Positions 1 to 64,000 of a stretch of DNA of 64,000 nt are shown in pieces. The first letter of the stretch is position 1, and every line of letters begins with the position of its first letter. This DNA is from an uncultured Alphaproteobacteria bacterium (GTDB lineage Bacteria > Pseudomonadota > Alphaproteobacteria > HIMB59 > GCA-002718135): contig CACMQS010000001.1 of assembly GCA_902615845.1 (NCBI GenBank), forward strand, positions 62,001-126,000, read 5' to 3'. The notes beneath the pieces are model-generated. The model was given only the letters and a program-made list of their open reading frames with translations. It had not been told where the DNA came from and searched no databases. Position numbers and translations under genes: made by a program.

Positions 1-120
1 TGCAAAGATAGTATCAACTAAAGAATATAAATTATTAAATATAGTTCCAATTGAGGCTGGCAAAGCAATTTTTATAAATAACTTATAGATATCTTCATCA
101 AGTAAATTAATTTTTTTCAT
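1..120 (-). CDS. MATE-family efflux transporter, N-terminal fragment (runs off window edge)
   Basis: Minus-strand ATG at 120; own translation MKKINLLDEDIYKLFIKIALPASIGTIFNNLYSLVDTIFA resembles the MATE/NorM N-terminus (ALPA...NNLYSLVDTIF). Confidence 0.7.
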   Translation of the reverse strand, partial: MKKINLLDEDIYKLFIKIALPASIGTIFNNLYSLVDTIFA

Positions 121-122
121 AT

Positions 123-956
123 TTATAAATATCTTAATTTAAACCTGGTACTATTTTCCTCTTGTTTCAAAATATTTTGAATTTCGTGTATTACCTCTTT
201 GAGGTTTTTCATTATAGATCTATTTGAAAAATTTATTAATAATAAGCCACTTCCTTGCATTCCAACATTGTCTCCATATTTCATAATAGGCACTTCAACA
301 TTGATAATATTACTTATACCTTTTTTTCTAATATTCTGAATAAAGGAGTCATTTTCCAAAATATTCAAAACTGGATACCATATTATGATTTTGGATTTTG
401 AGAATAAATTATCAATATTATTTAGTATCTTCTCTACTTTTTCAAAATCATCCTTTATTTCATATGATGGATCTATAAATAGAAAATAATTTTTGTCTTT
501 ATTAACTTTATTAAAAATAAAATTAAATCCATCAGTATTTATAACTTTAGCATTGGTATATTTGTTTAAGTTTTTTTTTAATAATTCATATTCATTATTG
601 TGAAGTTCACAAAAAAATAATTTATCTTTTTCATTAGCTATGGATGAAATAAATATAGGTGATCCAGGATAAAAATTATTTTTTCCAGTAATTTTAGAAA
701 TAGTTGAAAGATAATTTTTAATTAAAATATTATTACCTTTGTTGTAATTTTGTATCTTTTTAATTCCTTCTTTATACTCTTTATTTTTATCCATGTGCTT
801 TGATATATATTTATAAATTCCGTTACCAGAATGAGTATCAATATAACTTATTGAATTATTTACTTTTTTTTCAAGATTATATAAGTAAAGCATTATAATG
901 TGTTTCATAACATCTGCATGATTTCCAGCATGATAACCGTGTTTATAGCTAAGCAT
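123..956 (-). CDS. rlmJ: 23S rRNA (adenine2030-N6)-methyltransferase RlmJ
   Basis: N-terminus MLSYKHGYHAGNHADVMKH and FIDPSYE motif typical of RlmJ. Confidence 0.9.
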   Translation of the reverse strand: MLSYKHGYHAGNHADVMKHIIMLYLYNLEKKVNNSISYIDTHSGNGIYKYISKHMDKNKEYKEGIKKIQNYNKGNNILIKNYLSTISKITGKNNFYPGSPIFISSIANEKDKLFFCELHNNEYELLKKNLNKYTNAKVINTDGFNFIFNKVNKDKNYFLFIDPSYEIKDDFEKVEKILNNIDNLFSKSKIIIWYPVLNILENDSFIQNIRKKGISNIINVEVPIMKYGDNVGMQGSGLLLINFSNRSIMKNLKEVIHEIQNILKQEENSTRFKLRYL

Positions 957-1082
957 AAAAATAAAAAAAATTGTTGAAATTAATTTCTTATTAGTTATTT
1001 AAAGTATTAAATTAATCAATATACAATATTTATATAAGTTAAATAAATTTAATCCCCCAATAATAAATAAGGAGAATATAAT

Positions 1083-1286
1083 ATGCCAAGTGGTAAAATT
1101 AAATGGTTTAATCCGACCAAAGGTTATGGATTTATAGAAAATGATGATGGAGGAAAAGATGTTTTTCTTCATGTTTCAGCTTTAGAAGCTGCTGGTATTG
1201 ATACTTTAGAAGAAGGTATGCCAGTTGAATTTGAAATCGGTGAAAACCGTGGAAAAGAAAACGCTATTAATATTAAGAAAAAATAA
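1083..1286 (+). CDS. cspA: Cold-shock protein (CspA family)
   Basis: [33 protein letters not shown]1/RNP2 cold-shock domain; AAGGAG upstream. Confidence 0.95.
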
Positions 1287-1293
1287 TATTTAA

Positions 1294-1521
1294 TTGAATT
1301 CAAACAAACTTTTAGAATGGATTGGTGTAACAACAGCCATCCTTTATTCCCTACTAGTTGCATTTAACATTGGATTAGAATTTATTGGTTTTTCATTATT
1401 ATTGCTATCAGCATTATTAATTGGAGTCTGGGCCTATAAATTAAAACACAATGGGATATTGTTTTTACAATTCTTCTACGCTGGCGCAGGTATTATAGGA
1501 ATGTATAGATGGTTTGGATAA
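1294..1521 (+). CDS. Small membrane protein, CBU_0592-like
   Basis: 75 aa, hydrophobic helices, non-ATG start; overlaps next ORF. Confidence 0.55.
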   Translation: MNSNKLLEWIGVTTAILYSLLVAFNIGLEFIGFSLLLLSALLIGVWAYKLKHNGILFLQFFYAGAGIIGMYRWFG

Positions 1522-1757
1522 AAATATTTTTTATATTTTTATTTTTACATTCTTCTATCGCTTATTCTGCTGAATTAAATGAAGAAGAAAAATTGTACTT
1601 TAATTTTGTTGATTTAAATAATGATGGAGTTATTTCTTATGAAGAAATTGAACAATCATTAAATCTATTCTTTCAAATTATAGATCTGAATCAAGATAAT
1701 AAAATTTCTCAAAATGAGATGAATGAATTAAAAGGTATAATTGAATCTTTAAAATGA
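1509..1757 (+). CDS. Secreted EF-hand domain protein
   Basis: Signal peptide; two EF-hand loops DLNNDGVISYEE and DLNQDNKISQNE. Confidence 0.8.
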   Translation: MVWIKIFFIFLFLHSSIAYSAELNEEEKLYFNFVDLNNDGVISYEEIEQSLNLFFQIIDLNQDNKISQNEMNELKGIIESLK

Positions 1758-2497
1758 GTATTTGGGGAAGAGTTATAGGCGGAGCAGCAGGATTTGCTTT
1801 AGGCGGACCTATAGGGGCTATATTAGGTGTAATGGCTGGTGGTGCTTTTGACAGAAGATCTAAATCAAAATCATCATTTAACTTCAATCGAATAAATAAT
1901 AATCAAAAACAACAAATTTTTACATTAAGCTTTATTATTCTAGCTGCAAAATTAGCTAAATCAGATGGCATTGTATCAGATGATGAAATCAGAGCATTTA
2001 AAGAAAAATTTAAAGTTCCAAAATCTGAAATTCCTAAAGTTGCAAAAATATTCAATGAGGCAAAAAAAGATACGTATGGCTATAAACAAATAGCAAATCA
2101 AGTAGGAGATTTATTTTCGGCTAATAAAATTTTATTGGAAGAATTATTAAATAATTTATTTTATATTGCTGCATCTGATGGAAAAGTATCTATTAGTGAA
2201 ATAGATTTTTTAAGATCAATTTCTAAATCATTTAAATTTAGTGAAAAAGATTTCCAAAGAATTTTTCAATCAAATTTAAAAAATAGTGAATCTGACCCTT
2301 ACAAAATATTGGGTGTGAATAGATCGACCACTGATAATGAGATAAGAAAAAAATGGATAAAATTAAATAAAGAACATCACCCAGATAATTTAATTGCAAA
2401 AGGTATGCCGAAAGAATTTATTAAACAATCAAATAAAGAGTTAGCAGCTATTAATATTGCTTACGATAAAATTAAAGAAATTAGAGGAATTTCTTGA
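1754..2497 (+). CDS. DjlA-like protein (TerB-like region plus C-terminal J domain)
   Basis: Gly-rich N-terminal segment, acidic repeats AKSDGIVSDDEI and AASDGKVSISEI, C-terminal DPYKILGVNRSTTDNEIRKKWIKLNKEHHPD (HPD). Confidence 0.85.
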   Translation: MSIWGRVIGGAAGFALGGPIGAILGVMAGGAFDRRSKSKSSFNFNRINNNQKQQIFTLSFIILAAKLAKSDGIVSDDEIRAFKEKFKVPKSEIPKVAKIFNEAKKDTYGYKQIANQVGDLFSANKILLEELLNNLFYIAASDGKVSISEIDFLRSISKSFKFSEKDFQRIFQSNLKNSESDPYKILGVNRSTTDNEIRKKWIKLNKEHHPDNLIAKGMPKEFIKQSNKELAAINIAYDKIKEIRGIS

Positions 2498-3465
2498 TAC
2501 CTAAAGATTTATCTATCGATAATATTAGTAAAATTTATAAAAAAATTAGACCATTTATTAATCAAACCCCTTTTTTAAAATGTCCTGATGATATTGATAA
2601 TTATTTTTCTACTAATTTATTTTTTAAATGCGAATTTTTACAAAAATCTGGTTCATTTAAGGCAAGAGGTGCTATTAATAATATAATTTCTCAAGATCAG
2701 AATAAATTTAACAAAGGAATTACAGCAGTTAGTGCTGGAAATCATGCAATCGCTGCTTCATTTGTGGCCAATCAATTTAAATTGAAAAACAAAATTTTCT
2801 TATACGAAAGTGCAAATAAATATAGAGTTCAAACTTGTAAAAATTATGGTGCTAACATTATCTTTACAAATCCAAAACAAGCTTTTCTTGATGCTGAAAA
2901 TGCTAAAAATGAAGGTTACTATTTTATTCATCCTTTTGATGGCCCATTGACATTACAAGGTAGTGCTACCTTGGGATTAGAAATTGTAGAATATTTAAAA
3001 TCAATTAATACTAAAATTGACAATTTATTAATTTCAGTTGGAGGAGGGGGATTAATAGGTGGTGTTTCATCGTATGTAAAACAATTTTATCCTAAGATTC
3101 AAATTATTGGGGTTGAGCCTGAAAATGCTAATGGTTTAAATCAAAGTTTAATAGCTAACAAACCACTAAATAATGTTAATGTAAATAGTATTGCTGACAG
3201 CCTTTCAGCACCTTTACATATGCAATATTCTTTTGATGTAGCAAAAGAAGTAATTGATGAAATGGTAACTGTTTCTGATGATCAAATGAAAAAATTTATG
3301 GTTTTTTGTTATAAAAAATTTAAGTTATTTCTTGAGCCCGCATGTGTTGCCGGACTTGCTGCTTTAAAATATAAAATCAATAATAATCTTATTGGCAAAA
3401 ATACAATGGTGATATTGTGTGGCTCTAATATTGATAAAAAAAATTGGTCAGATTTAACTAATTAA
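2494..3465 (+). CDS. PLP-dependent threonine/serine dehydratase family
   Basis: SGSFKARGA PLP-lysine motif; SVGGGGLIGG. Confidence 0.85.
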   Translation: MIPKDLSIDNISKIYKKIRPFINQTPFLKCPDDIDNYFSTNLFFKCEFLQKSGSFKARGAINNIISQDQNKFNKGITAVSAGNHAIAASFVANQFKLKNKIFLYESANKYRVQTCKNYGANIIFTNPKQAFLDAENAKNEGYYFIHPFDGPLTLQGSATLGLEIVEYLKSINTKIDNLLISVGGGGLIGGVSSYVKQFYPKIQIIGVEPENANGLNQSLIANKPLNNVNVNSIADSLSAPLHMQYSFDVAKEVIDEMVTVSDDQMKKFMVFCYKKFKLFLEPACVAGLAALKYKINNNLIGKNTMVILCGSNIDKKNWSDLTN

Positions 3466-4568
3466 TCTGGAAAATATAAAATACCACCACTTAAATTTTT
3501 TTTCACACCTGTAGTATTTTTATTACTTATTTCTAAATTTTTAAATGATCTCATGCCTATATACGCAAACATTTGAGCTTCTATTAAATCACCATTTATT
3601 TTATATTTATCAATAAGTTCAATTTTTTTATTCAGTTTATTCATTAATATTTCTTTGAGTAATTTATTTTTTCTTCCTCCTCCAGTAAGTAAAATTCTTT
3701 CAATCTTAAATTTTTTATTTTTTAATAATTCTTTAAATCCAATAAAAGTCATATAGTTAGCAGTCATTAGTGCATCATATTTGTTCAATTTAATTAGCTT
3801 ATTAAAATAATTTCTAAAATAATTTCTATCTAATGATTTGGGGAACTTTTTCTTAAAGAATTTATCTTTTTTGAATTTTTTGATTAATTTATTATCAATC
3901 TTACCTTTTCTTGCAAAATTGCCACCATTATCAAATTTTTTTTTAAAAAAATAATTACAAAGATCATCACTTAAGCAATTTGCAGGCCCTATATCTGATG
4001 ATAATAATGTTCTTGAAACTATAGTTGAAAAATTTGCTATACCTCCAAGATTTACTATAATCACTTTTTCCTTAAATTTTTGTATTAAAAACTTATGATA
4101 ATATGATCCAATTGGCGCTCCCTGACCACCATTTTTAATATCATTATCTCTTAAATTACTTATAGTTTTAACTTTAAGGTTTTTTGCAATTTTGTTTCCA
4201 TTTCCTAATTGTATAGATATTTTATTTGATGGGTCATGGTAAACAGTCTGTCCACTAATTGATATTAAATCAATATTTTTTTTATTAATTTTTTTTTGTT
4301 TCAAAAATAAAATTATTTTTTTTTCTAAAATATCTGTAACGAAATCGTCTTTTTTTAAAAAATATTCTTTAATTTTATTATTAGTTTTTGGTCTATTTAT
4401 TATTAGTTTGTTTATTGTATTTTGATAATTTTTATTAAATTTATATGATTTTTCACATTTAATTTTTACAAAGTCAGTCCCATTTGTATTTATCAAACTT
4501 ATATCAACACCATCCATTGATGTTCCTGTCATAACTCCTAAGACATTAAGTTTTGAATTTTTACTCAT
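3462..4568 (-). CDS. anmK: Anhydro-N-acetylmuramic acid kinase
   Basis: GVMTGTSMDGVDISL, VNLGGIANFS, LLTGGGRKN motifs. Confidence 0.92.
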   Translation of the reverse strand: MSKNSKLNVLGVMTGTSMDGVDISLINTNGTDFVKIKCEKSYKFNKNYQNTINKLIINRPKTNNKIKEYFLKKDDFVTDILEKKIILFLKQKKINKKNIDLISISGQTVYHDPSNKISIQLGNGNKIAKNLKVKTISNLRDNDIKNGGQGAPIGSYYHKFLIQKFKEKVIIVNLGGIANFSTIVSRTLLSSDIGPANCLSDDLCNYFFKKKFDNGGNFARKGKIDNKLIKKFKKDKFFKKKFPKSLDRNYFRNYFNKLIKLNKYDALMTANYMTFIGFKELLKNKKFKIERILLTGGGRKNKLLKEILMNKLNKKIELIDKYKINGDLIEAQMFAYIGMRSFKNLEISNKNTTGVKKNLSGGILYFPD

Positions 4569-4689
4569 TTTTAATCAAATTTAATTTTGCACATTTTATT
4601 AACAAACATATCAACAAAAAAAGATTATTTATTTTTAAAAATACATTTTTTTATTGATTGATAAATAACAAATGGATAAATTATTTTTA

Positions 4690-4804
4690 ATTATTACACG
4701 CAAAGGTAATAATCAATTTAATAAAAGGAAACGATTATTAAATTGTATCGGGAGGAAATGCACGATACACAAAAGGGACCTAGCTTGCTGGGTCCTTTTT
4801 TTTT
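4690..4804 (+). ncRNA. Candidate small RNA: three hairpins ending in an intrinsic terminator
   Basis: ATTATTAC(4690-4697)/GTAATAAT(4706-4713); TGTATCG(4744-4750)/CGATACA(4763-4769) with GGAGGAAATGCA loop; terminator stem 4771-4799 followed by T tract. Confidence 0.5.
4771..4804 (+). terminator. Rho-independent terminator
   Basis: AAAAGGgACCTAGC/GCTGGGTCCTTTT with one bulged G, then T tract. Confidence 0.75.
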
Positions 4805-4848
4805 GTTTTATGGACAAATTTAATAAATAAAGTATCAGACGTTTCATA

Positions 4849-5421
4849 ATGATAACAAATTTTAAAAGAATTTTAGATATTATTTTAGATGATCTTATCC
4901 CATTAACAAAAATTTCAATAAATGAAGGAAATAAAATATTTGGCGGATTTATTGTTAAAAAATCTGACCTAAGTCTTGTTTGTTTAGGTACAAACCAGGA
5001 AATCAAAAATCCTTTATTTCATGGAGAAATTTCAACTCTTTTTAATTTATTTGAAAAGAAATTGTTTAATACAAAAGATTATTACTTCATCAGTACACAT
5101 CAGCCTTGTTCTATGTGTTTATCAGCTATAACCTGGGCTGGATTTGACAATTTTTACTATTTTTTTTCATATACCGACACAAAAGAAGGTTTTCATATTC
5201 CGCACGATCTTAAAGTTTTGACGGAAGTATTTAAGATCAAAGATGGTAAATACAATATTAATAATGATTATTGGGAGAGTTACTCAATATTATCGGAAAT
5301 TAAAAGATTAGGTATAGAGAGCTCATTATCAGATAAAATTTATCAGATCAAAGAAGAGTACCAAAAAATGTCAGAAATTTATCAAAAATCAAAAATTGAT
5401 AATAAAATTCCTCTAAATTAA
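4849..5421 (+). CDS. Cytidine/deoxycytidylate deaminase-like (nucleoside deaminase) protein
   Basis: HGE ... PCSMC zinc-binding motifs. Confidence 0.8.
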   Translation: MITNFKRILDIILDDLIPLTKISINEGNKIFGGFIVKKSDLSLVCLGTNQEIKNPLFHGEISTLFNLFEKKLFNTKDYYFISTHQPCSMCLSAITWAGFDNFYYFFSYTDTKEGFHIPHDLKVLTEVFKIKDGKYNINNDYWESYSILSEIKRLGIESSLSDKIYQIKEEYQKMSEIYQKSKIDNKIPLN

Positions 5422-5456
5422 TTGTTAAATAATAAAAATAAGTATACAAATAATTA

Positions 5457-5601
5457 ACGGGAGATACTGAAATTTCAGAGCCGAAGGAGCAACGACCCGG
5501 AAACTCTCAGGCACAATGGACCGTTAAAAAAAAACTCTGGAAAAGAGCATTTAGCTCTACCGAAGGTGAAAAGCTCTCAGGTAAAAAGACAGAGGGGTAG
5601 C
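5457..5601 (+). promoter_or_regulatory. Tandem glycine riboswitch (two aptamers) upstream of gcvT
   Basis: Aptamer 1 ACGGGAGA..GAGCCGAAGGAGCAA..GGAAACTCTCAGGCACAATGGACCGT; aptamer 2 CTCTGG..CTACCGAAGGTGAAAAGCTCTCAGGTAAAAAGACAGAGG; directly precedes gcvT. Confidence 0.95.
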
Positions 5602-5614
5602 TTGGAGAATTTAT

Positions 5615-6739
5615 TTGAACCAGTTACCATTAGACATTCCGCTGAAAAATTTTCATCAAAATAATGGTGCAAAGATATTGCCATTTGCAGGTTTTAATAT
5701 GCCTATTAATTATAAAACTGGAATAATTAATGAACACAAAAATGTCAGAAACCATTCTGGTATTTTTGATGTTAGTCACATGGGGCAAATTTTAATTGAA
5801 AATAATGAATCGTATTTACATAAATTAGAAAAATATATTCCATTACAATTAAAAAATTTAATTAAAAATAGATCGCATTATTCATTTTTGCTCAATAAAG
5901 ATGGCGGTGTTATTGATGATCTAATTATTTCGAGTATTGATATTAAAGATAAGCCATATTTGTATATTGTTTATAATGCATCTCGAAAAAAAGAAGACGA
6001 AGAAATATTTATTTCTTGTGCTCCTAATGCAGAAAAAATTTATAACAAAAATTGTTTATTCGCGATTCAGGGGCCTGACTCTATTAATGTTTTAAAAAAT
6101 ATTATTGATATTCCAAATAATATGAATTTTTTTGATATTTTAATAAGTAAATACGATAACAATCAAATATTAGTAAGTAGATCAGGTTATACTGGTGAAG
6201 ATGGTTTTGAACTATCTATTCCAAATGAAAGTGCAGAAAATTTAATTACTGATTTACTTAAAAATGAAAATACAATGCTTTGTGGTTTAGGTTCTAGAGA
6301 TTCATTGAGGCTTGAGGCTGGATTAAGTTTATATGGTCATGAATTAAATGAAAATATTACACCAATTGAAGCTGGTTTATCATGGGCTCTAGATAAAGAA
6401 AGATTAGAAGATAAAAATTTAAATGGAAATAAGATTTTATCTGATCAATTAAAAAACAATTTATCTAATAAAAAAATAGGTTTAATTTCAACAAATAAAT
6501 CAATGCTAAGAGATGGAATGACTTTATTCGATAACAATAATAATGAAATTGGAAAAATTACAAGTGGATGCTTCTCTCCTAATCTTAACAAATCAATTGC
6601 TATCGGTTACATAAGATCTGAATTCAATACTGATAATCCAATTTTTTGTGAAATTAGAAAAAAATTAGAATTAGTAAAAATTAATAATCTACCTTTTGTA
6701 AAAAAAAATTATAAAAAAAATGGGAGCGTATATGAGTGA
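5615..6739 (+). CDS. gcvT: Glycine cleavage system T protein (aminomethyltransferase)
   Basis: GIFDVSHMGQI, SRSGYTGEDGFELS, GLGSRDSLRLEAGLSLYGHEL; operon context; TTG start. Confidence 0.95.
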   Translation: MNQLPLDIPLKNFHQNNGAKILPFAGFNMPINYKTGIINEHKNVRNHSGIFDVSHMGQILIENNESYLHKLEKYIPLQLKNLIKNRSHYSFLLNKDGGVIDDLIISSIDIKDKPYLYIVYNASRKKEDEEIFISCAPNAEKIYNKNCLFAIQGPDSINVLKNIIDIPNNMNFFDILISKYDNNQILVSRSGYTGEDGFELSIPNESAENLITDLLKNENTMLCGLGSRDSLRLEAGLSLYGHELNENITPIEAGLSWALDKERLEDKNLNGNKILSDQLKNNLSNKKIGLISTNKSMLRDGMTLFDNNNNEIGKITSGCFSPNLNKSIAIGYIRSEFNTDNPIFCEIRKKLELVKINNLPFVKKNYKKNGSVYE

Positions 6740-7103
6740 AAAAAAATACACAAAAGATCATGAATGGGTTTCAATTGAAAATGAAATTGCCACAATTGGT
6801 ATTAGCAATCACGCCCAAGAATCTCTTGGCGATATTGTATTTATTGAATTACCATCAGTTGGAAATTCGGTTAAAGCAAAAGATGAAATATGCGTCGTTG
6901 AATCTGTAAAAGCAGCTTCTGATATTTATGCTCCAATAGATGGTGAAATAATTGAAGTTAATAATAATCTAGAAAATGACGCTGCTATTATTAATCAAGA
7001 TGCAGAAAACGATGGATGGATTTTTAAAATGAAAATTTCTGATTCAAATCAATATTCTGATCTTATGTCAGAAGATGAGTATAAACAATTTTTGGAACAA
7101 TAG
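6732..7103 (+). CDS. gcvH: Glycine cleavage system H protein
   Basis: KYTKDHEWV...VESVKAASDIYAPIDGEI lipoyl lysine motif; MSEKKYTKDHEW is the likelier start than 6720. Confidence 0.96.
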   Translation: MSEKKYTKDHEWVSIENEIATIGISNHAQESLGDIVFIELPSVGNSVKAKDEICVVESVKAASDIYAPIDGEIIEVNNNLENDAAIINQDAENDGWIFKMKISDSNQYSDLMSEDEYKQFLEQ

Positions 7104-9956
7104 ATGATTGAAATAGATAAATTTGTTAGCAGACATATAGGGCCTAGAAATGAAGATATTGGAGAAATGCTTAAATTAATAAATTGCTCTTCATTAGATG
7201 AATTAATTGAAAAAACTGTACCTAATCATATCATTTTTAAAGACAAACTTAAATTTCGACCTGGTATGTCTGAGGAGTTTAATAAAATTAATACTCAACT
7301 TTTATCTTTAAAAAATAATTTCAAAAAAACTTATATTGGAATGGGTTATTACAATACTATTACACCTAGCGTTATTTTAAGAAATATTCTTGAAAATCCA
7401 GGATGGTATACTGCTTACACACCTTATCAACCAGAAGTAAGTCAGGGCAGGTTGGAAATGTTAATGAATTTTCAACAAATGATAATTGATTTGACTGGAA
7501 TGGATATTGCAAATGCATCTTTACTTGATGAAAGTACTGCGGCAGCTGAAGCTATGATGATGGCTTTTAAAATTAAAAAAAGTGCAAAGTTTACTTTTTG
7601 TGTTCAAAATAAATGCCATCCACAAACACTATCTGTCTTAAAAACAAGAGCTAAGCCTCTAGGTATAAAAATTATATTTGATAATCCAGATAATGATACA
7701 TTTGGTTGTTTAATTCAAAATCCAGACACTTACGGAGAAATTGCAAATCTCAACGATTTAATAAATATAAATAAATCTCACGATGCGTTATCAATCATAG
7801 CAGCTGATATAATGAGTTTGGTAATTATGAAATCACCAAAAGATTTTGGAGCTGATATAGTTGTTGGGAGTACACAAAGGTTTGGTGTTCCAATGGGTCT
7901 AGGAGGCCCTCATGCAGCATATTTTGCAACATTAGATGAATACAAAAGAATGATACCTGGAAGACTAATTGGCGTGTCAGTTGATCGTACTAATAAAAGA
8001 TCTTACAGAATGGCTCTTCAAACGCGTGAGCAACATATTAGAAGGGAAAAAGCTACAAGTAATATATGTACTGCACAGGCCTTATTAGCAATTATATCTG
8101 CTTCATATGCAATATATCATGGTCCAACTAGATTAAAAAATATTGCTAATGACATTCACTATAAGTCTAGATATCTAAAAAAATCATTAGAGATATTAAA
8201 TTTTGAAGTAGAATCTAAAAATTATTTTGATACTTTATTAGTAAAAGACTCAAAATCTAAATACTGGGTAAATAAATCTATAGAAAATGGTATCAATTTT
8301 AGATTTGTAAATGATGATTATTTTTCAATTTCCTTAGATGAAACTATATCACTACAAGATGTAGATAATTTAATTAAATTTTTTAATGAAAATAATACTG
8401 AAATATTTGCTGAAGAGATCGAGGGCAAAATTGAAAATTCAATTTTTAAAAGTGATTTAGAAAGAAAAGACAATATTTTAACTCATCCAGTATTTAATAT
8501 CTATCATTCTGAAACAGAAATGATGAGATATTTAAAAAAATTAGAAAATAAAGATGTTGCTTTAAATAGATCAATGATCCCTCTTGGATCTTGTACCATG
8601 AAATTAAATGCGGCATCTGAAATGCTTCCAATTACTTTACCAGGTTTTTCAAATGCGCATCCATTCTTAGAACCCCATCAACGTGAGGGATATAATGAAA
8701 TGATGAGTGAATTAATATCGATGTTAAAAGATATTACTGGTTTTGATGCAGTTTCACTTCAACCTAATGCAGGAGCACAAGGTGAGTTTGCTGGTTTATT
8801 AGCTATACAAAAATATCATGAGAAAAATTCAGATACTAAAAGAAATATTTGTATAATTCCTAAAAGTGCCCATGGAACTAATCCAGCCAGTGCACAGATG
8901 TGCGGTATGGATATTTTAATAGTAAACTGTGATGATAAAGGTAACGTTGACTTAACTCACTTAGATAAAAAAATTGAAGAAGCAGGAGATAAATTATCTG
9001 CTTTAATGATTACATACCCTTCAACACATGGTGTATTTGAGGAAAGTATTGTTGAGATTTGTAAAAAAATTCATGATGCCGGAGGACAAGTTTATCTTGA
9101 TGGCGCTAATTATAATGCAATGGTTGGTGTAGCTAAACCAGGTAAATTTGGACCTGATGTATGTCATATGAATTTACATAAGACATTTTGTATACCTCAT
9201 GGAGGAGGTGGGCCTGGAGTTGGAGCTATAGGATTAAAAAAACATTTAGCAGATTTTGCTCCTGGACATCCTATGTTTAAAAATGAAATTGGTTTAACAA
9301 CTCAAGAGGCAGTTTCTGCAGCTCCTTGGGGTAGTGCATCTATTTTACCTATTTCATATTCCTATATTTCTATGATGGGTGACGATGGTTTAAAATTAGC
9401 AACTCAAGTAGCAATATTAAATGCTAATTATATTAAAGAAAGATTAAAAAATTATTACCCCATTTTATATACTGGTAAGAATAATATGGTGGCTCATGAA
9501 TTCATTATTGATATCAGGCCATTTAAACAAGAATTAAATATTTCAGATGAAGATATTGCTAAAAGACTAATTGATTATGGATTTCATGCACCTACAATGT
9601 CTTTTCCTGTTCCTGGTACTCTTATGATTGAGCCTACTGAAAGTGAATCAAAAGATGAGCTAGATAGATTTTGTGAAGCAATGATTTCTATTCACAATGA
9701 AATCATTATGATTAGAGATGGTAAATTTGATAAAGTAGACAATCCTATAAAAAATGCCCCTCATACCATTGAAGAAGTATCTTCTGACAATTGGGATCAC
9801 AAATATTCCCGAAAAGATGCTGCCTACCCGCATGCTTATTTAATAAATAATAAATACTGGAGTCCAGTTAGTAGAATTGATAATGTATACGGTGATAGAA
9901 ATTTATTTTGTGTTTGTCCTCCAATTGATGAATACGAAGAGGCTAAAACAGGATAA
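7104..9956 (+). CDS. gcvP: Glycine dehydrogenase (P protein), single-chain
   Basis: 950 aa; RHIGPR N-terminus, MNLHKTFCIPHGGGGPG PLP site. Confidence 0.97.
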   Translation: MIEIDKFVSRHIGPRNEDIGEMLKLINCSSLDELIEKTVPNHIIFKDKLKFRPGMSEEFNKINTQLLSLKNNFKKTYIGMGYYNTITPSVILRNILENPGWYTAYTPYQPEVSQGRLEMLMNFQQMIIDLTGMDIANASLLDESTAAAEAMMMAFKIKKSAKFTFCVQNKCHPQTLSVLKTRAKPLGIKIIFDNPDNDTFGCLIQNPDTYGEIANLNDLININKSHDALSIIAADIMSLVIMKSPKDFGADIVVGSTQRFGVPMGLGGPHAAYFATLDEYKRMIPGRLIGVSVDRTNKRSYRMALQTREQHIRREKATSNICTAQALLAIISASYAIYHGPTRLKNIANDIHYKSRYLKKSLEILNFEVESKNYFDTLLVKDSKSKYWVNKSIENGINFRFVNDDYFSISLDETISLQDVDNLIKFFNENNTEIFAEEIEGKIENSIFKSDLERKDNILTHPVFNIYHSETEMMRYLKKLENKDVALNRSMIPLGSCTMKLNAASEMLPITLPGFSNAHPFLEPHQREGYNEMMSELISMLKDITGFDAVSLQPNAGAQGEFAGLLAIQKYHEKNSDTKRNICIIPKSAHGTNPASAQMCGMDILIVNCDDKGNVDLTHLDKKIEEAGDKLSALMITYPSTHGVFEESIVEICKKIHDAGGQVYLDGANYNAMVGVAKPGKFGPDVCHMNLHKTFCIPHGGGGPGVGAIGLKKHLADFAPGHPMFKNEIGLTTQEAVSAAPWGSASILPISYSYISMMGDDGLKLATQVAILNANYIKERLKNYYPILYTGKNNMVAHEFIIDIRPFKQELNISDEDIAKRLIDYGFHAPTMSFPVPGTLMIEPTESESKDELDRFCEAMISIHNEIIMIRDGKFDKVDNPIKNAPHTIEEVSSDNWDHKYSRKDAAYPHAYLINNKYWSPVSRIDNVYGDRNLFCVCPPIDEYEEAKTG

Positions 9957-9999
9957 TTATTATTTATCAATTAATTAAAATATTAATTTAATAATAAGT

Positions 10000-11028
10000 A
10001 TGATTTATATTAATCTTATTTTAGTTTTTTTAGTCCTGGTCGCAATCCATGAGTATGGTCATTATATAGTTGCCAGATTATTTAACGCTGAAGTTACTGA
10101 TTTTTCAATTGGATTTGGTAAGCCTCTTTTAAAATATACAGATAGAAATGGCACTACATGGAAATTATCTCCAATTCCATTAGGTGGATATGTAAAAATA
10201 AAAGGTCTTGATAATATATTTTCTCCAAATCCTAACGATGAACAAGGATCCTTTCAATCCCTTACGCTTTTTCAAAAGATATTAGTACTTTTAGCAGGAA
10301 GTATTTTTAATATTCTTAGTGCGTGGTTTGCTCTTTTCTGCATATTTTTCTTTTTTGGAATTATTAGTTTAATGCCGATTATTGGATCAGTTAGCGAAAA
10401 TTCATCAGCATTTGAAAATGATCTTAGAGAAGGAGATAGAATACTTGAAATAAATAATATTAGTATTGAAGAGTTTTCTGATATCCCAAAAGCAATTTCA
10501 AATAACCAAAGTATAAATATCTTAATAGAAAGAAATAATCAGATAATTGAAAAAAATTTTGATCTAAAATTTAATGAAGAATTAAATAGGTATATTATCG
10601 GAATATCTTCACCTCAAAATCCTATTATTGATAAGTACAATTTAATTGATTCAATTAAAAACTCATCTTTATTTATACCAACATATTATGCTGCTTCTTT
10701 TACATTTCTTCAACAATCTTATAAAGAAAATACATTAGGAGATCAGTTAGCTGGACCAATAGGGATCGTTAAAAATGCAGATCAAATGATGCTAGATCAG
10801 GTTAGAGGAGTTCTATTTTTATTTATTATTATTTCTTTGTTTGTGGGGTTATTTAATTTGCTTCCTATTCCTCTTTTAGATGGTGGTCATATAATGTATT
10901 TTATTATTAGAAGAATTTTTTCAAACTCTCTTCCTGAGTTTATTACAAGAGTTTATTTGGCTGTGGGGATAACAATAATATCTTTTCTCTTTATAGTTGT
11001 GACTTACAACGATATTTTTTATAAATAA
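10000..11028 (+). CDS. rseP: RIP metalloprotease RseP (M50 site-2 protease)
   Basis: HEYGHY zinc motif, PDZ-like middle, LLPIPLLDGGHI. Confidence 0.93.
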   Translation: MIYINLILVFLVLVAIHEYGHYIVARLFNAEVTDFSIGFGKPLLKYTDRNGTTWKLSPIPLGGYVKIKGLDNIFSPNPNDEQGSFQSLTLFQKILVLLAGSIFNILSAWFALFCIFFFFGIISLMPIIGSVSENSSAFENDLREGDRILEINNISIEEFSDIPKAISNNQSINILIERNNQIIEKNFDLKFNEELNRYIIGISSPQNPIIDKYNLIDSIKNSSLFIPTYYAASFTFLQQSYKENTLGDQLAGPIGIVKNADQMMLDQVRGVLFLFIIISLFVGLFNLLPIPLLDGGHIMYFIIRRIFSNSLPEFITRVYLAVGITIISFLFIVVTYNDIFYK

Positions 11029-11034
11029 ATATTA

Positions 11035-11415
11035 TTGGGAGATAAAATGACAAATTTTGAAAAAGTAAAAGAATTTATGACAACTTTTGGTCAAGAAGTA
11101 AAAACTAGTGCTGAATTTCCAGAAAATAAAATTGTTGAATTAAGAAAAAAATTGATTGATGAAGAATTTAATGAATTAAAGGATGCAATTAATGATAATG
11201 ATATTGTTGAAGTTGCTGATGCATTAACTGATATTTTAGTTGTAACATACGGTGCGGGTGCTGCTTTTGGTATAGATCTAGATAAATGTTTTAACGAAGT
11301 TCATCGCAGTAATATGAGTAAACTTTCAGAGGAAGGCAAGCCAATTTATAATGAATTTGGTAAGGTTATGAAAGGTCCTAATTATTCACCTCCAGATTTG
11401 AAAAAAATAATTTAA
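11035..11415 (+). CDS. MazG/HisE-like nucleotide pyrophosphohydrolase
   Basis: EEFNELKDAIND..EVADALTDILVVTYGA helical NTP-PPase motif. Confidence 0.8.
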   Translation: MGDKMTNFEKVKEFMTTFGQEVKTSAEFPENKIVELRKKLIDEEFNELKDAINDNDIVEVADALTDILVVTYGAGAAFGIDLDKCFNEVHRSNMSKLSEEGKPIYNEFGKVMKGPNYSPPDLKKII

Positions 11416-12584
11416 ATATTTTTTAGAGCATCATCTAAAGATTTCTTTAAGTCTGAAATATCTTCAATCCCAATTGAAAGTCTTATTAAGGTATCAGAAA
11501 TTCCTAAATCATCTCTAATTTTTTTATCTATTGATGCATGTGTCATTATAGCTGGATGCTCAATTAAACTTTCAACCCCACCCAAACTTTCTGCCAGTGT
11601 AAATATTTGAATTGTTTCAAGAAATTTTTTTGCTGAATTAATATCACCAATTAATTCAATTGATAATATTCCTCCAAATCCAGTCATTTGATTTTTTGCA
11701 ATTTCATAACTTGGGTTATTTTCTAGTCCAGGGTAAAATACATTTTTAATTTTAGGATGTTTTAATAAATAATTAGCAATTTCTAAGGCATTATTATTGT
11801 GCCTCTCCATTCTTACAGCAAGTGTCTTAATTGATCGAATAAGTAAATAACAATCGAAGGGGCTGGGAACAGCACCAACTGCATTTTGAATATATTTAAT
11901 TTTTTCAGCTAAAATTTTATTATCATTTATAATTAACGCACCTCCTATTATATCAGAATGCCCACCAAGATATTTAGTTGACGAATGTATAACAACATCA
12001 GCTCCGTAATTTAATGGTTGCTGATTATAAGGTGAGGCAAAAGTATTATCACAGACTATAATGATATTATCATCTTTCAAGCTTTCTCTAATTTTTTTTA
12101 TATTTATAATTTTTAGTAATGGGTTAGAGGGCGTCTCAACCCAAATCATTTTCGTATTTTTTTTAAGATGACCTTGCCAATTATTTTCTTTACTAAGATC
12201 AGCATATGTTACTTCCACATCTTGATTTACTGTTTTAATTTTATCAAATATTCTTCTTGTTCCACCGTAAACATCATCGCTACAAATAATTGAATAATTT
12301 TTACCTAAAGCATCGGATAATGCAGAAATTGCTGCCATACCTGAGCTAAAAGCATATGCAAATTTACCATCTTCCAATTCAACTAATAACTTTTCTAATA
12401 TATCTCTTGTTGGGTTTCCTGTTCTTGCATATTCATAAGTAAAGTCACCAGGAGAATTTTGCTTAAAAGTTGATGAAAGATGAATAGGAGGCATTACTGC
12501 ACCCGTAGTTTCATCAGCGCCATGACCTGAATGAATTACTTTAGAATTAAATTTTTTATCTTTAGTTTTCATTATTACATCCAA
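11412..12584 (-). CDS. Cystathionine gamma-synthase/lyase (Cys/Met metabolism PLP enzyme)
   Basis: SSTKYLGGHSDIIGG PLP lysine motif; clustered with cysK and cysE. Confidence 0.88.
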   Translation of the reverse strand: MDVIMKTKDKKFNSKVIHSGHGADETTGAVMPPIHLSSTFKQNSPGDFTYEYARTGNPTRDILEKLLVELEDGKFAYAFSSGMAAISALSDALGKNYSIICSDDVYGGTRRIFDKIKTVNQDVEVTYADLSKENNWQGHLKKNTKMIWVETPSNPLLKIINIKKIRESLKDDNIIIVCDNTFASPYNQQPLNYGADVVIHSSTKYLGGHSDIIGGALIINDNKILAEKIKYIQNAVGAVPSPFDCYLLIRSIKTLAVRMERHNNNALEIANYLLKHPKIKNVFYPGLENNPSYEIAKNQMTGFGGILSIELIGDINSAKKFLETIQIFTLAESLGGVESLIEHPAIMTHASIDKKIRDDLGISDTLIRLSIGIEDISDLKKSLDDALKNI

Positions 12585-13576
12585 TCGGCATAAGGTAAAT
12601 TTTTGGAAATCAAATATTCTTTATTAAACATTTTATCATAATATTTATTTGCATCATCACAAAGTATTGTCACAATTTTTTTCCCTTTACCCATTGATTT
12701 AGCCAGTTTTACTGCACCACATATATTAACCCCGGAACTTAATCCTAGAAATAATCCATCTGTTTTCATAATTTTAAATAGCATTTCCATACATTCTTGA
12801 TCGGAAACAAAAAATGATTGGTCTACAAGACAATTTTCTAAATTTTTAGTTACTCTGGCTTGTCCAATACCTTCTGTAATTGATTCCTCTCCCTTTTTTT
12901 CTGGTTTACCATTAGTAAAATAATTAAACATTGATGATCCTTGTGAATCTGTACAAGCGATAATAATTTTTTTATTTTTTGATTTTAACCCAACGCTCAC
13001 ACCAGTTAAAGTTCCTCCAGTTCCAATTGCACATGTGAAACCATCTATTTTACCATCTGTTTGGTTAAAAATTTCTGCAGATGTTGTTTTTTCATGAAAT
13101 TTGTAGTTAGCTAAATTTTCAAATTGACCAGCCCAAAAAGTTTTTTTACCTGTTTGTTTTTCAATATCTGTAGCTAATTGCTGTGAGACTTTTTGATAGT
13201 TACCAGGATCGGAATATGGTTTTGCATCAACTAAATGAAGTTTTGCTCCCATATTTTTGAGTATATCTCTTTTAGATTGCACGGTTATGTTAGGCATTAC
13301 AATTTCTAGATTATAATTTTTTGCATTACAAACTAATGCTAAGCCTATTCCTGTATTCCCAAAAGTACCTTCAACGACATTTCCACCTGGTTCCAATAAT
13401 TTTTTTTCTTCTGCATCCTCGATAATACCAAGTGCTGTTCTATCTTTCACTGAACCAGCTGGATTCATAAATTCAGCTTTACCGTATATTTCACAACCTG
13501 AAATCTCTGAAGGGTATTTTAATTTTATTAGAGGGGTGTTACCAATTAACTGAGTAACATTATTTGTTATCATCAA
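12575..13576 (-). CDS. cysK: Cysteine synthase
   Basis: [34 protein letters not shown] fold II. Confidence 0.88.
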
Positions 13577-14135
13577 TATCTCTTACACCATATGGATTAA
13601 ATGAAGTATCCTTATTAATATTAATATTTTTAACTGGATTTCCTACCATTGTTGCATAAGGGGGAACATCTTTTAATACTACTGTATTAGCTCCAACTCT
13701 TGCACAACTCCCAATATTAACTGGGCCAAGAATACTTGCTCCACATCCTATGATTACATTATCCTCTATTGTTGGATGTCTTTTTGTATCTCTTTGATCA
13801 TTTGAATTTTCTGCTGGACTAATTCCTCCAAGTGTAACACCATGATATAAAGTAACATTATCTCCAATTATGCTTGTTTCTCCAATAACAGTTCCCATAC
13901 CATGATCAATAAATAGGTTTTTACCTATTTTAGCTGCTGGATGAATTTCAATTCCTGTTAAAAAACGACTAAATTGAGAAACTATTCTTGCTAGAGTGTA
14001 AAGATTTAAATTCCATAGATTGTTTGCTATTCTATGAAAAAAAACAGACTTCACTCCTGGGTATGTAAGCACGATACTCAGCTTGCTTCTTGCAGCTGGA
14101 TCTCTTTGAATAATTGAATCTAAATAATCAGTCAT
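13560..14135 (-). CDS. cysE: Serine O-acetyltransferase
   Basis: Hexapeptide repeats, [41 protein letters not shown]. Confidence 0.93.
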
Positions 14136-14272
14136 TTTGTAATGATATTTAGTGATTATTGCATTTTTTTCAATGTAACGAGGATTTCTCTTTAAAATTT
14201 ATGATTTTAATTATGTCAATTATTGATAGTTTATGTAGATAAAAGATAATCAATATATGATTTACTAATTTA

Positions 14273-15394
14273 ATGATTAAAGTAAATAAAATTAAAATTC
14301 ATTTATTTAAGTATAAGAATAAAAATCCAGTTTTATCTTCATTTGGCAGAATGACTTTTAGATCTTCGTTAGTAGTTGAATTAATTGATCAAAATGACAA
14401 CAGTGGATTTGGTGAAATATGGTGTAATTTCCCAAATCATGCTGGTAGATATAGATTTGAAATTTTCAAAGATTATTTTGTAAATTTACTTAAAAATTTT
14501 AATTTTGAAAAGCCGAGTGATCCTTATGATTATTTTTATGAAAAATTTAATTCAATAAAAATTCAAAGTGGTGATTATGGAGCTTTTAGTAATATTATTT
14601 CTGGAATAGATTGTGCTTGTTGGGATTTATTTTCAAAAAATAAAAAAATACCTTTAAACAAATTAATTAATAGTAATTCTTCAGATAAGATTCAAGTTTA
14701 TGCTAGTGGTATTAATAGAGACGAACACCAAGAAAGAATTAGTGAAGCAAGAAAATTAGGAATAAAAAAATTTAAAATAAAAATTGGTTATGATTTAAAT
14801 GATGATATTTCAAGTTTAGTATCAATTGAGAAAATTTTAAATGATTCTGAAGATTATATTATTGATGTAAATCAAGCTTGGAAAATAGATAAAGTTAACT
14901 CAAATATTAAAGCATTAAATCAGTTCAGATATTATTGGTTAGAAGAGCCAATTAGCGCTGATAATTCTTTAAATGAAATTATTAATTTAATAAATAATCA
15001 TAAAAATTTAGCCTTTGGTGAAAATATTACTCAAATAAATAACTTTGTTAAATTAAATGATGATACTTCAATTAAATTTTTACAACCAGATATTGCTAGG
15101 TATGGAGGTATTTCTCAAATAATAAATTTAAAAGATAAAATAGTTACTGATAAATTATATCTACATTATTTAGGTGGTGCTGTAGGTTTGGTTACTTCAG
15201 CACATTTAATGTCTGCAATTAATCAAAGTGGTTTTTTAGAATATGATATTAACGAAAATGCACTCAGAACTGATATTTTGAAACCTGCCGTCAAAATAAG
15301 AGATGGTTATCTTTTATTAAATTCATCAATAGGTATCGGTTTTAATCTTTCTGAAATGTCAAAAAATTATCTAAATCAATATTATGAATTATAA
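14273..15394 (+). CDS. Enolase-superfamily enzyme (mandelate racemase/muconate lactonizing-like)
   Basis: KFKIKIGYD, DVNQAW, WLEEPIS, FGEN, LQPDIARYGG. Confidence 0.82.
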   Translation: MIKVNKIKIHLFKYKNKNPVLSSFGRMTFRSSLVVELIDQNDNSGFGEIWCNFPNHAGRYRFEIFKDYFVNLLKNFNFEKPSDPYDYFYEKFNSIKIQSGDYGAFSNIISGIDCACWDLFSKNKKIPLNKLINSNSSDKIQVYASGINRDEHQERISEARKLGIKKFKIKIGYDLNDDISSLVSIEKILNDSEDYIIDVNQAWKIDKVNSNIKALNQFRYYWLEEPISADNSLNEIINLINNHKNLAFGENITQINNFVKLNDDTSIKFLQPDIARYGGISQIINLKDKIVTDKLYLHYLGGAVGLVTSAHLMSAINQSGFLEYDINENALRTDILKPAVKIRDGYLLLNSSIGIGFNLSEMSKNYLNQYYEL

Positions 15395-15779
15395 AATTAA
15401 AGTTTACTATGAAGATACCGATGCATCAGGCAGAGTATATCATTCAAATTATTTAAAATATTTAGAGAGGGGTAGGTCAGAATTCTTGTATAAATTGGGT
15501 TATAATCATCAAAACCTACTCCAATCACTTAATTTTTACTTTGTAGTTAAACATATCGATATTGATTTTAAATTACCTGCATATTTTGAAGATATCTTAG
15601 ATGTTGAAACAAAAATTCATGAAATTTCAAAAGTAAAAATAATTTTTAATCAGTCTATATTTAGAGAAAAAAATTTATTAATTGATTCGAAGATTTTAAT
15701 AACTCCTGTAAATGATAAAGGTAAAATAGTAAAAATGCCTATTGAAATGCTTGATAAATTGCAATTATCAAAAATCTAA
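15384..15779 (+). CDS. Acyl-CoA thioesterase, YbgC/4HBT family
   Basis: VYYEDTDASGRVYHSNYLKYLERGR. Confidence 0.9.
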   Translation: MNYKIKVYYEDTDASGRVYHSNYLKYLERGRSEFLYKLGYNHQNLLQSLNFYFVVKHIDIDFKLPAYFEDILDVETKIHEISKVKIIFNQSIFREKNLLIDSKILITPVNDKGKIVKMPIEMLDKLQLSKI

Positions 15780-15825
15780 ATAAATTTGTATTTTTTTATA
15801 AGCAAACAAATGTTAAATAAATTTT

Positions 15826-16662
15826 ATGGGAATTGTAACTGATGTAATACTGCCTCTTTCTCTAGCTTTCATTATGTTTTCATTGGGTTTAGGTTTAAGT
15901 CTCAGTGATTTTACAAGAGTTTTCTTTAAACCAAAAGATTTTCTTATCGGATTATTTTTTCAAATTATTATTCTTCCAATAGTTGCATTATTAATTGTTA
16001 TGTTTTGGCCTTTATCTCCAGAGCTAGCTATTGGAGTGATGATTCTTGCAGCTGCACCTGGCGGAGTAACCAGTAATGTTTTAACTTCATTTGCAAAAGG
16101 AAATATTGCTCTTTCAATATCTTTGACGGCAATAAACAGTATTTTATGCGTAATTACCGTTCCATTAATATTAATGATATCATTAAGTGTTCTTGACATG
16201 GGTAGTATTAATGAGGGGCAGTCGTTATTTAGTGTTGCATCACAAATGTTTTTAATTGTTACAATACCTGTTATCGTTGGAGTTTTATTAAGTGGAGTAC
16301 TATCTTCATTTGAAAAAATAGCAAAAAATATATCAATAATTTTATTTGTTTTAGTTCTTATTGGAGCAATATTATCTCAAAGAGAAAATGTTATTACTTA
16401 CTTTGCTCAAGCAGGTTTGGTTATGTTATTTTTAAATATTATAATGATGATCATTGTTTATTTATTATCTAATACATTCAAATCTTCCAAAGAAACATTC
16501 AGATGTTGGTTGATGGAAGTTGGGCTACAAAATGGAACTTTAGCAATTGTAGTAGCTAACACTTTCTTTGCAAGTACGGTTTATTTGATACCTGCTGCTA
16601 TTTATAGCTTAATAATGTATGCAACAGCTCTACCATTAATATATTTCCTAAGAAGAAATTAA
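15826..16662 (+). CDS. Bile acid:sodium symporter (BASS) family protein
   Basis: Multi-TM; AAPGGVTSNVLTSFAKGNIALS, VGLQNGTLA motifs. Confidence 0.88.
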   Translation: MGIVTDVILPLSLAFIMFSLGLGLSLSDFTRVFFKPKDFLIGLFFQIIILPIVALLIVMFWPLSPELAIGVMILAAAPGGVTSNVLTSFAKGNIALSISLTAINSILCVITVPLILMISLSVLDMGSINEGQSLFSVASQMFLIVTIPVIVGVLLSGVLSSFEKIAKNISIILFVLVLIGAILSQRENVITYFAQAGLVMLFLNIIMMIIVYLLSNTFKSSKETFRCWLMEVGLQNGTLAIVVANTFFASTVYLIPAAIYSLIMYATALPLIYFLRRN

Positions 16663-17442
16663 GACTGGAAAAGTTTCACTATCTAAAACCTCATTATTTT
16701 TTAGATGAATATTTGGAAATGGGGGAGACATTTCACCTTTCCTCTTTATATATCTTGCATCATCACCAGTAAATCTAACTGAAAAAGCTCTTCTTCTATT
16801 ATTTGAATTATTGCCATATGCAGCATGAATTGTTGCATAATTAAATGCTATGGCGTCACCTAACTCACATTCATAGGATATAATTTCATAATCTTTTCTA
16901 TTATTTTCAATATCTGGAATTTTTTCAAATTCTTTATCTTTATGCTCATAATCATTACCTTTAAATTTTGTAGGTAAAAATATTTTATCCCATTTATGTG
17001 ACCCTAGTATGAATTCCATTGACGAATTAACATCAATTTTATCAAGTGGTATCCAAATACTTACATTATCTCTTCCTTGTACACAGTAATACCCCTGGTC
17101 TTGATGCCAAGGTGTTCTTTTTTTTGATCCTTTTTCTTTTATTAAAACATGCTCATGGAATAAATTTACTTTATTAGATTGCATTAATGAACCAGCAATT
17201 TTTGCAATATCAGAATTAAAAATAAAATTTTTATACTCTTTTATTCTTTGCCAATTACAATAATCATCATAAAATATTTCTTGATTATATGTTTCTTCAT
17301 AAACACATTTATATTTACTTGGGTGAAGAAAATTATACTCAATACCTTTTCTTAATTCTTCAATCCATTTTTGATCAATAATTTTTTTCAGTAACACAAC
17401 TCCATTATTTTGAAATTCATTACTTATTTTTTTATCAATCAT
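16648..17442 (-). CDS. Phytanoyl-CoA dioxygenase (PhyH) family
   Basis: TPWHQDQGYY (HxD) and distal His/Arg AIHAAYGNNSNNRRRAFSVRF. Confidence 0.85.
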   Translation of the reverse strand: MIDKKISNEFQNNGVVLLKKIIDQKWIEELRKGIEYNFLHPSKYKCVYEETYNQEIFYDDYCNWQRIKEYKNFIFNSDIAKIAGSLMQSNKVNLFHEHVLIKEKGSKKRTPWHQDQGYYCVQGRDNVSIWIPLDKIDVNSSMEFILGSHKWDKIFLPTKFKGNDYEHKDKEFEKIPDIENNRKDYEIISYECELGDAIAFNYATIHAAYGNNSNNRRRAFSVRFTGDDARYIKRKGEMSPPFPNIHLKNNEVLDSETFPVLISS

Positions 17443-18204
17443 TTAATCTTTAATTTTATATCCTTTTGAAAATGTATATGTAATAAATATTATGCATCCA
17501 ATTAGAATTGTTAAAATAGTTAATGTACTTGTGAATAGTGATACATCAGAAACTTCATAAAAACTATATCTGAAACCACTTATTAAATATAAAACAGGAT
17601 TAAGTAATGATATTTTCTGCCAAAATTCTGGAAGCATATTAATAGAATAAAAACTCCCTCCTAAGAAAACTAATGGTGTAATTATTAGAATTGGAATAAT
17701 TTGCAATCCTTCAAAGCCCTCGGCATACATTCCAATTATAAAACCAAATAAAGCAAAAGTAATGGATGTTAGAATTAAAAAAAACATCATGAGAACTGGA
17801 TGATCTATTCTTACATCTACAAAAAAATTAGCTGTTAGAATAATTACACATCCAATTATTAATGATTTGGATGCTGCGGCTCCTACAAAACCAAGTACTA
17901 TCTCAAATGATGATAATGGTGCAGCAAGTATTTCATAGATAGTATTTGTAAATCTTGGAAAATAAAAAGCAAAAGAAGCATTTGAGATTGATTGAGTCAA
18001 GATAGTTAACATAATCATTCCTGGTACGATATAAGAGCCATAATTTATTCCATCTATCTCTGTAATTCTTGAACCAATCGCAGACCCAAAAACTACAAAG
18101 TAAAGAGAAGTTGTAATTATTGGCGAGGCAAGACTTTGAAATAAGGTTCTTCTAAACCTTTCCATTTCATGAATATATATTGCTTTAACTCCGTACCAAT
18201 TCAT
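17443..18204 (-). CDS. ABC-2 type transporter permease
   Basis: Multi-TM, LGGSFYSINMLP motif; overlaps ATPase gene. Confidence 0.9.
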   Translation of the reverse strand: MNWYGVKAIYIHEMERFRRTLFQSLASPIITTSLYFVVFGSAIGSRITEIDGINYGSYIVPGMIMLTILTQSISNASFAFYFPRFTNTIYEILAAPLSSFEIVLGFVGAAASKSLIIGCVIILTANFFVDVRIDHPVLMMFFLILTSITFALFGFIIGMYAEGFEGLQIIPILIITPLVFLGGSFYSINMLPEFWQKISLLNPVLYLISGFRYSFYEVSDVSLFTSTLTILTILIGCIIFITYTFSKGYKIKD

Positions 18205-19129
18205 TATTATTTTCCTTTATTAGTTTAATGAAAATCTCTTCCAGTGAACTTTGCTCAGTATTAATATCTTTTATTTCATAACCATCTTTTTTTACATCAT
18301 TTAATAATTCAGTAACATCAGTTGTGTTTGAGTTTAAATTATAGGTATGTGAGATAATTTTATTTGTTTGATCTAAAGTAAAATTATATTTTGATAAATT
18401 ACCATTTATTTTTTCTATAGGTTCAAATAATTCAATTTTAATTGTTTTTTCTCCAAGTTTTTTAATTAATTTATCTTTTTCATCGACTAAAATTATTTTA
18501 CCATCATTTATAACTGCCACTCTATCACTTAACTCTTCAGCTTCTTCAATATAATGTGTTGTTAAAATAATTGTTACTCCATTTTCATTTAATTTTTTTA
18601 CAACATCCCACATGTCTTTACGTAATTCAACATCCACACTAGCTGTTGGTTCATCTAAAAATAATAATTTAGGTTGGTGAGATAAAGCTTTAGCTATCAG
18701 AACCCTTCTTTTCATTCCACCCGATAGTTCTTTAATTTTACTATCTTTTTTGTCCCATAAGGATAGTTGTTTTAAAAGTTTTTCTATATAATTATGATCA
18801 GGCTTCTTCCCAAAAAGACCTCTAGAATAATTAACATTGTTCCAGACAGTTTCAAAAGATTCAAGATTTAATTCTTGAGGAACAATACCTGTTATTTTTC
18901 TAGTAGTTCGATAATTTTTAACAATATCCATATTATTTATTTTTATTGTTCCTGTATTAAAATTTACAATTCCACAAATTGAGTTTATCAGTGTTGATTT
19001 TCCTGCACCATTTGGTCCAAGTAGTGCAAATATTTCTCCTTCTTTAATATTAAGATTTACATTTTCTAATGCTTTAACTGAATTTTTATAAAATTTAGTT
19101 ACATTATTTATTTCAAGTATATTTTTCAT
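18185..19129 (-). CDS. ABC transporter ATP-binding protein
   Basis: GPNGAGKST, LSGGMKRR, LLFLDEPTA. Confidence 0.95.
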   Translation of the reverse strand: MKNILEINNVTKFYKNSVKALENVNLNIKEGEIFALLGPNGAGKSTLINSICGIVNFNTGTIKINNMDIVKNYRTTRKITGIVPQELNLESFETVWNNVNYSRGLFGKKPDHNYIEKLLKQLSLWDKKDSKIKELSGGMKRRVLIAKALSHQPKLLFLDEPTASVDVELRKDMWDVVKKLNENGVTIILTTHYIEEAEELSDRVAVINDGKIILVDEKDKLIKKLGEKTIKIELFEPIEKINGNLSKYNFTLDQTNKIISHTYNLNSNTTDVTELLNDVKKDGYEIKDINTEQSSLEEIFIKLIKENNNELVRS

Positions 19130-19132
19130 AAT

Positions 19133-20323
19133 TTAAATTTTTGTAATTAGATTTGGAATATTTTGTTTAAATTTGAAATAACCTTTTTTTGAAAAAATCC
19201 AACTATTAACATCATATTTTCTATTAAAAATTATAAAATTAATTGATGGGTATTTTGTAATTATTTTTTTATAAATTTTTTTCCAATTTCCTTTAGTAAC
19301 ATAGGGTAAATAAATTTCTTGAATTTGAAACTTTTCTATCCATTTATCTAAATTTTCAAAATAACTTTCAAATTGAATATCAATTTTAATATTTTTATAA
19401 AAATCATCATCAATGAAACATGAAATACAAATATTTTTTATATGTTTAATTATTTTTTCAGAGAAATTGTGATCATTATAATCTTCTAGTGGCAAACCTG
19501 TAAAAACATTTACCTTTTTATGATTTAAATCTTTTAGAATATTTAATTCATCAGTTGGTATTAAAATATATTTTATCTCTTCAAGATTATAATCAGAATT
19601 TAATTGCAGTTCATTTACATTATAAATTTTTTCTTCAGTTAAAGGATTTGCATTTTCATTTAAAATTTCATTATCTGATATTTCAATATTACTATATTTT
19701 TCTATATTACTTTTTCTTGCCAAATAATTTTTACCCTTAGTCTGTATACCGGCAACCCATCTCCATGATAGAGTATTTGATGCTGGATCACCATCCAATA
19801 AATGTTGCATAAAAAAATCTGCTCCAAGTTGCCAAGGTAAATTAAGAGTGAAAATCCAAATTGAGGCAAACCACATTCTTACATGGTTATGCAGGTATCC
19901 ATTTTCTTTAAGATCATTTACCCAATTATTAAAAAATGATAGATTTGTATTTCCAGAAATTGCATTTAAATAAAATTTTTTATTACCAAATTCTTCGATT
20001 AATTTATTTCTATCTTCTAAATAATCAGAATAAACCGAAGGTCTGTGTTCAAGCCAACCTTTCCAATAAGTTCTCCAATAAATTTCTTGGATAAATTTCT
20101 CACATTCTCTAAGATCATATTTTTTTAAGACTTCCTCCAAAACTTGTTCTTCAGAAATTAGCCTATATCTTATGAAGGGAGATAATAGAGATGTAGTAGT
20201 AGTATTATTATTATTATTAGATCTGTCTTCACTATAATTTCTATTTGCTTCATAATATTTTCCAGTTTTAGGCAAATAAGATAGGAGTTGCTCTTCAGCA
20301 AAGCTGATATTTGATTTTAACAT
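19133..20323 (-). CDS. FAD-binding photolyase/cryptochrome-like protein with FAD domain N-terminal
   Basis: SLLSPFIRYRLISEEQVL, FIQEIYWRTYWKGWLEHRP, DPASNTLSWRWVAGIQTKGKNYLARKSNI match the photolyase FAD domain; no upstream antenna domain. Confidence 0.8.
   Translation of the reverse strand: MLKSNISFAEEQLLSYLPKTGKYYEANRNYSEDRSNNNNNTTTTSLLSPFIRYRLISEEQVLEEVLKKYDLRECEKFIQEIYWRTYWKGWLEHRPSVYSDYLEDRNKLIEEFGNKKFYLNAISGNTNLSFFNNWVNDLKENGYLHNHVRMWFASIWIFTLNLPWQLGADFFMQHLLDGDPASNTLSWRWVAGIQTKGKNYLARKSNIEKYSNIEISDNEILNENANPLTEEKIYNVNELQLNSDYNLEEIKYILIPTDELNILKDLNHKKVNVFTGLPLEDYNDHNFSEKIIKHIKNICISCFIDDDFYKNIKIDIQFESYFENLDKWIEKFQIQEIYLPYVTKGNWKKIYKKIITKYPSINFIIFNRKYDVNSWIFSKKGYFKFKQNIPNLITKI
20193..20220. 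repeat. In-frame trinucleotide microsatellite (GTA)n/(TTA)n coding NNNNNTTTT
   Basis: gtagtagtagtattattattattattag on + strand inside the photolyase-like CDS. Confidence 0.9.
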
Positions 20324-20334
20324 TTTAATATTAA

Positions 20335-20721
20335 TTAATCGTCAGGTAATTTTTTAGAGCGCCTATTAAGTATTTCCATGTGACGCACTCTTAATACTAC
20401 AATTGCGATTGCTAATATTAATATTGCTACAGACTCATACACATATGCAGATGGATCTACATCTTTTCTTTGCATAATTATCATTCTGGCTAGAGCTGTC
20501 ATTGCAATGAAAAGAGGGTAGCTCATTCTTATCATTTTAGAAACCCAGTATTCTTTGATCATTCCAATAATTTCAATATAAATAAATAACAAAAGAATGT
20601 CTGCAAGTGTAACTTTGTAATTTGCAATCATGCCTTGTATTTCCATTCCAATCGCTATGATTGTGCAAACAATAAGTACTGACAGTACTAACTTCTCTAA
20701 TAACTCAAAATAATTATTCAT
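20335..20721 (-). CDS. PsiE-like phosphate-starvation-inducible membrane protein
   Basis: TLADILLLFIYIEIIGMIKEYW and LARMIIMQRK characteristic of the PsiE family. Confidence 0.8.
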   Translation of the reverse strand: MNNYFELLEKLVLSVLIVCTIIAIGMEIQGMIANYKVTLADILLLFIYIEIIGMIKEYWVSKMIRMSYPLFIAMTALARMIIMQRKDVDPSAYVYESVAILILAIAIVVLRVRHMEILNRRSKKLPDD

Positions 20722-21084
20722 TTAAATTCTTTCTAATTTATTTAGTTGATTCTTGTTTTTGTAAAATAGAATTAATGCAAAAGCTTCATAAATAACCCAA
20801 GAAATCTGATATATTATTGGTTTTCTAATAATTTTTGCCAAAAACCTGTATTTTGGTATCTCTAACCACATTTCAATAAAAGCATCAACTCCTGAAAAAA
20901 CTTTATTATTTTTTTTTGTATGTAGACGTCTTAAAAGTTCTTTTGCATTTTTATTCGTTTCTAATTTTGATTCATTTACATTATTTATGTCTACCCACTC
21001 AATATTATTCTTAGTTTTTTTATAGTGATTGATTTCAAAACTACAAATACTGCATGATTTGTTATAAAAAACTTTTGTCTCCAT
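20722..21084 (-). CDS. DCC-family thiol-disulfide oxidoreductase (DUF393)
   Basis: VFYNKSCSICSFEINHYK...GVDAFIEMW. Confidence 0.85.
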   Translation of the reverse strand: METKVFYNKSCSICSFEINHYKKTKNNIEWVDINNVNESKLETNKNAKELLRRLHTKKNNKVFSGVDAFIEMWLEIPKYRFLAKIIRKPIIYQISWVIYEAFALILFYKNKNQLNKLERI

Positions 21085-21098
21085 AATAATTAAATAAC

Positions 21099-21893
21099 TT
21101 AAATATATTCAAATTCAATTGAACCTAATTGATTAAAATCAGCTTTAATTTTACTTTTAGGATAAATTCTAAATGCTTTAGTGCAAGATCCAGAACTAAT
21201 AAACTGACCTTTAAGCATTGGCTCGCCTTTTTCTGCAAGATTGTTTATCAGCCAAAGAACTGCATTTAATGGATTATCCAATACATTTTTTGTATTTCCA
21301 GTATCAACAATTGTGTCATTTATTAATAAACTTACTTCAAAATCGTTAAGATCTACAAAATTATTTTTAATTAAATTTTCATCTCGTATCCAAAACTCTG
21401 AGGCTCCATTAGTTGATATTACATTTAATGCGCCAATCTCTGATAATGGTTTTCTAAATCTAAAATCAACTATTTCAACTGAACAAAATAAACCATCTAA
21501 TAAATAATCTAAGTCTTTAAATTTAAAAGGTGCTTGAGAAATATTTATATCATCTTTTATTCTAAAACTAATTTCTGGTTCAACATAGGGTTCAAAGAAA
21601 TTTTTAGAATTTAATAAATTAATTTTTTTTGAACTGTATCGATTAAATAGATTTCCATAGAAAGGTTCTTTTATATTCATTTGTTTCTGTGCAGCTAGAG
21701 ATGTGCATCCAATTTTTTTTCCAATACAGAAATTATCTTTTAGTTCTAAGTATCTAAGTTTTAAATTATCTTGAATTGCATAAGCTTCATCAATTGATTG
21801 AGGTGCTAGATTTTTTAAAGAACTTAAGCCAGTTTTATTCAATCTATGTTCAAATAAAATTTTTGATGCTTCTTGAATATTTTCTTTAATCAT
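21099..21893 (-). CDS. 2-keto-4-pentenoate hydratase-family protein
   Basis: FYGNLFNRY..., EPEISFRI..., GAKG-like FISSGSCTKAF; overall MhpD/HpaH-like. Confidence 0.75.
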   Translation of the reverse strand: MIKENIQEASKILFEHRLNKTGLSSLKNLAPQSIDEAYAIQDNLKLRYLELKDNFCIGKKIGCTSLAAQKQMNIKEPFYGNLFNRYSSKKINLLNSKNFFEPYVEPEISFRIKDDINISQAPFKFKDLDYLLDGLFCSVEIVDFRFRKPLSEIGALNVISTNGASEFWIRDENLIKNNFVDLNDFEVSLLINDTIVDTGNTKNVLDNPLNAVLWLINNLAEKGEPMLKGQFISSGSCTKAFRIYPKSKIKADFNQLGSIEFEYI

Positions 21894-22603
21894 ATACGAA
21901 TTGCATATTTGTTGATTTCTTCATAGATCTTTTGACATTCTTTATAAATATTTTCAAAATCTTTAGGTACTTTGTATTTTGTGTTCATTTTATTATTAAA
22001 TGTAGTCGTTGAAATTACATCTTGATACCAAACTTTAGACCAAATTCCATCAGTATCTCTATAGCCTCTTGGCCAATTAAGCATTTTTTGATCAAAATCT
22101 AAATTTAATTTTTGACACAAAATTTTTAAATACTTTTCAGGATTTGCTAATAAATAATCAGAGTTTATTACTATAGGCTCTTTTGAATTTAATAATTTAA
22201 AGATTTCATAAAGTTTTTTAAAACCTACATCTTGAATTGATTTTAAAGTATTTTTTTTTAAATATGAAACAATTACTTTTGCAGGGTCACGGATTAAAAA
22301 GCAATTTATACCTTTATCGATCCAATCTAAGCGTGTTTCTTCTAAAATATGATGAGTCATATGTTTTTGATAAAATATTTTATACTTATTATCTTCTTTA
22401 GTGATTAAATTAATAATCTCATCTTCATTGGTATGATAGTGATTTATAATTTCATCTTTCATTGGATGATTTAAGTTAGTTTTTTTTAAATAATATGCAT
22501 AGAAAGGCTCATCATAAACCTTTGTGTCCTTTCTATTTTCAAAAGATCTCATTAATGCAGTACTAATATTTCTAGGTCCAGACCAAACAAATAAATTTAT
22601 CAT
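21890..22603 (-). CDS. Sulfotransferase-like P-loop protein
   Basis: VWSGPRNISTALMRSFENRKDTKVYDEPFYAYYL; overlaps neighbour. Confidence 0.75.
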   Translation of the reverse strand: MINLFVWSGPRNISTALMRSFENRKDTKVYDEPFYAYYLKKTNLNHPMKDEIINHYHTNEDEIINLITKEDNKYKIFYQKHMTHHILEETRLDWIDKGINCFLIRDPAKVIVSYLKKNTLKSIQDVGFKKLYEIFKLLNSKEPIVINSDYLLANPEKYLKILCQKLNLDFDQKMLNWPRGYRDTDGIWSKVWYQDVISTTTFNNKMNTKYKVPKDFENIYKECQKIYEEINKYAIRI

Positions 22604-23494
22604 TTAAAATAAGTTATTATAAAAATTAGTTAATTCTTTAGTAATAGGATTTTTCTTTAATGAGTATTTTCTTTTATTTATTTGATTTACTGGTACAATT
22701 CCTGCGAAAGATCCTGTACAAAATGCTTCATCTGCATTTAAAACTTCGTTTAATTTAAAATTTTTTTCTTTTACTTTTATTTTATTTTTTTTACATATAT
22801 CTATAATTTTCTGTCTTGTAATTCCTGTAACACAATATTTTCCTGTTGAGGTAAAGACTGTCTTATTTTTTACAAAGAAGAAATGCGTACTATTATTCGT
22901 AGCAATATTTCCATTAATATCAAACATTAGTGCTTCATCAGCATTCTTTTTATTAGCCTCAATACATGCTAGTATACAATTTAATTTACTAAGTGAATTT
23001 ATTTGTGGATTTTGAACATTGATTGGCCCTCTAATAGTTTTTACTGTAACCAATTTTAATCCTTTTTTGTAAGCTTTAATATCTGGTTTTTTATATTCAG
23101 GTATTATGATTATTGTTGGTTTGGATATTGTAACTTTAGGTGATTGATAGGGTGTTGATTTAATACCCCTAGATACAATTATTCTTAAATGAACGTCTGT
23201 TTTCATTTTATTTATTTTGATAGTCTTTATTAGTGCTTCTGAAAGTTTTTTACGGGTCAAATGTATTTTTAAGTCAATAAGCTTTGCATCTTTATATAAC
23301 CTATCTAGATGTTCTTTAAGAAAAATGAAATTATTATTATGATATCTTAACGAATCCCAGATACCATCTCCAAGCATTGTAGAGGAATCAAAAACTGATA
23401 TTTTGGCATCTTTTCTTTTATAAAATTTTCCATTTATATAAATTTTAATATGTTTATTTCTTTTATCATCTACAAAATCATGACTTGAAACCAT
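22604..23494 (-). CDS. Class IV aminotransferase (branched-chain/D-amino acid aminotransferase-like)
   Basis: SKLNCILACIEANKKNADEALMFDINGNIATNNSTHFFFV, ITRQKIIDIC. Confidence 0.85.
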   Translation of the reverse strand: MVSSHDFVDDKRNKHIKIYINGKFYKRKDAKISVFDSSTMLGDGIWDSLRYHNNNFIFLKEHLDRLYKDAKLIDLKIHLTRKKLSEALIKTIKINKMKTDVHLRIIVSRGIKSTPYQSPKVTISKPTIIIIPEYKKPDIKAYKKGLKLVTVKTIRGPINVQNPQINSLSKLNCILACIEANKKNADEALMFDINGNIATNNSTHFFFVKNKTVFTSTGKYCVTGITRQKIIDICKKNKIKVKEKNFKLNEVLNADEAFCTGSFAGIVPVNQINKRKYSLKKNPITKELTNFYNNLF

Positions 23495-23612
23495 AATTAT
23501 TTTTATCTTAATAGCAAATATTGTCTACTCAATAATTTTATTAACTTTTATTGGAAATCAAAGAGTGACATGTGATCAAATTAATATAACCAATTAGAAA
23601 TTATCTTTTGTA

Positions 23613-24773
23613 ATGTTTAATAAAAATTTTATTGTTATTTGTATATCTTCTACAATTGCGGCTTTCCCACCTATGGCTGTAGTTTTATTAGGTGGAATTA
23701 TTACATCTCAGATAATGATGAAAGATTCATTAGCAACAGTGCCAATGACATTAATGATTATAGGTATAGCAATAAGTGCACCTATTGCCTCTAGGTTTAT
23801 GAGTATCTGGGGGAGACAGAAAGGATTTTTATTTTCATCTGTTTTAAGTTGCTTAGCTCTAATTATTTGTTCAATTGCAATTTATTTGGAAAATTTTTTT
23901 ATTTTTGCATTAGGTAATTTTTTAATAGGCAGCTCACAAGCTTTTATTCATCAGTATCGATTTGCTGCTTCTGAATCAGTCAAAAAAGAATTTATTCCAA
24001 GATCTATCTCAATTATATTATTATTAGGTATAGTTTCTGCATTACTTTCATCTAATTTTGCAGAATATTTTAAAGATTTTTTTCCAAGTTATTTATTTCT
24101 TGGTAGTTATATTTTCTTATCTTTTACAGCAATCATTCCTTTTTTTGTTCTACTTTTTTATGAGGAAACAAAAAATACTATTAATCAAAGTAAATTTGAA
24201 ATTGAAACTATTTTCAAACTTTTAAAAAATATTAAAATTATACAATCAATCGTAAGCGCTGGTCTTGGTTATTTTACAATGGCTATAATCATGACTGCTA
24301 CCCCTTTACATATGCATCTTGTTAATAAATTTACTTTATTTGAAACAAGTATAGTAATTCAACTTCACGTCATTGGTATGTTTTTACCCTCTTTATTTTC
24401 TGGAGATTTAATTAAAAGGTTTGGCAATACAAACATTATATATGCAGGAGTAATTATTTTGTTGTTAAGTATATTAACCAATACATTCTTTGATTTCTAT
24501 TATTCTTATATGCTAGGTTTAATACTACTTGGTATTGGCTGGAATTTTTTATTTGTTTCAGGCTCGAGTTTGTTAGTTGTATCTTATGAAGAAAAGGATA
24601 AATTTACAGCACAAGGTCTAAATGATTTTATCGTTTTTTCTACTCAAGGCATAGGATCATTATCAGCTGGTTTTCTTTTATATTTTTCAAATTGGACAGT
24701 TATAAATCTTTTATGTGTTCCTCTACTAATTATTGTTTTAGTAGTTTCTTTTATTTCATCAAGAAATAATTAA
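23613..24773 (+). CDS. MFS transporter
   Basis: 12-TM hydrophobic pattern, SRFMSIWGRQKGF loop. Confidence 0.85.
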   Translation: MFNKNFIVICISSTIAAFPPMAVVLLGGIITSQIMMKDSLATVPMTLMIIGIAISAPIASRFMSIWGRQKGFLFSSVLSCLALIICSIAIYLENFFIFALGNFLIGSSQAFIHQYRFAASESVKKEFIPRSISIILLLGIVSALLSSNFAEYFKDFFPSYLFLGSYIFLSFTAIIPFFVLLFYEETKNTINQSKFEIETIFKLLKNIKIIQSIVSAGLGYFTMAIIMTATPLHMHLVNKFTLFETSIVIQLHVIGMFLPSLFSGDLIKRFGNTNIIYAGVIILLLSILTNTFFDFYYSYMLGLILLGIGWNFLFVSGSSLLVVSYEEKDKFTAQGLNDFIVFSTQGIGSLSAGFLLYFSNWTVINLLCVPLLIIVLVVSFISSRNN

Positions 24774-24822
24774 ATTTGATAATTCACTTTTAAATAATAA
24801 ATTTTTCACTATAGTTATTATT

Positions 24823-25683
24823 ATGAGCAATGTAGGTTTTATAGGTGTCGGCTATATGGGTTATGGAATGGCTAAAAATTTATTAAAAAAACATAATGTA
24901 TTTATTTATGCTCATAAAAATAGAAAACCTATAAACAAATTAAAAAAGATTGGGGCTATAGAATTAAAATCATATAATGAAATCAATAAACAAAAACTTG
25001 ATTGTTTAATGATATGTGTAACTAATACACCAGTAGCATTAAATGTTGCCAAAAAAATTAAACAAGAACTTAATAGTAAAACACTTGTAATCGATTTAAC
25101 AACGCATAACAAAAATGGTGCTTTAAAAATGGATAAAATTTTTAAATCAAAAAAAATAAGTTATAATTTTTGTGGAGTTATGGGAGGCCCAGTTCAAAGT
25201 GAGCAGGGTATATTAGGTGGAATTTATGGAGGTAAAAAAAGTAATTTTTTAAAATGTAAAAAATTTCTTAATTCTTTTTGTAAGTCTGTTTTTAATTTTG
25301 GTGATGTATCAAAGGCATCTTCTGCAAAATTATTATCTAACTTTTTATCATTAATGACTACCACTAGTGTTATTGAATTTTTTAAATCTGCAAAAAAACT
25401 AGATATTAATATTAAACTTTTATGTGATGTTGCTAGATTAGGTTCAGGAAATTCAGGAGCTTTGGATAGAATTGCAGATAAAGCTATAAAAGGTAATTAT
25501 AAAGGATATGTTTTTTCTGTAGATAATACATACAAAGATTTAAATTATATTAATGACCTTGTTTCAGACTTACCAAATGCCAATAAACTCTCAAAAATGG
25601 CAAAATCATTCTACAAACAAGCTTCAAAAAAAGGATTTGGAGATTTACTAGTTAGTGAATTAATCAATAAGGAAAAATATTAA
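24823..25683 (+). CDS. NAD(P)-dependent beta-hydroxyacid dehydrogenase (3-hydroxyisobutyrate dehydrogenase-like)
   Basis: VGFIGVGYMGYGMAKNLLKK Rossmann, GVMGGPVQSEQG. Confidence 0.85.
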   Translation: MSNVGFIGVGYMGYGMAKNLLKKHNVFIYAHKNRKPINKLKKIGAIELKSYNEINKQKLDCLMICVTNTPVALNVAKKIKQELNSKTLVIDLTTHNKNGALKMDKIFKSKKISYNFCGVMGGPVQSEQGILGGIYGGKKSNFLKCKKFLNSFCKSVFNFGDVSKASSAKLLSNFLSLMTTTSVIEFFKSAKKLDINIKLLCDVARLGSGNSGALDRIADKAIKGNYKGYVFSVDNTYKDLNYINDLVSDLPNANKLSKMAKSFYKQASKKGFGDLLVSELINKEKY

Positions 25684-25686
25684 TAA

Positions 25687-25857
25687 ATGGATAAGCTAGT
25701 TCCAATTATTTATATGATTGGGGTTCTTTTATTGGTTTTACCGTCTTTCTTAAGCTCGAATAATAATCTAAAAACTTTTTTTACAAATTTATCTATTTGG
25801 GTAGCTATAGTATTGGTTGTTTTATCTATTTACTTTGCTTACAATTATTTTCTTTGA
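25687..25857 (+). CDS. Small two-TM membrane protein (56 aa, not in supplied ORF track)
   Basis: Own translation MDKLVPIIYMIGVLLLVLPSFLSSNNNLKTFFTNLSIWVAIVLVVLSIYFAYNYFL*; follows the upstream CDS by 3 bp. Confidence 0.6.
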   Translation: MDKLVPIIYMIGVLLLVLPSFLSSNNNLKTFFTNLSIWVAIVLVVLSIYFAYNYFL

Positions 25858-25925
25858 TTCATTAAATCAAATTTAATTTATTTAGATGTAGACTAATTTA
25901 ATACAAATATTTATACGAGTCTTCC

Positions 25926-27035
25926 ATGCCCAATCAATTAGTAGCTAAATCAAGAAGGTTGAGAAGTACTATTTATTCTTCCAGAATTGAAAGACAGGGT
26001 GTTACTTCTTATACAATATACAATCATATGTTACTTCCTGCAGGTTTTGAGGGAAGTCTTGAAGAAACATATAACCATTTAAAAAATTATGTTCAAATAT
26101 GGGATGTAGCAGCTGAAAGACAAATAGAAATTAAAGGTAAGGACGCTTATCAATTAGTTCAATTAATGACTTGTAGGGATTTAAGTAAGGCTAAAGAAGG
26201 CAAATGTTATTATTGTCCAATAATTGATGAAAATGGGGGAATGATTAATGATCCCGTAGTACTTAAATTTAACAATGAAAAATGGTGGATTTCAATTGCT
26301 GATTCAGACGTAATGTTATTTGCTAAAGGTCTTGCTATAGGGAAAAATTTTGAAGTTTCTATTACTGAACCTGATGTAAATATTATGGCTGTACAAGGTC
26401 CGAAGGCTTTTGATTTGTTAGAGAAAGTTTTTGGTAAAGAAATTTTAGAATTAAAATTTTATAATTTTAAATATTTTAATTTTAAAAATACCAAACATTT
26501 AATTGCTAGATCTGGTTGGTCAAAACAGGGCGGAGTAGAAATTTATGTGGAAGATACTAAAGCAGGTTTAGAATTATACGATTTATTATTTGAAGAAGGT
26601 AAAGAGCTTAAAGTTAAACCAGGTTGCCCTCATTTAATTGAAAGAATTGAAGGTGCGTTACTCTCTTATGGTAACGATATGGATATAAATGATAATCCAT
26701 TTGAATGTGGATTAGATAAATTTGTTAATCTAGAAAATGATATTAAATTTCTTGGAAAAGAAAATTTAATTAAAATTAAAGAAAAAGGAATTAATAAAAA
26801 ATTAATGGGAGTAAAGATTAATATTGATAAAATTAATCTAAGATCAGCAATTCACTTAACAATTGGTGATAAAATAATTGGCGAAATTAGATCTGCAGTC
26901 TTTTCACCTACATTTAACATGGTGATTGGAATTGCAATGATAAATAAACCATACTTTTTAACTAAAGATAAATTTGATATCATTATTGAAAATAAAAAAT
27001 ACAAAGGAGAAATTTGCGATATTCCATTCGTATAA
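25926..27035 (+). CDS. dmdA: Aminomethyltransferase-family protein, likely DMSP demethylase (DmdA-like)
   Basis: Resembles SAR11 DmdA: SRRLRxTxxSSRIExxGV, [52 protein letters not shown]...WWISIADSD. Confidence 0.75.
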
Positions 27036-27038
27036 CTT

Positions 27039-27926
27039 ATGAATAATAATGTAAAAGCTATTATTTTAGCTTTAGTTGCTTCTGTATCAGGGGTAATAAT
27101 GAACGTTCTTATTAAATTTTCCCTTCAGGATATAAATGTATTTACTGCTGGATTTTTAAGATTTTTTTTTGGATTTATTTTAATTCTTCCTTTTATTTTT
27201 TATTCTAAATTAGAAAATTTTAAGACACCAAATTTAAAAATTCATTTAACAAGAGGTATTTTAAATATACCAATGATGTTGTTAGGTTTTTCGGCACTTC
27301 AATTTATACCTTTAGAACAAATTAAAGCTATTTCATTTGTTACTCCTATAATCGTTGTTGTTTTAAGTGTTATATTTTTAAAAGAAAAAATTTATTTAAT
27401 TCGTATTGGAGCGTTGATAATTGGTTTAATTGGAGTTTTTGTAATATTAAGACCAGGTATTGTTCCTATTAATGTAGGAGCATATTTGGTCTTATGCTCT
27501 TGTTCAATTTGGTCAGTAGTTGTTATAATTACCAAATTTGCAGCAAGAGTTGACAGTGCATTCACAATATTATCTTACCAGTACACTTTGGTAACATTTT
27601 TATCATTTCCAATTGCTTTATATTTTTGGCAATCACCATCATCACAAACTTTAATTTATTTAATATTTGCTGGTATAGCTGGAACAATAGTACATCTTTG
27701 TATTAATACGGCTTATAAATTAACAGATCTTTCTGTTTTACAACCTGTTAACTTTTCTCGATTATTAATAGCATCATTATTTGGTTTTTTAATCTTTGAT
27801 GAAATACCTGATATTTGGACAATTATTGGAGGATTAATAATTTTTTCATCTATACTAATTATTACTTATAGAGAAAATTATCTAAAAAAAGATATAGCAA
27901 AGCAATCAATTCCAGTTAAGCTTTAA
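27039..27926 (+). CDS. EamA/DMT-family transporter
   Basis: 10-TM, two EamA repeats; FLRFFFGFILILPF, LEQIKAISFVTPIIVV. Confidence 0.88.
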   Translation: MNNNVKAIILALVASVSGVIMNVLIKFSLQDINVFTAGFLRFFFGFILILPFIFYSKLENFKTPNLKIHLTRGILNIPMMLLGFSALQFIPLEQIKAISFVTPIIVVVLSVIFLKEKIYLIRIGALIIGLIGVFVILRPGIVPINVGAYLVLCSCSIWSVVVIITKFAARVDSAFTILSYQYTLVTFLSFPIALYFWQSPSSQTLIYLIFAGIAGTIVHLCINTAYKLTDLSVLQPVNFSRLLIASLFGFLIFDEIPDIWTIIGGLIIFSSILIITYRENYLKKDIAKQSIPVKL

Positions 27927-27931
27927 AATTT

Positions 27932-28819
27932 ATGAATAATAATATCAAAGCTGTTCTATTAACAATTTCAGCATCATTCTTTGCAGTGTTGATGGAGGCG
28001 TTAATTAAAGCGGCACAATATGATTCAAATGTATATACCATAGGTTTTTTTAGATTTTTTTTTGGTTTTTTAATAATTCTTCCTTATTTAGTAATCAAAA
28101 AATTTAACACATATAAAACTAAAAATTTAAAGTTTTACATTATTAGAGGTGCTTTTAACATACCTGTGATGATCTTAGGTTTTGGTGCATTAGTCTATGT
28201 TCCTTTAGAACAATTTAAAGCTATGCATTTTTTAAGTCCAATAATTGTTGTACTTTTGAGTTTTATTATTTTTAGAGAGCAAATATATAGATTTAGAATT
28301 TTTGCTTTAATAATTGGTTTCTTAGGAATGTTAATTATTGTGAGGCCTGGTTATGTTGATTTTAATATTGGCACTATAATGATTCTAGTTTCATTAACTT
28401 TTTGGTCATTTATAATTATTTTATCAAAATTTGTATCTAAAGATGATTCTCCTATTACAATGGTAACTTATCAATACACTTTAATGACTATTTTCGCTTT
28501 TCCTTTAGCAATTTATTTTTGGCAAATGCCATCCTTAATATCTATATTACTTGTATTTATTGCTGCAGCATCGGGAACAATACTGCATTTATGTCTTGGA
28601 TTGGCTTATAAATATGCTGACTTATCTGTAACTCAACCAATTTGGTTTACAGGTTTAATATTTGGCTCAGGATTTGGTTATTTTGTTTTTAATGAAATAC
28701 CGGATTTTTGGACTTGGATAGGAGGAATAGTTGTTTTTAGTTCTGTTTTAGTAATAACTTATTTTGAAAAAAATAAAGAAGAAAAAAACAAAAAAAATAT
28801 TTTAAGTTCTGTAGAATAG
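27932..28819 (+). CDS. EamA/DMT-family transporter (tandem paralogue)
   Basis: Colinear similarity to 27039..27926 (FFRFFFGFLIILPYL, LEQFKAMHFLSPIIVV). Confidence 0.88.
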   Translation: MNNNIKAVLLTISASFFAVLMEALIKAAQYDSNVYTIGFFRFFFGFLIILPYLVIKKFNTYKTKNLKFYIIRGAFNIPVMILGFGALVYVPLEQFKAMHFLSPIIVVLLSFIIFREQIYRFRIFALIIGFLGMLIIVRPGYVDFNIGTIMILVSLTFWSFIIILSKFVSKDDSPITMVTYQYTLMTIFAFPLAIYFWQMPSLISILLVFIAAASGTILHLCLGLAYKYADLSVTQPIWFTGLIFGSGFGYFVFNEIPDFWTWIGGIVVFSSVLVITYFEKNKEEKNKKNILSSVE

Positions 28820-28839
28820 TATTTAATATTAGAATATTT

Positions 28840-30816
28840 ATGGAACTTGACAAAGTAAGAATTAATCATGGCTTTTGGAAAAAACGTAAAGATTTAAACA
28901 TTAATTCATCATTTTATGCAGTATTAAATTCTTTTAAAAAATCTGGAAGAATTCGAGCACTAACAAATGAACATTATAGCAATCAAAAACCTCATATATT
29001 TTGGGAGTCAGATTTAGCAAAATTAATGGAAGGTGCATTTTTTACAATGCAACAAAAAAAAAATAAAAAATTATTAGAAATTTGTAATTTAATAATAGAT
29101 AAAATCATTTCTAATCAAGAGAAGAATGGTTACTTAAATTTTTATTTTTCTTTTCATGAGCCTAAAAATAAATTTACTAATTTAAGAGATAGACACGAAT
29201 TATATTGTGCTGGACATCTATTAGAGTCTGCAATAGAGCATTGTAAGGCTACTGGTGATAAAAGATTTTTTAATTCTATAGAAAAATATGTAGACCATAT
29301 AATTTCAATATTTGGAAAAGCAAAAGGAAAAAAAAGAGGATATCCTGGACACCAAGAAATCGAATTAGCTCTAATAAAAGCATATAATTTTACAAAAAAG
29401 AAAAAGTTTCTTAATCTAGCTACATATTTTATAGATGAGAGAGGGACCGATAATAAAAATAATAAACATTACTTTATAGAAGAAAGAAAAAAAATTTTAA
29501 AAAAAGAGGTTGATTTTGATCCATCAAACTTGCCTGCATCAATTAGGGATTTACTCAATTTTGGTCCAGATCCTCATGGTACTACATCAGGTAAATTAGG
29601 AGATTTACAAGGAAGTGTTTTTAGAGATTTAGAATATTGGCAATCACATTTAGAGCCAATTAATCAAAATACTGCAGAGGGTCATTCTGTTAGAGCTCTA
29701 TATATGTTTACAGCTATGGCTGATTTAGCAAGAATAAATAAAAATAAAAAATTGCTTAAAACTTGTAAAACTTTATGGAGAAATATTGTTGATAAAAGAA
29801 TGTACATCCATAGTGGCGTAGGTAGTGCGCATATTGGAGAAAGATTTAGTTTTGACTATGATTTACCAAACGATATGGCCTATGCTGAAACTTGTGCAAC
29901 AATTGCATTAATCTATTTTGCAAATCGACTTTCCAAAACTGAACTTAATAGTGAGTACGCTGATATAATTGAAAATAGTTTATACAATTTATTATTAGCT
30001 AGCACATCTCAAGATGGAAAAGGTTTCTTTTATGATAATTACTTAGAATGTAATCCTGGCTTTTTGCATTTTCAACAAAGACGACACGGTGTTAGAGATG
30101 AATACCATACCTGTTCTTGTTGCCCACCAAATATTACTCGATTTATAGCGAGTATGGATATGTATATTTATAATGAATATAGAAATAGTCTAGTTGTGGA
30201 TCAGTATATTTCATCTGAGTTAAATATATTAGAGGGTGAGCAAGGATTGAAATTAAATCAAATAAGTGATTTTCCTGAAAAAGGCTATTCTAAAATTAAT
30301 ATTTTACAATCCAATAACAAAAAATCATATATTTATTTTCGTATTCCTTCGTGGGACAAAAATATGAAAATATTTATTAATAATAAAAAAATAAAGTATG
30401 AAATATTTAATGGTTATGCAAAAATTAAATATCTTTGGAAAAAGGGGGATAAAATTGAATTATTTTTTAATTTTGAACCAAGACTAGTTCGAACAAATCC
30501 AAATGTTAGATATAATATAAGAAAAGCTTGTTTGTTCAGAGGTCCAGTTCTTTATTGTCTAGAGGAAAAAGATAATGGAAAGAACTTAAATAAATTCATG
30601 TTGGATTCTTCAAATAATATAACTGAAAAAAATATAAATATTAATTCACAAAAAATTGTTTCATTATTAACAAAGGGTTATTTATATAAAGATACAAAAA
30701 AACTGTATTTAAATGATAAACCTAAGTATTCTAAAATAAATATTAAATTTATTCCATATTATAAATGGTCTAATAGAGGAGAAAATGAAATGTTAGTTTG
30801 GGTTAATGAAATATAA
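28840..30816 (+). CDS. Glycoside hydrolase family 127-like (beta-L-arabinofuranosidase/DUF1680)
   Basis: GHQEIELAL, SVRALYMFTAMADLA, YAETCATIALIYFANRL, CSCCPPNITRFIASM. Confidence 0.88.
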   Translation: MELDKVRINHGFWKKRKDLNINSSFYAVLNSFKKSGRIRALTNEHYSNQKPHIFWESDLAKLMEGAFFTMQQKKNKKLLEICNLIIDKIISNQEKNGYLNFYFSFHEPKNKFTNLRDRHELYCAGHLLESAIEHCKATGDKRFFNSIEKYVDHIISIFGKAKGKKRGYPGHQEIELALIKAYNFTKKKKFLNLATYFIDERGTDNKNNKHYFIEERKKILKKEVDFDPSNLPASIRDLLNFGPDPHGTTSGKLGDLQGSVFRDLEYWQSHLEPINQNTAEGHSVRALYMFTAMADLARINKNKKLLKTCKTLWRNIVDKRMYIHSGVGSAHIGERFSFDYDLPNDMAYAETCATIALIYFANRLSKTELNSEYADIIENSLYNLLLASTSQDGKGFFYDNYLECNPGFLHFQQRRHGVRDEYHTCSCCPPNITRFIASMDMYIYNEYRNSLVVDQYISSELNILEGEQGLKLNQISDFPEKGYSKINILQSNNKKSYIYFRIPSWDKNMKIFINNKKIKYEIFNGYAKIKYLWKKGDKIELFFNFEPRLVRTNPNVRYNIRKACLFRGPVLYCLEEKDNGKNLNKFMLDSSNNITEKNININSQKIVSLLTKGYLYKDTKKLYLNDKPKYSKINIKFIPYYKWSNRGENEMLVWVNEI

Positions 30817-31720
30817 ATATTTTGGAATGTGGCCTGTTGCACCCACTCCATTTCACGATAATGGGGAGGTAGACTATGATGGGATGGGAAGAGTTTTGGA
30901 ATGTATGATTGATCAAAAAGTTCAGGGAATATGCATTCTTGCTAATTACTCTGAACAATTTTTACTCTCAGATGATGAAAGAGAAAAATTAACAAAACTT
31001 TGTATGAAAAAAATTGATGGTAGAGTTAAAACAATTGTTACTGTCTCTCATTTTGCTACTGACATTGTGCGACCTCGAGCAGAATTAGCAAAATCACTGG
31101 GCGCTGATATTATAATGATGATGCCTCCTTATCATGGTTCATTGTTAAAGGGTAATCCAGATCAAATATTTGAACAGTTTAATGAAATTTCTAAAGTTGG
31201 TATACCAATTATGATACAAGATGCACCTTTATCTGGAATTGAGCTTTCCGTACCCCTTCTTACAAAAATGATCAATGAAATTGAACAACTAACATGCTTT
31301 AAAATTGAAAGTGCTAATGCAGCATCAAAAATAAGAGCTCTTATAAAAAATTGCAGTTCTAGATTAGATGCACCTTTTGATGGTGAAGAAAGTATTACTT
31401 TATATGCGGACTTAGAAGCTGGAATTTCTGGTAGTATGAGCTCAGCATTACTTCCCGAAAAAATAGCTCCAGTAATTGATCAATTTTGGAATAATGAAAA
31501 AGATAAAGCTGAAGAAGTCTATAACAGTATTCTTCCTTTAATAAATTTTGAAAACAGACAATGTGGTTTCAGAGCTACTAAAACAGTAATGAAAGAGGGT
31601 GGTGTAATAAAATCAGATTTTTGCAGAGATCCTATCAAGCCTTTAGATTTAGATACAAAAAAATTATTACTTAATTTTGCTAAAAGATATGATTTACTTA
31701 CTTATAAATGGGGTAAATAG
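30806..31720 (+). CDS. DapA-superfamily aldolase/dehydratase
   Basis: GMWPVAPTPFHDNGEVDYDGM, GADIIMMMPPYH, CFKIES Schiff-base region. Confidence 0.85.
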   Translation: MKYKYFGMWPVAPTPFHDNGEVDYDGMGRVLECMIDQKVQGICILANYSEQFLLSDDEREKLTKLCMKKIDGRVKTIVTVSHFATDIVRPRAELAKSLGADIIMMMPPYHGSLLKGNPDQIFEQFNEISKVGIPIMIQDAPLSGIELSVPLLTKMINEIEQLTCFKIESANAASKIRALIKNCSSRLDAPFDGEESITLYADLEAGISGSMSSALLPEKIAPVIDQFWNNEKDKAEEVYNSILPLINFENRQCGFRATKTVMKEGGVIKSDFCRDPIKPLDLDTKKLLLNFAKRYDLLTYKWGK

Positions 31721-31764
31721 TAAAATTTAATTGACAAATATTATTTAAAAATTACTTATTAATA

Positions 31765-32283
31765 ATGCGTAGCGTATTTGAAGGTTTACTTGAAAGAGCA
31801 ATGTTTTCGAGCAGATGGGCATTAGCTCCTGTTTATGTTGCTCTATGTCTTACTTTACTAGTCATCACATATAAAGTTATCGCGTTATTCATTTATGAGA
31901 TTACACACTTAAATGAACTAACGTTAAATGAACTTCTTGTATTTGTATTACATATTGTTGACTTAGCTCTTGTTGGCAATTTAGTTTTAATGGTGATATT
32001 TGCAGGCTATGAAAATTTTGTTTCAAAAATTGATATCGCAAATCAGTCTGAAGATAAGCCAGAGTGGATGGGTAAACTAGATTTTTCAGGTTTAAAATTA
32101 AAACTTATTGCCTCAATCGTTGCCATTTCAAGTATCGGTTTGCTAGAAGCTTTTATCGATGTTGGTTCAAAAACATCAGAAGAAATTTACTTAATGATAT
32201 TTATTCATGCTGTATTTATTTTATCAGGTTTAGTTATAGCAATAATGGATTATATTAGCGGAATTACTAAACATCACCCATAA
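31765..32283 (+). CDS. UPF0114 (YqhA-like) membrane protein
   Basis: LERAMFSSRWALAPVYVAL, DLALVGNLVLMVIFAGYENFVSKI. Confidence 0.9.
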   Translation: MRSVFEGLLERAMFSSRWALAPVYVALCLTLLVITYKVIALFIYEITHLNELTLNELLVFVLHIVDLALVGNLVLMVIFAGYENFVSKIDIANQSEDKPEWMGKLDFSGLKLKLIASIVAISSIGLLEAFIDVGSKTSEEIYLMIFIHAVFILSGLVIAIMDYISGITKHHP

Positions 32284-32294
32284 TTTAAAAAATA

Positions 32295-33581
32295 ATGAAA
32301 CTTGATAAGTTTTTTGACAAAAAAACTGTCATTGATTTAAGTTTTTTTAATTTCTCTAATGCTGTAACTGCAGCATATTTTGCCAATCGAAATTTAGAAG
32401 TTTTGCGAGTAAATAAAAACTTTAAAAAATTTTTTCCTATTCTTAAAACTGTTAATAATATTCCTTTTACTAGTATATTAGAGCAGCTTGGAGTTGCAGA
32501 TAAATATATTAAAAATTTTAAACAAAATTTAGAAAAAAATGGTTTTGTTATTATCCCTAAAATAGAAATTAAAATTGGTGATGAAATAAAAGTATATTCT
32601 TTACTTTCTGCTTATACTGAAAACAAAGATTTCCCTTTTTTAAATGGTATACAAGGACAATTTGTTGATCGAACAGATGAATATAATCTTCGAAGGGAGA
32701 AGGAAGAATTACTTGATCAAAAATTAAAAGATAGAGAATTGATTGAGGAAAAAACGAAAAGATTAGAAAATATTGCTAATAGGTTATCAAAATATCTTTC
32801 ACCTCAAGTATATAAGTCTATTTTTGATGAAGAAGAGTCAGGTAAAAAAACAAAAGAAAACTATGTAAGGAAAAATTTAACAATATTTTTCTCTGATATT
32901 GTAAATTTTACTGATTTATCTGATTCATTAGAAGCAGAAAAACTTGCTCTAATCTTAAATAATTATCTAAGTGAAATGAGTTTAATTGCAATAAATTCAA
33001 ATGCTACAATTGATAAATTTATAGGTGATGCAATTCTGTCTTTTCATGGCGCTCCAGAAACACTAGGAGATGAAAACGATGCTATAAATTGCATAAGTAT
33101 GGCATTAGAAATGAAAGAACGAGTTGATGAGCTTCAATCATTTTGGGTTAGACAAGGTGTTAAAGATGGATTGAGAGTGAGATACGGCATTTCTTCTGGA
33201 TTTGCAAATGTTGGAGATTTTGGATCTAGTGTAATGAGTGATTATACGGCTATAGGTTCTTCTGTAAATTTAGCTTCTAGATTGCAATCTATTGCACCAG
33301 AAAATGAAATTATAATCTCTGATACAACCTATAATTTAGTAAAAAATCAAATAAATTGTGAAGAGTATGAAGAAATAACTCCTAAAGGTTTTGTTAGGCC
33401 TGTTAAAACTTACAAAGTAATTAGTTTTAAAAATAAAACTAATATTAAAACAAAAAAATCATATTCAAAAAAAGGAAACCATGTAGATATTCAAATATTT
33501 GATAGTTCTGACATGAAGGCTGCAATGAAAGAATTAAAAAAACTACAAGAAGATTTTAGTAAAGAAATTGACGAAGAGTAG
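32295..33581 (+). CDS. Class III adenylate/guanylate cyclase
   Basis: LTIFFSDIVNFTDLSD, TIDKFIGDAILSFHGAP, RYGISSGFANVGDFGSSVMSDYTAIGSSVNLASRLQ. Confidence 0.92.
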   Translation: MKLDKFFDKKTVIDLSFFNFSNAVTAAYFANRNLEVLRVNKNFKKFFPILKTVNNIPFTSILEQLGVADKYIKNFKQNLEKNGFVIIPKIEIKIGDEIKVYSLLSAYTENKDFPFLNGIQGQFVDRTDEYNLRREKEELLDQKLKDRELIEEKTKRLENIANRLSKYLSPQVYKSIFDEEESGKKTKENYVRKNLTIFFSDIVNFTDLSDSLEAEKLALILNNYLSEMSLIAINSNATIDKFIGDAILSFHGAPETLGDENDAINCISMALEMKERVDELQSFWVRQGVKDGLRVRYGISSGFANVGDFGSSVMSDYTAIGSSVNLASRLQSIAPENEIIISDTTYNLVKNQINCEEYEEITPKGFVRPVKTYKVISFKNKTNIKTKKSYSKKGNHVDIQIFDSSDMKAAMKELKKLQEDFSKEIDEE

Positions 33582-33591
33582 GGGATTTATT

Positions 33592-35262
33592 CTATTTTAA
33601 AAAATTTATTATTGCATTCTTAATATCATTAACAAGATTTTTATTTTCATCTTTAGTTAATTGGCTTTCATTTTTTTTCTTATCAAGTTTTAACTTTCTT
33701 TGTGCTAAAATATTTGCAACATAATCATACACATTAGGGTTTTTAGAAAATATATCTTTTATTATATCCTTGCTTACTTTTATAACTATGCAAGGAGTTT
33801 CAGCTATAACATTAGCAGACCTGGGTTCACCGGTAAGAAGACTTCCTTCACCAACAAAGTCCCCAACACCAAGTTTAGCTAAAAATACTTTATCTTTATT
33901 TTCATTATCTAAGTAAACAGATACTACTCCGTCATTTATAACGTAAAGAGAATCTCCAGAATCATTTTGTTTAATAATGTAATCATCTTTTTCAAAATGG
34001 AGTCTTTCAGCATTTTCAGCAATTTCATCTAAATCTTCAGAATTTAAAGACATAAAAATAGGAATTTTTTGAAGTAGGACTCTATTTTTTACCGACTCAT
34101 TATAAGGATTAAATTCACTAACCTGTCTTTTTTCAAAATCTTCTCGACTTCTGTGTGTGTCAAGAGCATGTAGTCCTGTATCTTCTTCAAGTTTTCCATA
34201 AAGTTTACCCGCTGACATTTGAACGCCTGCATGTCTTAAGGTTTTATGTATTTCCATCATCACGCTATCTTGCATCGAATTTTTTAAAATTCTTTTTGTG
34301 CAATCAAAAGCAACAACAAATTCTAATCCAAACTCATTAGCACCTATAAAACGAACCCACTGTAAATTTAATTGCTCTCTACCATCAACTGGCTTAGCTT
34401 TTTTAAGAGCATTATAGAGTAACTTAGAGATATTTTCTGGGTCATGAGATGGATGAAAATATAATTTATTAAAAATATGAAATCCTTCACTCATTTTTTC
34501 TTTATCTTGTTTGCTCCAATTTGTTAAAATTGAATCTGCAACTATTTCATTTGGAATGATTACTTCAGTATTCTGAAATGTTCTTATTCTTGTACTTCTC
34601 CATGTAATATTTTCTACATAACCTGTTTTATCATCAACAGTAATCCAATCGTTTATCGCAAATGGTCTCTCAATATTTACAAAAATTCCTTTAATTAAAT
34701 CTGATAAGCTTGATTGTAAAGAAAGTGCAATAGCAGCAAAAACTATACCACCTGCAGCAAGTATACTTGTAAGTTCTAAATTAAAAACAAAGGATAAAAC
34801 TAAAAATGCAGGTATCGCAAATAATAAAAACTGAAAAAGAAATGTTATTATCTCAGGTATTGTTGTTCCTAATTTATCATTTAGTGATAATACTTCGTAT
34901 TTATAAAACATCATTATAAATATTGATGGAATAAAATATAAAGTTATCAGTAAGATTTTATCTGTAAGGTTACTTATAGTTTCATTAATAAACAAAAATT
35001 CTTTTTGAATAACTATATCATAGGAAAAATTTACCATTAGATAGGATAAAATGGGAAGTATAATGATAGTAAATAGTACTCGTGTAAATTTCTTTAATTT
35101 GTTTAGCTGTATTACAGAACCAATAATAAATACAGAAATGAGTATATATAATGAATTTAAAGTAACTGCATTATTATAAAATAATAGAATAGATAAAATA
35201 CATAATAAGCTTATTAAAATTATACTAATCTTAGATAGTAGGTAAAAAATGTTAATTTTCAT
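33592..35262 (-). CDS. MscS-family mechanosensitive channel with C-terminal cyclic-nucleotide-binding domain
   Basis: MscS core (ALSLQSSLSDLIKGIFVNIERPFAINDWI), CNBD DFVGEGSLLTGEPRSANVIAETP. Confidence 0.92.
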   Translation of the reverse strand: MKINIFYLLSKISIILISLLCILSILLFYNNAVTLNSLYILISVFIIGSVIQLNKLKKFTRVLFTIIILPILSYLMVNFSYDIVIQKEFLFINETISNLTDKILLITLYFIPSIFIMMFYKYEVLSLNDKLGTTIPEIITFLFQFLLFAIPAFLVLSFVFNLELTSILAAGGIVFAAIALSLQSSLSDLIKGIFVNIERPFAINDWITVDDKTGYVENITWRSTRIRTFQNTEVIIPNEIVADSILTNWSKQDKEKMSEGFHIFNKLYFHPSHDPENISKLLYNALKKAKPVDGREQLNLQWVRFIGANEFGLEFVVAFDCTKRILKNSMQDSVMMEIHKTLRHAGVQMSAGKLYGKLEEDTGLHALDTHRSREDFEKRQVSEFNPYNESVKNRVLLQKIPIFMSLNSEDLDEIAENAERLHFEKDDYIIKQNDSGDSLYVINDGVVSVYLDNENKDKVFLAKLGVGDFVGEGSLLTGEPRSANVIAETPCIVIKVSKDIIKDIFSKNPNVYDYVANILAQRKLKLDKKKNESQLTKDENKNLVNDIKNAIINFLK

Positions 35263-35296
35263 TTTGTAATTTTTGCTATAAAGAATTTATATAAAA

Positions 35297-36034
35297 ATGA
35301 ATTCATTTTCAAAGTATTTATTCGAACACTTGCATTTTGGTCTTGAAGAGAAGGATTTTACTCTTATTGAAAAAATTATATTCTTTCTCATTATATTGAA
35401 CTGTGTTTTTGTTGTTATTGAGTCAGAAAAATTGATTTATGAGCAATATAATCAGCTCTTTGACTCAGCAAAACTTTTTTTTGGTATAGTATTTTTAATT
35501 GAATATATTTGTAGGTTAATTGCCGTAGATCAAATTGATAGATTTAAAGGATTTAAAGGTAAGATAAAGTATATTTTTACTGTACCTGCTTTAATTGATG
35601 CAATTGCACTTATTCCATTATTTTTAATTGGTATCAATGAAGGTTTCTTAGTACGATTGTTAAGAGCTATAAGAATATTTAGCATCCTTCGTTTTGGGCG
35701 CTTTAGTGAGTCAGTAGATTTTATACTTCATGCAATATATGATAGACGTCATGAATTAATATTCTCACTGCTGCTTACTTTAAGTTTAATGTTATTGTCT
35801 GCAACTTTACTTTATGTTGTAGAAGGGGATTTGCAACCTGAAGCTTTTGGATCCATTCCAAGAGCTTTATGGGTTAGTGCTGCTGCTTTATTGTCCACTG
35901 GTTATGGTGATTATACTCCCATTACATTTTTAGGAAGATTTGCTGCAGTATGTACTGCATTATTTGGAATAGGGGCGGTTGCTTTACCAGCAGGTATATT
36001 GGCTAGTGCTTTTACCGAGAGAAAAAGAAAATAG
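35297..36034 (+). CDS. Voltage-gated-type potassium channel
   Basis: 6-TM layout, S4-like RLLRAIRIFSILRFGRF, selectivity filter STGYGDY. Confidence 0.9.
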   Translation: MNSFSKYLFEHLHFGLEEKDFTLIEKIIFFLIILNCVFVVIESEKLIYEQYNQLFDSAKLFFGIVFLIEYICRLIAVDQIDRFKGFKGKIKYIFTVPALIDAIALIPLFLIGINEGFLVRLLRAIRIFSILRFGRFSESVDFILHAIYDRRHELIFSLLLTLSLMLLSATLLYVVEGDLQPEAFGSIPRALWVSAAALLSTGYGDYTPITFLGRFAAVCTALFGIGAVALPAGILASAFTERKRK

Positions 36035-36036
36035 GA

Positions 36037-37863
36037 TTAAGCAGTTTTTTCTACAATTTTTATATTAGGAAACATTTTATTAGAAAATTCTAAAAGATTA
36101 GTATGTTTTGTATCTTCAGGTCTAAAATGCATATTATGTATTGTTTTTTCCCAATTTGTTTCCTTAAAATCATTTTCATATTTTTTATAAATACTATGTT
36201 CTTTAACTTTACTAATGTCATCATTTTTAGAAATAGAATATAAAATTGTTAACCAGGTAGAAGGTCCCATGTATTGTATTTTTTCACCCCAAGAAATACA
36301 TTTTTCAAAATCTTCTTTACAAAAATAACCAATTGTTAATGCATCATAACGAGAACATGATGTTGCTGCACCTTGGGGAATTGGATCAAGTTCTAACGCT
36401 TTATGAAGATGCTTTAAACCTTCATCAACATTATCAAGTTTAACTAAGCAAGTACCATATCTATCTAAAATTCTTGGGTCATTAGGATTAATAGAATGTC
36501 CTTTTTTTGCATGTTCAATTGATTTATTAAAATCTTTATTACCTTGTGCAAGGGCAGATGAAATTCTTAATACTTCAAAATCATTTTCATCGGCTTCAAG
36601 ACTTTTCTTGACGTGTTCACGACCCATATCCAGCATCTTATCTGGATCTTCATAATAACCTTTGCCGTATCCACCACCAATAGTACAAGCTTTTAAAGCA
36701 TGAGCTCTTGCATTTGTTTCATCAACTTCAATTGCTTTATCAAGTGCTTCAATAGCTTTTAAATTATTTTCCTTTCCAGATCGAACATGATGATAAGTTC
36801 CCTTTATTAACCATTCATAAGAATTTAAATTTTCTGATGGTTTTCTTTTAATCCTTTGTAAGCTACTTATTTCAATATTGCCTAGTAATTGTCGAGACAT
36901 TTTCATTACGATTTCATCTTGTAAATCAAAAATATCTTCTATTACTCTATCGTATTTTTCACCCCATAAATTCGCACCATCGCTAGCATCAGTTAAATCA
37001 ACACTAACTCTTATTCTTTTGCCAGCAGAACGAATATTACCGCCAATTAAATAGTCAACTAAATGCTTCTTAGCAAATCCAAGTGCGTCTTCATTACTTT
37101 TTTTAAAATCCATCGATGTTTGATGTGAAAGTATTTCAAATTCTTGCATTCGCGAAAATTCTTGTATTAAATCTCTGAATACACCTTCAACTAAAAATTC
37201 TGAATCTTCATCTTTACTTAAATTTTCAAAAGGAAGAATTGCTAATTTAATTTTCTTAGCTTTATTGATTTTAGTTTGAGCTATTGGCTCTTTAACATTA
37301 TTGTTTGTTGTTTCTTCTTCTTTTAAGAAATCATCTTCATGAATAAGTAAATTAGAGATTTTATAAACTTCAAAATTTTCACTTATATTTTTTAAATTTC
37401 TCGTGCCATCGTTTTCAATTTTAGCATCTAACCTTTTGTTGACTTGATCTTTGACAATAGTAGAAATTAAAATGCCTCCAGGTTCACATTCACTCTCGAG
37501 TCTAGCTGATACATTAACTCCTGAACCCATGATATTATCACCTTCAACTATTACATCATCTACATGTATCCCAACTCGCCATTCTAATTTTAATTCTGTA
37601 ATAGAATGATCATTTCTTTTATAAATTTCATTTTGAAATTCTATCGCTGCCTTCAAGCAATTTACAGGTGAAGCAAACTCACATACAACACTATCACCCT
37701 CAGTTTTAAAAATTCTTCCTCCGAATTCTATGATTTTAGCATCTATTATTTTGCGACATTCATTTAAATTTCGAAGAGTTTTTTCTTCGTTTTCTTCCAT
37801 ATGTTTACTAAAGTTGACACAATCAGTAGCAAGAATAGTGGCTAATTTTCTATCAGAATTCAT
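36037..37863 (-). CDS. Adenylate/guanylate cyclase with TolB-like and TPR region
   Basis: KLATILATDCVNFSKHMEENEEKT, GRIFKTEGDSVVCEF, GVNVSARLE, LPFENLSKDEDSEFLVEG, TPR-like C-terminus. Confidence 0.9.
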   Translation of the reverse strand: MNSDRKLATILATDCVNFSKHMEENEEKTLRNLNECRKIIDAKIIEFGGRIFKTEGDSVVCEFASPVNCLKAAIEFQNEIYKRNDHSITELKLEWRVGIHVDDVIVEGDNIMGSGVNVSARLESECEPGGILISTIVKDQVNKRLDAKIENDGTRNLKNISENFEVYKISNLLIHEDDFLKEEETTNNNVKEPIAQTKINKAKKIKLAILPFENLSKDEDSEFLVEGVFRDLIQEFSRMQEFEILSHQTSMDFKKSNEDALGFAKKHLVDYLIGGNIRSAGKRIRVSVDLTDASDGANLWGEKYDRVIEDIFDLQDEIVMKMSRQLLGNIEISSLQRIKRKPSENLNSYEWLIKGTYHHVRSGKENNLKAIEALDKAIEVDETNARAHALKACTIGGGYGKGYYEDPDKMLDMGREHVKKSLEADENDFEVLRISSALAQGNKDFNKSIEHAKKGHSINPNDPRILDRYGTCLVKLDNVDEGLKHLHKALELDPIPQGAATSCSRYDALTIGYFCKEDFEKCISWGEKIQYMGPSTWLTILYSISKNDDISKVKEHSIYKKYENDFKETNWEKTIHNMHFRPEDTKHTNLLEFSNKMFPNIKIVEKTA

Positions 37864-37964
37864 AAATATTTTTTAACTAATTTTAGATATTATTTCTACT
37901 AAAATGTGTCAACTTGAGTCAGAGAATCTAGATAAAATATTATATTATAAGCTTAGGAGTATTT

Positions 37965-38381
37965 ATGGTTGAAAATTTTAATAGTATTTTTTATTTGATT
38001 TTATATATAATTAACATTGCATTAGCTGGCTATTATTCATTTACATTTTTATTTAATAAAGAAAAAGAATTCGCAAAATATAACACTGATTCAAGTGCTG
38101 CACCTGCAGCGAATTTTGGAATTTTTTGGGTTACTGCTTTTTTCTTTGTTGGGCTTTATATTTTATTTACTGGACCCGAAGGTACTTGGCCTTTCTTTAT
38201 AATTAATGTTATTGTCTTTGCAATGGCAACTGTCTACAACTTTTGTTTTCATTTTAAAATAGCTTTCCTTTTTGGAAGGGATAAGGTTAATTCGACAATA
38301 GAACAGCCAATTGTATCAGCAGTTGTTCTAGTACTAAACTTAATTATAATTTATGGTTTATCTGATAAAATTTATCTATAA
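37965..38381 (+). CDS. Four-TM membrane protein of unknown function
   Basis: Intact ORF with RBS; same MVENF(N/G)S N-terminus as next ORF. Confidence 0.65.
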   Translation: MVENFNSIFYLILYIINIALAGYYSFTFLFNKEKEFAKYNTDSSAAPAANFGIFWVTAFFFVGLYILFTGPEGTWPFFIINVIVFAMATVYNFCFHFKIAFLFGRDKVNSTIEQPIVSAVVLVLNLIIIYGLSDKIYL

Positions 38382-38401
38382 TAATTTTAAAAGGAGTAAT
38401 T

Positions 38402-38812
38402 ATGGTTGAAAATTTTGGAAGTACTTTAAATCTAATTTTATTTTTAATTAATTTATTAGGTATATCTTACTATGGTTTCCTAACTGTATTTTCACCAAAT
38501 ACAATAGTTACAAGATATGATTTAGGAGAAAAGGCTTTGCCAATTGTAAGAATCATAGGAACATTTATTGTGCCAATAGTAATAATTGGAATTTGGATAT
38601 TATTTAGAGAAAACGGACCACAATCTTGCTGGATATTTTTTGTAAACGGATTTTTACTTTCTTTTGCTCAAGTTATTTTAAGTTGGGCCCAAAGATTAAA
38701 ATTTATAGACCCGGATGCAAAAAGTGATGTTGCTGATGAGGTAATAGGACATCTATTTTTATTTATATCAATATATCTTATATATAATATGTCAGATATA
38801 ATTTATATGTAA
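38402..38812 (+). CDS. Four-TM membrane protein, paralogue of preceding ORF
   Basis: RBS AAGGAG; similar start and topology. Confidence 0.65.
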   Translation: MVENFGSTLNLILFLINLLGISYYGFLTVFSPNTIVTRYDLGEKALPIVRIIGTFIVPIVIIGIWILFRENGPQSCWIFFVNGFLLSFAQVILSWAQRLKFIDPDAKSDVADEVIGHLFLFISIYLIYNMSDIIYM

Positions 38813-38815
38813 CAT

Positions 38816-38841
38816 AAAGCTGGGGTTCAATTCCCAGCTTT
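38816..38841 (+). terminator. Intrinsic terminator / bidirectional hairpin
   Basis: AAAGCTGGG-GTTCAATT-CCCAGCTTT perfect 9-bp stem. Confidence 0.7.
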
Positions 38842-38843
38842 TA

Positions 38844-39383
38844 TCAACTTAAAGAAAATTCTTTTACTTTATGAAATGCAAAATGATCCGCAGCATGTTT
38901 TTTTGCATATAAAACTTCTTCTACGATACCTTCTTCATTAATCATTATATCTGTTACTACAGTGTTAAAATATCCTCCAAGAGGAATAGGCATGAATCCT
39001 CTTATTAAGGCCGGAAAGATAGCGAATGTTTTATAAATTCCTGCTAAAAATAACTTAAACCAACTTCGCTCTATTGAATATTTTTGAAAATATTTAAATT
39101 CTTCATCAGCTAAAACTGTAAATGGAATGGGGCCGTGCTTCTTCATATTTGATTTCAAAAGATTAACATTTGAATGAAAAATTCCTACGTGGGTGAAATT
39201 TGGACCAAATTCATTAAATCTTTTATTAAACTCAAGTAGTCTTAAGTTACAAAAAGTGCATCCAGCAACTCTATAAAAAGTTAATAAAACTTTTTTTCCT
39301 TTAGTATCTGATAAATTAAATTGATTACCATCATGTCGAGGTAGGGTAATTTCTTCTAATTTATCTCCTTTTTTTATTTTCAT
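38844..39383 (-). CDS. AhpC/TSA (peroxiredoxin-like) protein
   Basis: LLTFYRVAGCTFCNLRLLEFN; thioredoxin-like. Confidence 0.82.
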   Translation of the reverse strand: MKIKKGDKLEEITLPRHDGNQFNLSDTKGKKVLLTFYRVAGCTFCNLRLLEFNKRFNEFGPNFTHVGIFHSNVNLLKSNMKKHGPIPFTVLADEEFKYFQKYSIERSWFKLFLAGIYKTFAIFPALIRGFMPIPLGGYFNTVVTDIMINEEGIVEEVLYAKKHAADHFAFHKVKEFSLS

Positions 39384-39429
39384 ACATAATCATAATACTA
39401 TAAAAATAATAAGTTAATATTAAATTCTA

Positions 39430-39855
39430 ATGACAATAATAATTATACTAAAGTTCATACATTACCTTGCAATAGTTTTTTCAGGCGGTGTTTTGGTTGG
39501 TGGTGGAGTAATACAGTCTGTTTATGCTAAGGCAAATCAAATTCCTGATTTAAATACAGCAAAGATATTAAAATTACTTGGTTACATAGGTTTGATATCT
39601 CTTATTATCTTATGGATATCAGGAATTATTCTTTCAATTAATTTATATGGAGGCTTTATTATTAATAGTGCATTTACAATCAAATTAATTGCTGCAGGTT
39701 TTCTTTTAGGCCTATCTGCTTATGTAAATTTTCACGTTTTTAATTGCTCTAAAAATAATTTACCACCTAACAAATCTATAATGAAAATAGCTACAATGAG
39801 TGGAAGAGGGCTGTTAGTAATAGTTTTAATTGCAGCAGCAATTGCATTTTATTAA
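39430..39855 (+). CDS. Four-TM membrane protein
   Basis: Intact hydrophobic ORF, 141 aa. Confidence 0.6.
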   Translation: MTIIIILKFIHYLAIVFSGGVLVGGGVIQSVYAKANQIPDLNTAKILKLLGYIGLISLIILWISGIILSINLYGGFIINSAFTIKLIAAGFLLGLSAYVNFHVFNCSKNNLPPNKSIMKIATMSGRGLLVIVLIAAAIAFY

Positions 39856-39865
39856 ATTCAAATAA

Positions 39866-40930
39866 TTAAATTTTCTTTCCAACACTTATTGATTTGATGT
39901 CAGTAATTTTAGTGTATCTATTGATCATCTGTTCTGTCTTGTGCCCACTCATTTTCATAATTTCGTGAGTTAATGCACCATTCATTCTTGCTTGTGTAAT
40001 TGCACCTATTCTTAGACTGTGACCTGATATTTTATCACAATCATTTAGTCCGGCTAGACGGGCTCTTTTTTTTAAAATTAAAACAAAACTTGTATCTGTT
40101 AAACTAATTTTTTTATTATTGTCATTTAATTCATATTTTATAATAGAATTTGCTTTGTTAATTCTGTAAAAGAGGGGGCCAGAGTTTATCATAGATACCT
40201 CTAACCATTTGTTAAGAGCTCTAATTGGACAATATAATTCACTATCATCTCTTTTTTGCAAATATATTATTCTACCTTCACCTTTTTGGTCAGTTTTTGA
40301 AAATGGTATTAAAATTTGAATTCCACCATTATCAAAAGTTAAATGTTCATATCTCATTCCCAGTAATTCTGATCTTCTACAAAAACTAAAATACCCAACT
40401 AATATAAGAGCTTTATCTCTAATATTTTTATAATCATCAGTATCATCTGGAATTGAATTGATAATTTGCTCAATATCTTTTCTTAATAACTCTTTAGCTT
40501 GACCCGATTTATTATTTTTTTCGTTTCTAACTATTGCTCCAATAGTTTCAGAAATATTATTGTTTTTTCTGTCAAATTGAAAACCGTTTATCCTATATTT
40601 ATATGTTATTGATGCTAAAATTCTTTGAATTGTAGATGCTTTATAAGCAGATGACGAGTAGGGGTTATTATTAATTTTTTCTCTACCTGGAATGTTGCTT
40701 GTTCCCTTCAATATTTTCGCTTCTGGATCTTCATGGAGCCAATCTAAGTAATTACAAGTTAATGCATAAGCGCTTTCTAAATCATCAACCTCTAAAGGAC
40801 TACAATTATGCTTATTTTTACAATAATCGATAAATTTAAGCCAATCTCCCTGATATTTATCTTGTGTATTTTTGGCTTTAGATTTTTCTTTTAATTTCTT
40901 TACATTTTCATTTAATAATATCTTTACCAT
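39866..40930 (-). CDS. Tyrosine recombinase / site-specific integrase
   Basis: Catalytic R (CRRSELLGMRYEHL), HSLRIG (HxxR), SGHKTEQMINRYTK (H..Y); MVKILLNENV start preferred over 40945. Confidence 0.93.
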   Translation of the reverse strand: MVKILLNENVKKLKEKSKAKNTQDKYQGDWLKFIDYCKNKHNCSPLEVDDLESAYALTCNYLDWLHEDPEAKILKGTSNIPGREKINNNPYSSSAYKASTIQRILASITYKYRINGFQFDRKNNNISETIGAIVRNEKNNKSGQAKELLRKDIEQIINSIPDDTDDYKNIRDKALILVGYFSFCRRSELLGMRYEHLTFDNGGIQILIPFSKTDQKGEGRIIYLQKRDDSELYCPIRALNKWLEVSMINSGPLFYRINKANSIIKYELNDNNKKISLTDTSFVLILKKRARLAGLNDCDKISGHSLRIGAITQARMNGALTHEIMKMSGHKTEQMINRYTKITDIKSISVGKKI

Positions 40931-40942
40931 AACATAATAATA

Positions 40943-40970
40943 CATTACGATAATTACAGTTATCGTAAAT
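40943..40970. promoter_or_regulatory. dif-like 11-6-11 inverted repeat upstream of the recombinase
   Basis: CATTACGATAA-TTACAG-TTATCGTAAAT; inner 9-bp arms are perfect inverted repeats. Confidence 0.55.
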
Positions 40971-41088
40971 AATAGTCAAGTGAAAAATATAATAATTATA
41001 AATCAATTATTTATATATATTATCTAAATCAATTTCTAATATTATAAACTAGATATAGATTTTCACGTGTAATAAAATACTGTATATA

Positions 41089-41823
41089 GTGTATCAAATG
41101 GAACAATTACCGCAGATTTCAGCTGATTCCCAGATCTTTGTATTAACCGGTGCTGGTATAAGTAAAGAGTCTGGGATTGAAACATTCAGAGACTCTGATG
41201 GACTATGGAATAATCATAGGATTGAGGATGTTGCGAGTCCCGAAGGATTCTATAGAAACCCTACTCTTGTCTATGATTTTTATAATAAACGTCGAAAAGA
41301 ACTAAATTCAGGAATAAAACCAAATAGGGCTCATATTCTACTTCATGAATTAGAAAAAACATATAAAATTCATATAGTTACACAAAATATCGATAATTTG
41401 CATGAGATTGGAGGATCATCATCAATAATTCATATGCACGGCGAGCTAAATAAAGCGAGATGTATGATAAATGATCATCATGTATTTGAATGGCTAGAGG
41501 ACCTAAATGAGACCCATAAATGCCCTAAATGTAACTCTCAATTAAGACCTCATATCTTTTGGTTTGGAGAAATGCCAATGCAAATGGAAGAAATCCATGA
41601 TTTAGCTGAGCAATCTAGTTTGTTTGTCTCTATTGGGACTTCTGGAGAGGTTTACCCTGCCGCTGGTTTCGTTTCAATGTTCAAAGATATGCGAAAACCA
41701 ACTGTAGAACTAAATCTAGAACCATCACGTAATCAAGATCAATTTGATTTTGCTATTCATAAACCTGCAACAATTGCCGTTGAAGAATTTAAAAATTTAC
41801 TTTTAAGTAATAAAAAAAACTAA
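41089..41823 (+). CDS. cobB: Sir2-family NAD-dependent deacylase
   Basis: VLTGAGISKESGIETFRDSDGLW, TQNIDNLHE, HMHGEL, CPKC. Confidence 0.95.
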   Translation: MYQMEQLPQISADSQIFVLTGAGISKESGIETFRDSDGLWNNHRIEDVASPEGFYRNPTLVYDFYNKRRKELNSGIKPNRAHILLHELEKTYKIHIVTQNIDNLHEIGGSSSIIHMHGELNKARCMINDHHVFEWLEDLNETHKCPKCNSQLRPHIFWFGEMPMQMEEIHDLAEQSSLFVSIGTSGEVYPAAGFVSMFKDMRKPTVELNLEPSRNQDQFDFAIHKPATIAVEEFKNLLLSNKKN

Positions 41824-41906
41824 TTTATTCACGTTATTAAATTTTTTATAACAAAAAAATTTTTCTAGAACTTTCTTTATAAAGAATCATTAGCATTAAT
41901 GTTTTC

Positions 41907-41999
41907 ATGACAAGAAAACGTCCTGATTACACTGAAGCACGTAATTATTACATAAAAGGAGAGAGAAATGAGTACCCTACTCTTCAAGATTTAGTATGA
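41907..41999 (+). pseudogene. Short ORF, possible truncated HTH/phage-type protein
   Basis: MTRKRPDYTEARNYYIKGERNEYPTLQDLV* (30 aa, own translation); looks truncated. Confidence 0.3.
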
Positions 42000-42174
42000 A
42001 TTATTAACATCAATGTAAGTAATTACTAATTTTTCATGAATTAAATATTAAATATTAATAGCTATTTGGATTATTAAATATTTTAGGATTTTATTAATGT
42101 ATTTTTTATATTTACTGTCATTCTCCAGTAGAGAAATCAAATATAACAATCATAATCGTCTTAATAATATCCAT

Positions 42175-42211
42175 ACCAACTAAGTAGATTGTTAAGGACT
42201 CTGCTATATAA
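42175..42211 (+). repeat. Copy 1 of duplicated promoter-like element
   Basis: ACCAACTAAGTAGATTGTTAAGGACTCTGCTATATAA; near-identical to 44373-44410. Confidence 0.85.
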
Positions 42212-42214
42212 TTA

Positions 42215-42263
42215 GCGTATAGGTCAACTGGGTGAGTGGTAAGGCCTATCGCTTACCCTTTTT
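42215..42263 (+). ncRNA. Short transcript candidate with alternative stems and terminator
   Basis: GGGTGAGTG(42230-42238)/CGCTTACCC(42250-42258)+T5 versus GCGtATAGG(42215-42223)/CCTATCGC(42245-42252). Confidence 0.4.
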
Positions 42264-42680
42264 CTAATTTGTTTGAGGCTCAACTGTTATGAATTTTTTA
42301 TTAATCCAAGAGTTGATTCCAGTTTGTGCATTGTAAATAATAGTATTAAATTTCTCATCTATCATATTAGCGACTACCTTAGATCTTTTTCCTGATCTAC
42401 AAATTAAGATTATTGGATCAGTTACACTTATTTCTAGTTGTAATTTTTCGAACCATTCATCAAAATTATAATTCCCTTCTTCATCGAAAAAAGTTAGTAA
42501 AATACTATTTGGAATAACGCCGGTTTGAACCCACTCTGAACTTCTTCTTACATCTACAATTGGAATATTATCGTTTGATAATTTTATCATTTCTTGATCA
42601 TCGACATCTATAACTTCTGCAAATGCAAATTTAGCAATCAATAAACAAAGCATACACTTTATATAAAATCTAATATTCAT
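42264..42680 (-). CDS. Secreted rhodanese-like protein
   Basis: Signal peptide; IVDVRRSSEWVQTGVIPNSI, ILICRSGKRSKVVA (active-site CRSGKR). Confidence 0.88.
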   Translation of the reverse strand: MNIRFYIKCMLCLLIAKFAFAEVIDVDDQEMIKLSNDNIPIVDVRRSSEWVQTGVIPNSILLTFFDEEGNYNFDEWFEKLQLEISVTDPIILICRSGKRSKVVANMIDEKFNTIIYNAQTGINSWINKKFITVEPQTN

Positions 42681-42753
42681 TAATATTTCTTATCAATAAT
42701 TTCTATTAATTTTAAATGTTCAACAATTTAAGGCTTGGCAGTTATTAAAAAAA

Positions 42754-43122
42754 TTAGTCGTGTTCTCCACCAGGATCATTTTTTGGCAGTTCAACTTTAT
42801 AGGGATTGCCATATTTATCTCTATAAATAACGCTACCTCGTGCTCTATTCGCTGAATGGTAACCTTCTCTAAATTTATAAACATTCTCAGATATTTTAAA
42901 AGTAGCAATAGTGATAGCAATGGCTGCGATTAAAAGAAAATGAGTAGCAAAAGTTACTCCCATTACATACCACGATCCTACATAAAGACTGAATGCTATA
43001 CACCACATCCATGCTAATATTTGCAATACCATGTGTCTGACTTGTAGGTCTGGAATATGCTTTAATGGGTTAAAATCGTGACTCATAACACTATCCCAGC
43101 ATTCGACTATAAATTGTCTCAT
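42754..43122 (-). CDS. Two-TM membrane protein of unknown function
   Basis: 122 aa intact ORF with two hydrophobic helices. Confidence 0.6.
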   Translation of the reverse strand: MRQFIVECWDSVMSHDFNPLKHIPDLQVRHMVLQILAWMWCIAFSLYVGSWYVMGVTFATHFLLIAAIAITIATFKISENVYKFREGYHSANRARGSVIYRDKYGNPYKVELPKNDPGGEHD

Positions 43123-43170
43123 AGTAAATAAATAGGTCTTTATTTTAAATAATAAATACCTTGTTAAATA

Positions 43171-43473
43171 TTAGTAATTTTCAACTATACTATACGTGTT
43201 TTCTTGAACTATTTCACCTAGCTTACTTCCATCATTAATCATAAGTTTTAAATCTGAATGACTTCTAACTAAGTCTCTCGTTTTGCCTAAATGTTCAAAA
43301 TTATCAAAATTACAATTAAAAGAAATATGACCCCACATATTTCCAGACATAATTGCTATTGTGCATTTGTTAGCACCTTGATCTTTCCATAACTTTGCAA
43401 ATTTTTTAACATTTTCCATTGCCTGATCGTTTTGACCAGGGAAAGGTTTCATAATCCATTGTATTCTAACCAT
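43171..43473 (-). CDS. Small protein, possible dimeric alpha/beta-barrel
   Basis: 100 aa, clear RBS (AGGAGA); size and pattern only. Confidence 0.6.
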   Translation of the reverse strand: MVRIQWIMKPFPGQNDQAMENVKKFAKLWKDQGANKCTIAIMSGNMWGHISFNCNFDNFEHLGKTRDLVRSHSDLKLMINDGSKLGEIVQENTYSIVENY

Positions 43474-43493
43474 ATTTCTCCTTTCTAAATAAT

Positions 43494-43976
43494 TTAGTTT
43501 GGCATTTCTATTGACGTAACAAATTTTAAGGTATCACCACCCATAAATTGAACACCATTTAAATAGCTACCTCCACCAGTTACTCCTTCAAACTTACCTG
43601 TTCCTGAAATAAATGTCCAATCTCCTCCACCTTTAGCAGGCTCCCAATTTCCACTTGTTAGAAAAAGATCTCCATCAGTATCATGAACTGTACACATAAA
43701 AAATCCTGCTAGAGGTATGCCATCTTTATTTGCAATACCTTTACCCTTACAGTCTGCCATAACTTCTTTAGGCCATCCTTCAGGAGCATCATCATAAATC
43801 CAAAAAGAATCATTGCTCCAGTTCCAAATTTGAGCTTCACTAGCTGTTACTATCGGTGCTTCAAAGCCACTTGTATTATATGCGGTTCCAGTAAATTCAT
43901 ATTTTTCACCAGCAAATGCAGAGCCAAACATTAAAAAAATGGAAGACATCAAGATTAGTAATAATTTATTTTTCAT
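43494..43976 (-). CDS. Secreted protein of unknown function
   Basis: N-terminal signal peptide MKNKLLLILMSSIFLMFGSAFA; Gly-rich beta-type C-terminus. Confidence 0.65.
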   Translation of the reverse strand: MKNKLLLILMSSIFLMFGSAFAGEKYEFTGTAYNTSGFEAPIVTASEAQIWNWSNDSFWIYDDAPEGWPKEVMADCKGKGIANKDGIPLAGFFMCTVHDTDGDLFLTSGNWEPAKGGGDWTFISGTGKFEGVTGGGSYLNGVQFMGGDTLKFVTSIEMPN

Positions 43977-44053
43977 ATTATTCCTCTTTTGTTTTTATAG
44001 TTTGATGAAATTTTATTTAGGTATTAAAATTTCACAGTTCAATAATAATTTCA

Positions 44054-44332
44054 TTACAGAACTTTTAATAAATCCTCATCATCAATCATTGCTTCAACTT
44101 GAGGAAAAGTACACATTGGTGCCCAACTCATCATGAAGCCGTGAAGTTTTTCATGACTTTCTGCATCTAAAATTACATAACCATAGCCACTTGCTGAATT
44201 ATGAACTCTGGCTATTTTAGTTACTCCTTCAGGAAATTCAGCATCTCTTTCCTCTTGAGTCATATTTTTAAATAACTCTTGCGCAGCTAATTTCTTATCT
44301 TCATATACAACATATTTTAAGTGATATAACAT
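44054..44332 (-). CDS. DUF3303-like small protein
   Basis: 92 aa; YHLKYVVYEDKKLAAQELFKN pattern. Confidence 0.55.
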   Translation of the reverse strand: MLYHLKYVVYEDKKLAAQELFKNMTQEERDAEFPEGVTKIARVHNSASGYGYVILDAESHEKLHGFMMSWAPMCTFPQVEAMIDDEDLLKVL

Positions 44333-44372
44333 TTTTTATCCTTTCAATTTAATTATCAAGGATTAACTTAAC

Positions 44373-44410
44373 ACCAACTAAGAAGATTGTTAAGGGGCTC
44401 TGCTATATAA
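44373..44410 (+). repeat. Copy 2 of duplicated promoter-like element
   Basis: ACCAACTAAGAAGATTGTTAAGGGGCTCTGCTATATAA. Confidence 0.85.
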
Positions 44411-44506
44411 ATATATCATGTCTATATTGCTTCCAAAGCATTTATTTAAGAGTAAAAAATATGAAACAAAAAGGTGTTAAAGTTATTGTAAAAGAAAGGA
44501 AAAATT

Positions 44507-44875
44507 ATGGACTCAAAAGCATTAGTAGAACAATGTTACGATCTCTTTGGAAAAGGTGACATGGAAGGGTTTATGAATATAGTACATGATGATTTTATTT
44601 GGGTATATCCAGGTGATAAGCATCCATTTTCTGGAACTCATAATAAAGAGGGTTTTCAACAACAATTAATGAAAACTCCTGAACTCTGGACCAATTTTAA
44701 AGTTACGATAGAATCAATGATCAGCGAAGGTGATAAAGTTTTTGTAAATGCAAAAGCAACTGCTGAAGGCATGGATACAATTTTTGGACACTATATGGAA
44801 GTAAAAGATGATAAGTTGTCAAAGTTTATCGCTTATGATGATACTTTAAGTATGTTTAATGCAATGAAAAAATAG
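44507..44875 (+). CDS. SnoaL/NTF2-like protein
   Basis: LVEQCYDLFGKGDMEGFMNIVHDDFIWVYPGDKHPFSGTHNKEGF. Confidence 0.85.
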   Translation: MDSKALVEQCYDLFGKGDMEGFMNIVHDDFIWVYPGDKHPFSGTHNKEGFQQQLMKTPELWTNFKVTIESMISEGDKVFVNAKATAEGMDTIFGHYMEVKDDKLSKFIAYDDTLSMFNAMKK

Positions 44876-44895
44876 ATTTTATTAAAATTTCATTA

Positions 44896-44914
44896 GAGGG
44901 GATTAACTCCCCTC
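44896..44914 (+). terminator. Hairpin terminator
   Basis: GAGGGG-ATTAACT-CCCCTC followed by a short T run. Confidence 0.6.
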
Positions 44915-44964
44915 AAATGTTTTTAAAAGAATACAAATTTCAATTTTAAGAAAGGAGTTTAATT

Positions 44965-45240
44965 ATGAAAATCATATCACACGCAAAAATAACTAAAGGT
45001 TATGAGCATTGGAAACAAGCGTTTGATGAAAACGATAGTTTAAGACAAGAATATGGGGTTACTGTATTAGCTTATGGACATCCCAAAGATAATAAAGATG
45101 AAATTTATACAGTTCTTCAGGTTGAATCTATGGAGCGAATGCAAGAAATGCTCAATTTACCTTCAATGGTAAAATTAAGAACAGAAGCAGGAGTAGATCT
45201 TGAAACTCAAACATTAATTATGTTAAAAGGTGGAAATTAA
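44965..45240 (+). CDS. DUF3764-like small protein (paralogue A)
   Basis: MKIISHAKITKGYEHWKQAF...YGVTVLAYGHPKDN...; paralogue of 47077..47346. Confidence 0.7.
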   Translation: MKIISHAKITKGYEHWKQAFDENDSLRQEYGVTVLAYGHPKDNKDEIYTVLQVESMERMQEMLNLPSMVKLRTEAGVDLETQTLIMLKGGN

Positions 45241-45249
45241 TATTATAAT

Positions 45250-45639
45250 ATGTCTAATCCTTTTATTTTAATAGCTAGAATACGTGTAAAAGAAGGTAAG
45301 ATTGAAGAGTATCTCAAGATAGCAAAAGAAGCTGATGACGCTGTTAATGCATCAGAACCAGATATGCTAATCCATACATTCGATCAAGATCCAACTGATC
45401 CTTTAGAATTTACCTGGAGTGAAGTCTACCGTACAAGTGAGGCAATGGTTCATCACATCAACAACCCTCCTGTTAAAGCTTATGTAGAAAAACATCAAGA
45501 AATTGCTGATAAATTTGAAATAGAAGTTTACGGTAATATTACAAATGATACCATTAAAGCAATTGAAGATCTCAATGTGCCCTTCAAACACTTTAAAACA
45601 ACTGAGGTTGGCTACATCAGGAAAGAAAAATTTATTTAA
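45250..45639 (+). CDS. Antibiotic biosynthesis monooxygenase (ABM)-like protein
   Basis: FILIARIRVKEGKIEEYLKIAKEADDAV...SEPDMLIHTFDQDP. Confidence 0.82.
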   Translation: MSNPFILIARIRVKEGKIEEYLKIAKEADDAVNASEPDMLIHTFDQDPTDPLEFTWSEVYRTSEAMVHHINNPPVKAYVEKHQEIADKFEIEVYGNITNDTIKAIEDLNVPFKHFKTTEVGYIRKEKFI

Positions 45640-45642
45640 TTA

Positions 45643-46500
45643 ATGAACCTTGTTATTGGCACGTTAAGCCATTTGATTGTCTACAATATTGAAGAAAATA
45701 AATGGAATTTTTTGCATTCAGAAGAAGGTCCTTACTTTGGTATAGCTGAGTATCAAAACAAAATAATAATTGGAAAAAGAAATGGAACAGATCAAATAAA
45801 CTCTTATGCTAGTTTTTTAATTTATAATAAAAATCTTAATATAATCGATGAAATAAAACCTAAATTTCCAATTAGAGATTTGCATGGAATTTTAGTATTA
45901 AATGATAGTTTATGGGTAACAAGCACATTTGATAATATCGTGGGTATATATAACTTTAAAACCACAGAATGGAAATGTTGGTTACCCAATACAAAAAAAA
46001 ATGAATTTAAAGAAATTGATGAATTATTAATACATCAAATATTAAATAATAATATCAGAGGTGATAAACACTATAATACAATAGTTTACCATAATGATTG
46101 TATCAATTTACTTGCACATAATTTTGGTAATAGTGATATTTATAGTTTTAAATTAAAAAACTTAGAATTTTTAAAAAAAATTAGTCTTGGTCAAAAATCT
46201 CATAATATCTGGTATATAAATGATGAAGTTTTTACATTATCTTCTGGTACAGGAGAGATTATTTCCTCAAATAATTTTCATTTAAATATAGGTGGATTTC
46301 CTAGAGGTTACACAAAAAGTAAAGACAGAGTCTACATAGGTGTTTGTGTCTATAACGTTCCAGCTGGTACAAAACCAAACAGATTTAAAAGTTCTTTTCT
46401 TATTCAATCTTTTAATCATGACTTTAAAGATCAAAAAAATTATTTTTTTGAAAATCTTGGTGATGTATGTGATATATTTTATATAGATAATATTATATAG
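45643..46500 (+). CDS. Protein of unknown function, possible beta-propeller
   Basis: 285 aa intact ORF, repeated beta-strand-like segments. Confidence 0.5.
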   Translation: MNLVIGTLSHLIVYNIEENKWNFLHSEEGPYFGIAEYQNKIIIGKRNGTDQINSYASFLIYNKNLNIIDEIKPKFPIRDLHGILVLNDSLWVTSTFDNIVGIYNFKTTEWKCWLPNTKKNEFKEIDELLIHQILNNNIRGDKHYNTIVYHNDCINLLAHNFGNSDIYSFKLKNLEFLKKISLGQKSHNIWYINDEVFTLSSGTGEIISSNNFHLNIGGFPRGYTKSKDRVYIGVCVYNVPAGTKPNRFKSSFLIQSFNHDFKDQKNYFFENLGDVCDIFYIDNII

Positions 46501-46544
46501 CCATTAAATATCAAATATTATCACAATAAGGATTTATTAAGAAA

Positions 46545-46601
46545 ATGATTATGAATGTTAAAATCAAAGATGGTTATGCGTAATGGAAAATTTTTTTTTA
46601 A
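46545..46601 (+). pseudogene. Decayed DUF3764-like copy
   Basis: IMNVKIKDGYA*WKIFF* aligns with IMNVKLKEGYEKWKNLF of 47077..47346; premature TAA. Confidence 0.7.
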
Positions 46602-46685
46602 GACAAAAAAAATTTATTCAATTATAATCTAGTTTTTTCATTTAAATTTATTAGATTATTAAAAATTATTAATTTTGGAGGATAC

Positions 46686-47009
46686 ATGAAAAAAGGATAT
46701 TGGGTAGGCCAAGTAAAAGAAATTAAAAATGAAGAAAAATGGGGACAATATTTAGAGAAATTTATGAATATTGTAACAGAAGAAGCAGAAAAGAAATCAG
46801 GAAACTTCGTTCCTACTGCTAGCAGTGAACCAAAGTTCTATATTCAAAAGAATTTTGATTTATTTTATTCAGCAGTTGTTGAATTTAATAGCGTACAAGA
46901 TGCAATAGATGGTTACAATGATCCTCGTTATCAAGAAGCTTTGGCACATTTAGGTGAAAATAAAGAGGATGTTGTTGTGAGAAATTTGGTAATTATAGAA
47001 GCAAATTAA
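46686..47009 (+). CDS. DUF1330 family protein
   Basis: GYWVGQVKEIKNEEKWGQYLEKF...AVVEFNSVQDAIDGYNDPRYQEAL. Confidence 0.85.
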   Translation: MKKGYWVGQVKEIKNEEKWGQYLEKFMNIVTEEAEKKSGNFVPTASSEPKFYIQKNFDLFYSAVVEFNSVQDAIDGYNDPRYQEALAHLGENKEDVVVRNLVIIEAN

Positions 47010-47076
47010 ATAACTAAAAGTAATTAACTATAGACTAATATATTCAAATTAAAGAAATAGAAAAAAAGGACGTATT

Positions 47077-47346
47077 ATGAAAATTATAATGAATGTTAAA
47101 TTAAAAGAAGGTTATGAAAAATGGAAAAATCTTTTTCTCAGTGTTGATACTCATAGAGAAAAATATGGAATAAAAGTTTTAGCATATGGCCACCCTAAAG
47201 ATGATGAAACTAAAATTTATCAAGTTTTAGAGATTGAATCGATGGAAAAAATGCAAGCAGCAATGCAGGATCCAGAATTATCAAAACTAAGAACTGATGC
47301 TGGTGTTGATTTAGATAGTCAAGAACTAGTATTTTTAGTTGAGTAG
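47077..47346 (+). CDS. DUF3764-like small protein (paralogue B)
   Basis: MKIIMNVKLKEGYEKWKNLF...YGIKVLAYGHPKDDETKIYQVLEIESMEKMQ. Confidence 0.7.
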   Translation: MKIIMNVKLKEGYEKWKNLFLSVDTHREKYGIKVLAYGHPKDDETKIYQVLEIESMEKMQAAMQDPELSKLRTDAGVDLDSQELVFLVE

Positions 47347-47377
47347 ATAAATAAAAAATAAAACACTATATATTCAT

Positions 47378-47417
47378 GGGGTATAAAGCCCTCTCCACTG
47401 AGGGAGTTTTGCCCCAC
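47378..47417. terminator. Imperfect hairpin between convergent genes
   Basis: TGGGG...CCCTC-TCCACT-GAGGG...CCCCA. Confidence 0.5.
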
Positions 47418-47450
47418 AAATATAAATTTATTAGTATTTTCTTGAATAAA

Positions 47451-49058
47451 TTAGTGATTTGACCTCAATAATAAGTCTGTAGCTTTATCTGCTATTGCCA
47501 TAGCTGGAGCATTAGTATTAGCACCGACAATCGTTGGCATCATCGACACATCAAAAACTCTTAAATTTTTTATTCCTTTCACTTCTAATTTTGTATTGAG
47601 CACTGCCATTTCATCATTATCTTTACCCATTTTGCATGTACCGACAGGGTGCCAATTTGTTTTAATCATTTTTTTTGAATAATTAATGAGATCTTCATCT
47701 GAATTAATAGATCGACCAGGAACTGTTTCTTCGAAAACAATATCGGATAAAGGTTTTGTTTGAATTACCTTTCTTGCAAGCTTTACGGCATTTAACATAA
47801 CATTCATATCATCTTCATGACTTAAGAAATTTGGATCAATAAGAGGTAAATCTAATGGGTCAGAAGATTGAATTCTAACTTCTCCTCTTGATTTTGGATT
47901 CATTAAACAAGATGTAAGAGTTAAACCGTGATCAGGTTTTATTCCTGTTGTATCTCTATCGGTATACATTATGGGCACGCAATACAGTTTAATTTTAGGA
48001 TCTTTTTTATCTTCTAAATTTTCTGGATTAAAAAAAGAGCAACTATCAACACCTTGAGATCGAACAGGTCCTGAATTAAATAATAAATACTGAATTCCAT
48101 TTTTTATCATTCGCCATCCTTCATCTTGTTTATAATAACTATAACCAGGTTTGACTCTGGAGATAACAGGTACTTCATGATGATCTTGCAAATTCTTACC
48201 TACACCTTTTAGATTTTCAATTACTGGAATATTAAATTGTTGTAATTGCTCTTCTTCCCCTATTCCGGAATACATTAAAATTTTAGGTGTTACATATGCT
48301 CCTGATGTTAAAATAATATCATTCGCAAAATATTTAGTTTGTTTACCATTTGATATACATTCAACACCAATTGCTTTTTTCTGATCAAGAATAACTTTTG
48401 TTACAATAGAACTAGTTTTGATTTCTAAATTTTTATAATTAGTTTTTGATTGTAAAAAAGCACTGTACACATCACATCTTTTGCCATTGCCAATGGTGTA
48501 TTGCATAGTTCCAACACCATATTGATCACCGTCATTGAAATCATCATTATAAGGTAAACCCATAGCTTGCATTGTTTTGATATATAAGTTTGTACCTTCT
48601 ACAATATAACCAGGATCAGAAACTTTTAAGTTACCTTTATTTCCGTGATATTCATTTTGAATACGTTGATTATTTTCAAGTTTAACAAAATGCTTGAGTA
48701 AAGAGTTCCAATTCCAATTACTATCATCTGTTTCCTTTTCCCATTTATTATAATCAGATGGTTTACCTCTCATGTAAACCATACCATTTACTTTAGAACC
48801 GCCACCAAGTGTTTTGGCTTGTGCAATAAAATGTTGACGGTTATTTAATTGTTTTTGAGGAATAGATTCATAGAATTTTAAATATGGACTATTTTCTAAA
48901 CCTTTAATCCAACCAGCAGGCATTGATAAAAATAAATTATTGGATTTAATGCCTTCTTCTAAAATTAAAACAGAGGCGCCATGCTCAATTAATTTTGTTG
49001 CTGTAATAATTCCTGATGTTCCACCACCTGCAATTATAAAATCATATTTTTTTGCCAT
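47451..49058 (-). CDS. GMC-family oxidoreductase (choline/alcohol dehydrogenase-like)
   Basis: FIIAGGGTSGIITATKL, GGGSKVNGMVYMRG, NWHPVGTCKMG. Confidence 0.93.
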   Translation of the reverse strand: MAKKYDFIIAGGGTSGIITATKLIEHGASVLILEEGIKSNNLFLSMPAGWIKGLENSPYLKFYESIPQKQLNNRQHFIAQAKTLGGGSKVNGMVYMRGKPSDYNKWEKETDDSNWNWNSLLKHFVKLENNQRIQNEYHGNKGNLKVSDPGYIVEGTNLYIKTMQAMGLPYNDDFNDGDQYGVGTMQYTIGNGKRCDVYSAFLQSKTNYKNLEIKTSSIVTKVILDQKKAIGVECISNGKQTKYFANDIILTSGAYVTPKILMYSGIGEEEQLQQFNIPVIENLKGVGKNLQDHHEVPVISRVKPGYSYYKQDEGWRMIKNGIQYLLFNSGPVRSQGVDSCSFFNPENLEDKKDPKIKLYCVPIMYTDRDTTGIKPDHGLTLTSCLMNPKSRGEVRIQSSDPLDLPLIDPNFLSHEDDMNVMLNAVKLARKVIQTKPLSDIVFEETVPGRSINSDEDLINYSKKMIKTNWHPVGTCKMGKDNDEMAVLNTKLEVKGIKNLRVFDVSMMPTIVGANTNAPAMAIADKATDLLLRSNH

Positions 49059-49110
49059 ATATAAATTTTTCTATTTTAATTTTTTACGTGTTTCTATATT
49101 TAATATCAAG

Positions 49111-49305
49111 ATGAAAACTTTAATAGTTAAAGCAGATGATGGTAGAGAATACCATATAGATGACCCAAAACGCTTTTATCAGCACCTTATAGATTTTCAC
49201 TCAGATAATGGTATTGGCAACAATAGTGTTCATGAAGAAAATGGTTATTACTTTACAGTAACACCTTCATTTTATGATATTGTAAAAAAATTTGTAGAAA
49301 AATAA
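49111..49305 (+). CDS. Small protein of unknown function
   Basis: Internal ATG MKTLIVKADDGREYHIDDPKRF; upstream part of listed ORF (48940) overlaps the GMC gene. Confidence 0.55.
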   Translation: MKTLIVKADDGREYHIDDPKRFYQHLIDFHSDNGIGNNSVHEENGYYFTVTPSFYDIVKKFVEK

Positions 49306-49320
49306 ATTATTATAAATTAA

Positions 49321-50256
49321 TTATGTTCTAAGAGTGGTTTTGGCTACAACTAACTCCTCACGTTTATTTTCTCTGAATACAACAAAGATACCACTTACCA
49401 TAATAAGAAAAATACCAATAAATGAATTTATATCTGGTACTTCAGAAAAAATAATAATCCCTATTATTATAGCAAAAATTAAATGTACGTACTCAGTTAT
49501 ACTATTAACTAAAGGAGAACCAACTCTGTAGGCAGCAATCAAACAAAATATTCCAAGACTTCCATTTAAAGAGATAAAAAGTATTAATCCAATTACTTGA
49601 AAGTCATTAAGTATCCAGGGATTACTGAGAATAGAAAAAATTGATAAATTAAATTCTGAATTATGTAATAAAATACTAATCGCACTTCCTCCAATAAAAG
49701 CACCTAGGTAAATGTGAGAGGTTTGCTGAAATAAATTATCGTTTTCTGAAGTTTTTTTTGCCAAGGTCATTGATAATGCATAGGTAGCAGCTGCTATAAT
49801 TGGAAATAGCATATAAATATTTATTTCATTAAATTCTGGTTTGATAATTAAAAGTGTTCCAGAAAAGCCAACAAAAATTGAGAAGATCCTATTTAACCCA
49901 ATTTTAATATTCAAAATAAAATAAGAATAAATTGTTATAAAAAATGGACTAACAAAATATAAACTTGTTGCTTCAGCTAATGTTATTTGACTTAACGAAA
50001 TAAAGAACAGCGTAAAACCAAAAAAGAATGTTGAGGCTCTAAAAATAGCAATGTAAGGATGTGCTGAACCAAAATAAATTGGCTGCTTCGAATATATTAA
50101 ATATATACATAACAATATAATACCTATCCCACTTCTGAATACAAGAATTTGCATGAGAGAGGCATCTTGAATAATATATTTAATTAAAACGTCCTGCGTA
50201 ATCATAAATAACATCCCGATAATAATTAAAATCAGACCTTTTATATTATTATTCAT
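49321..50256 (-). CDS. EamA/DMT-family transporter
   Basis: 10-TM, two EamA repeats. Confidence 0.88.
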   Translation of the reverse strand: MNNNIKGLILIIIGMLFMITQDVLIKYIIQDASLMQILVFRSGIGIILLCIYLIYSKQPIYFGSAHPYIAIFRASTFFFGFTLFFISLSQITLAEATSLYFVSPFFITIYSYFILNIKIGLNRIFSIFVGFSGTLLIIKPEFNEINIYMLFPIIAAATYALSMTLAKKTSENDNLFQQTSHIYLGAFIGGSAISILLHNSEFNLSIFSILSNPWILNDFQVIGLILFISLNGSLGIFCLIAAYRVGSPLVNSITEYVHLIFAIIIGIIIFSEVPDINSFIGIFLIMVSGIFVVFRENKREELVVAKTTLRT

Positions 50257-50319
50257 TAAATTATCCTTATTGTAATTTAGGTATTAGTTTAGAAAAAAAA
50301 ATAATATATAATTATTTCA

Positions 50320-51339
50320 ATGATCTTTTATCTCGTAACACCGCTAATTTTGATATTTGCTAGTTCTTTAGGATTAATCATTAATCCCTCTTGGTCAATT
50401 TCACCTTTTATTTGGGTTTTTATATTAGTTCCAATTATTGACCTTGTATTACCTTACTTAAGTACAGATGATGTTGAGCTAAATGAAAGTGTGTTTCACA
50501 ATTTTTCTATTTTAATCGTTCTCCCCTGCATTTTATTTTTAATTATATTTGGTTTAATCGTTGTTTCTGATTCTAGTATCACATTATTAACTGCTGCTGC
50601 TTTAGGGGCGGCTGTAGGTATGTCTGGCGGTTCTATTGGAATTACAACTGCGCATGAACTTATTCACCGAAAAAATAAATTTATGAGAGGCATTGGAGTA
50701 TTTTTATTAGTATTATGTTGTTATGGTCATTTTCGTATAGAACATATTTATGGTCATCATTTAAATGTAGCTACTAAAGAAGATCCTGCTACAGCTAGAA
50801 GAGGAGAAAATTTTTATTTTTATTTTATTCGCTGTGTAATCAATAGTGTGATTTCGTCTTGGAAAATTGAAAAAAATATTCTTGATAAAAAAAATTTAAA
50901 TAAATTTAGTTTTCAAAATAGAATGATTCATTATTTTGTATTAGAATTTTTATTTTTAGTATTTGCTTATTTAATCGCAGGTATGAATGGTTTAATTTTT
51001 GTTATCTTTCATTCTTTTGTTTCTATAATCTTATTGGAGTTAGTAAATTATATTCAGCATTATGGTTTAGAAAGAAAAAAAGAAAATGGAAGGTATGAAA
51101 GATTTACAGATTTACATTCTTGGAACAGTCGTCATATTTCTGCTAATTGGTCAACATTTAATTTAGGTCTTCATGCAGAACATCACCAGAGTGCATCAAA
51201 GCCTTACCCTCTTTTATCTCAAGAAGAAAAAGCAATTGAGATGCCTGCTAATTACTCCATCATGTTAATTATGGCTTTAATCCCTCCCTTGTGGTTTTTT
51301 GTGATGGATAGGAAAATAGATAACTTAGAAACTATTTAA
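50320..51339 (+). CDS. AlkB-like membrane hydroxylase/fatty acid desaturase
   Basis: HELIHRK, EHIYGHHLNVATKEDPATARRGE, NYIQHYGLERK, LGLHAEHHQ histidine boxes. Confidence 0.9.
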   Translation: MIFYLVTPLILIFASSLGLIINPSWSISPFIWVFILVPIIDLVLPYLSTDDVELNESVFHNFSILIVLPCILFLIIFGLIVVSDSSITLLTAAALGAAVGMSGGSIGITTAHELIHRKNKFMRGIGVFLLVLCCYGHFRIEHIYGHHLNVATKEDPATARRGENFYFYFIRCVINSVISSWKIEKNILDKKNLNKFSFQNRMIHYFVLEFLFLVFAYLIAGMNGLIFVIFHSFVSIILLELVNYIQHYGLERKKENGRYERFTDLHSWNSRHISANWSTFNLGLHAEHHQSASKPYPLLSQEEKAIEMPANYSIMLIMALIPPLWFFVMDRKIDNLETI

Positions 51340-51345
51340 TTTAAT

Positions 51346-52029
51346 ATGATAGATTTTTTTTCTAAGTTGAAAGATAATCGTATTTTTCAATTTTCTGTTG
51401 TTGTTATAATTATATTAAATGCCATTCTTATTGGAGCAACAACATATCAATTAGATCCTATATTTTTAAATACTATTCATTTACTTGATTATGCGATTAC
51501 TGTTTTCTTTGTTATTGAAATACTTATTCGTTTTATTGGTGAAAAAGAAAAGAAAAATTTTCTAAAAGATGGTTGGAATGTATTCGATACAATCATTGTA
51601 GCAATTTCACTCATTCCTATTCCAAATAATTCTAGCTTCTTAGTTTTACGTCTTCTTCGTATTTTTAGAGTGTTACGATTGATATCTGTCATTCCTGAAT
51701 TAAAAAAAATTATAGAAGCTATTCTTGCTTCAATAAAAAGAGTATTTTTTGTTAGTCTGCTACTGTTTATAATACTCTATATTTATGCAACAATGGGATC
51801 AATTTTATTTGGGGAAGATGATCCAGAAAGATGGGCTGATTTAGGAATTTCTCTAATCACCCTATTTCAAGTTTTAACTTTATCTAGCTGGGAAAATGTT
51901 ATGCTACCTATGCAAGCTGTTTATTGGTGGGCTTGGATTTATTTCTTTAGTTTCATTTCAATTTGTTCAATTACAATTTTGAATTTGGTAATTGCTATAC
52001 TTGTAGATGTTGTAAATCATCAAAAATAG
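51346..52029 (+). CDS. Voltage-gated Na+/cation channel-like ion transporter (NavBac-like)
   Basis: 6-TM, S4 RLLRIFRVLRLISVIPELKKI, pore LITLFQVLTLSSWENVMLPM. Confidence 0.88.
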   Translation: MIDFFSKLKDNRIFQFSVVVIIILNAILIGATTYQLDPIFLNTIHLLDYAITVFFVIEILIRFIGEKEKKNFLKDGWNVFDTIIVAISLIPIPNNSSFLVLRLLRIFRVLRLISVIPELKKIIEAILASIKRVFFVSLLLFIILYIYATMGSILFGEDDPERWADLGISLITLFQVLTLSSWENVMLPMQAVYWWAWIYFFSFISICSITILNLVIAILVDVVNHQK

Positions 52030-52164
52030 TATTGAAAAATAACATTAATATTTAATTTTTTAGTTTTTTATGTTAAAATATTTTAATAGCAGTTGTAGTA
52101 ACCTGCTCTAACAAAACTCCTGCAGTCGAAGAATACCTGCGTTAAAAAACATAAGGGAGGCAAA

Positions 52165-52617
52165 ATGTTTGATAAAAAAGAAGATAATACAAGTTCAACA
52201 CCTGATGTGTTTAGACCTGCTAAGGGATCTGCAAAAGTTGTTATTGGTCAAGGTGTAGTTATTAATGGTGAAATTAAAAAAGCTGATGAAGTGCAAATTG
52301 ACGGTGAAGCAGATGTTACGATGAAAACAGATAATTTAGTAGTAGGTGCTACTGGTGACTGTAAAGGCGCGATTGAAACTCATAACGCTGATATTTGGGG
52401 TGCATTTGATGGCGATATTAAAGCATCTGGTACTCTTACTATTCAAGAACAAGGTAAAGTTTCAGGTAAAATTGAATATCAAAATTTACAAATTAAACTT
52501 GGCGGTCAGATAAGTGGTGATATTAAACTTTCTGATAAAATTCAATCAATTAAAAAAGATACAAAACCTTCAGAAGACAATAATATTTCATTACAAGAAT
52601 CAATTAAAAAAGATTAA
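52165..52617 (+). CDS. Bactofilin (polymer-forming cytoskeletal)
   Basis: VVIGQGVVINGEIKKADEVQIDGEADVTMKTDNLVVGATGDCKGAIETHNADIWGAFDGDI. Confidence 0.92.
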   Translation: MFDKKEDNTSSTPDVFRPAKGSAKVVIGQGVVINGEIKKADEVQIDGEADVTMKTDNLVVGATGDCKGAIETHNADIWGAFDGDIKASGTLTIQEQGKVSGKIEYQNLQIKLGGQISGDIKLSDKIQSIKKDTKPSEDNNISLQESIKKD

Positions 52618-52633
52618 TAATTAAAATATTATT

Positions 52634-53038
52634 ATGAAAGAAAGATTATTTAAACCTTTACATTGGATAATGCTGATCCTTATCTCTTTAGATTTTATTG
52701 ATACGTCTTATCGAATTACATATGGATACTTTTCAGGTCAAGGTGTTCAACCACCTGTAGGAGATTTTAATGTTCAAATATCCACTTTAGATTTTATTGT
52801 GAGTATAGTTTTTCAATTAGCGATCGCTTACACAATTTATATGTTGTATATCATGAAAAAAAGTGGCGGTTATTATTTAGTAGGTTTAAATATTCTTTTT
52901 GTTATTTATGGGTTTGTTTTAGGGCCGTTTAGTACAGTACCAGCTGGAGAAGTTATACCTCTTATTGCAGGCTTTATGGTTTTCTATATTATTTTGGTTA
53001 TTGGGATACCTTATTTGTATTCTGATAAATATGAGTAG
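52634..53038 (+). CDS. Four-TM membrane protein
   Basis: Intact 134-aa hydrophobic ORF. Confidence 0.6.
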   Translation: MKERLFKPLHWIMLILISLDFIDTSYRITYGYFSGQGVQPPVGDFNVQISTLDFIVSIVFQLAIAYTIYMLYIMKKSGGYYLVGLNILFVIYGFVLGPFSTVPAGEVIPLIAGFMVFYIILVIGIPYLYSDKYE

Positions 53039-53039
53039 T

Positions 53040-53348
53040 TTATAAAAGTATATTTTTGTATTTCTTTTTAAATAGATTTAATTTTTCTCTTCCATTGAAG
53101 TCTAATCTGTAGGAAGTAAATAAATCTTTCTTTGTTCCCACATCAATTTTAGTTATTTTTACAAATTTTAAATCTATATCTTCTACGTCATCAACATTTC
53201 TTACGAGTAAGGCTAATTTCCATTCTAATTCCTTACTACGTAAATTATCAGGAATGGTATTTTCCTCATTATTATTTTGATTTAAGAATTTTGATATCTT
53301 TTGTAGCATGATGATTAAATAATTTAGATTTAGTTTTCTTTTATTCAA
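53040..53348 (-). CDS. Protein of unknown function
   Basis: 102-aa intact ORF, convergent with neighbour. Confidence 0.5.
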   Translation of the reverse strand: MNKRKLNLNYLIIMLQKISKFLNQNNNEENTIPDNLRSKELEWKLALLVRNVDDVEDIDLKFVKITKIDVGTKKDLFTSYRLDFNGREKLNLFKKKYKNILL

Positions 53349-53435
53349 TAGGATTTATTTTATAAAGATTAACTAACAAAATTTAATAATATTTATAATT
53401 TTAATTGAAATGTAACAATTATGTATTATTTAAAT

Positions 53436-53481
53436 CAAAACGATTTGACTCTATTGCGGTTTACAAGCAGCTAAAATGAGA
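53436..53481 (+). promoter_or_regulatory. SAM-II/SAM-V-like riboswitch aptamer
   Basis: AAAC-GATTTGACTCTATTGCG-GTTT...GCAGCTAAAATGAG; compare SAM-II GATTTAACCGTATTGCA...TAGCTAAAAAGGG; CTC/GAG pseudoknot pairing retained. Confidence 0.6.
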
Positions 53482-53493
53482 TACGTATAAATT

Positions 53494-53532
53494 TATCCTC
53501 CCATTAAGAAAAATGGTGAGGATATTTTTTTT
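53494..53532 (+). terminator. Intrinsic terminator within the 5' leader of the 53544 gene
   Basis: TATCCTCCCATT-AAGAAA-AATGGtGAGGATA + T8, 12-bp stem with one bulge, 11 bp before the ATG. Confidence 0.85.
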
Positions 53533-53543
53533 AGGAGATAGTT

Positions 53544-53801
53544 ATGAATTTATGTGTTGTATCAAAAGGATCTTTTACCAAAGATGATTACATGGAACTA
53601 TATAATTTTTTTAAAGATGATATTGACAAATATACAGATGCATTTGATATGGCTTTCGTTAAAGATGGCCATGTAATGATTATGTGTAATGTTACTGATG
53701 AAGAAAAATTTTACGCTTTATTTGATGATCCAAAATCCAAAGAATTTGATTCAAAATTTAATAGTACAGACACGGTCTATTCTTTACAAAAAGTAGAATA
53801 G
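53544..53801 (+). CDS. Small protein of unknown function, putatively SAM-riboswitch controlled
   Basis: 85 aa, RBS AGGAGA; dimeric alpha/beta-barrel-like size. Confidence 0.75.
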   Translation: MNLCVVSKGSFTKDDYMELYNFFKDDIDKYTDAFDMAFVKDGHVMIMCNVTDEEKFYALFDDPKSKEFDSKFNSTDTVYSLQKVE

Positions 53802-54413
53802 TTATAGACCACCTTGAGATATTAAGAAGTCAGAAATTTTATCAATACCGTTATTATTTTTCATTTCACCAAAAATATACGGTAAACCATTTCTGGCTTC
53901 ATTCACATCTTGTTTCATTTGTTCTAAATCAACATTAACATATGGAGCTAGATCTACTTTATTAATGACGAGTAAATCAGATTTCCTAATTGCCGGTGCT
54001 TTTTTTCTTGGTATGTCTGCACCTTGTGCCACGTCAATCATATAAATCGTTAAATCAACTAACTCTGGACTGAAAGTTGCAGCTAAATTATCACCGCCTG
54101 ACTCAATGAGGATTAATTCTAGATCTGTAAATTTCTTTTTCATTTCATCCACTGCAAGTAAATTAATGGAACAATCTTCTCTTATAGCAGTATGTGGACA
54201 TCCACCAGTTTCAACACCTTTAATTCTCTCTATTGGTAGAACTTGTGCTTTCATTAGATATTCGGCATCTTCAGTTGTATAAATATCATTTGAAATAACT
54301 GCCATAGAGACTTTTTTAGATAAATAACGACATAATGCTTCAGTCAAACTTGTTTTGCCAGTCCCTATTCCACCACCTATGCCAACTTTTAACGGTCCGT
54401 TTATATTATTCAC
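53802..54413 (-). CDS. ureG: Urease accessory protein UreG
   Basis: [48 protein letters not shown]. Confidence 0.96.
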
Positions 54414-55045
54414 GTCAAATAAATCCTTGAGTCTAAATATTCATGCTTAATAGCGAAAATATCACCAATAAAAAAAGTTGTACCTATATCTTTAAGAGTC
54501 AGCTTATCTGAATGACTTAAAAATTCTTGAATTTGATCAATAAAAATAACATTAAGACTCTGTCCATCTTTTTGAGACATAGGGATATGCTTTACACATA
54601 CATTTATTAAATTAGAAATAAATGACTGTAAGTAAAATTTAATTAAATCATCAAATTTAATATTAAAATGTAATCCAGCTTTTGCTAAACAATATATAAA
54701 TGATGTATTTTCAGATAAAGATAATTCCCAACTATCTTTCATGATTTTACGAAAAGAATTTCCCATATCTATCATTTCTATTTGTCTTTCTTTGGATGCA
54801 GCACTTGCTAAGATTAATTCATTAACTTCCTTACCTTTATAAATAGACTTCATAAAAATATAATCATTTCTTAATGTTCCATAAAATAAAAGAGCATTTA
54901 AAAATTCTTTTAAATCATCTTTATTTTTAATTTTTTTATCATCTATTAGAGCTTCTAAACCATGAGAGTATGCGTAAGAACCGATAGGAAAAGAAGATGA
55001 AAACCATATTTGTAATATTTGATGTGGATCTTTAGATTTTTTCAT
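54410..55045 (-). CDS. ureF: Urease accessory protein UreF
   Basis: [20 protein letters not shown]; start at MKKSKDPHQ preferred over 55132. Confidence 0.92.
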
Positions 55046-55046
55046 T

Positions 55047-55493
55047 TTAATGTTTGTGGCTATGTGTTCTGCCCATACCATAAGCACCACCTTCAGGATT
55101 AAATTTCTCAATAACTTTTTTTGCATTTCCATGTAATTTTAAAACCATATCAAGAATTACAGCATCATCTTGAATAAGAATTCTATTTTCTTCAATTTGA
55201 CATGGTAGATGTCTATTTCCTATGTGCCATATGATTTGCTTTAAATTATCACCTGTTATTTCAATTAAATTTTCTTCTTTAGATAATACTTTAATGATTT
55301 TACCATTTTCTAATTCAAAAAAATGATTTTCATCAACACTGACTGTTTCTTCAAGGTTAACTAAAAATTCAGTACCATTATTTGCTATAAGTTTTTTTCT
55401 GCGAATAAATCTTTCTTCATAAGATAATGAGATTTCATCTAATAAATCCTTATTATTATGATTGTGATGAATTATTTTCAAAGAAGTTTGCAT
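55047..55493 (-). CDS. ureE: Urease accessory protein UreE
   Basis: WHIGNRHLPCQIEENRILIQDD, His-rich tail GRTHSHKH; start at MQTSLK preferred. Confidence 0.92.
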   Translation of the reverse strand: MQTSLKIIHHNHNNKDLLDEISLSYEERFIRRKKLIANNGTEFLVNLEETVSVDENHFFELENGKIIKVLSKEENLIEITGDNLKQIIWHIGNRHLPCQIEENRILIQDDAVILDMVLKLHGNAKKVIEKFNPEGGAYGMGRTHSHKH

Positions 55494-55494
55494 T

Positions 55495-57201
55495 TTAATA
55501 CATGAAATAACGTTGAGCCAAAGGTAATGTTTTGGCTGGCTCACAAGTAATTAACTCACCATCTGCTAAAACTTCATAAGTTTCTGGGTTAACTTCTATT
55601 TTTGGGCAATAATCATTAAATATCATATCTTTTTTAGAAATTTTTCTAATATTTTTAACAGGTAATAGAGATTTATTTACTCCAGAATTTTTAAACGAAT
55701 CTTTATCTAAAGATACTTTACTTACAAAAGTGACAGTAGATTTTACTAATGATTTTCCAAAGGAAGAAAACATTGGCCTTGAGTACACTGGTTGTGGTGT
55801 TGGAATTGATGCATTAGGATCACCCATTTGTGCACAAGCAATACTTCCACCTTGTAAAACCATTTCAGGTTTAACACCAAAAAAGGCAGTATCCCAAATA
55901 ACAATATCAGCACGTTTATTTTTTTCGATACTTCCTATGTGCTCTGAAATACCATGTGCTATTGCAGGATTAATTGTATATTTAGCAATGTATCTTTTAA
56001 CTCTTACGTTATCGTTATCACCCTTCTCTTCTTTTAGTTTCCCACGTTGAACTTTCATTTTGTGTGCTGTTTGCCATGTTCTAATAATAACTTCGCCAAC
56101 ACGACCCATGGCTTGACTATCAGAAGCAATAATTGAAAAAGCACCCAGGTCATGGAGTATATCTTCCGCAGCAATTGTTTCTTTTCGGATACGACTTTCA
56201 GCAAATGCCACATCTTCAGGTATTGATTTATCTAAATGATGGCAAACCATCAACATATCTAAATGTTCTTCAACTGTATTAATTGTATATGGTCTAGTTG
56301 GATTAGTTGAAGAAGGAATAACATATTCTTCACCACAAACTTTTATAATATCAGGTGCGTGACCACCACCAGCTCCTTCAGTATGAAAAGCATGAATTGT
56401 TCTTCCATTAATTGCTTTAATTGTACTCTCTACAAATCCACTTTCATTTAATGTATCTGTATGAATCATTACTTGAATGTCATGATTATCAGCTACATTT
56501 AAACAATTATCTATTGCTGCTGGAGTTGTGCCCCAATCTTCATGTAATTTTAGTGAACTTGCACCGGCAATTATTTGTTCCTCAAGTGCTTGAGGTAAAG
56601 AACTGTTTCCTTTTCCTGCAAAAGCTAAGTTCATAGAAAATGCATCGGCTGATTGTATCATTTTCTCTATATGCCATGGTCCAGGGGTAACTGTTGTTGC
56701 CAAAGTACCATGTGCAGGACCGGTTCCACCTCCTAACATAGTTGTAATACCTGAATGAAGTGCATCATCAATTTGCTGAGGACAAATAAAATGAATATGG
56801 CTATCAAAACCACCAGCTGTTATAATTTTTCCTTCACCAGCAATTATTTCTGTTCCAGGCCCAATAATAATATTTACATTTGGTTGTGTATCTGGATTAC
56901 CCGCTTTTCCAATTTCGTTAATTAAGCCATCTTTAAGACCAATATCAGCTTTGTAAATTCCATTTACATCTACTATTAAGGCGTTTGTTATCACTGTATC
57001 AACAGCACCATCTGCACGAGGTACTTGTGATTGCCCCATTCCATCTCGAATAACTTTTCCTCCACCAAATTTTACTTCTTCACCATATGTTGTTAAATCT
57101 TTTTCCACTTCAACAAAAAGTTCAGTGTCGGCAAGTCTGACTTTATCACCAGTTGTTGGCCCGTACATATCAGCATAAGCTTCTCTTTTTATTTTTTTCA
57201 T
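55495..57201 (-). CDS. ureC: Urease subunit alpha
   Basis: [39 protein letters not shown] (carbamylated Lys), [25 protein letters not shown]. Confidence 0.98.
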
Positions 57202-57509
57202 TACAATTGACCCATAACTTTTTTATTAAAACCAAATATCATTCTATTCCCTGTTATTGGAATTAATTCTACATCTTTTGATTGACCGGGTTCAAAGCGA
57301 ACAGCAGTACCAGATGGTATGTCTAAACGCATACCATTTGATTTTTCTCTATCAAATTTTAAATATTCATTTGTTTCAGCAAAATGATAATGACTACCAA
57401 CCTGTATTGGTCGATCTCCACTATTTGAAACTTTTAAAGTGATTGATTGTCTTTTATCATTCAAGTTAATATCACTATTTTGTTTTGTTATTATTTCACC
57501 AGGTTTCAT
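57201..57509 (-). CDS. ureB: Urease subunit beta
   Basis: MKPGEI...[19 protein letters not shown]. Confidence 0.97.
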
Positions 57510-57811
57510 TATCTTATCGGTTTATGTACTGTTACTAATTTTGTTCCATCCGGAAATGTTGCTTCAACTTGTACTTCTGGTATCATATCTGGAATACCGT
57601 CCATACAATCTTCTTTTTTAACTACGTGCGCACCTGTTTCCATTAATTCTGACACCATTTTTCCATCTCTTGCACCTTCTATGACAAAATCTGTTATCAA
57701 CGCTATCGCTTCTGGATAATTAAGTTTAACACCTCTTTCTAAACGTTTTCTGGCAACATTAGCTGCCATACTGACCATCAACTTATCTTTTTCTCTTGGT
57801 GTTAATTTCAT
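57509..57811 (-). CDS. ureA: Urease subunit gamma
   Basis: [39 protein letters not shown]. Confidence 0.97.
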
Positions 57812-58606
57812 TTATAGATCCCAACTTTTTGGTAGTTTATCACTTATTATATTTTTCATAATAAAATTTAGTGTTTTTTTTAAATCATAATTATCATCGG
57901 CTAAGCACCTAATTACAATCTTATCATCAAATTTTGTCATTTCACAATAATGATTTTCTAAGTTTTTTATAATTTTACTTAACTCAGATTCAAGTTGATG
58001 AATAATATCACCAAAAATTAAAATTGTTGATAAAGATGATAGATTTTCAAATGTATAATTGTTTTTAAAATTATCAATCGTTGATCCTTTTATATTAATT
58101 GCTTCAAAATGCTTTATTGTAGAATTCGTAAAAATTTTCCATTGATCTGAAAAAGAAATATTTTTAATTTTTTCAGACATTGCTTTTCTTCCAAAAATTG
58201 TAGTTTCACAAAAAATCAAATTAGAATTATTTGATAGATTAATATTTATATTTCGTCTTAATTTTGAATTATCAAATAAAATTAACTCTTTGGGCAACCA
58301 ATACAAAGTTGAATTATTTAAATTGATATTTATGTCTACTTTAGCAGGATCACCTATTCCTGAATAAATCTTTTCAGCGGCTTGCGTACAAATACTTAAT
58401 TCAGAATTATGAATTGTAGCATTAATTTCAATATTATCATTACAAGTAATTCCTCCTGCAGTGTTAATTAAAACTAATTCTTTATTATCATTATAATTAT
58501 TTGGATTTAAAATTTTACAACAACCACTTTGAAAAAATTTTTTAAAACTATTATCAAATAATTCAATATTAATTTCACCATTTGACCTTTGTAGTAATTT
58601 GTCCAT
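57812..58606 (-). CDS. ureD: Urease accessory protein UreD/UreH
   Basis: Position in operon; LINTAGGITCNDNIEI, TQAAEKIYS, WLPKELILFD. Confidence 0.92.
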   Translation of the reverse strand: MDKLLQRSNGEINIELFDNSFKKFFQSGCCKILNPNNYNDNKELVLINTAGGITCNDNIEINATIHNSELSICTQAAEKIYSGIGDPAKVDININLNNSTLYWLPKELILFDNSKLRRNININLSNNSNLIFCETTIFGRKAMSEKIKNISFSDQWKIFTNSTIKHFEAINIKGSTIDNFKNNYTFENLSSLSTILIFGDIIHQLESELSKIIKNLENHYCEMTKFDDKIVIRCLADDNYDLKKTLNFIMKNIISDKLPKSWDL

Positions 58607-58655
58607 AATTATTCAATTAAGTATAATCGAAACAAAATATATGAAAATAAATATT

Positions 58656-58732
58656 TGGCGTGCCCGGCATGATTCGAACATGCGGCCCCCAGATTAGGAA
58701 TCTGGTGCTCTATCCTACTGAACTACGGGCAC
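58656..58732 (-). tRNA. tRNA-Arg (anticodon CCT), CCA encoded
   Basis: Minus strand GTGCCCGTAGTTCAGTAGGATAGAGCACCAGATTCCTAATCTGG...GTTCGAATCATGCCGGGCACGCCA; acceptor GTGCCCG/CGGGCAC. Confidence 0.93.
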
Positions 58733-58739
58733 TCCTTTT

Positions 58740-59024
58740 TTAATTTTTATGATTTAATGTTACTTCACCAGTTTTTGTGTCAACAACATCAAATGTTTTT
58801 TCATTATTACTCATTCTTTTAGCTCTAGCTGCAGAAGCACGCTCCATTGCATCATTATCAGCATATAAAGATACAGCCATTACCGTTGTATCACTTGCGC
58901 GTATTTGTAATAATTGTTGTGCTTCAGGAAATTCACTTGGTGCTTTTACTGAATAATCTTTAATAGACTCATCAGCATCTTCTTTAGATTTAAAATTAAT
59001 TGTTGTTATTCTTGCTACAGACAT
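58740..59024 (-). CDS. Small protein of unknown function (dimeric alpha/beta-barrel-like)
   Basis: 94-aa ORF with RBS; VARITTINFKSKEDADESIKDY. Confidence 0.55.
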   Translation of the reverse strand: MSVARITTINFKSKEDADESIKDYSVKAPSEFPEAQQLLQIRASDTTVMAVSLYADNDAMERASAARAKRMSNNEKTFDVVDTKTGEVTLNHKN

Positions 59025-59047
59025 TTTTCCTTCTTCATTTTATTCAA

Positions 59048-59878
59048 TTATTTAACTGCTCCTTCGGTTAAACCAGATACAAAATATTTTCCAATAAATA
59101 CAAATAATAATATCACTGGCAAACTTGCAAGAACAGCTCCAGATAATAAAAAACCCCAATCAATTTGATATTGACCAACAATTCCAGCTAAACCAACAGG
59201 TAAGGTTTTTAGATTATCTCCACTTATTAATATTGACGCAAAAAGATATTCTGTCCAAGAAATAATAAAGCAAAAAATTGCTACACTTGCTATACCTGGA
59301 GCAGCTAAAGGAACAATAATTCTAGAAATTACGATATATCTAGATGCGCCATCAATATATGCCGCCTCCTCTATCTCATTTGGAATTAACTTAAAAAAAG
59401 CTTTTAACATCCAAACTGCAAATGGAGTGGCAAACAAAACATTAACGATAATCAAAGCAAAATAACTATTAAGTAAATTTACTTTTGCAAATAATAAATA
59501 AATGGGAACTAATAAAATGACTCCAGGAAATGCATATGTCACTAGAAGAGAATATTCTACAAATTTATTTCCATAAAATTTTAGTTTATGTAAACCATAT
59601 GCAGCAGATACAGATAGAATAATTGAAATTATCATAGATAAGAATGAAACAATCAAACTATTTTTTAAATATATAAAGAAATCTGAGTTAAATAATATTT
59701 TATTATAATGTTCTAAAGTAAAAGATCTTGGAATAATAGTTGTAGATGTAGCAATAATTTCCTCAGGACTTTTAAAAGATGATGTGATTATCCAAAAAAA
59801 AGGAAAGAAAAAAATAAGTATAATTAATAATAAAGATAAGCTTAAAAATATAAGTTTAATATTATTTTCTTTAATCAT
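59048..59878 (-). CDS. Carbohydrate ABC transporter permease (MalG-type)
   Basis: EEAAYIDGASRYIVISRIIVPLAAPGI EAA loop. Confidence 0.95.
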   Translation of the reverse strand: MIKENNIKLIFLSLSLLLIILIFFFPFFWIITSSFKSPEEIIATSTTIIPRSFTLEHYNKILFNSDFFIYLKNSLIVSFLSMIISIILSVSAAYGLHKLKFYGNKFVEYSLLVTYAFPGVILLVPIYLLFAKVNLLNSYFALIIVNVLFATPFAVWMLKAFFKLIPNEIEEAAYIDGASRYIVISRIIVPLAAPGIASVAIFCFIISWTEYLFASILISGDNLKTLPVGLAGIVGQYQIDWGFLLSGAVLASLPVILLFVFIGKYFVSGLTEGAVK

Positions 59879-60752
59879 CTTCTTTTGGTGCCATAGATTT
59901 AATAAATAATATCGAGAATAGTAATAACAAAAAACTAGTAACTATTGATAGAGTCGCAGCTTGACTTATTCTAAATTTAGTAAATGCAGTTTCATAAATT
60001 AATAACGGTAATGTAGTTGTAGCGCTTGATGGTCCGCCTTTTGTGATTAACCATATAATGTCAAATATATTGAATGATAATAATGTGCCAACTAGACCTA
60101 AGACAAAAAGGACACTTTTAAGATTTGGAAATGTAATAAAAAGAAATTGTTGAACAAAATTAGCTCCATCAACTTTTGATGCATCATACATTTCCCTATT
60201 TATAGAATTAAGTCCAGAAAGAATAATTAATGCTAAGAAAGGACTCCACCTCCATGAGTTTATCAAAACTAAGCTTATAAAAGCTTTATTAGGAGAACTA
60301 AAAAAACCCGTTGCTTCATCTAATAATCCAATATCAATTAAAACTGAATTTATTACACCACTACTACTACTTAACATTAATTTCCAAATTACAACAACAA
60401 CTACTGTTGGAATAATAAATGATAAAATAATCCAATTAGCCATAATTTTTTTACCAGGGAATTTATAATTAATAGTTAATGCAATAGTGAATGCAAAAAA
60501 TGTTTGACAGATTGCATTTCCAATTATCCAATAAAAGCTATTTAATGAAGCATTTACAAATTTTGATTTTCCAAATAATTTTATGTAGTTATCAATACCT
60601 ACAAATTTTCCTGATGTACCAATAATCTTTACGTTAAATAAACTTAATTCAAATGCTATATAAATTGGAACTAAAATAATAAGGGAAATCCAAATAACTA
60701 ATGGAGATACAAACAACCAGCCTTCAATATTATTTTTTTTCACAGAAATCAC
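59871..60752 (-). CDS. Carbohydrate ABC transporter permease (MalF-type)
   Basis: MYDASKVDGANFVQQFLFITFPNL EAA loop; GTG start. Confidence 0.95.
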   Translation of the reverse strand: MISVKKNNIEGWLFVSPLVIWISLIILVPIYIAFELSLFNVKIIGTSGKFVGIDNYIKLFGKSKFVNASLNSFYWIIGNAICQTFFAFTIALTINYKFPGKKIMANWIILSFIIPTVVVVVIWKLMLSSSSGVINSVLIDIGLLDEATGFFSSPNKAFISLVLINSWRWSPFLALIILSGLNSINREMYDASKVDGANFVQQFLFITFPNLKSVLFVLGLVGTLLSFNIFDIIWLITKGGPSSATTTLPLLIYETAFTKFRISQAATLSIVTSFLLLLFSILFIKSMAPKEDD

Positions 60753-60774
60753 AGCACCTCTATTAGAGGTGCTG
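60752..60774 (-). promoter_or_regulatory. Perfect intercistronic hairpin between binding-protein and permease genes
   Basis: CAGCACCTCT-ATT-AGAGGTGCTG. Confidence 0.75.
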
Positions 60775-60786
60775 AAAAGTTTTTAA

Positions 60787-62058
60787 TTATTCAATAGCTT
60801 CAGTCATTATTTCCATACCTTCACTAACTGCATCTTTTGCACTTTTGCCATCGATTAAAGTTAGTTGAAGAGTTTGAGCTAATAAATTCTGAGCTGATAT
60901 AGATGATATGCTTGTAAAAGTATTACCATTCGTAAAACCAAATAGACTTCCTCGTGTTGAATTGTCTAACATTGTTTCTACTTGTGATTTATATTTTACA
61001 ACAACAGGATCATCCCAATAAGTTGAATCTTTACTTCCAGCTTCAGTTATTGGTAAAAATAAACCTGGCTCCATGTTGATAAATCTTCCATAATTTCCAG
61101 GCTCCATTAAGAAACTTAGAAATTTTTTAGAAGCTTCCATTTTTGCTTCATCAGCTGTCATAATCATTGCTGAATTTACATACGAAACAGTTCCAGCTCT
61201 ATGAGCCTTACCATTTGCATGAGGTATTTGAATTACACCTAAATCACTAGCATCTCCACCAGCTTGTGAGTCATATGTAGAGATAACAGTGAACTGCAAT
61301 ATCATTGCACATCCTTTACTTGCAAAACATGCTTCGGCTTCGCCCCAGGTCCAGTTTGCTGCATCAGGAGCTGAATATTGATATAATTCTTTATAAACAT
61401 CGTATGCTGCTACAGTTTGAGGATTATCAAATCTTAGAGTACCATCAGAATTATAAATTTCTTCTGCACCTGAGTTAACCATAAAACTATAGATTGTTTG
61501 ATCAGTATAAAGCTGCTTATTGCCAGGAAGACCTATTCCATAAACACCATCTTTAGTTAGAGCTTTAGCAGCTTTCTTTAAATCAGACCAAGTTTTTGGT
61601 GGCTCAATTCCAGCCGCTTCAAAATCACTTTTTCTATACCATAGTGATAAACCCATGTTCCATAAAGGAACAGCCCAAGTATGACCATTATAAGTATATT
61701 GATCGAGTGCTTTTTGGTAAAAACCATATTTTGAATCTAACTCTGCAACAAAATCCTCAACAGGTTGTGCTGCACCCATATCAGCAAGAATAGGTGTAAA
61801 ATCTGGAATACCAACTAATATTTCTGGTGCAGTTCCAGCAGCAACTGATGCAGGAGCTTTAGCGTAAATTTCACCCCAGTTTTGAACTTCTTGCGTTACA
61901 TTAATATCTGGATTAGCAGAATTAAATTCATCTATTAATGTTTGAATTCTATCTACTCTATGTGGAACACCTTCCATATGCCAAAAAGTAACATTTGTTA
62001 CAGCATAAGCATTCAAAGAAAATAGAATTGTAATAAAAAATAATAAAATTTTATTCAT
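60787..62058 (-). CDS. Extracellular sugar-binding protein (ABC transporter)
   Basis: Signal peptide; NVTFWHMEGVPHRVDRIQTLIDEFNSANPDINVTQE. Confidence 0.93.
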   Translation of the reverse strand: MNKILLFFITILFSLNAYAVTNVTFWHMEGVPHRVDRIQTLIDEFNSANPDINVTQEVQNWGEIYAKAPASVAAGTAPEILVGIPDFTPILADMGAAQPVEDFVAELDSKYGFYQKALDQYTYNGHTWAVPLWNMGLSLWYRKSDFEAAGIEPPKTWSDLKKAAKALTKDGVYGIGLPGNKQLYTDQTIYSFMVNSGAEEIYNSDGTLRFDNPQTVAAYDVYKELYQYSAPDAANWTWGEAEACFASKGCAMILQFTVISTYDSQAGGDASDLGVIQIPHANGKAHRAGTVSYVNSAMIMTADEAKMEASKKFLSFLMEPGNYGRFINMEPGLFLPITEAGSKDSTYWDDPVVVKYKSQVETMLDNSTRGSLFGFTNGNTFTSISSISAQNLLAQTLQLTLIDGKSAKDAVSEGMEIMTEAIE

Positions 62059-62129
62059 TTTTCCTCACTTAATTTATGATTAATATTTTAATATCAATAT
62101 ACTAATATTATCAACTAAATTTAAGACTT

Positions 62130-63617
62130 TCACCAAATATTATTCAATGACTCTCTTAATTTTTTATATTTTTGATATTTATTATTAAGATATTTGGATT
62201 GTTTTCTTTGGGGTGTGTAGATATGACCAATATTTTGGTGATTGTTAATTAATTTTTTTAAATCTTTTTTATGCAAATAACTATCAATTAAAAATGCAAT
62301 ACCTAACGCACCTAGTTCGGAATTAGTTAAAATTTTAACTTTAATATTTAAAACATTTGAAATTAATTGAGGTAATACTTTACTTTTTGATGCACCTCCT
62401 GCAAGATAAAGACTGTCTTTGGTTTTAAATTTATTCGCATAACAATCCTTAATAGATAATGCTAAACCCTCATAACAAGCAGTCATAATATCAAAATTAT
62501 TATGATGTGGTAAAATTCCAAAAATTTCAGCTTTAGAATTTAAATTTACAAATGGAGATATAGAACCTCCATAGTTTATGTAAGGAAGAAATACCAATGA
62601 ATTTTCTGGATATTTAAAAGTTAAATATTTTTTTTCAAAGTTATTAATTATTTTAATTTTATCTGAATACTTTTTTGAATTTTTATAAAAATTATCAATG
62701 ATCCAATCAATATTAGTTGTACCTGCAACATTTATTTTAGTTTCTAACCATGTATTATTTAAAGAAGCAAAAAATAAACCTGAACCATCTTGAGAAATTT
62801 TCGAATTATTTTTAACTATGATATTATGACATGTAGTTCCAATAATACTTATTTTTTTGTTATGATTAATTCCACCAGCTCCTAGAATAGAAGCTATTAC
62901 ATCACCACATCCTATAATGACTGGAGTACCAACTTTTAAACTTGTTAATTTTGATGCACTCTTAGTAACGTATCCACCTAATTCATTTGATTTTTTTATT
63001 TCTGGGAAAAACTTAAAATATTTAGTACTTAGGTTAAAAATTTTGAAGATTTTTTTTGATAATTTTTTATTTTTTATATCTCCTGGGTATACTGAAACTT
63101 CTGTTTCATCATTATTTATATTCCCTGTTAATTTAAATCTTAACCAATCTTTACAGGTTAGGATGTATTTAATTTTCTTTAAATTTTCACTTTCAAATTT
63201 AGTCATCCACTTCAGGATAGGTATAGTACAGCCATATTGCGTGATAGAGCCTGTAATTTTATAAATTTGATCAAATATTTTTTTATTACTGAAAATTTTT
63301 TGGCTTCTTGTGTCATTCCACAAAATTGCATTTCTTACTGGTTTATTTGTATTATTGATAGACCAAAATCCGACCATATTTCCAGTTATGCCTAAACCAA
63401 CAATTGATTTTGACTGAATTTTAGATTTTTTTATTAAAAGTTTAATACATTTTGCGGTAAGTGACCAAAATTTTTCCATTTCAATTTCAGATTTACCAAA
63501 TTTATCAGTTACGACTGGATTTTTTACACTATGAGAATTTATTTGTTTGAAATTTGTATTGAAAATTACAGTCTTTATTACTGAAGTCCCAGCATCAATT
63601 GCAAGATAATATTTCAA
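62130..63617 (-). CDS. FGGY-family carbohydrate kinase (xylulokinase-like)
   Basis: YLAIDAGTSVIKTVIFN, GLGITGNM, LYLAGGASKSKVLPQLISNVL. Confidence 0.9.
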   Translation of the reverse strand: MKYYLAIDAGTSVIKTVIFNTNFKQINSHSVKNPVVTDKFGKSEIEMEKFWSLTAKCIKLLIKKSKIQSKSIVGLGITGNMVGFWSINNTNKPVRNAILWNDTRSQKIFSNKKIFDQIYKITGSITQYGCTIPILKWMTKFESENLKKIKYILTCKDWLRFKLTGNINNDETEVSVYPGDIKNKKLSKKIFKIFNLSTKYFKFFPEIKKSNELGGYVTKSASKLTSLKVGTPVIIGCGDVIASILGAGGINHNKKISIIGTTCHNIIVKNNSKISQDGSGLFFASLNNTWLETKINVAGTTNIDWIIDNFYKNSKKYSDKIKIINNFEKKYLTFKYPENSLVFLPYINYGGSISPFVNLNSKAEIFGILPHHNNFDIMTACYEGLALSIKDCYANKFKTKDSLYLAGGASKSKVLPQLISNVLNIKVKILTNSELGALGIAFLIDSYLHKKDLKKLINNHQNIGHIYTPQRKQSKYLNNKYQKYKKLRESLNNIW

Positions 63618-63633
63618 ATTTTATCTCTTAAGT

Positions 63634-63813
63634 TTACAGCCACGAATAACCAACACAAACCAAAGCTATAATTAAAAAAAAATTCATAACTCTTTTTCTA
63701 TTTTTAACTTGTTGATCATCTAAATTTTTATTTCTAGAGAGATAATATACATAACATCCGATTGCGAATGCTACAAATCCTCCAAGATAGGCATACCATT
63801 GTAAGTCAGTCAT
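63634..63813 (-). CDS. Small two-TM membrane protein (59 aa, not in supplied ORF track)
   Basis: Own translation MTDLQWYAYLGGFVAFAIGCYVYYLSRNKNLDDQQVKNRKRVMNFFLIIALVCVGYSWL*. Confidence 0.6.
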   Translation of the reverse strand: MTDLQWYAYLGGFVAFAIGCYVYYLSRNKNLDDQQVKNRKRVMNFFLIIALVCVGYSWL

Positions 63814-64000
63814 TTATTAATATTATATATTATTATATAAAAATATTATCAAATACAGAAAGCAACATTTACTTTAAAATATTACAAACATTGCTAATTA
63901 TTGATTAATGTGAGCTATGTATAAATTTTACAAGACTTATTTAATCAATTTTTATAAGGATAATTTTTTAATTTTAAAAATATGATATGAAAAAAGATTC

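Follow-up and report, generated by a model that had tools for sequence, protein, structure and literature searches.

In streamlined ocean bacteria such as SAR11, SAM riboswitches are a main route of response to sulfur limitation (PMC5069961). Alphaproteobacterial SAM-II riboswitches are mostly transcriptional, and the crystal structure of SAM-V places contacts with its ligand at U8-U10, A18, U19, U20, U47, and A48-A50 (PMC6061858). The tandem riboswitch of bhmT in 'Ca. P. ubique' has a SAM-II domain with a predicted hairpin and a poly-U tract behind it (PMC11508383). The leader described here lies upstream of a gene for an 85-aa protein in a 64,000-nt window (the whole stretch of DNA that was analyzed) from the single-cell genome of an uncultured ocean alphaproteobacterium. 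Its sequence and that of its relatives make it quite likely that this leader is a compact SAM-II variant, featuring a 4-bp P1, a 17-nt L1, and a 7-nt L3, and a probable SAM-dependent OFF switch of transcription termination.

All features of the site are on the forward strand, and the motif, terminator, ribosome-binding site, and gene were found where an earlier note on this DNA had placed them, at 53436-53532 and after. Sequence reading and comparison delimit the aptamer, a compact SAM-II-type pseudoknot, to 53438-53480. In P1, AAAC (53438-53441) pairs with GTTT (53459-53462), and the outer pair is AU, GC, or GU within the genus; at 4 bp compared with the 5-6 bp typical of SAM-II, this stem is indeed short, as had been remarked. 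The 17-nt loop L1, GATTTGACTCTATTGCG (53442-53458), features the P2a strand CTC (53449-53451), which can pair with GAG (53478-53480), as well as ATTGC (53453-53457), which would form P2 with the GC.AA of GCTAAA and, by analogy with SAM-V, would harbor a U:A.U triple and SAM-contact positions. The 7-nt linker loop L3, ACAAGCA (53463-53469), is followed by GCTAAAA (53470-53476) within the P2/P2a 3' strand GCTAAAATGAG (53470-53480), whose bulged U and A are the expected SAM contacts and whose CTAAA is invariant in the alignments A5 and A8.

A 13-nt linker separates GCTAAAATGAG from the stem of the intrinsic terminator (53494-53532), which was located by folding and in relatives and consists of a 12-bp stem with one bulged T (strands 53494-53505 and 53512-53524), the loop AAGAAA, and T8 (53525-53532). 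The ribosome-binding site AGGAGAT (53533-53539, core AGGAG) and the 85-aa gene, taken from the list of open reading frames (53544-53801, ATG at 53544), come directly thereafter. Upstream, a promoter-like block, TTGAA...TATTAT (53404-53430, with TATTAT at 53424-53429), stands out by its conservation, with a mean column identity among 43 relatives of 0.89 as opposed to 0.69 upstream and 0.68 in the next 7 bases. If this block is the promoter, the transcript would begin near 53436.

Termination, antitermination, and conservation with the gene

The terminator stem region folds at -15.8 kcal/mol (z -4.0, with 0 of 200 shuffles as good), which bears out the 12-bp stem and T8 of the earlier note, the stem carrying its one bulged T. 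With this strong terminator located directly before the ribosome-binding site, and too little space from T8 to the ATG to accommodate a second promoter, transcription of the gene must pass through the leader. By analogy, the leader is most likely a SAM-dependent transcription-termination OFF switch. The nascent RNA would form an H-type pseudoknot, with L1 (CUC, AUUGC) base-paired to the 3' strand GCUAAAAUGAG and SAM lodged in the U:A.U triplex. At high SAM levels, GAG(AUA) would be held in the pseudoknot, leaving the terminator arm UAUCCUC free, and transcription would stop at T8, ahead of the 85-aa gene. At low SAM levels, GAG(AUA) could pair with the terminator arm and let the polymerase pass, and the gene would thus be made under a shortage of SAM or sulfur. 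The identity of the ligand as SAM, the direction of the switch (OFF), and the step of antitermination are all inferences of this kind.

The candidate antiterminator, GAGATA (53478-53483) paired with TATCCTC (53494-53500), is weak. As GAGATA:TATC-CTC it reaches -0.7 kcal/mol at 37 °C compared with -12.8 for the terminator, and because of this difference the copy in the window may switch weakly, its useful range not being assured. The pairing is no better than that of shuffled strands (p 0.56), and at 20 °C the segment reaches -3.8 kcal/mol via a different pairing. Antiterminators of the same topology are far stronger elsewhere (-13.5 kcal/mol at L206, -7.5 at L207, and -9.5 at the tandem locus L065). 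An alternative antiterminator built from L1 and the terminator 3' arm did no better than shuffles and was dropped.

The contrast between this very weak antiterminator and the strong ones of L206, L207, and L065 is in keeping with an unlikely alternative, in which a SAM-II-derived aptamer still folds while its expression platform has become degenerate, resulting in mostly constitutive termination, low leaky expression, and little response to SAM. The state of the gene in some relatives points the same way, as it is deleted in G104 (L211), interrupted by an internal stop codon in G424 (a stop is likewise read in L129), and split in G048 (L141). A decayed switch would not, however, be expected to be as conserved as second codon positions, and this is the level at which the aptamer, linker, and terminator are maintained across 43 aligned loci (mean column identities of 0.97, 0.975, and 0.98 for the aptamer, the linker, and the terminator stem-loop, compared with 0.69 for the upstream spacer and 0.84 for third codon positions). 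The comparative alignment that the earlier note had named among its checks thus came out in favor of the element, with aptamer columns far above the flanks. In L114, the terminator stem is rearranged yet kept. Furthermore, aptamer positions do change where the gene is gone: in G104 the leader persists with CTC turned into CAC and the outer P1 pair broken, both at otherwise near-invariant positions. The three loci L211, L129, and L141, in which the leader outlasts a deleted, stopped, or split gene, offer a natural experiment on whether selection on the leader has relaxed.

The leader is tied to its gene throughout the genus. It is present before the gene in all 46 genus loci bearing it (L096-L141), which places the leader beyond chance, and among the 110 family genomes surveyed, every genus genome in which the gene start is covered has it (47/47). 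Homologs of the 85-aa protein from outside the genus, namely those of the sister family f2 (64-69% identity), Pelagibacteraceae (45-46%), and the genus g3 (41%), lack the leader, so that control through it would be a trait of this genus.

Rfam silence, relatives, and covariation

In Rfam 15, neither the SAM-II nor the SAM-V model matched within 53300-53700 at E<=10, and both missed the site in a search of the whole own genome. The earlier note had stated that its proposal would fall without such a hit, and on this count the result went against it. The silence is explained by models that are too strict for the compact form (the gathering score of RF00521 is 36 bits), and RF00521 likewise misses the compact aptamers L332 and L333, found before methyltransferase and metY-type genes. 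Elsewhere in the window, an IMES-4 RNA (4690-4769, forward strand, 101.7 bits) and a glycine riboswitch aptamer (5448-5533, forward strand, 61.4 bits) score above their Rfam thresholds. The core pattern GATTT..TTGC..GCTAAA, with gap ranges chosen by the analyst, occurs once in the 64-kb window compared with 0.08 expected, and 8 of 100 shuffles contain one; the bare motif alone is only suggestive.

The relationship to known classes emerges from three covariance models. R1, built from 17 SAM-II/V sequences with the window family left out, recovers a held-out tandem SAM-II at 39.7 bits and finds the site in the right register, but with a low score (15.4 bits at E 0.065, the second-ranked match in the 64 kb); a stronger match at 28495-28532 on the reverse strand (19.7 bits) covers the 3' half only, without L1, and was rejected as chance. 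R2, built from the genus leaders alone, matched none of the known canonical SAM-II loci, and the class link therefore required the two divergent members that it detected within the family, L206 (44.4 bits) and L207 (41.4 bits). These feature a CTCC/GGAG P1 and an L3 (ACAAGCA) identical to that of the window, then a terminator, and then a SAM-V-like aptamer (27.0 and 26.6 bits to RF01826, under its gathering score). A further SAM-II-type aptamer lies about 1 kb downstream of the L207 tandem (L207:4064-4123, 31.1 bits with R1).

The third model, R3, was made from the window leader family and L206/L207 only and was run on 385 alphaproteobacterial genomes. It matched three loci outside the genus, two of which are the compact aptamers L332 and L333 (36.7 and 31.0 bits). 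Their L1, GATTTGATCCTATTGCG, is identical to that of the window at 15 of 17 positions, and they are located directly upstream of SAM-V riboswitches that pass the Rfam threshold (at 66.1 and 78.2 bits), with L332 preceding a homocysteine S-methyltransferase gene (PF02574) and L333 a metY-type O-acetylhomoserine sulfhydrylase gene (TIGR01326). The third match, L334, lacks TTGC and is a probable false positive. At E about 0.002, R3 also recovers L355, which is a metX SAM-II leader, and L350, another leader in front of a MetX-like protein. Thus, unlike the aptamer in the window, homologous aptamers linked by the model do precede methionine genes. A match of 13/17 to the metX SAM-II loop had been claimed previously; against the actual sequence of L332, the loop of the window matches at 15 of 17 positions.

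Because the fit of the 14-sequence alignment A8 used the P1 of R3, its P1 counts lean towards the model, whereas P2a is outside the model. In A8, both sides change at three of the four P1 pairs and at two P2a pairs (CUC:GAG to UCC:GGA, the latter in L332/L333); at one more P2a position, columns 20/45, pairing is possible in three sequences only. Six pairs are scored as changing on both sides. The covariation score is 0.349 compared with 0.102 +/- 0.023 in shuffles, of which 0 of 500 reach it, and slid-strand controls remain at <=0.125. Covariation thus bears out the H-type pseudoknot of SAM-II, composed of P1 and P2/P2a. The pseudoknot covariation of the earlier note could not be evidence within one sequence, but the exchange of CUC:GAG for UCC:GGA across relatives now supplies it. 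By energy folding the aptamer alone is unremarkable (z +0.2), as is expected since the folding program ignores pseudoknots.

Several other aptamers of this kind were seen. SAM-II/V-like aptamers before short ORFs (about 45-75 aa) are recurrent in the order (L003, L064, L206, L207, L339, L340, L344-L349, and L351-L353); some of these regions look mobile by eye, e.g., those with IYKVKSKEDYIKQREKD-type proteins, and the short ORFs may belong together as one family of small proteins under SAM control. L003 (G000:C1:57391-57464), which lies just beyond the window, is the second SAM-II/V-like aptamer of the genome, TGATTTAGATACTCTAATTGC...GCTAAAGGAG, with a Shine-Dalgarno sequence in its 3' strand and a 47-aa ORF downstream. 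In L057 and L058, the SAM-II-like leader of a bhmT-like gene has a 3' strand, AGAGATATA, with complementarity to TATATCTCT further downstream, and T5 follows the latter. Viral contigs contained neither a homolog of the 85-aa protein nor the aptamer pattern; when the pattern was relaxed, 120 stretches emerged, and only two of a 40-locus subset tested scored with R1. A phage collection yielded nothing beyond marginal matches to L206 (E about 0.6).

Ligand and target gene

The equivalents of the SAM contacts (UUU, AUU, and UAAA) are all found in the window and do not vary among its relatives, if the contact positions of SAM-V are mapped onto the window RNA by analogy; ATTGC is identical in all 14 sequences of A8. 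The target is less familiar. The 85-aa protein has no match in Pfam up to E=10 and nothing meaningful in PHROGs, NCBIfam, or, by sequence, the PDB, so that the methionine or SAM gene expected behind a SAM-II riboswitch is here a gene for a protein without a named family. Its AlphaFold model (pLDDT 95.6) has a beta-alpha-beta-beta-alpha-beta, ferredoxin-like fold, the nearest PDB folds being dimeric alpha-beta-barrel or antibiotic-biosynthesis-monooxygenase (ABM)-like proteins at a TM of about 0.5-0.65. A dimeric alpha-beta-barrel-type protein is predicted, and a fold likeness of this degree does not fix a function. The gene is convergent to the urease genes of the window. Within these, a match to the 5' ureB sRNA model (56763-57048, forward strand, 101.6 bits), which runs antisense to the ORF of the large urease subunit (55495-57201), may merely reflect conserved coding sequence.

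Ligand-switched variants are known for other riboswitch classes. A target that is not a methionine gene, together with a shortened P1 and L3, could accordingly suggest a SAM-II-like scaffold that senses another ligand, such as a related nucleoside, but this is improbable given that every position corresponding to a SAM contact is retained and that the same aptamer type adjoins SAM-V at methionine genes. Least credible is that the leader is no riboswitch at all and that a conserved small RNA or an ordinary attenuator or terminator resembles SAM-II by chance, for despite the silence of Rfam and the pattern found in shuffles, neither the covariation nor the recovery of methionine-gene leaders by the window-family model is expected by chance, and the gene is read through the leader.

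A compact SAM-II variant is therefore the reading that we retain. The proposal of a SAM-II/V-like riboswitch and terminator before a gene of unknown function is well backed by comparison, and is tempered by the silence of Rfam and the weak antiterminator. What comparison shows is the conserved element itself, the covariation of P1 and P2a, the contact nucleotides, the terminator, and the tandem arrangement with SAM-V at methionine genes. This suggests that the 85-aa protein belongs to the SAM-controlled genes. With somewhat less assurance, we favor a compact SAM-II subclass, undetected by Rfam, that has two settings: at methionine genes it is paired with SAM-V, and ahead of a dimeric alpha-beta-barrel-type protein it stands by itself with a terminator. 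This would put the latter protein in the SAM- or sulfur-limitation response of abundant ocean bacteria. A variant that is missed by standard models would mean that the SAM regulons of streamlined ocean bacteria are under-counted, and the leader marks the small protein as a candidate player in the response to sulfur limitation.

Comparison with SAM-V, the bhmT tandem, and SAM-II

With SAM-V (RF01826), the leader shares the pseudoknot and the ligand-contact nucleotides. It differs in its L3, in which ACAAGCA leaves no P3 hairpin, in its Shine-Dalgarno sequence, which at 53533 is >50 nt past GAG (53478-53480) and outside the pseudoknot, and in having a terminator in place of translational control. 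Because of the missing P3 hairpin and the position of the Shine-Dalgarno sequence, the leader is, on its sequence features, nearer SAM-II than SAM-V. The bhmT tandem of 'Ca. Pelagibacter ubique' likewise begins with a SAM-II-type element that has a U-tract hairpin downstream, and the aptamers most closely related to that of the window (L206, L207, L332, and L333) precede a SAM-V or SAM-V-like aptamer as in that tandem; the window, in contrast, contains the first element only, with no SAM-V after it and a target other than bhmT. Compared with SAM-II (SAM_alpha, RF00521), the window aptamer is below typical size, with a P1 of 4 rather than 5-6 bp and an L3 of 7 rather than about 11 nt, and it features a 3-bp P2a, a score under Rfam detection, a weak antiterminator, and a non-methionine target. 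The L1 length, however, equals that of a SAM_alpha match before an osmC-like/metY-like gene pair (L055), and the leader shares with this alphaproteobacterial class the H-type pseudoknot, the GATTT...ATTGC loop, the GCTAAA strand, and a transcription terminator just downstream.
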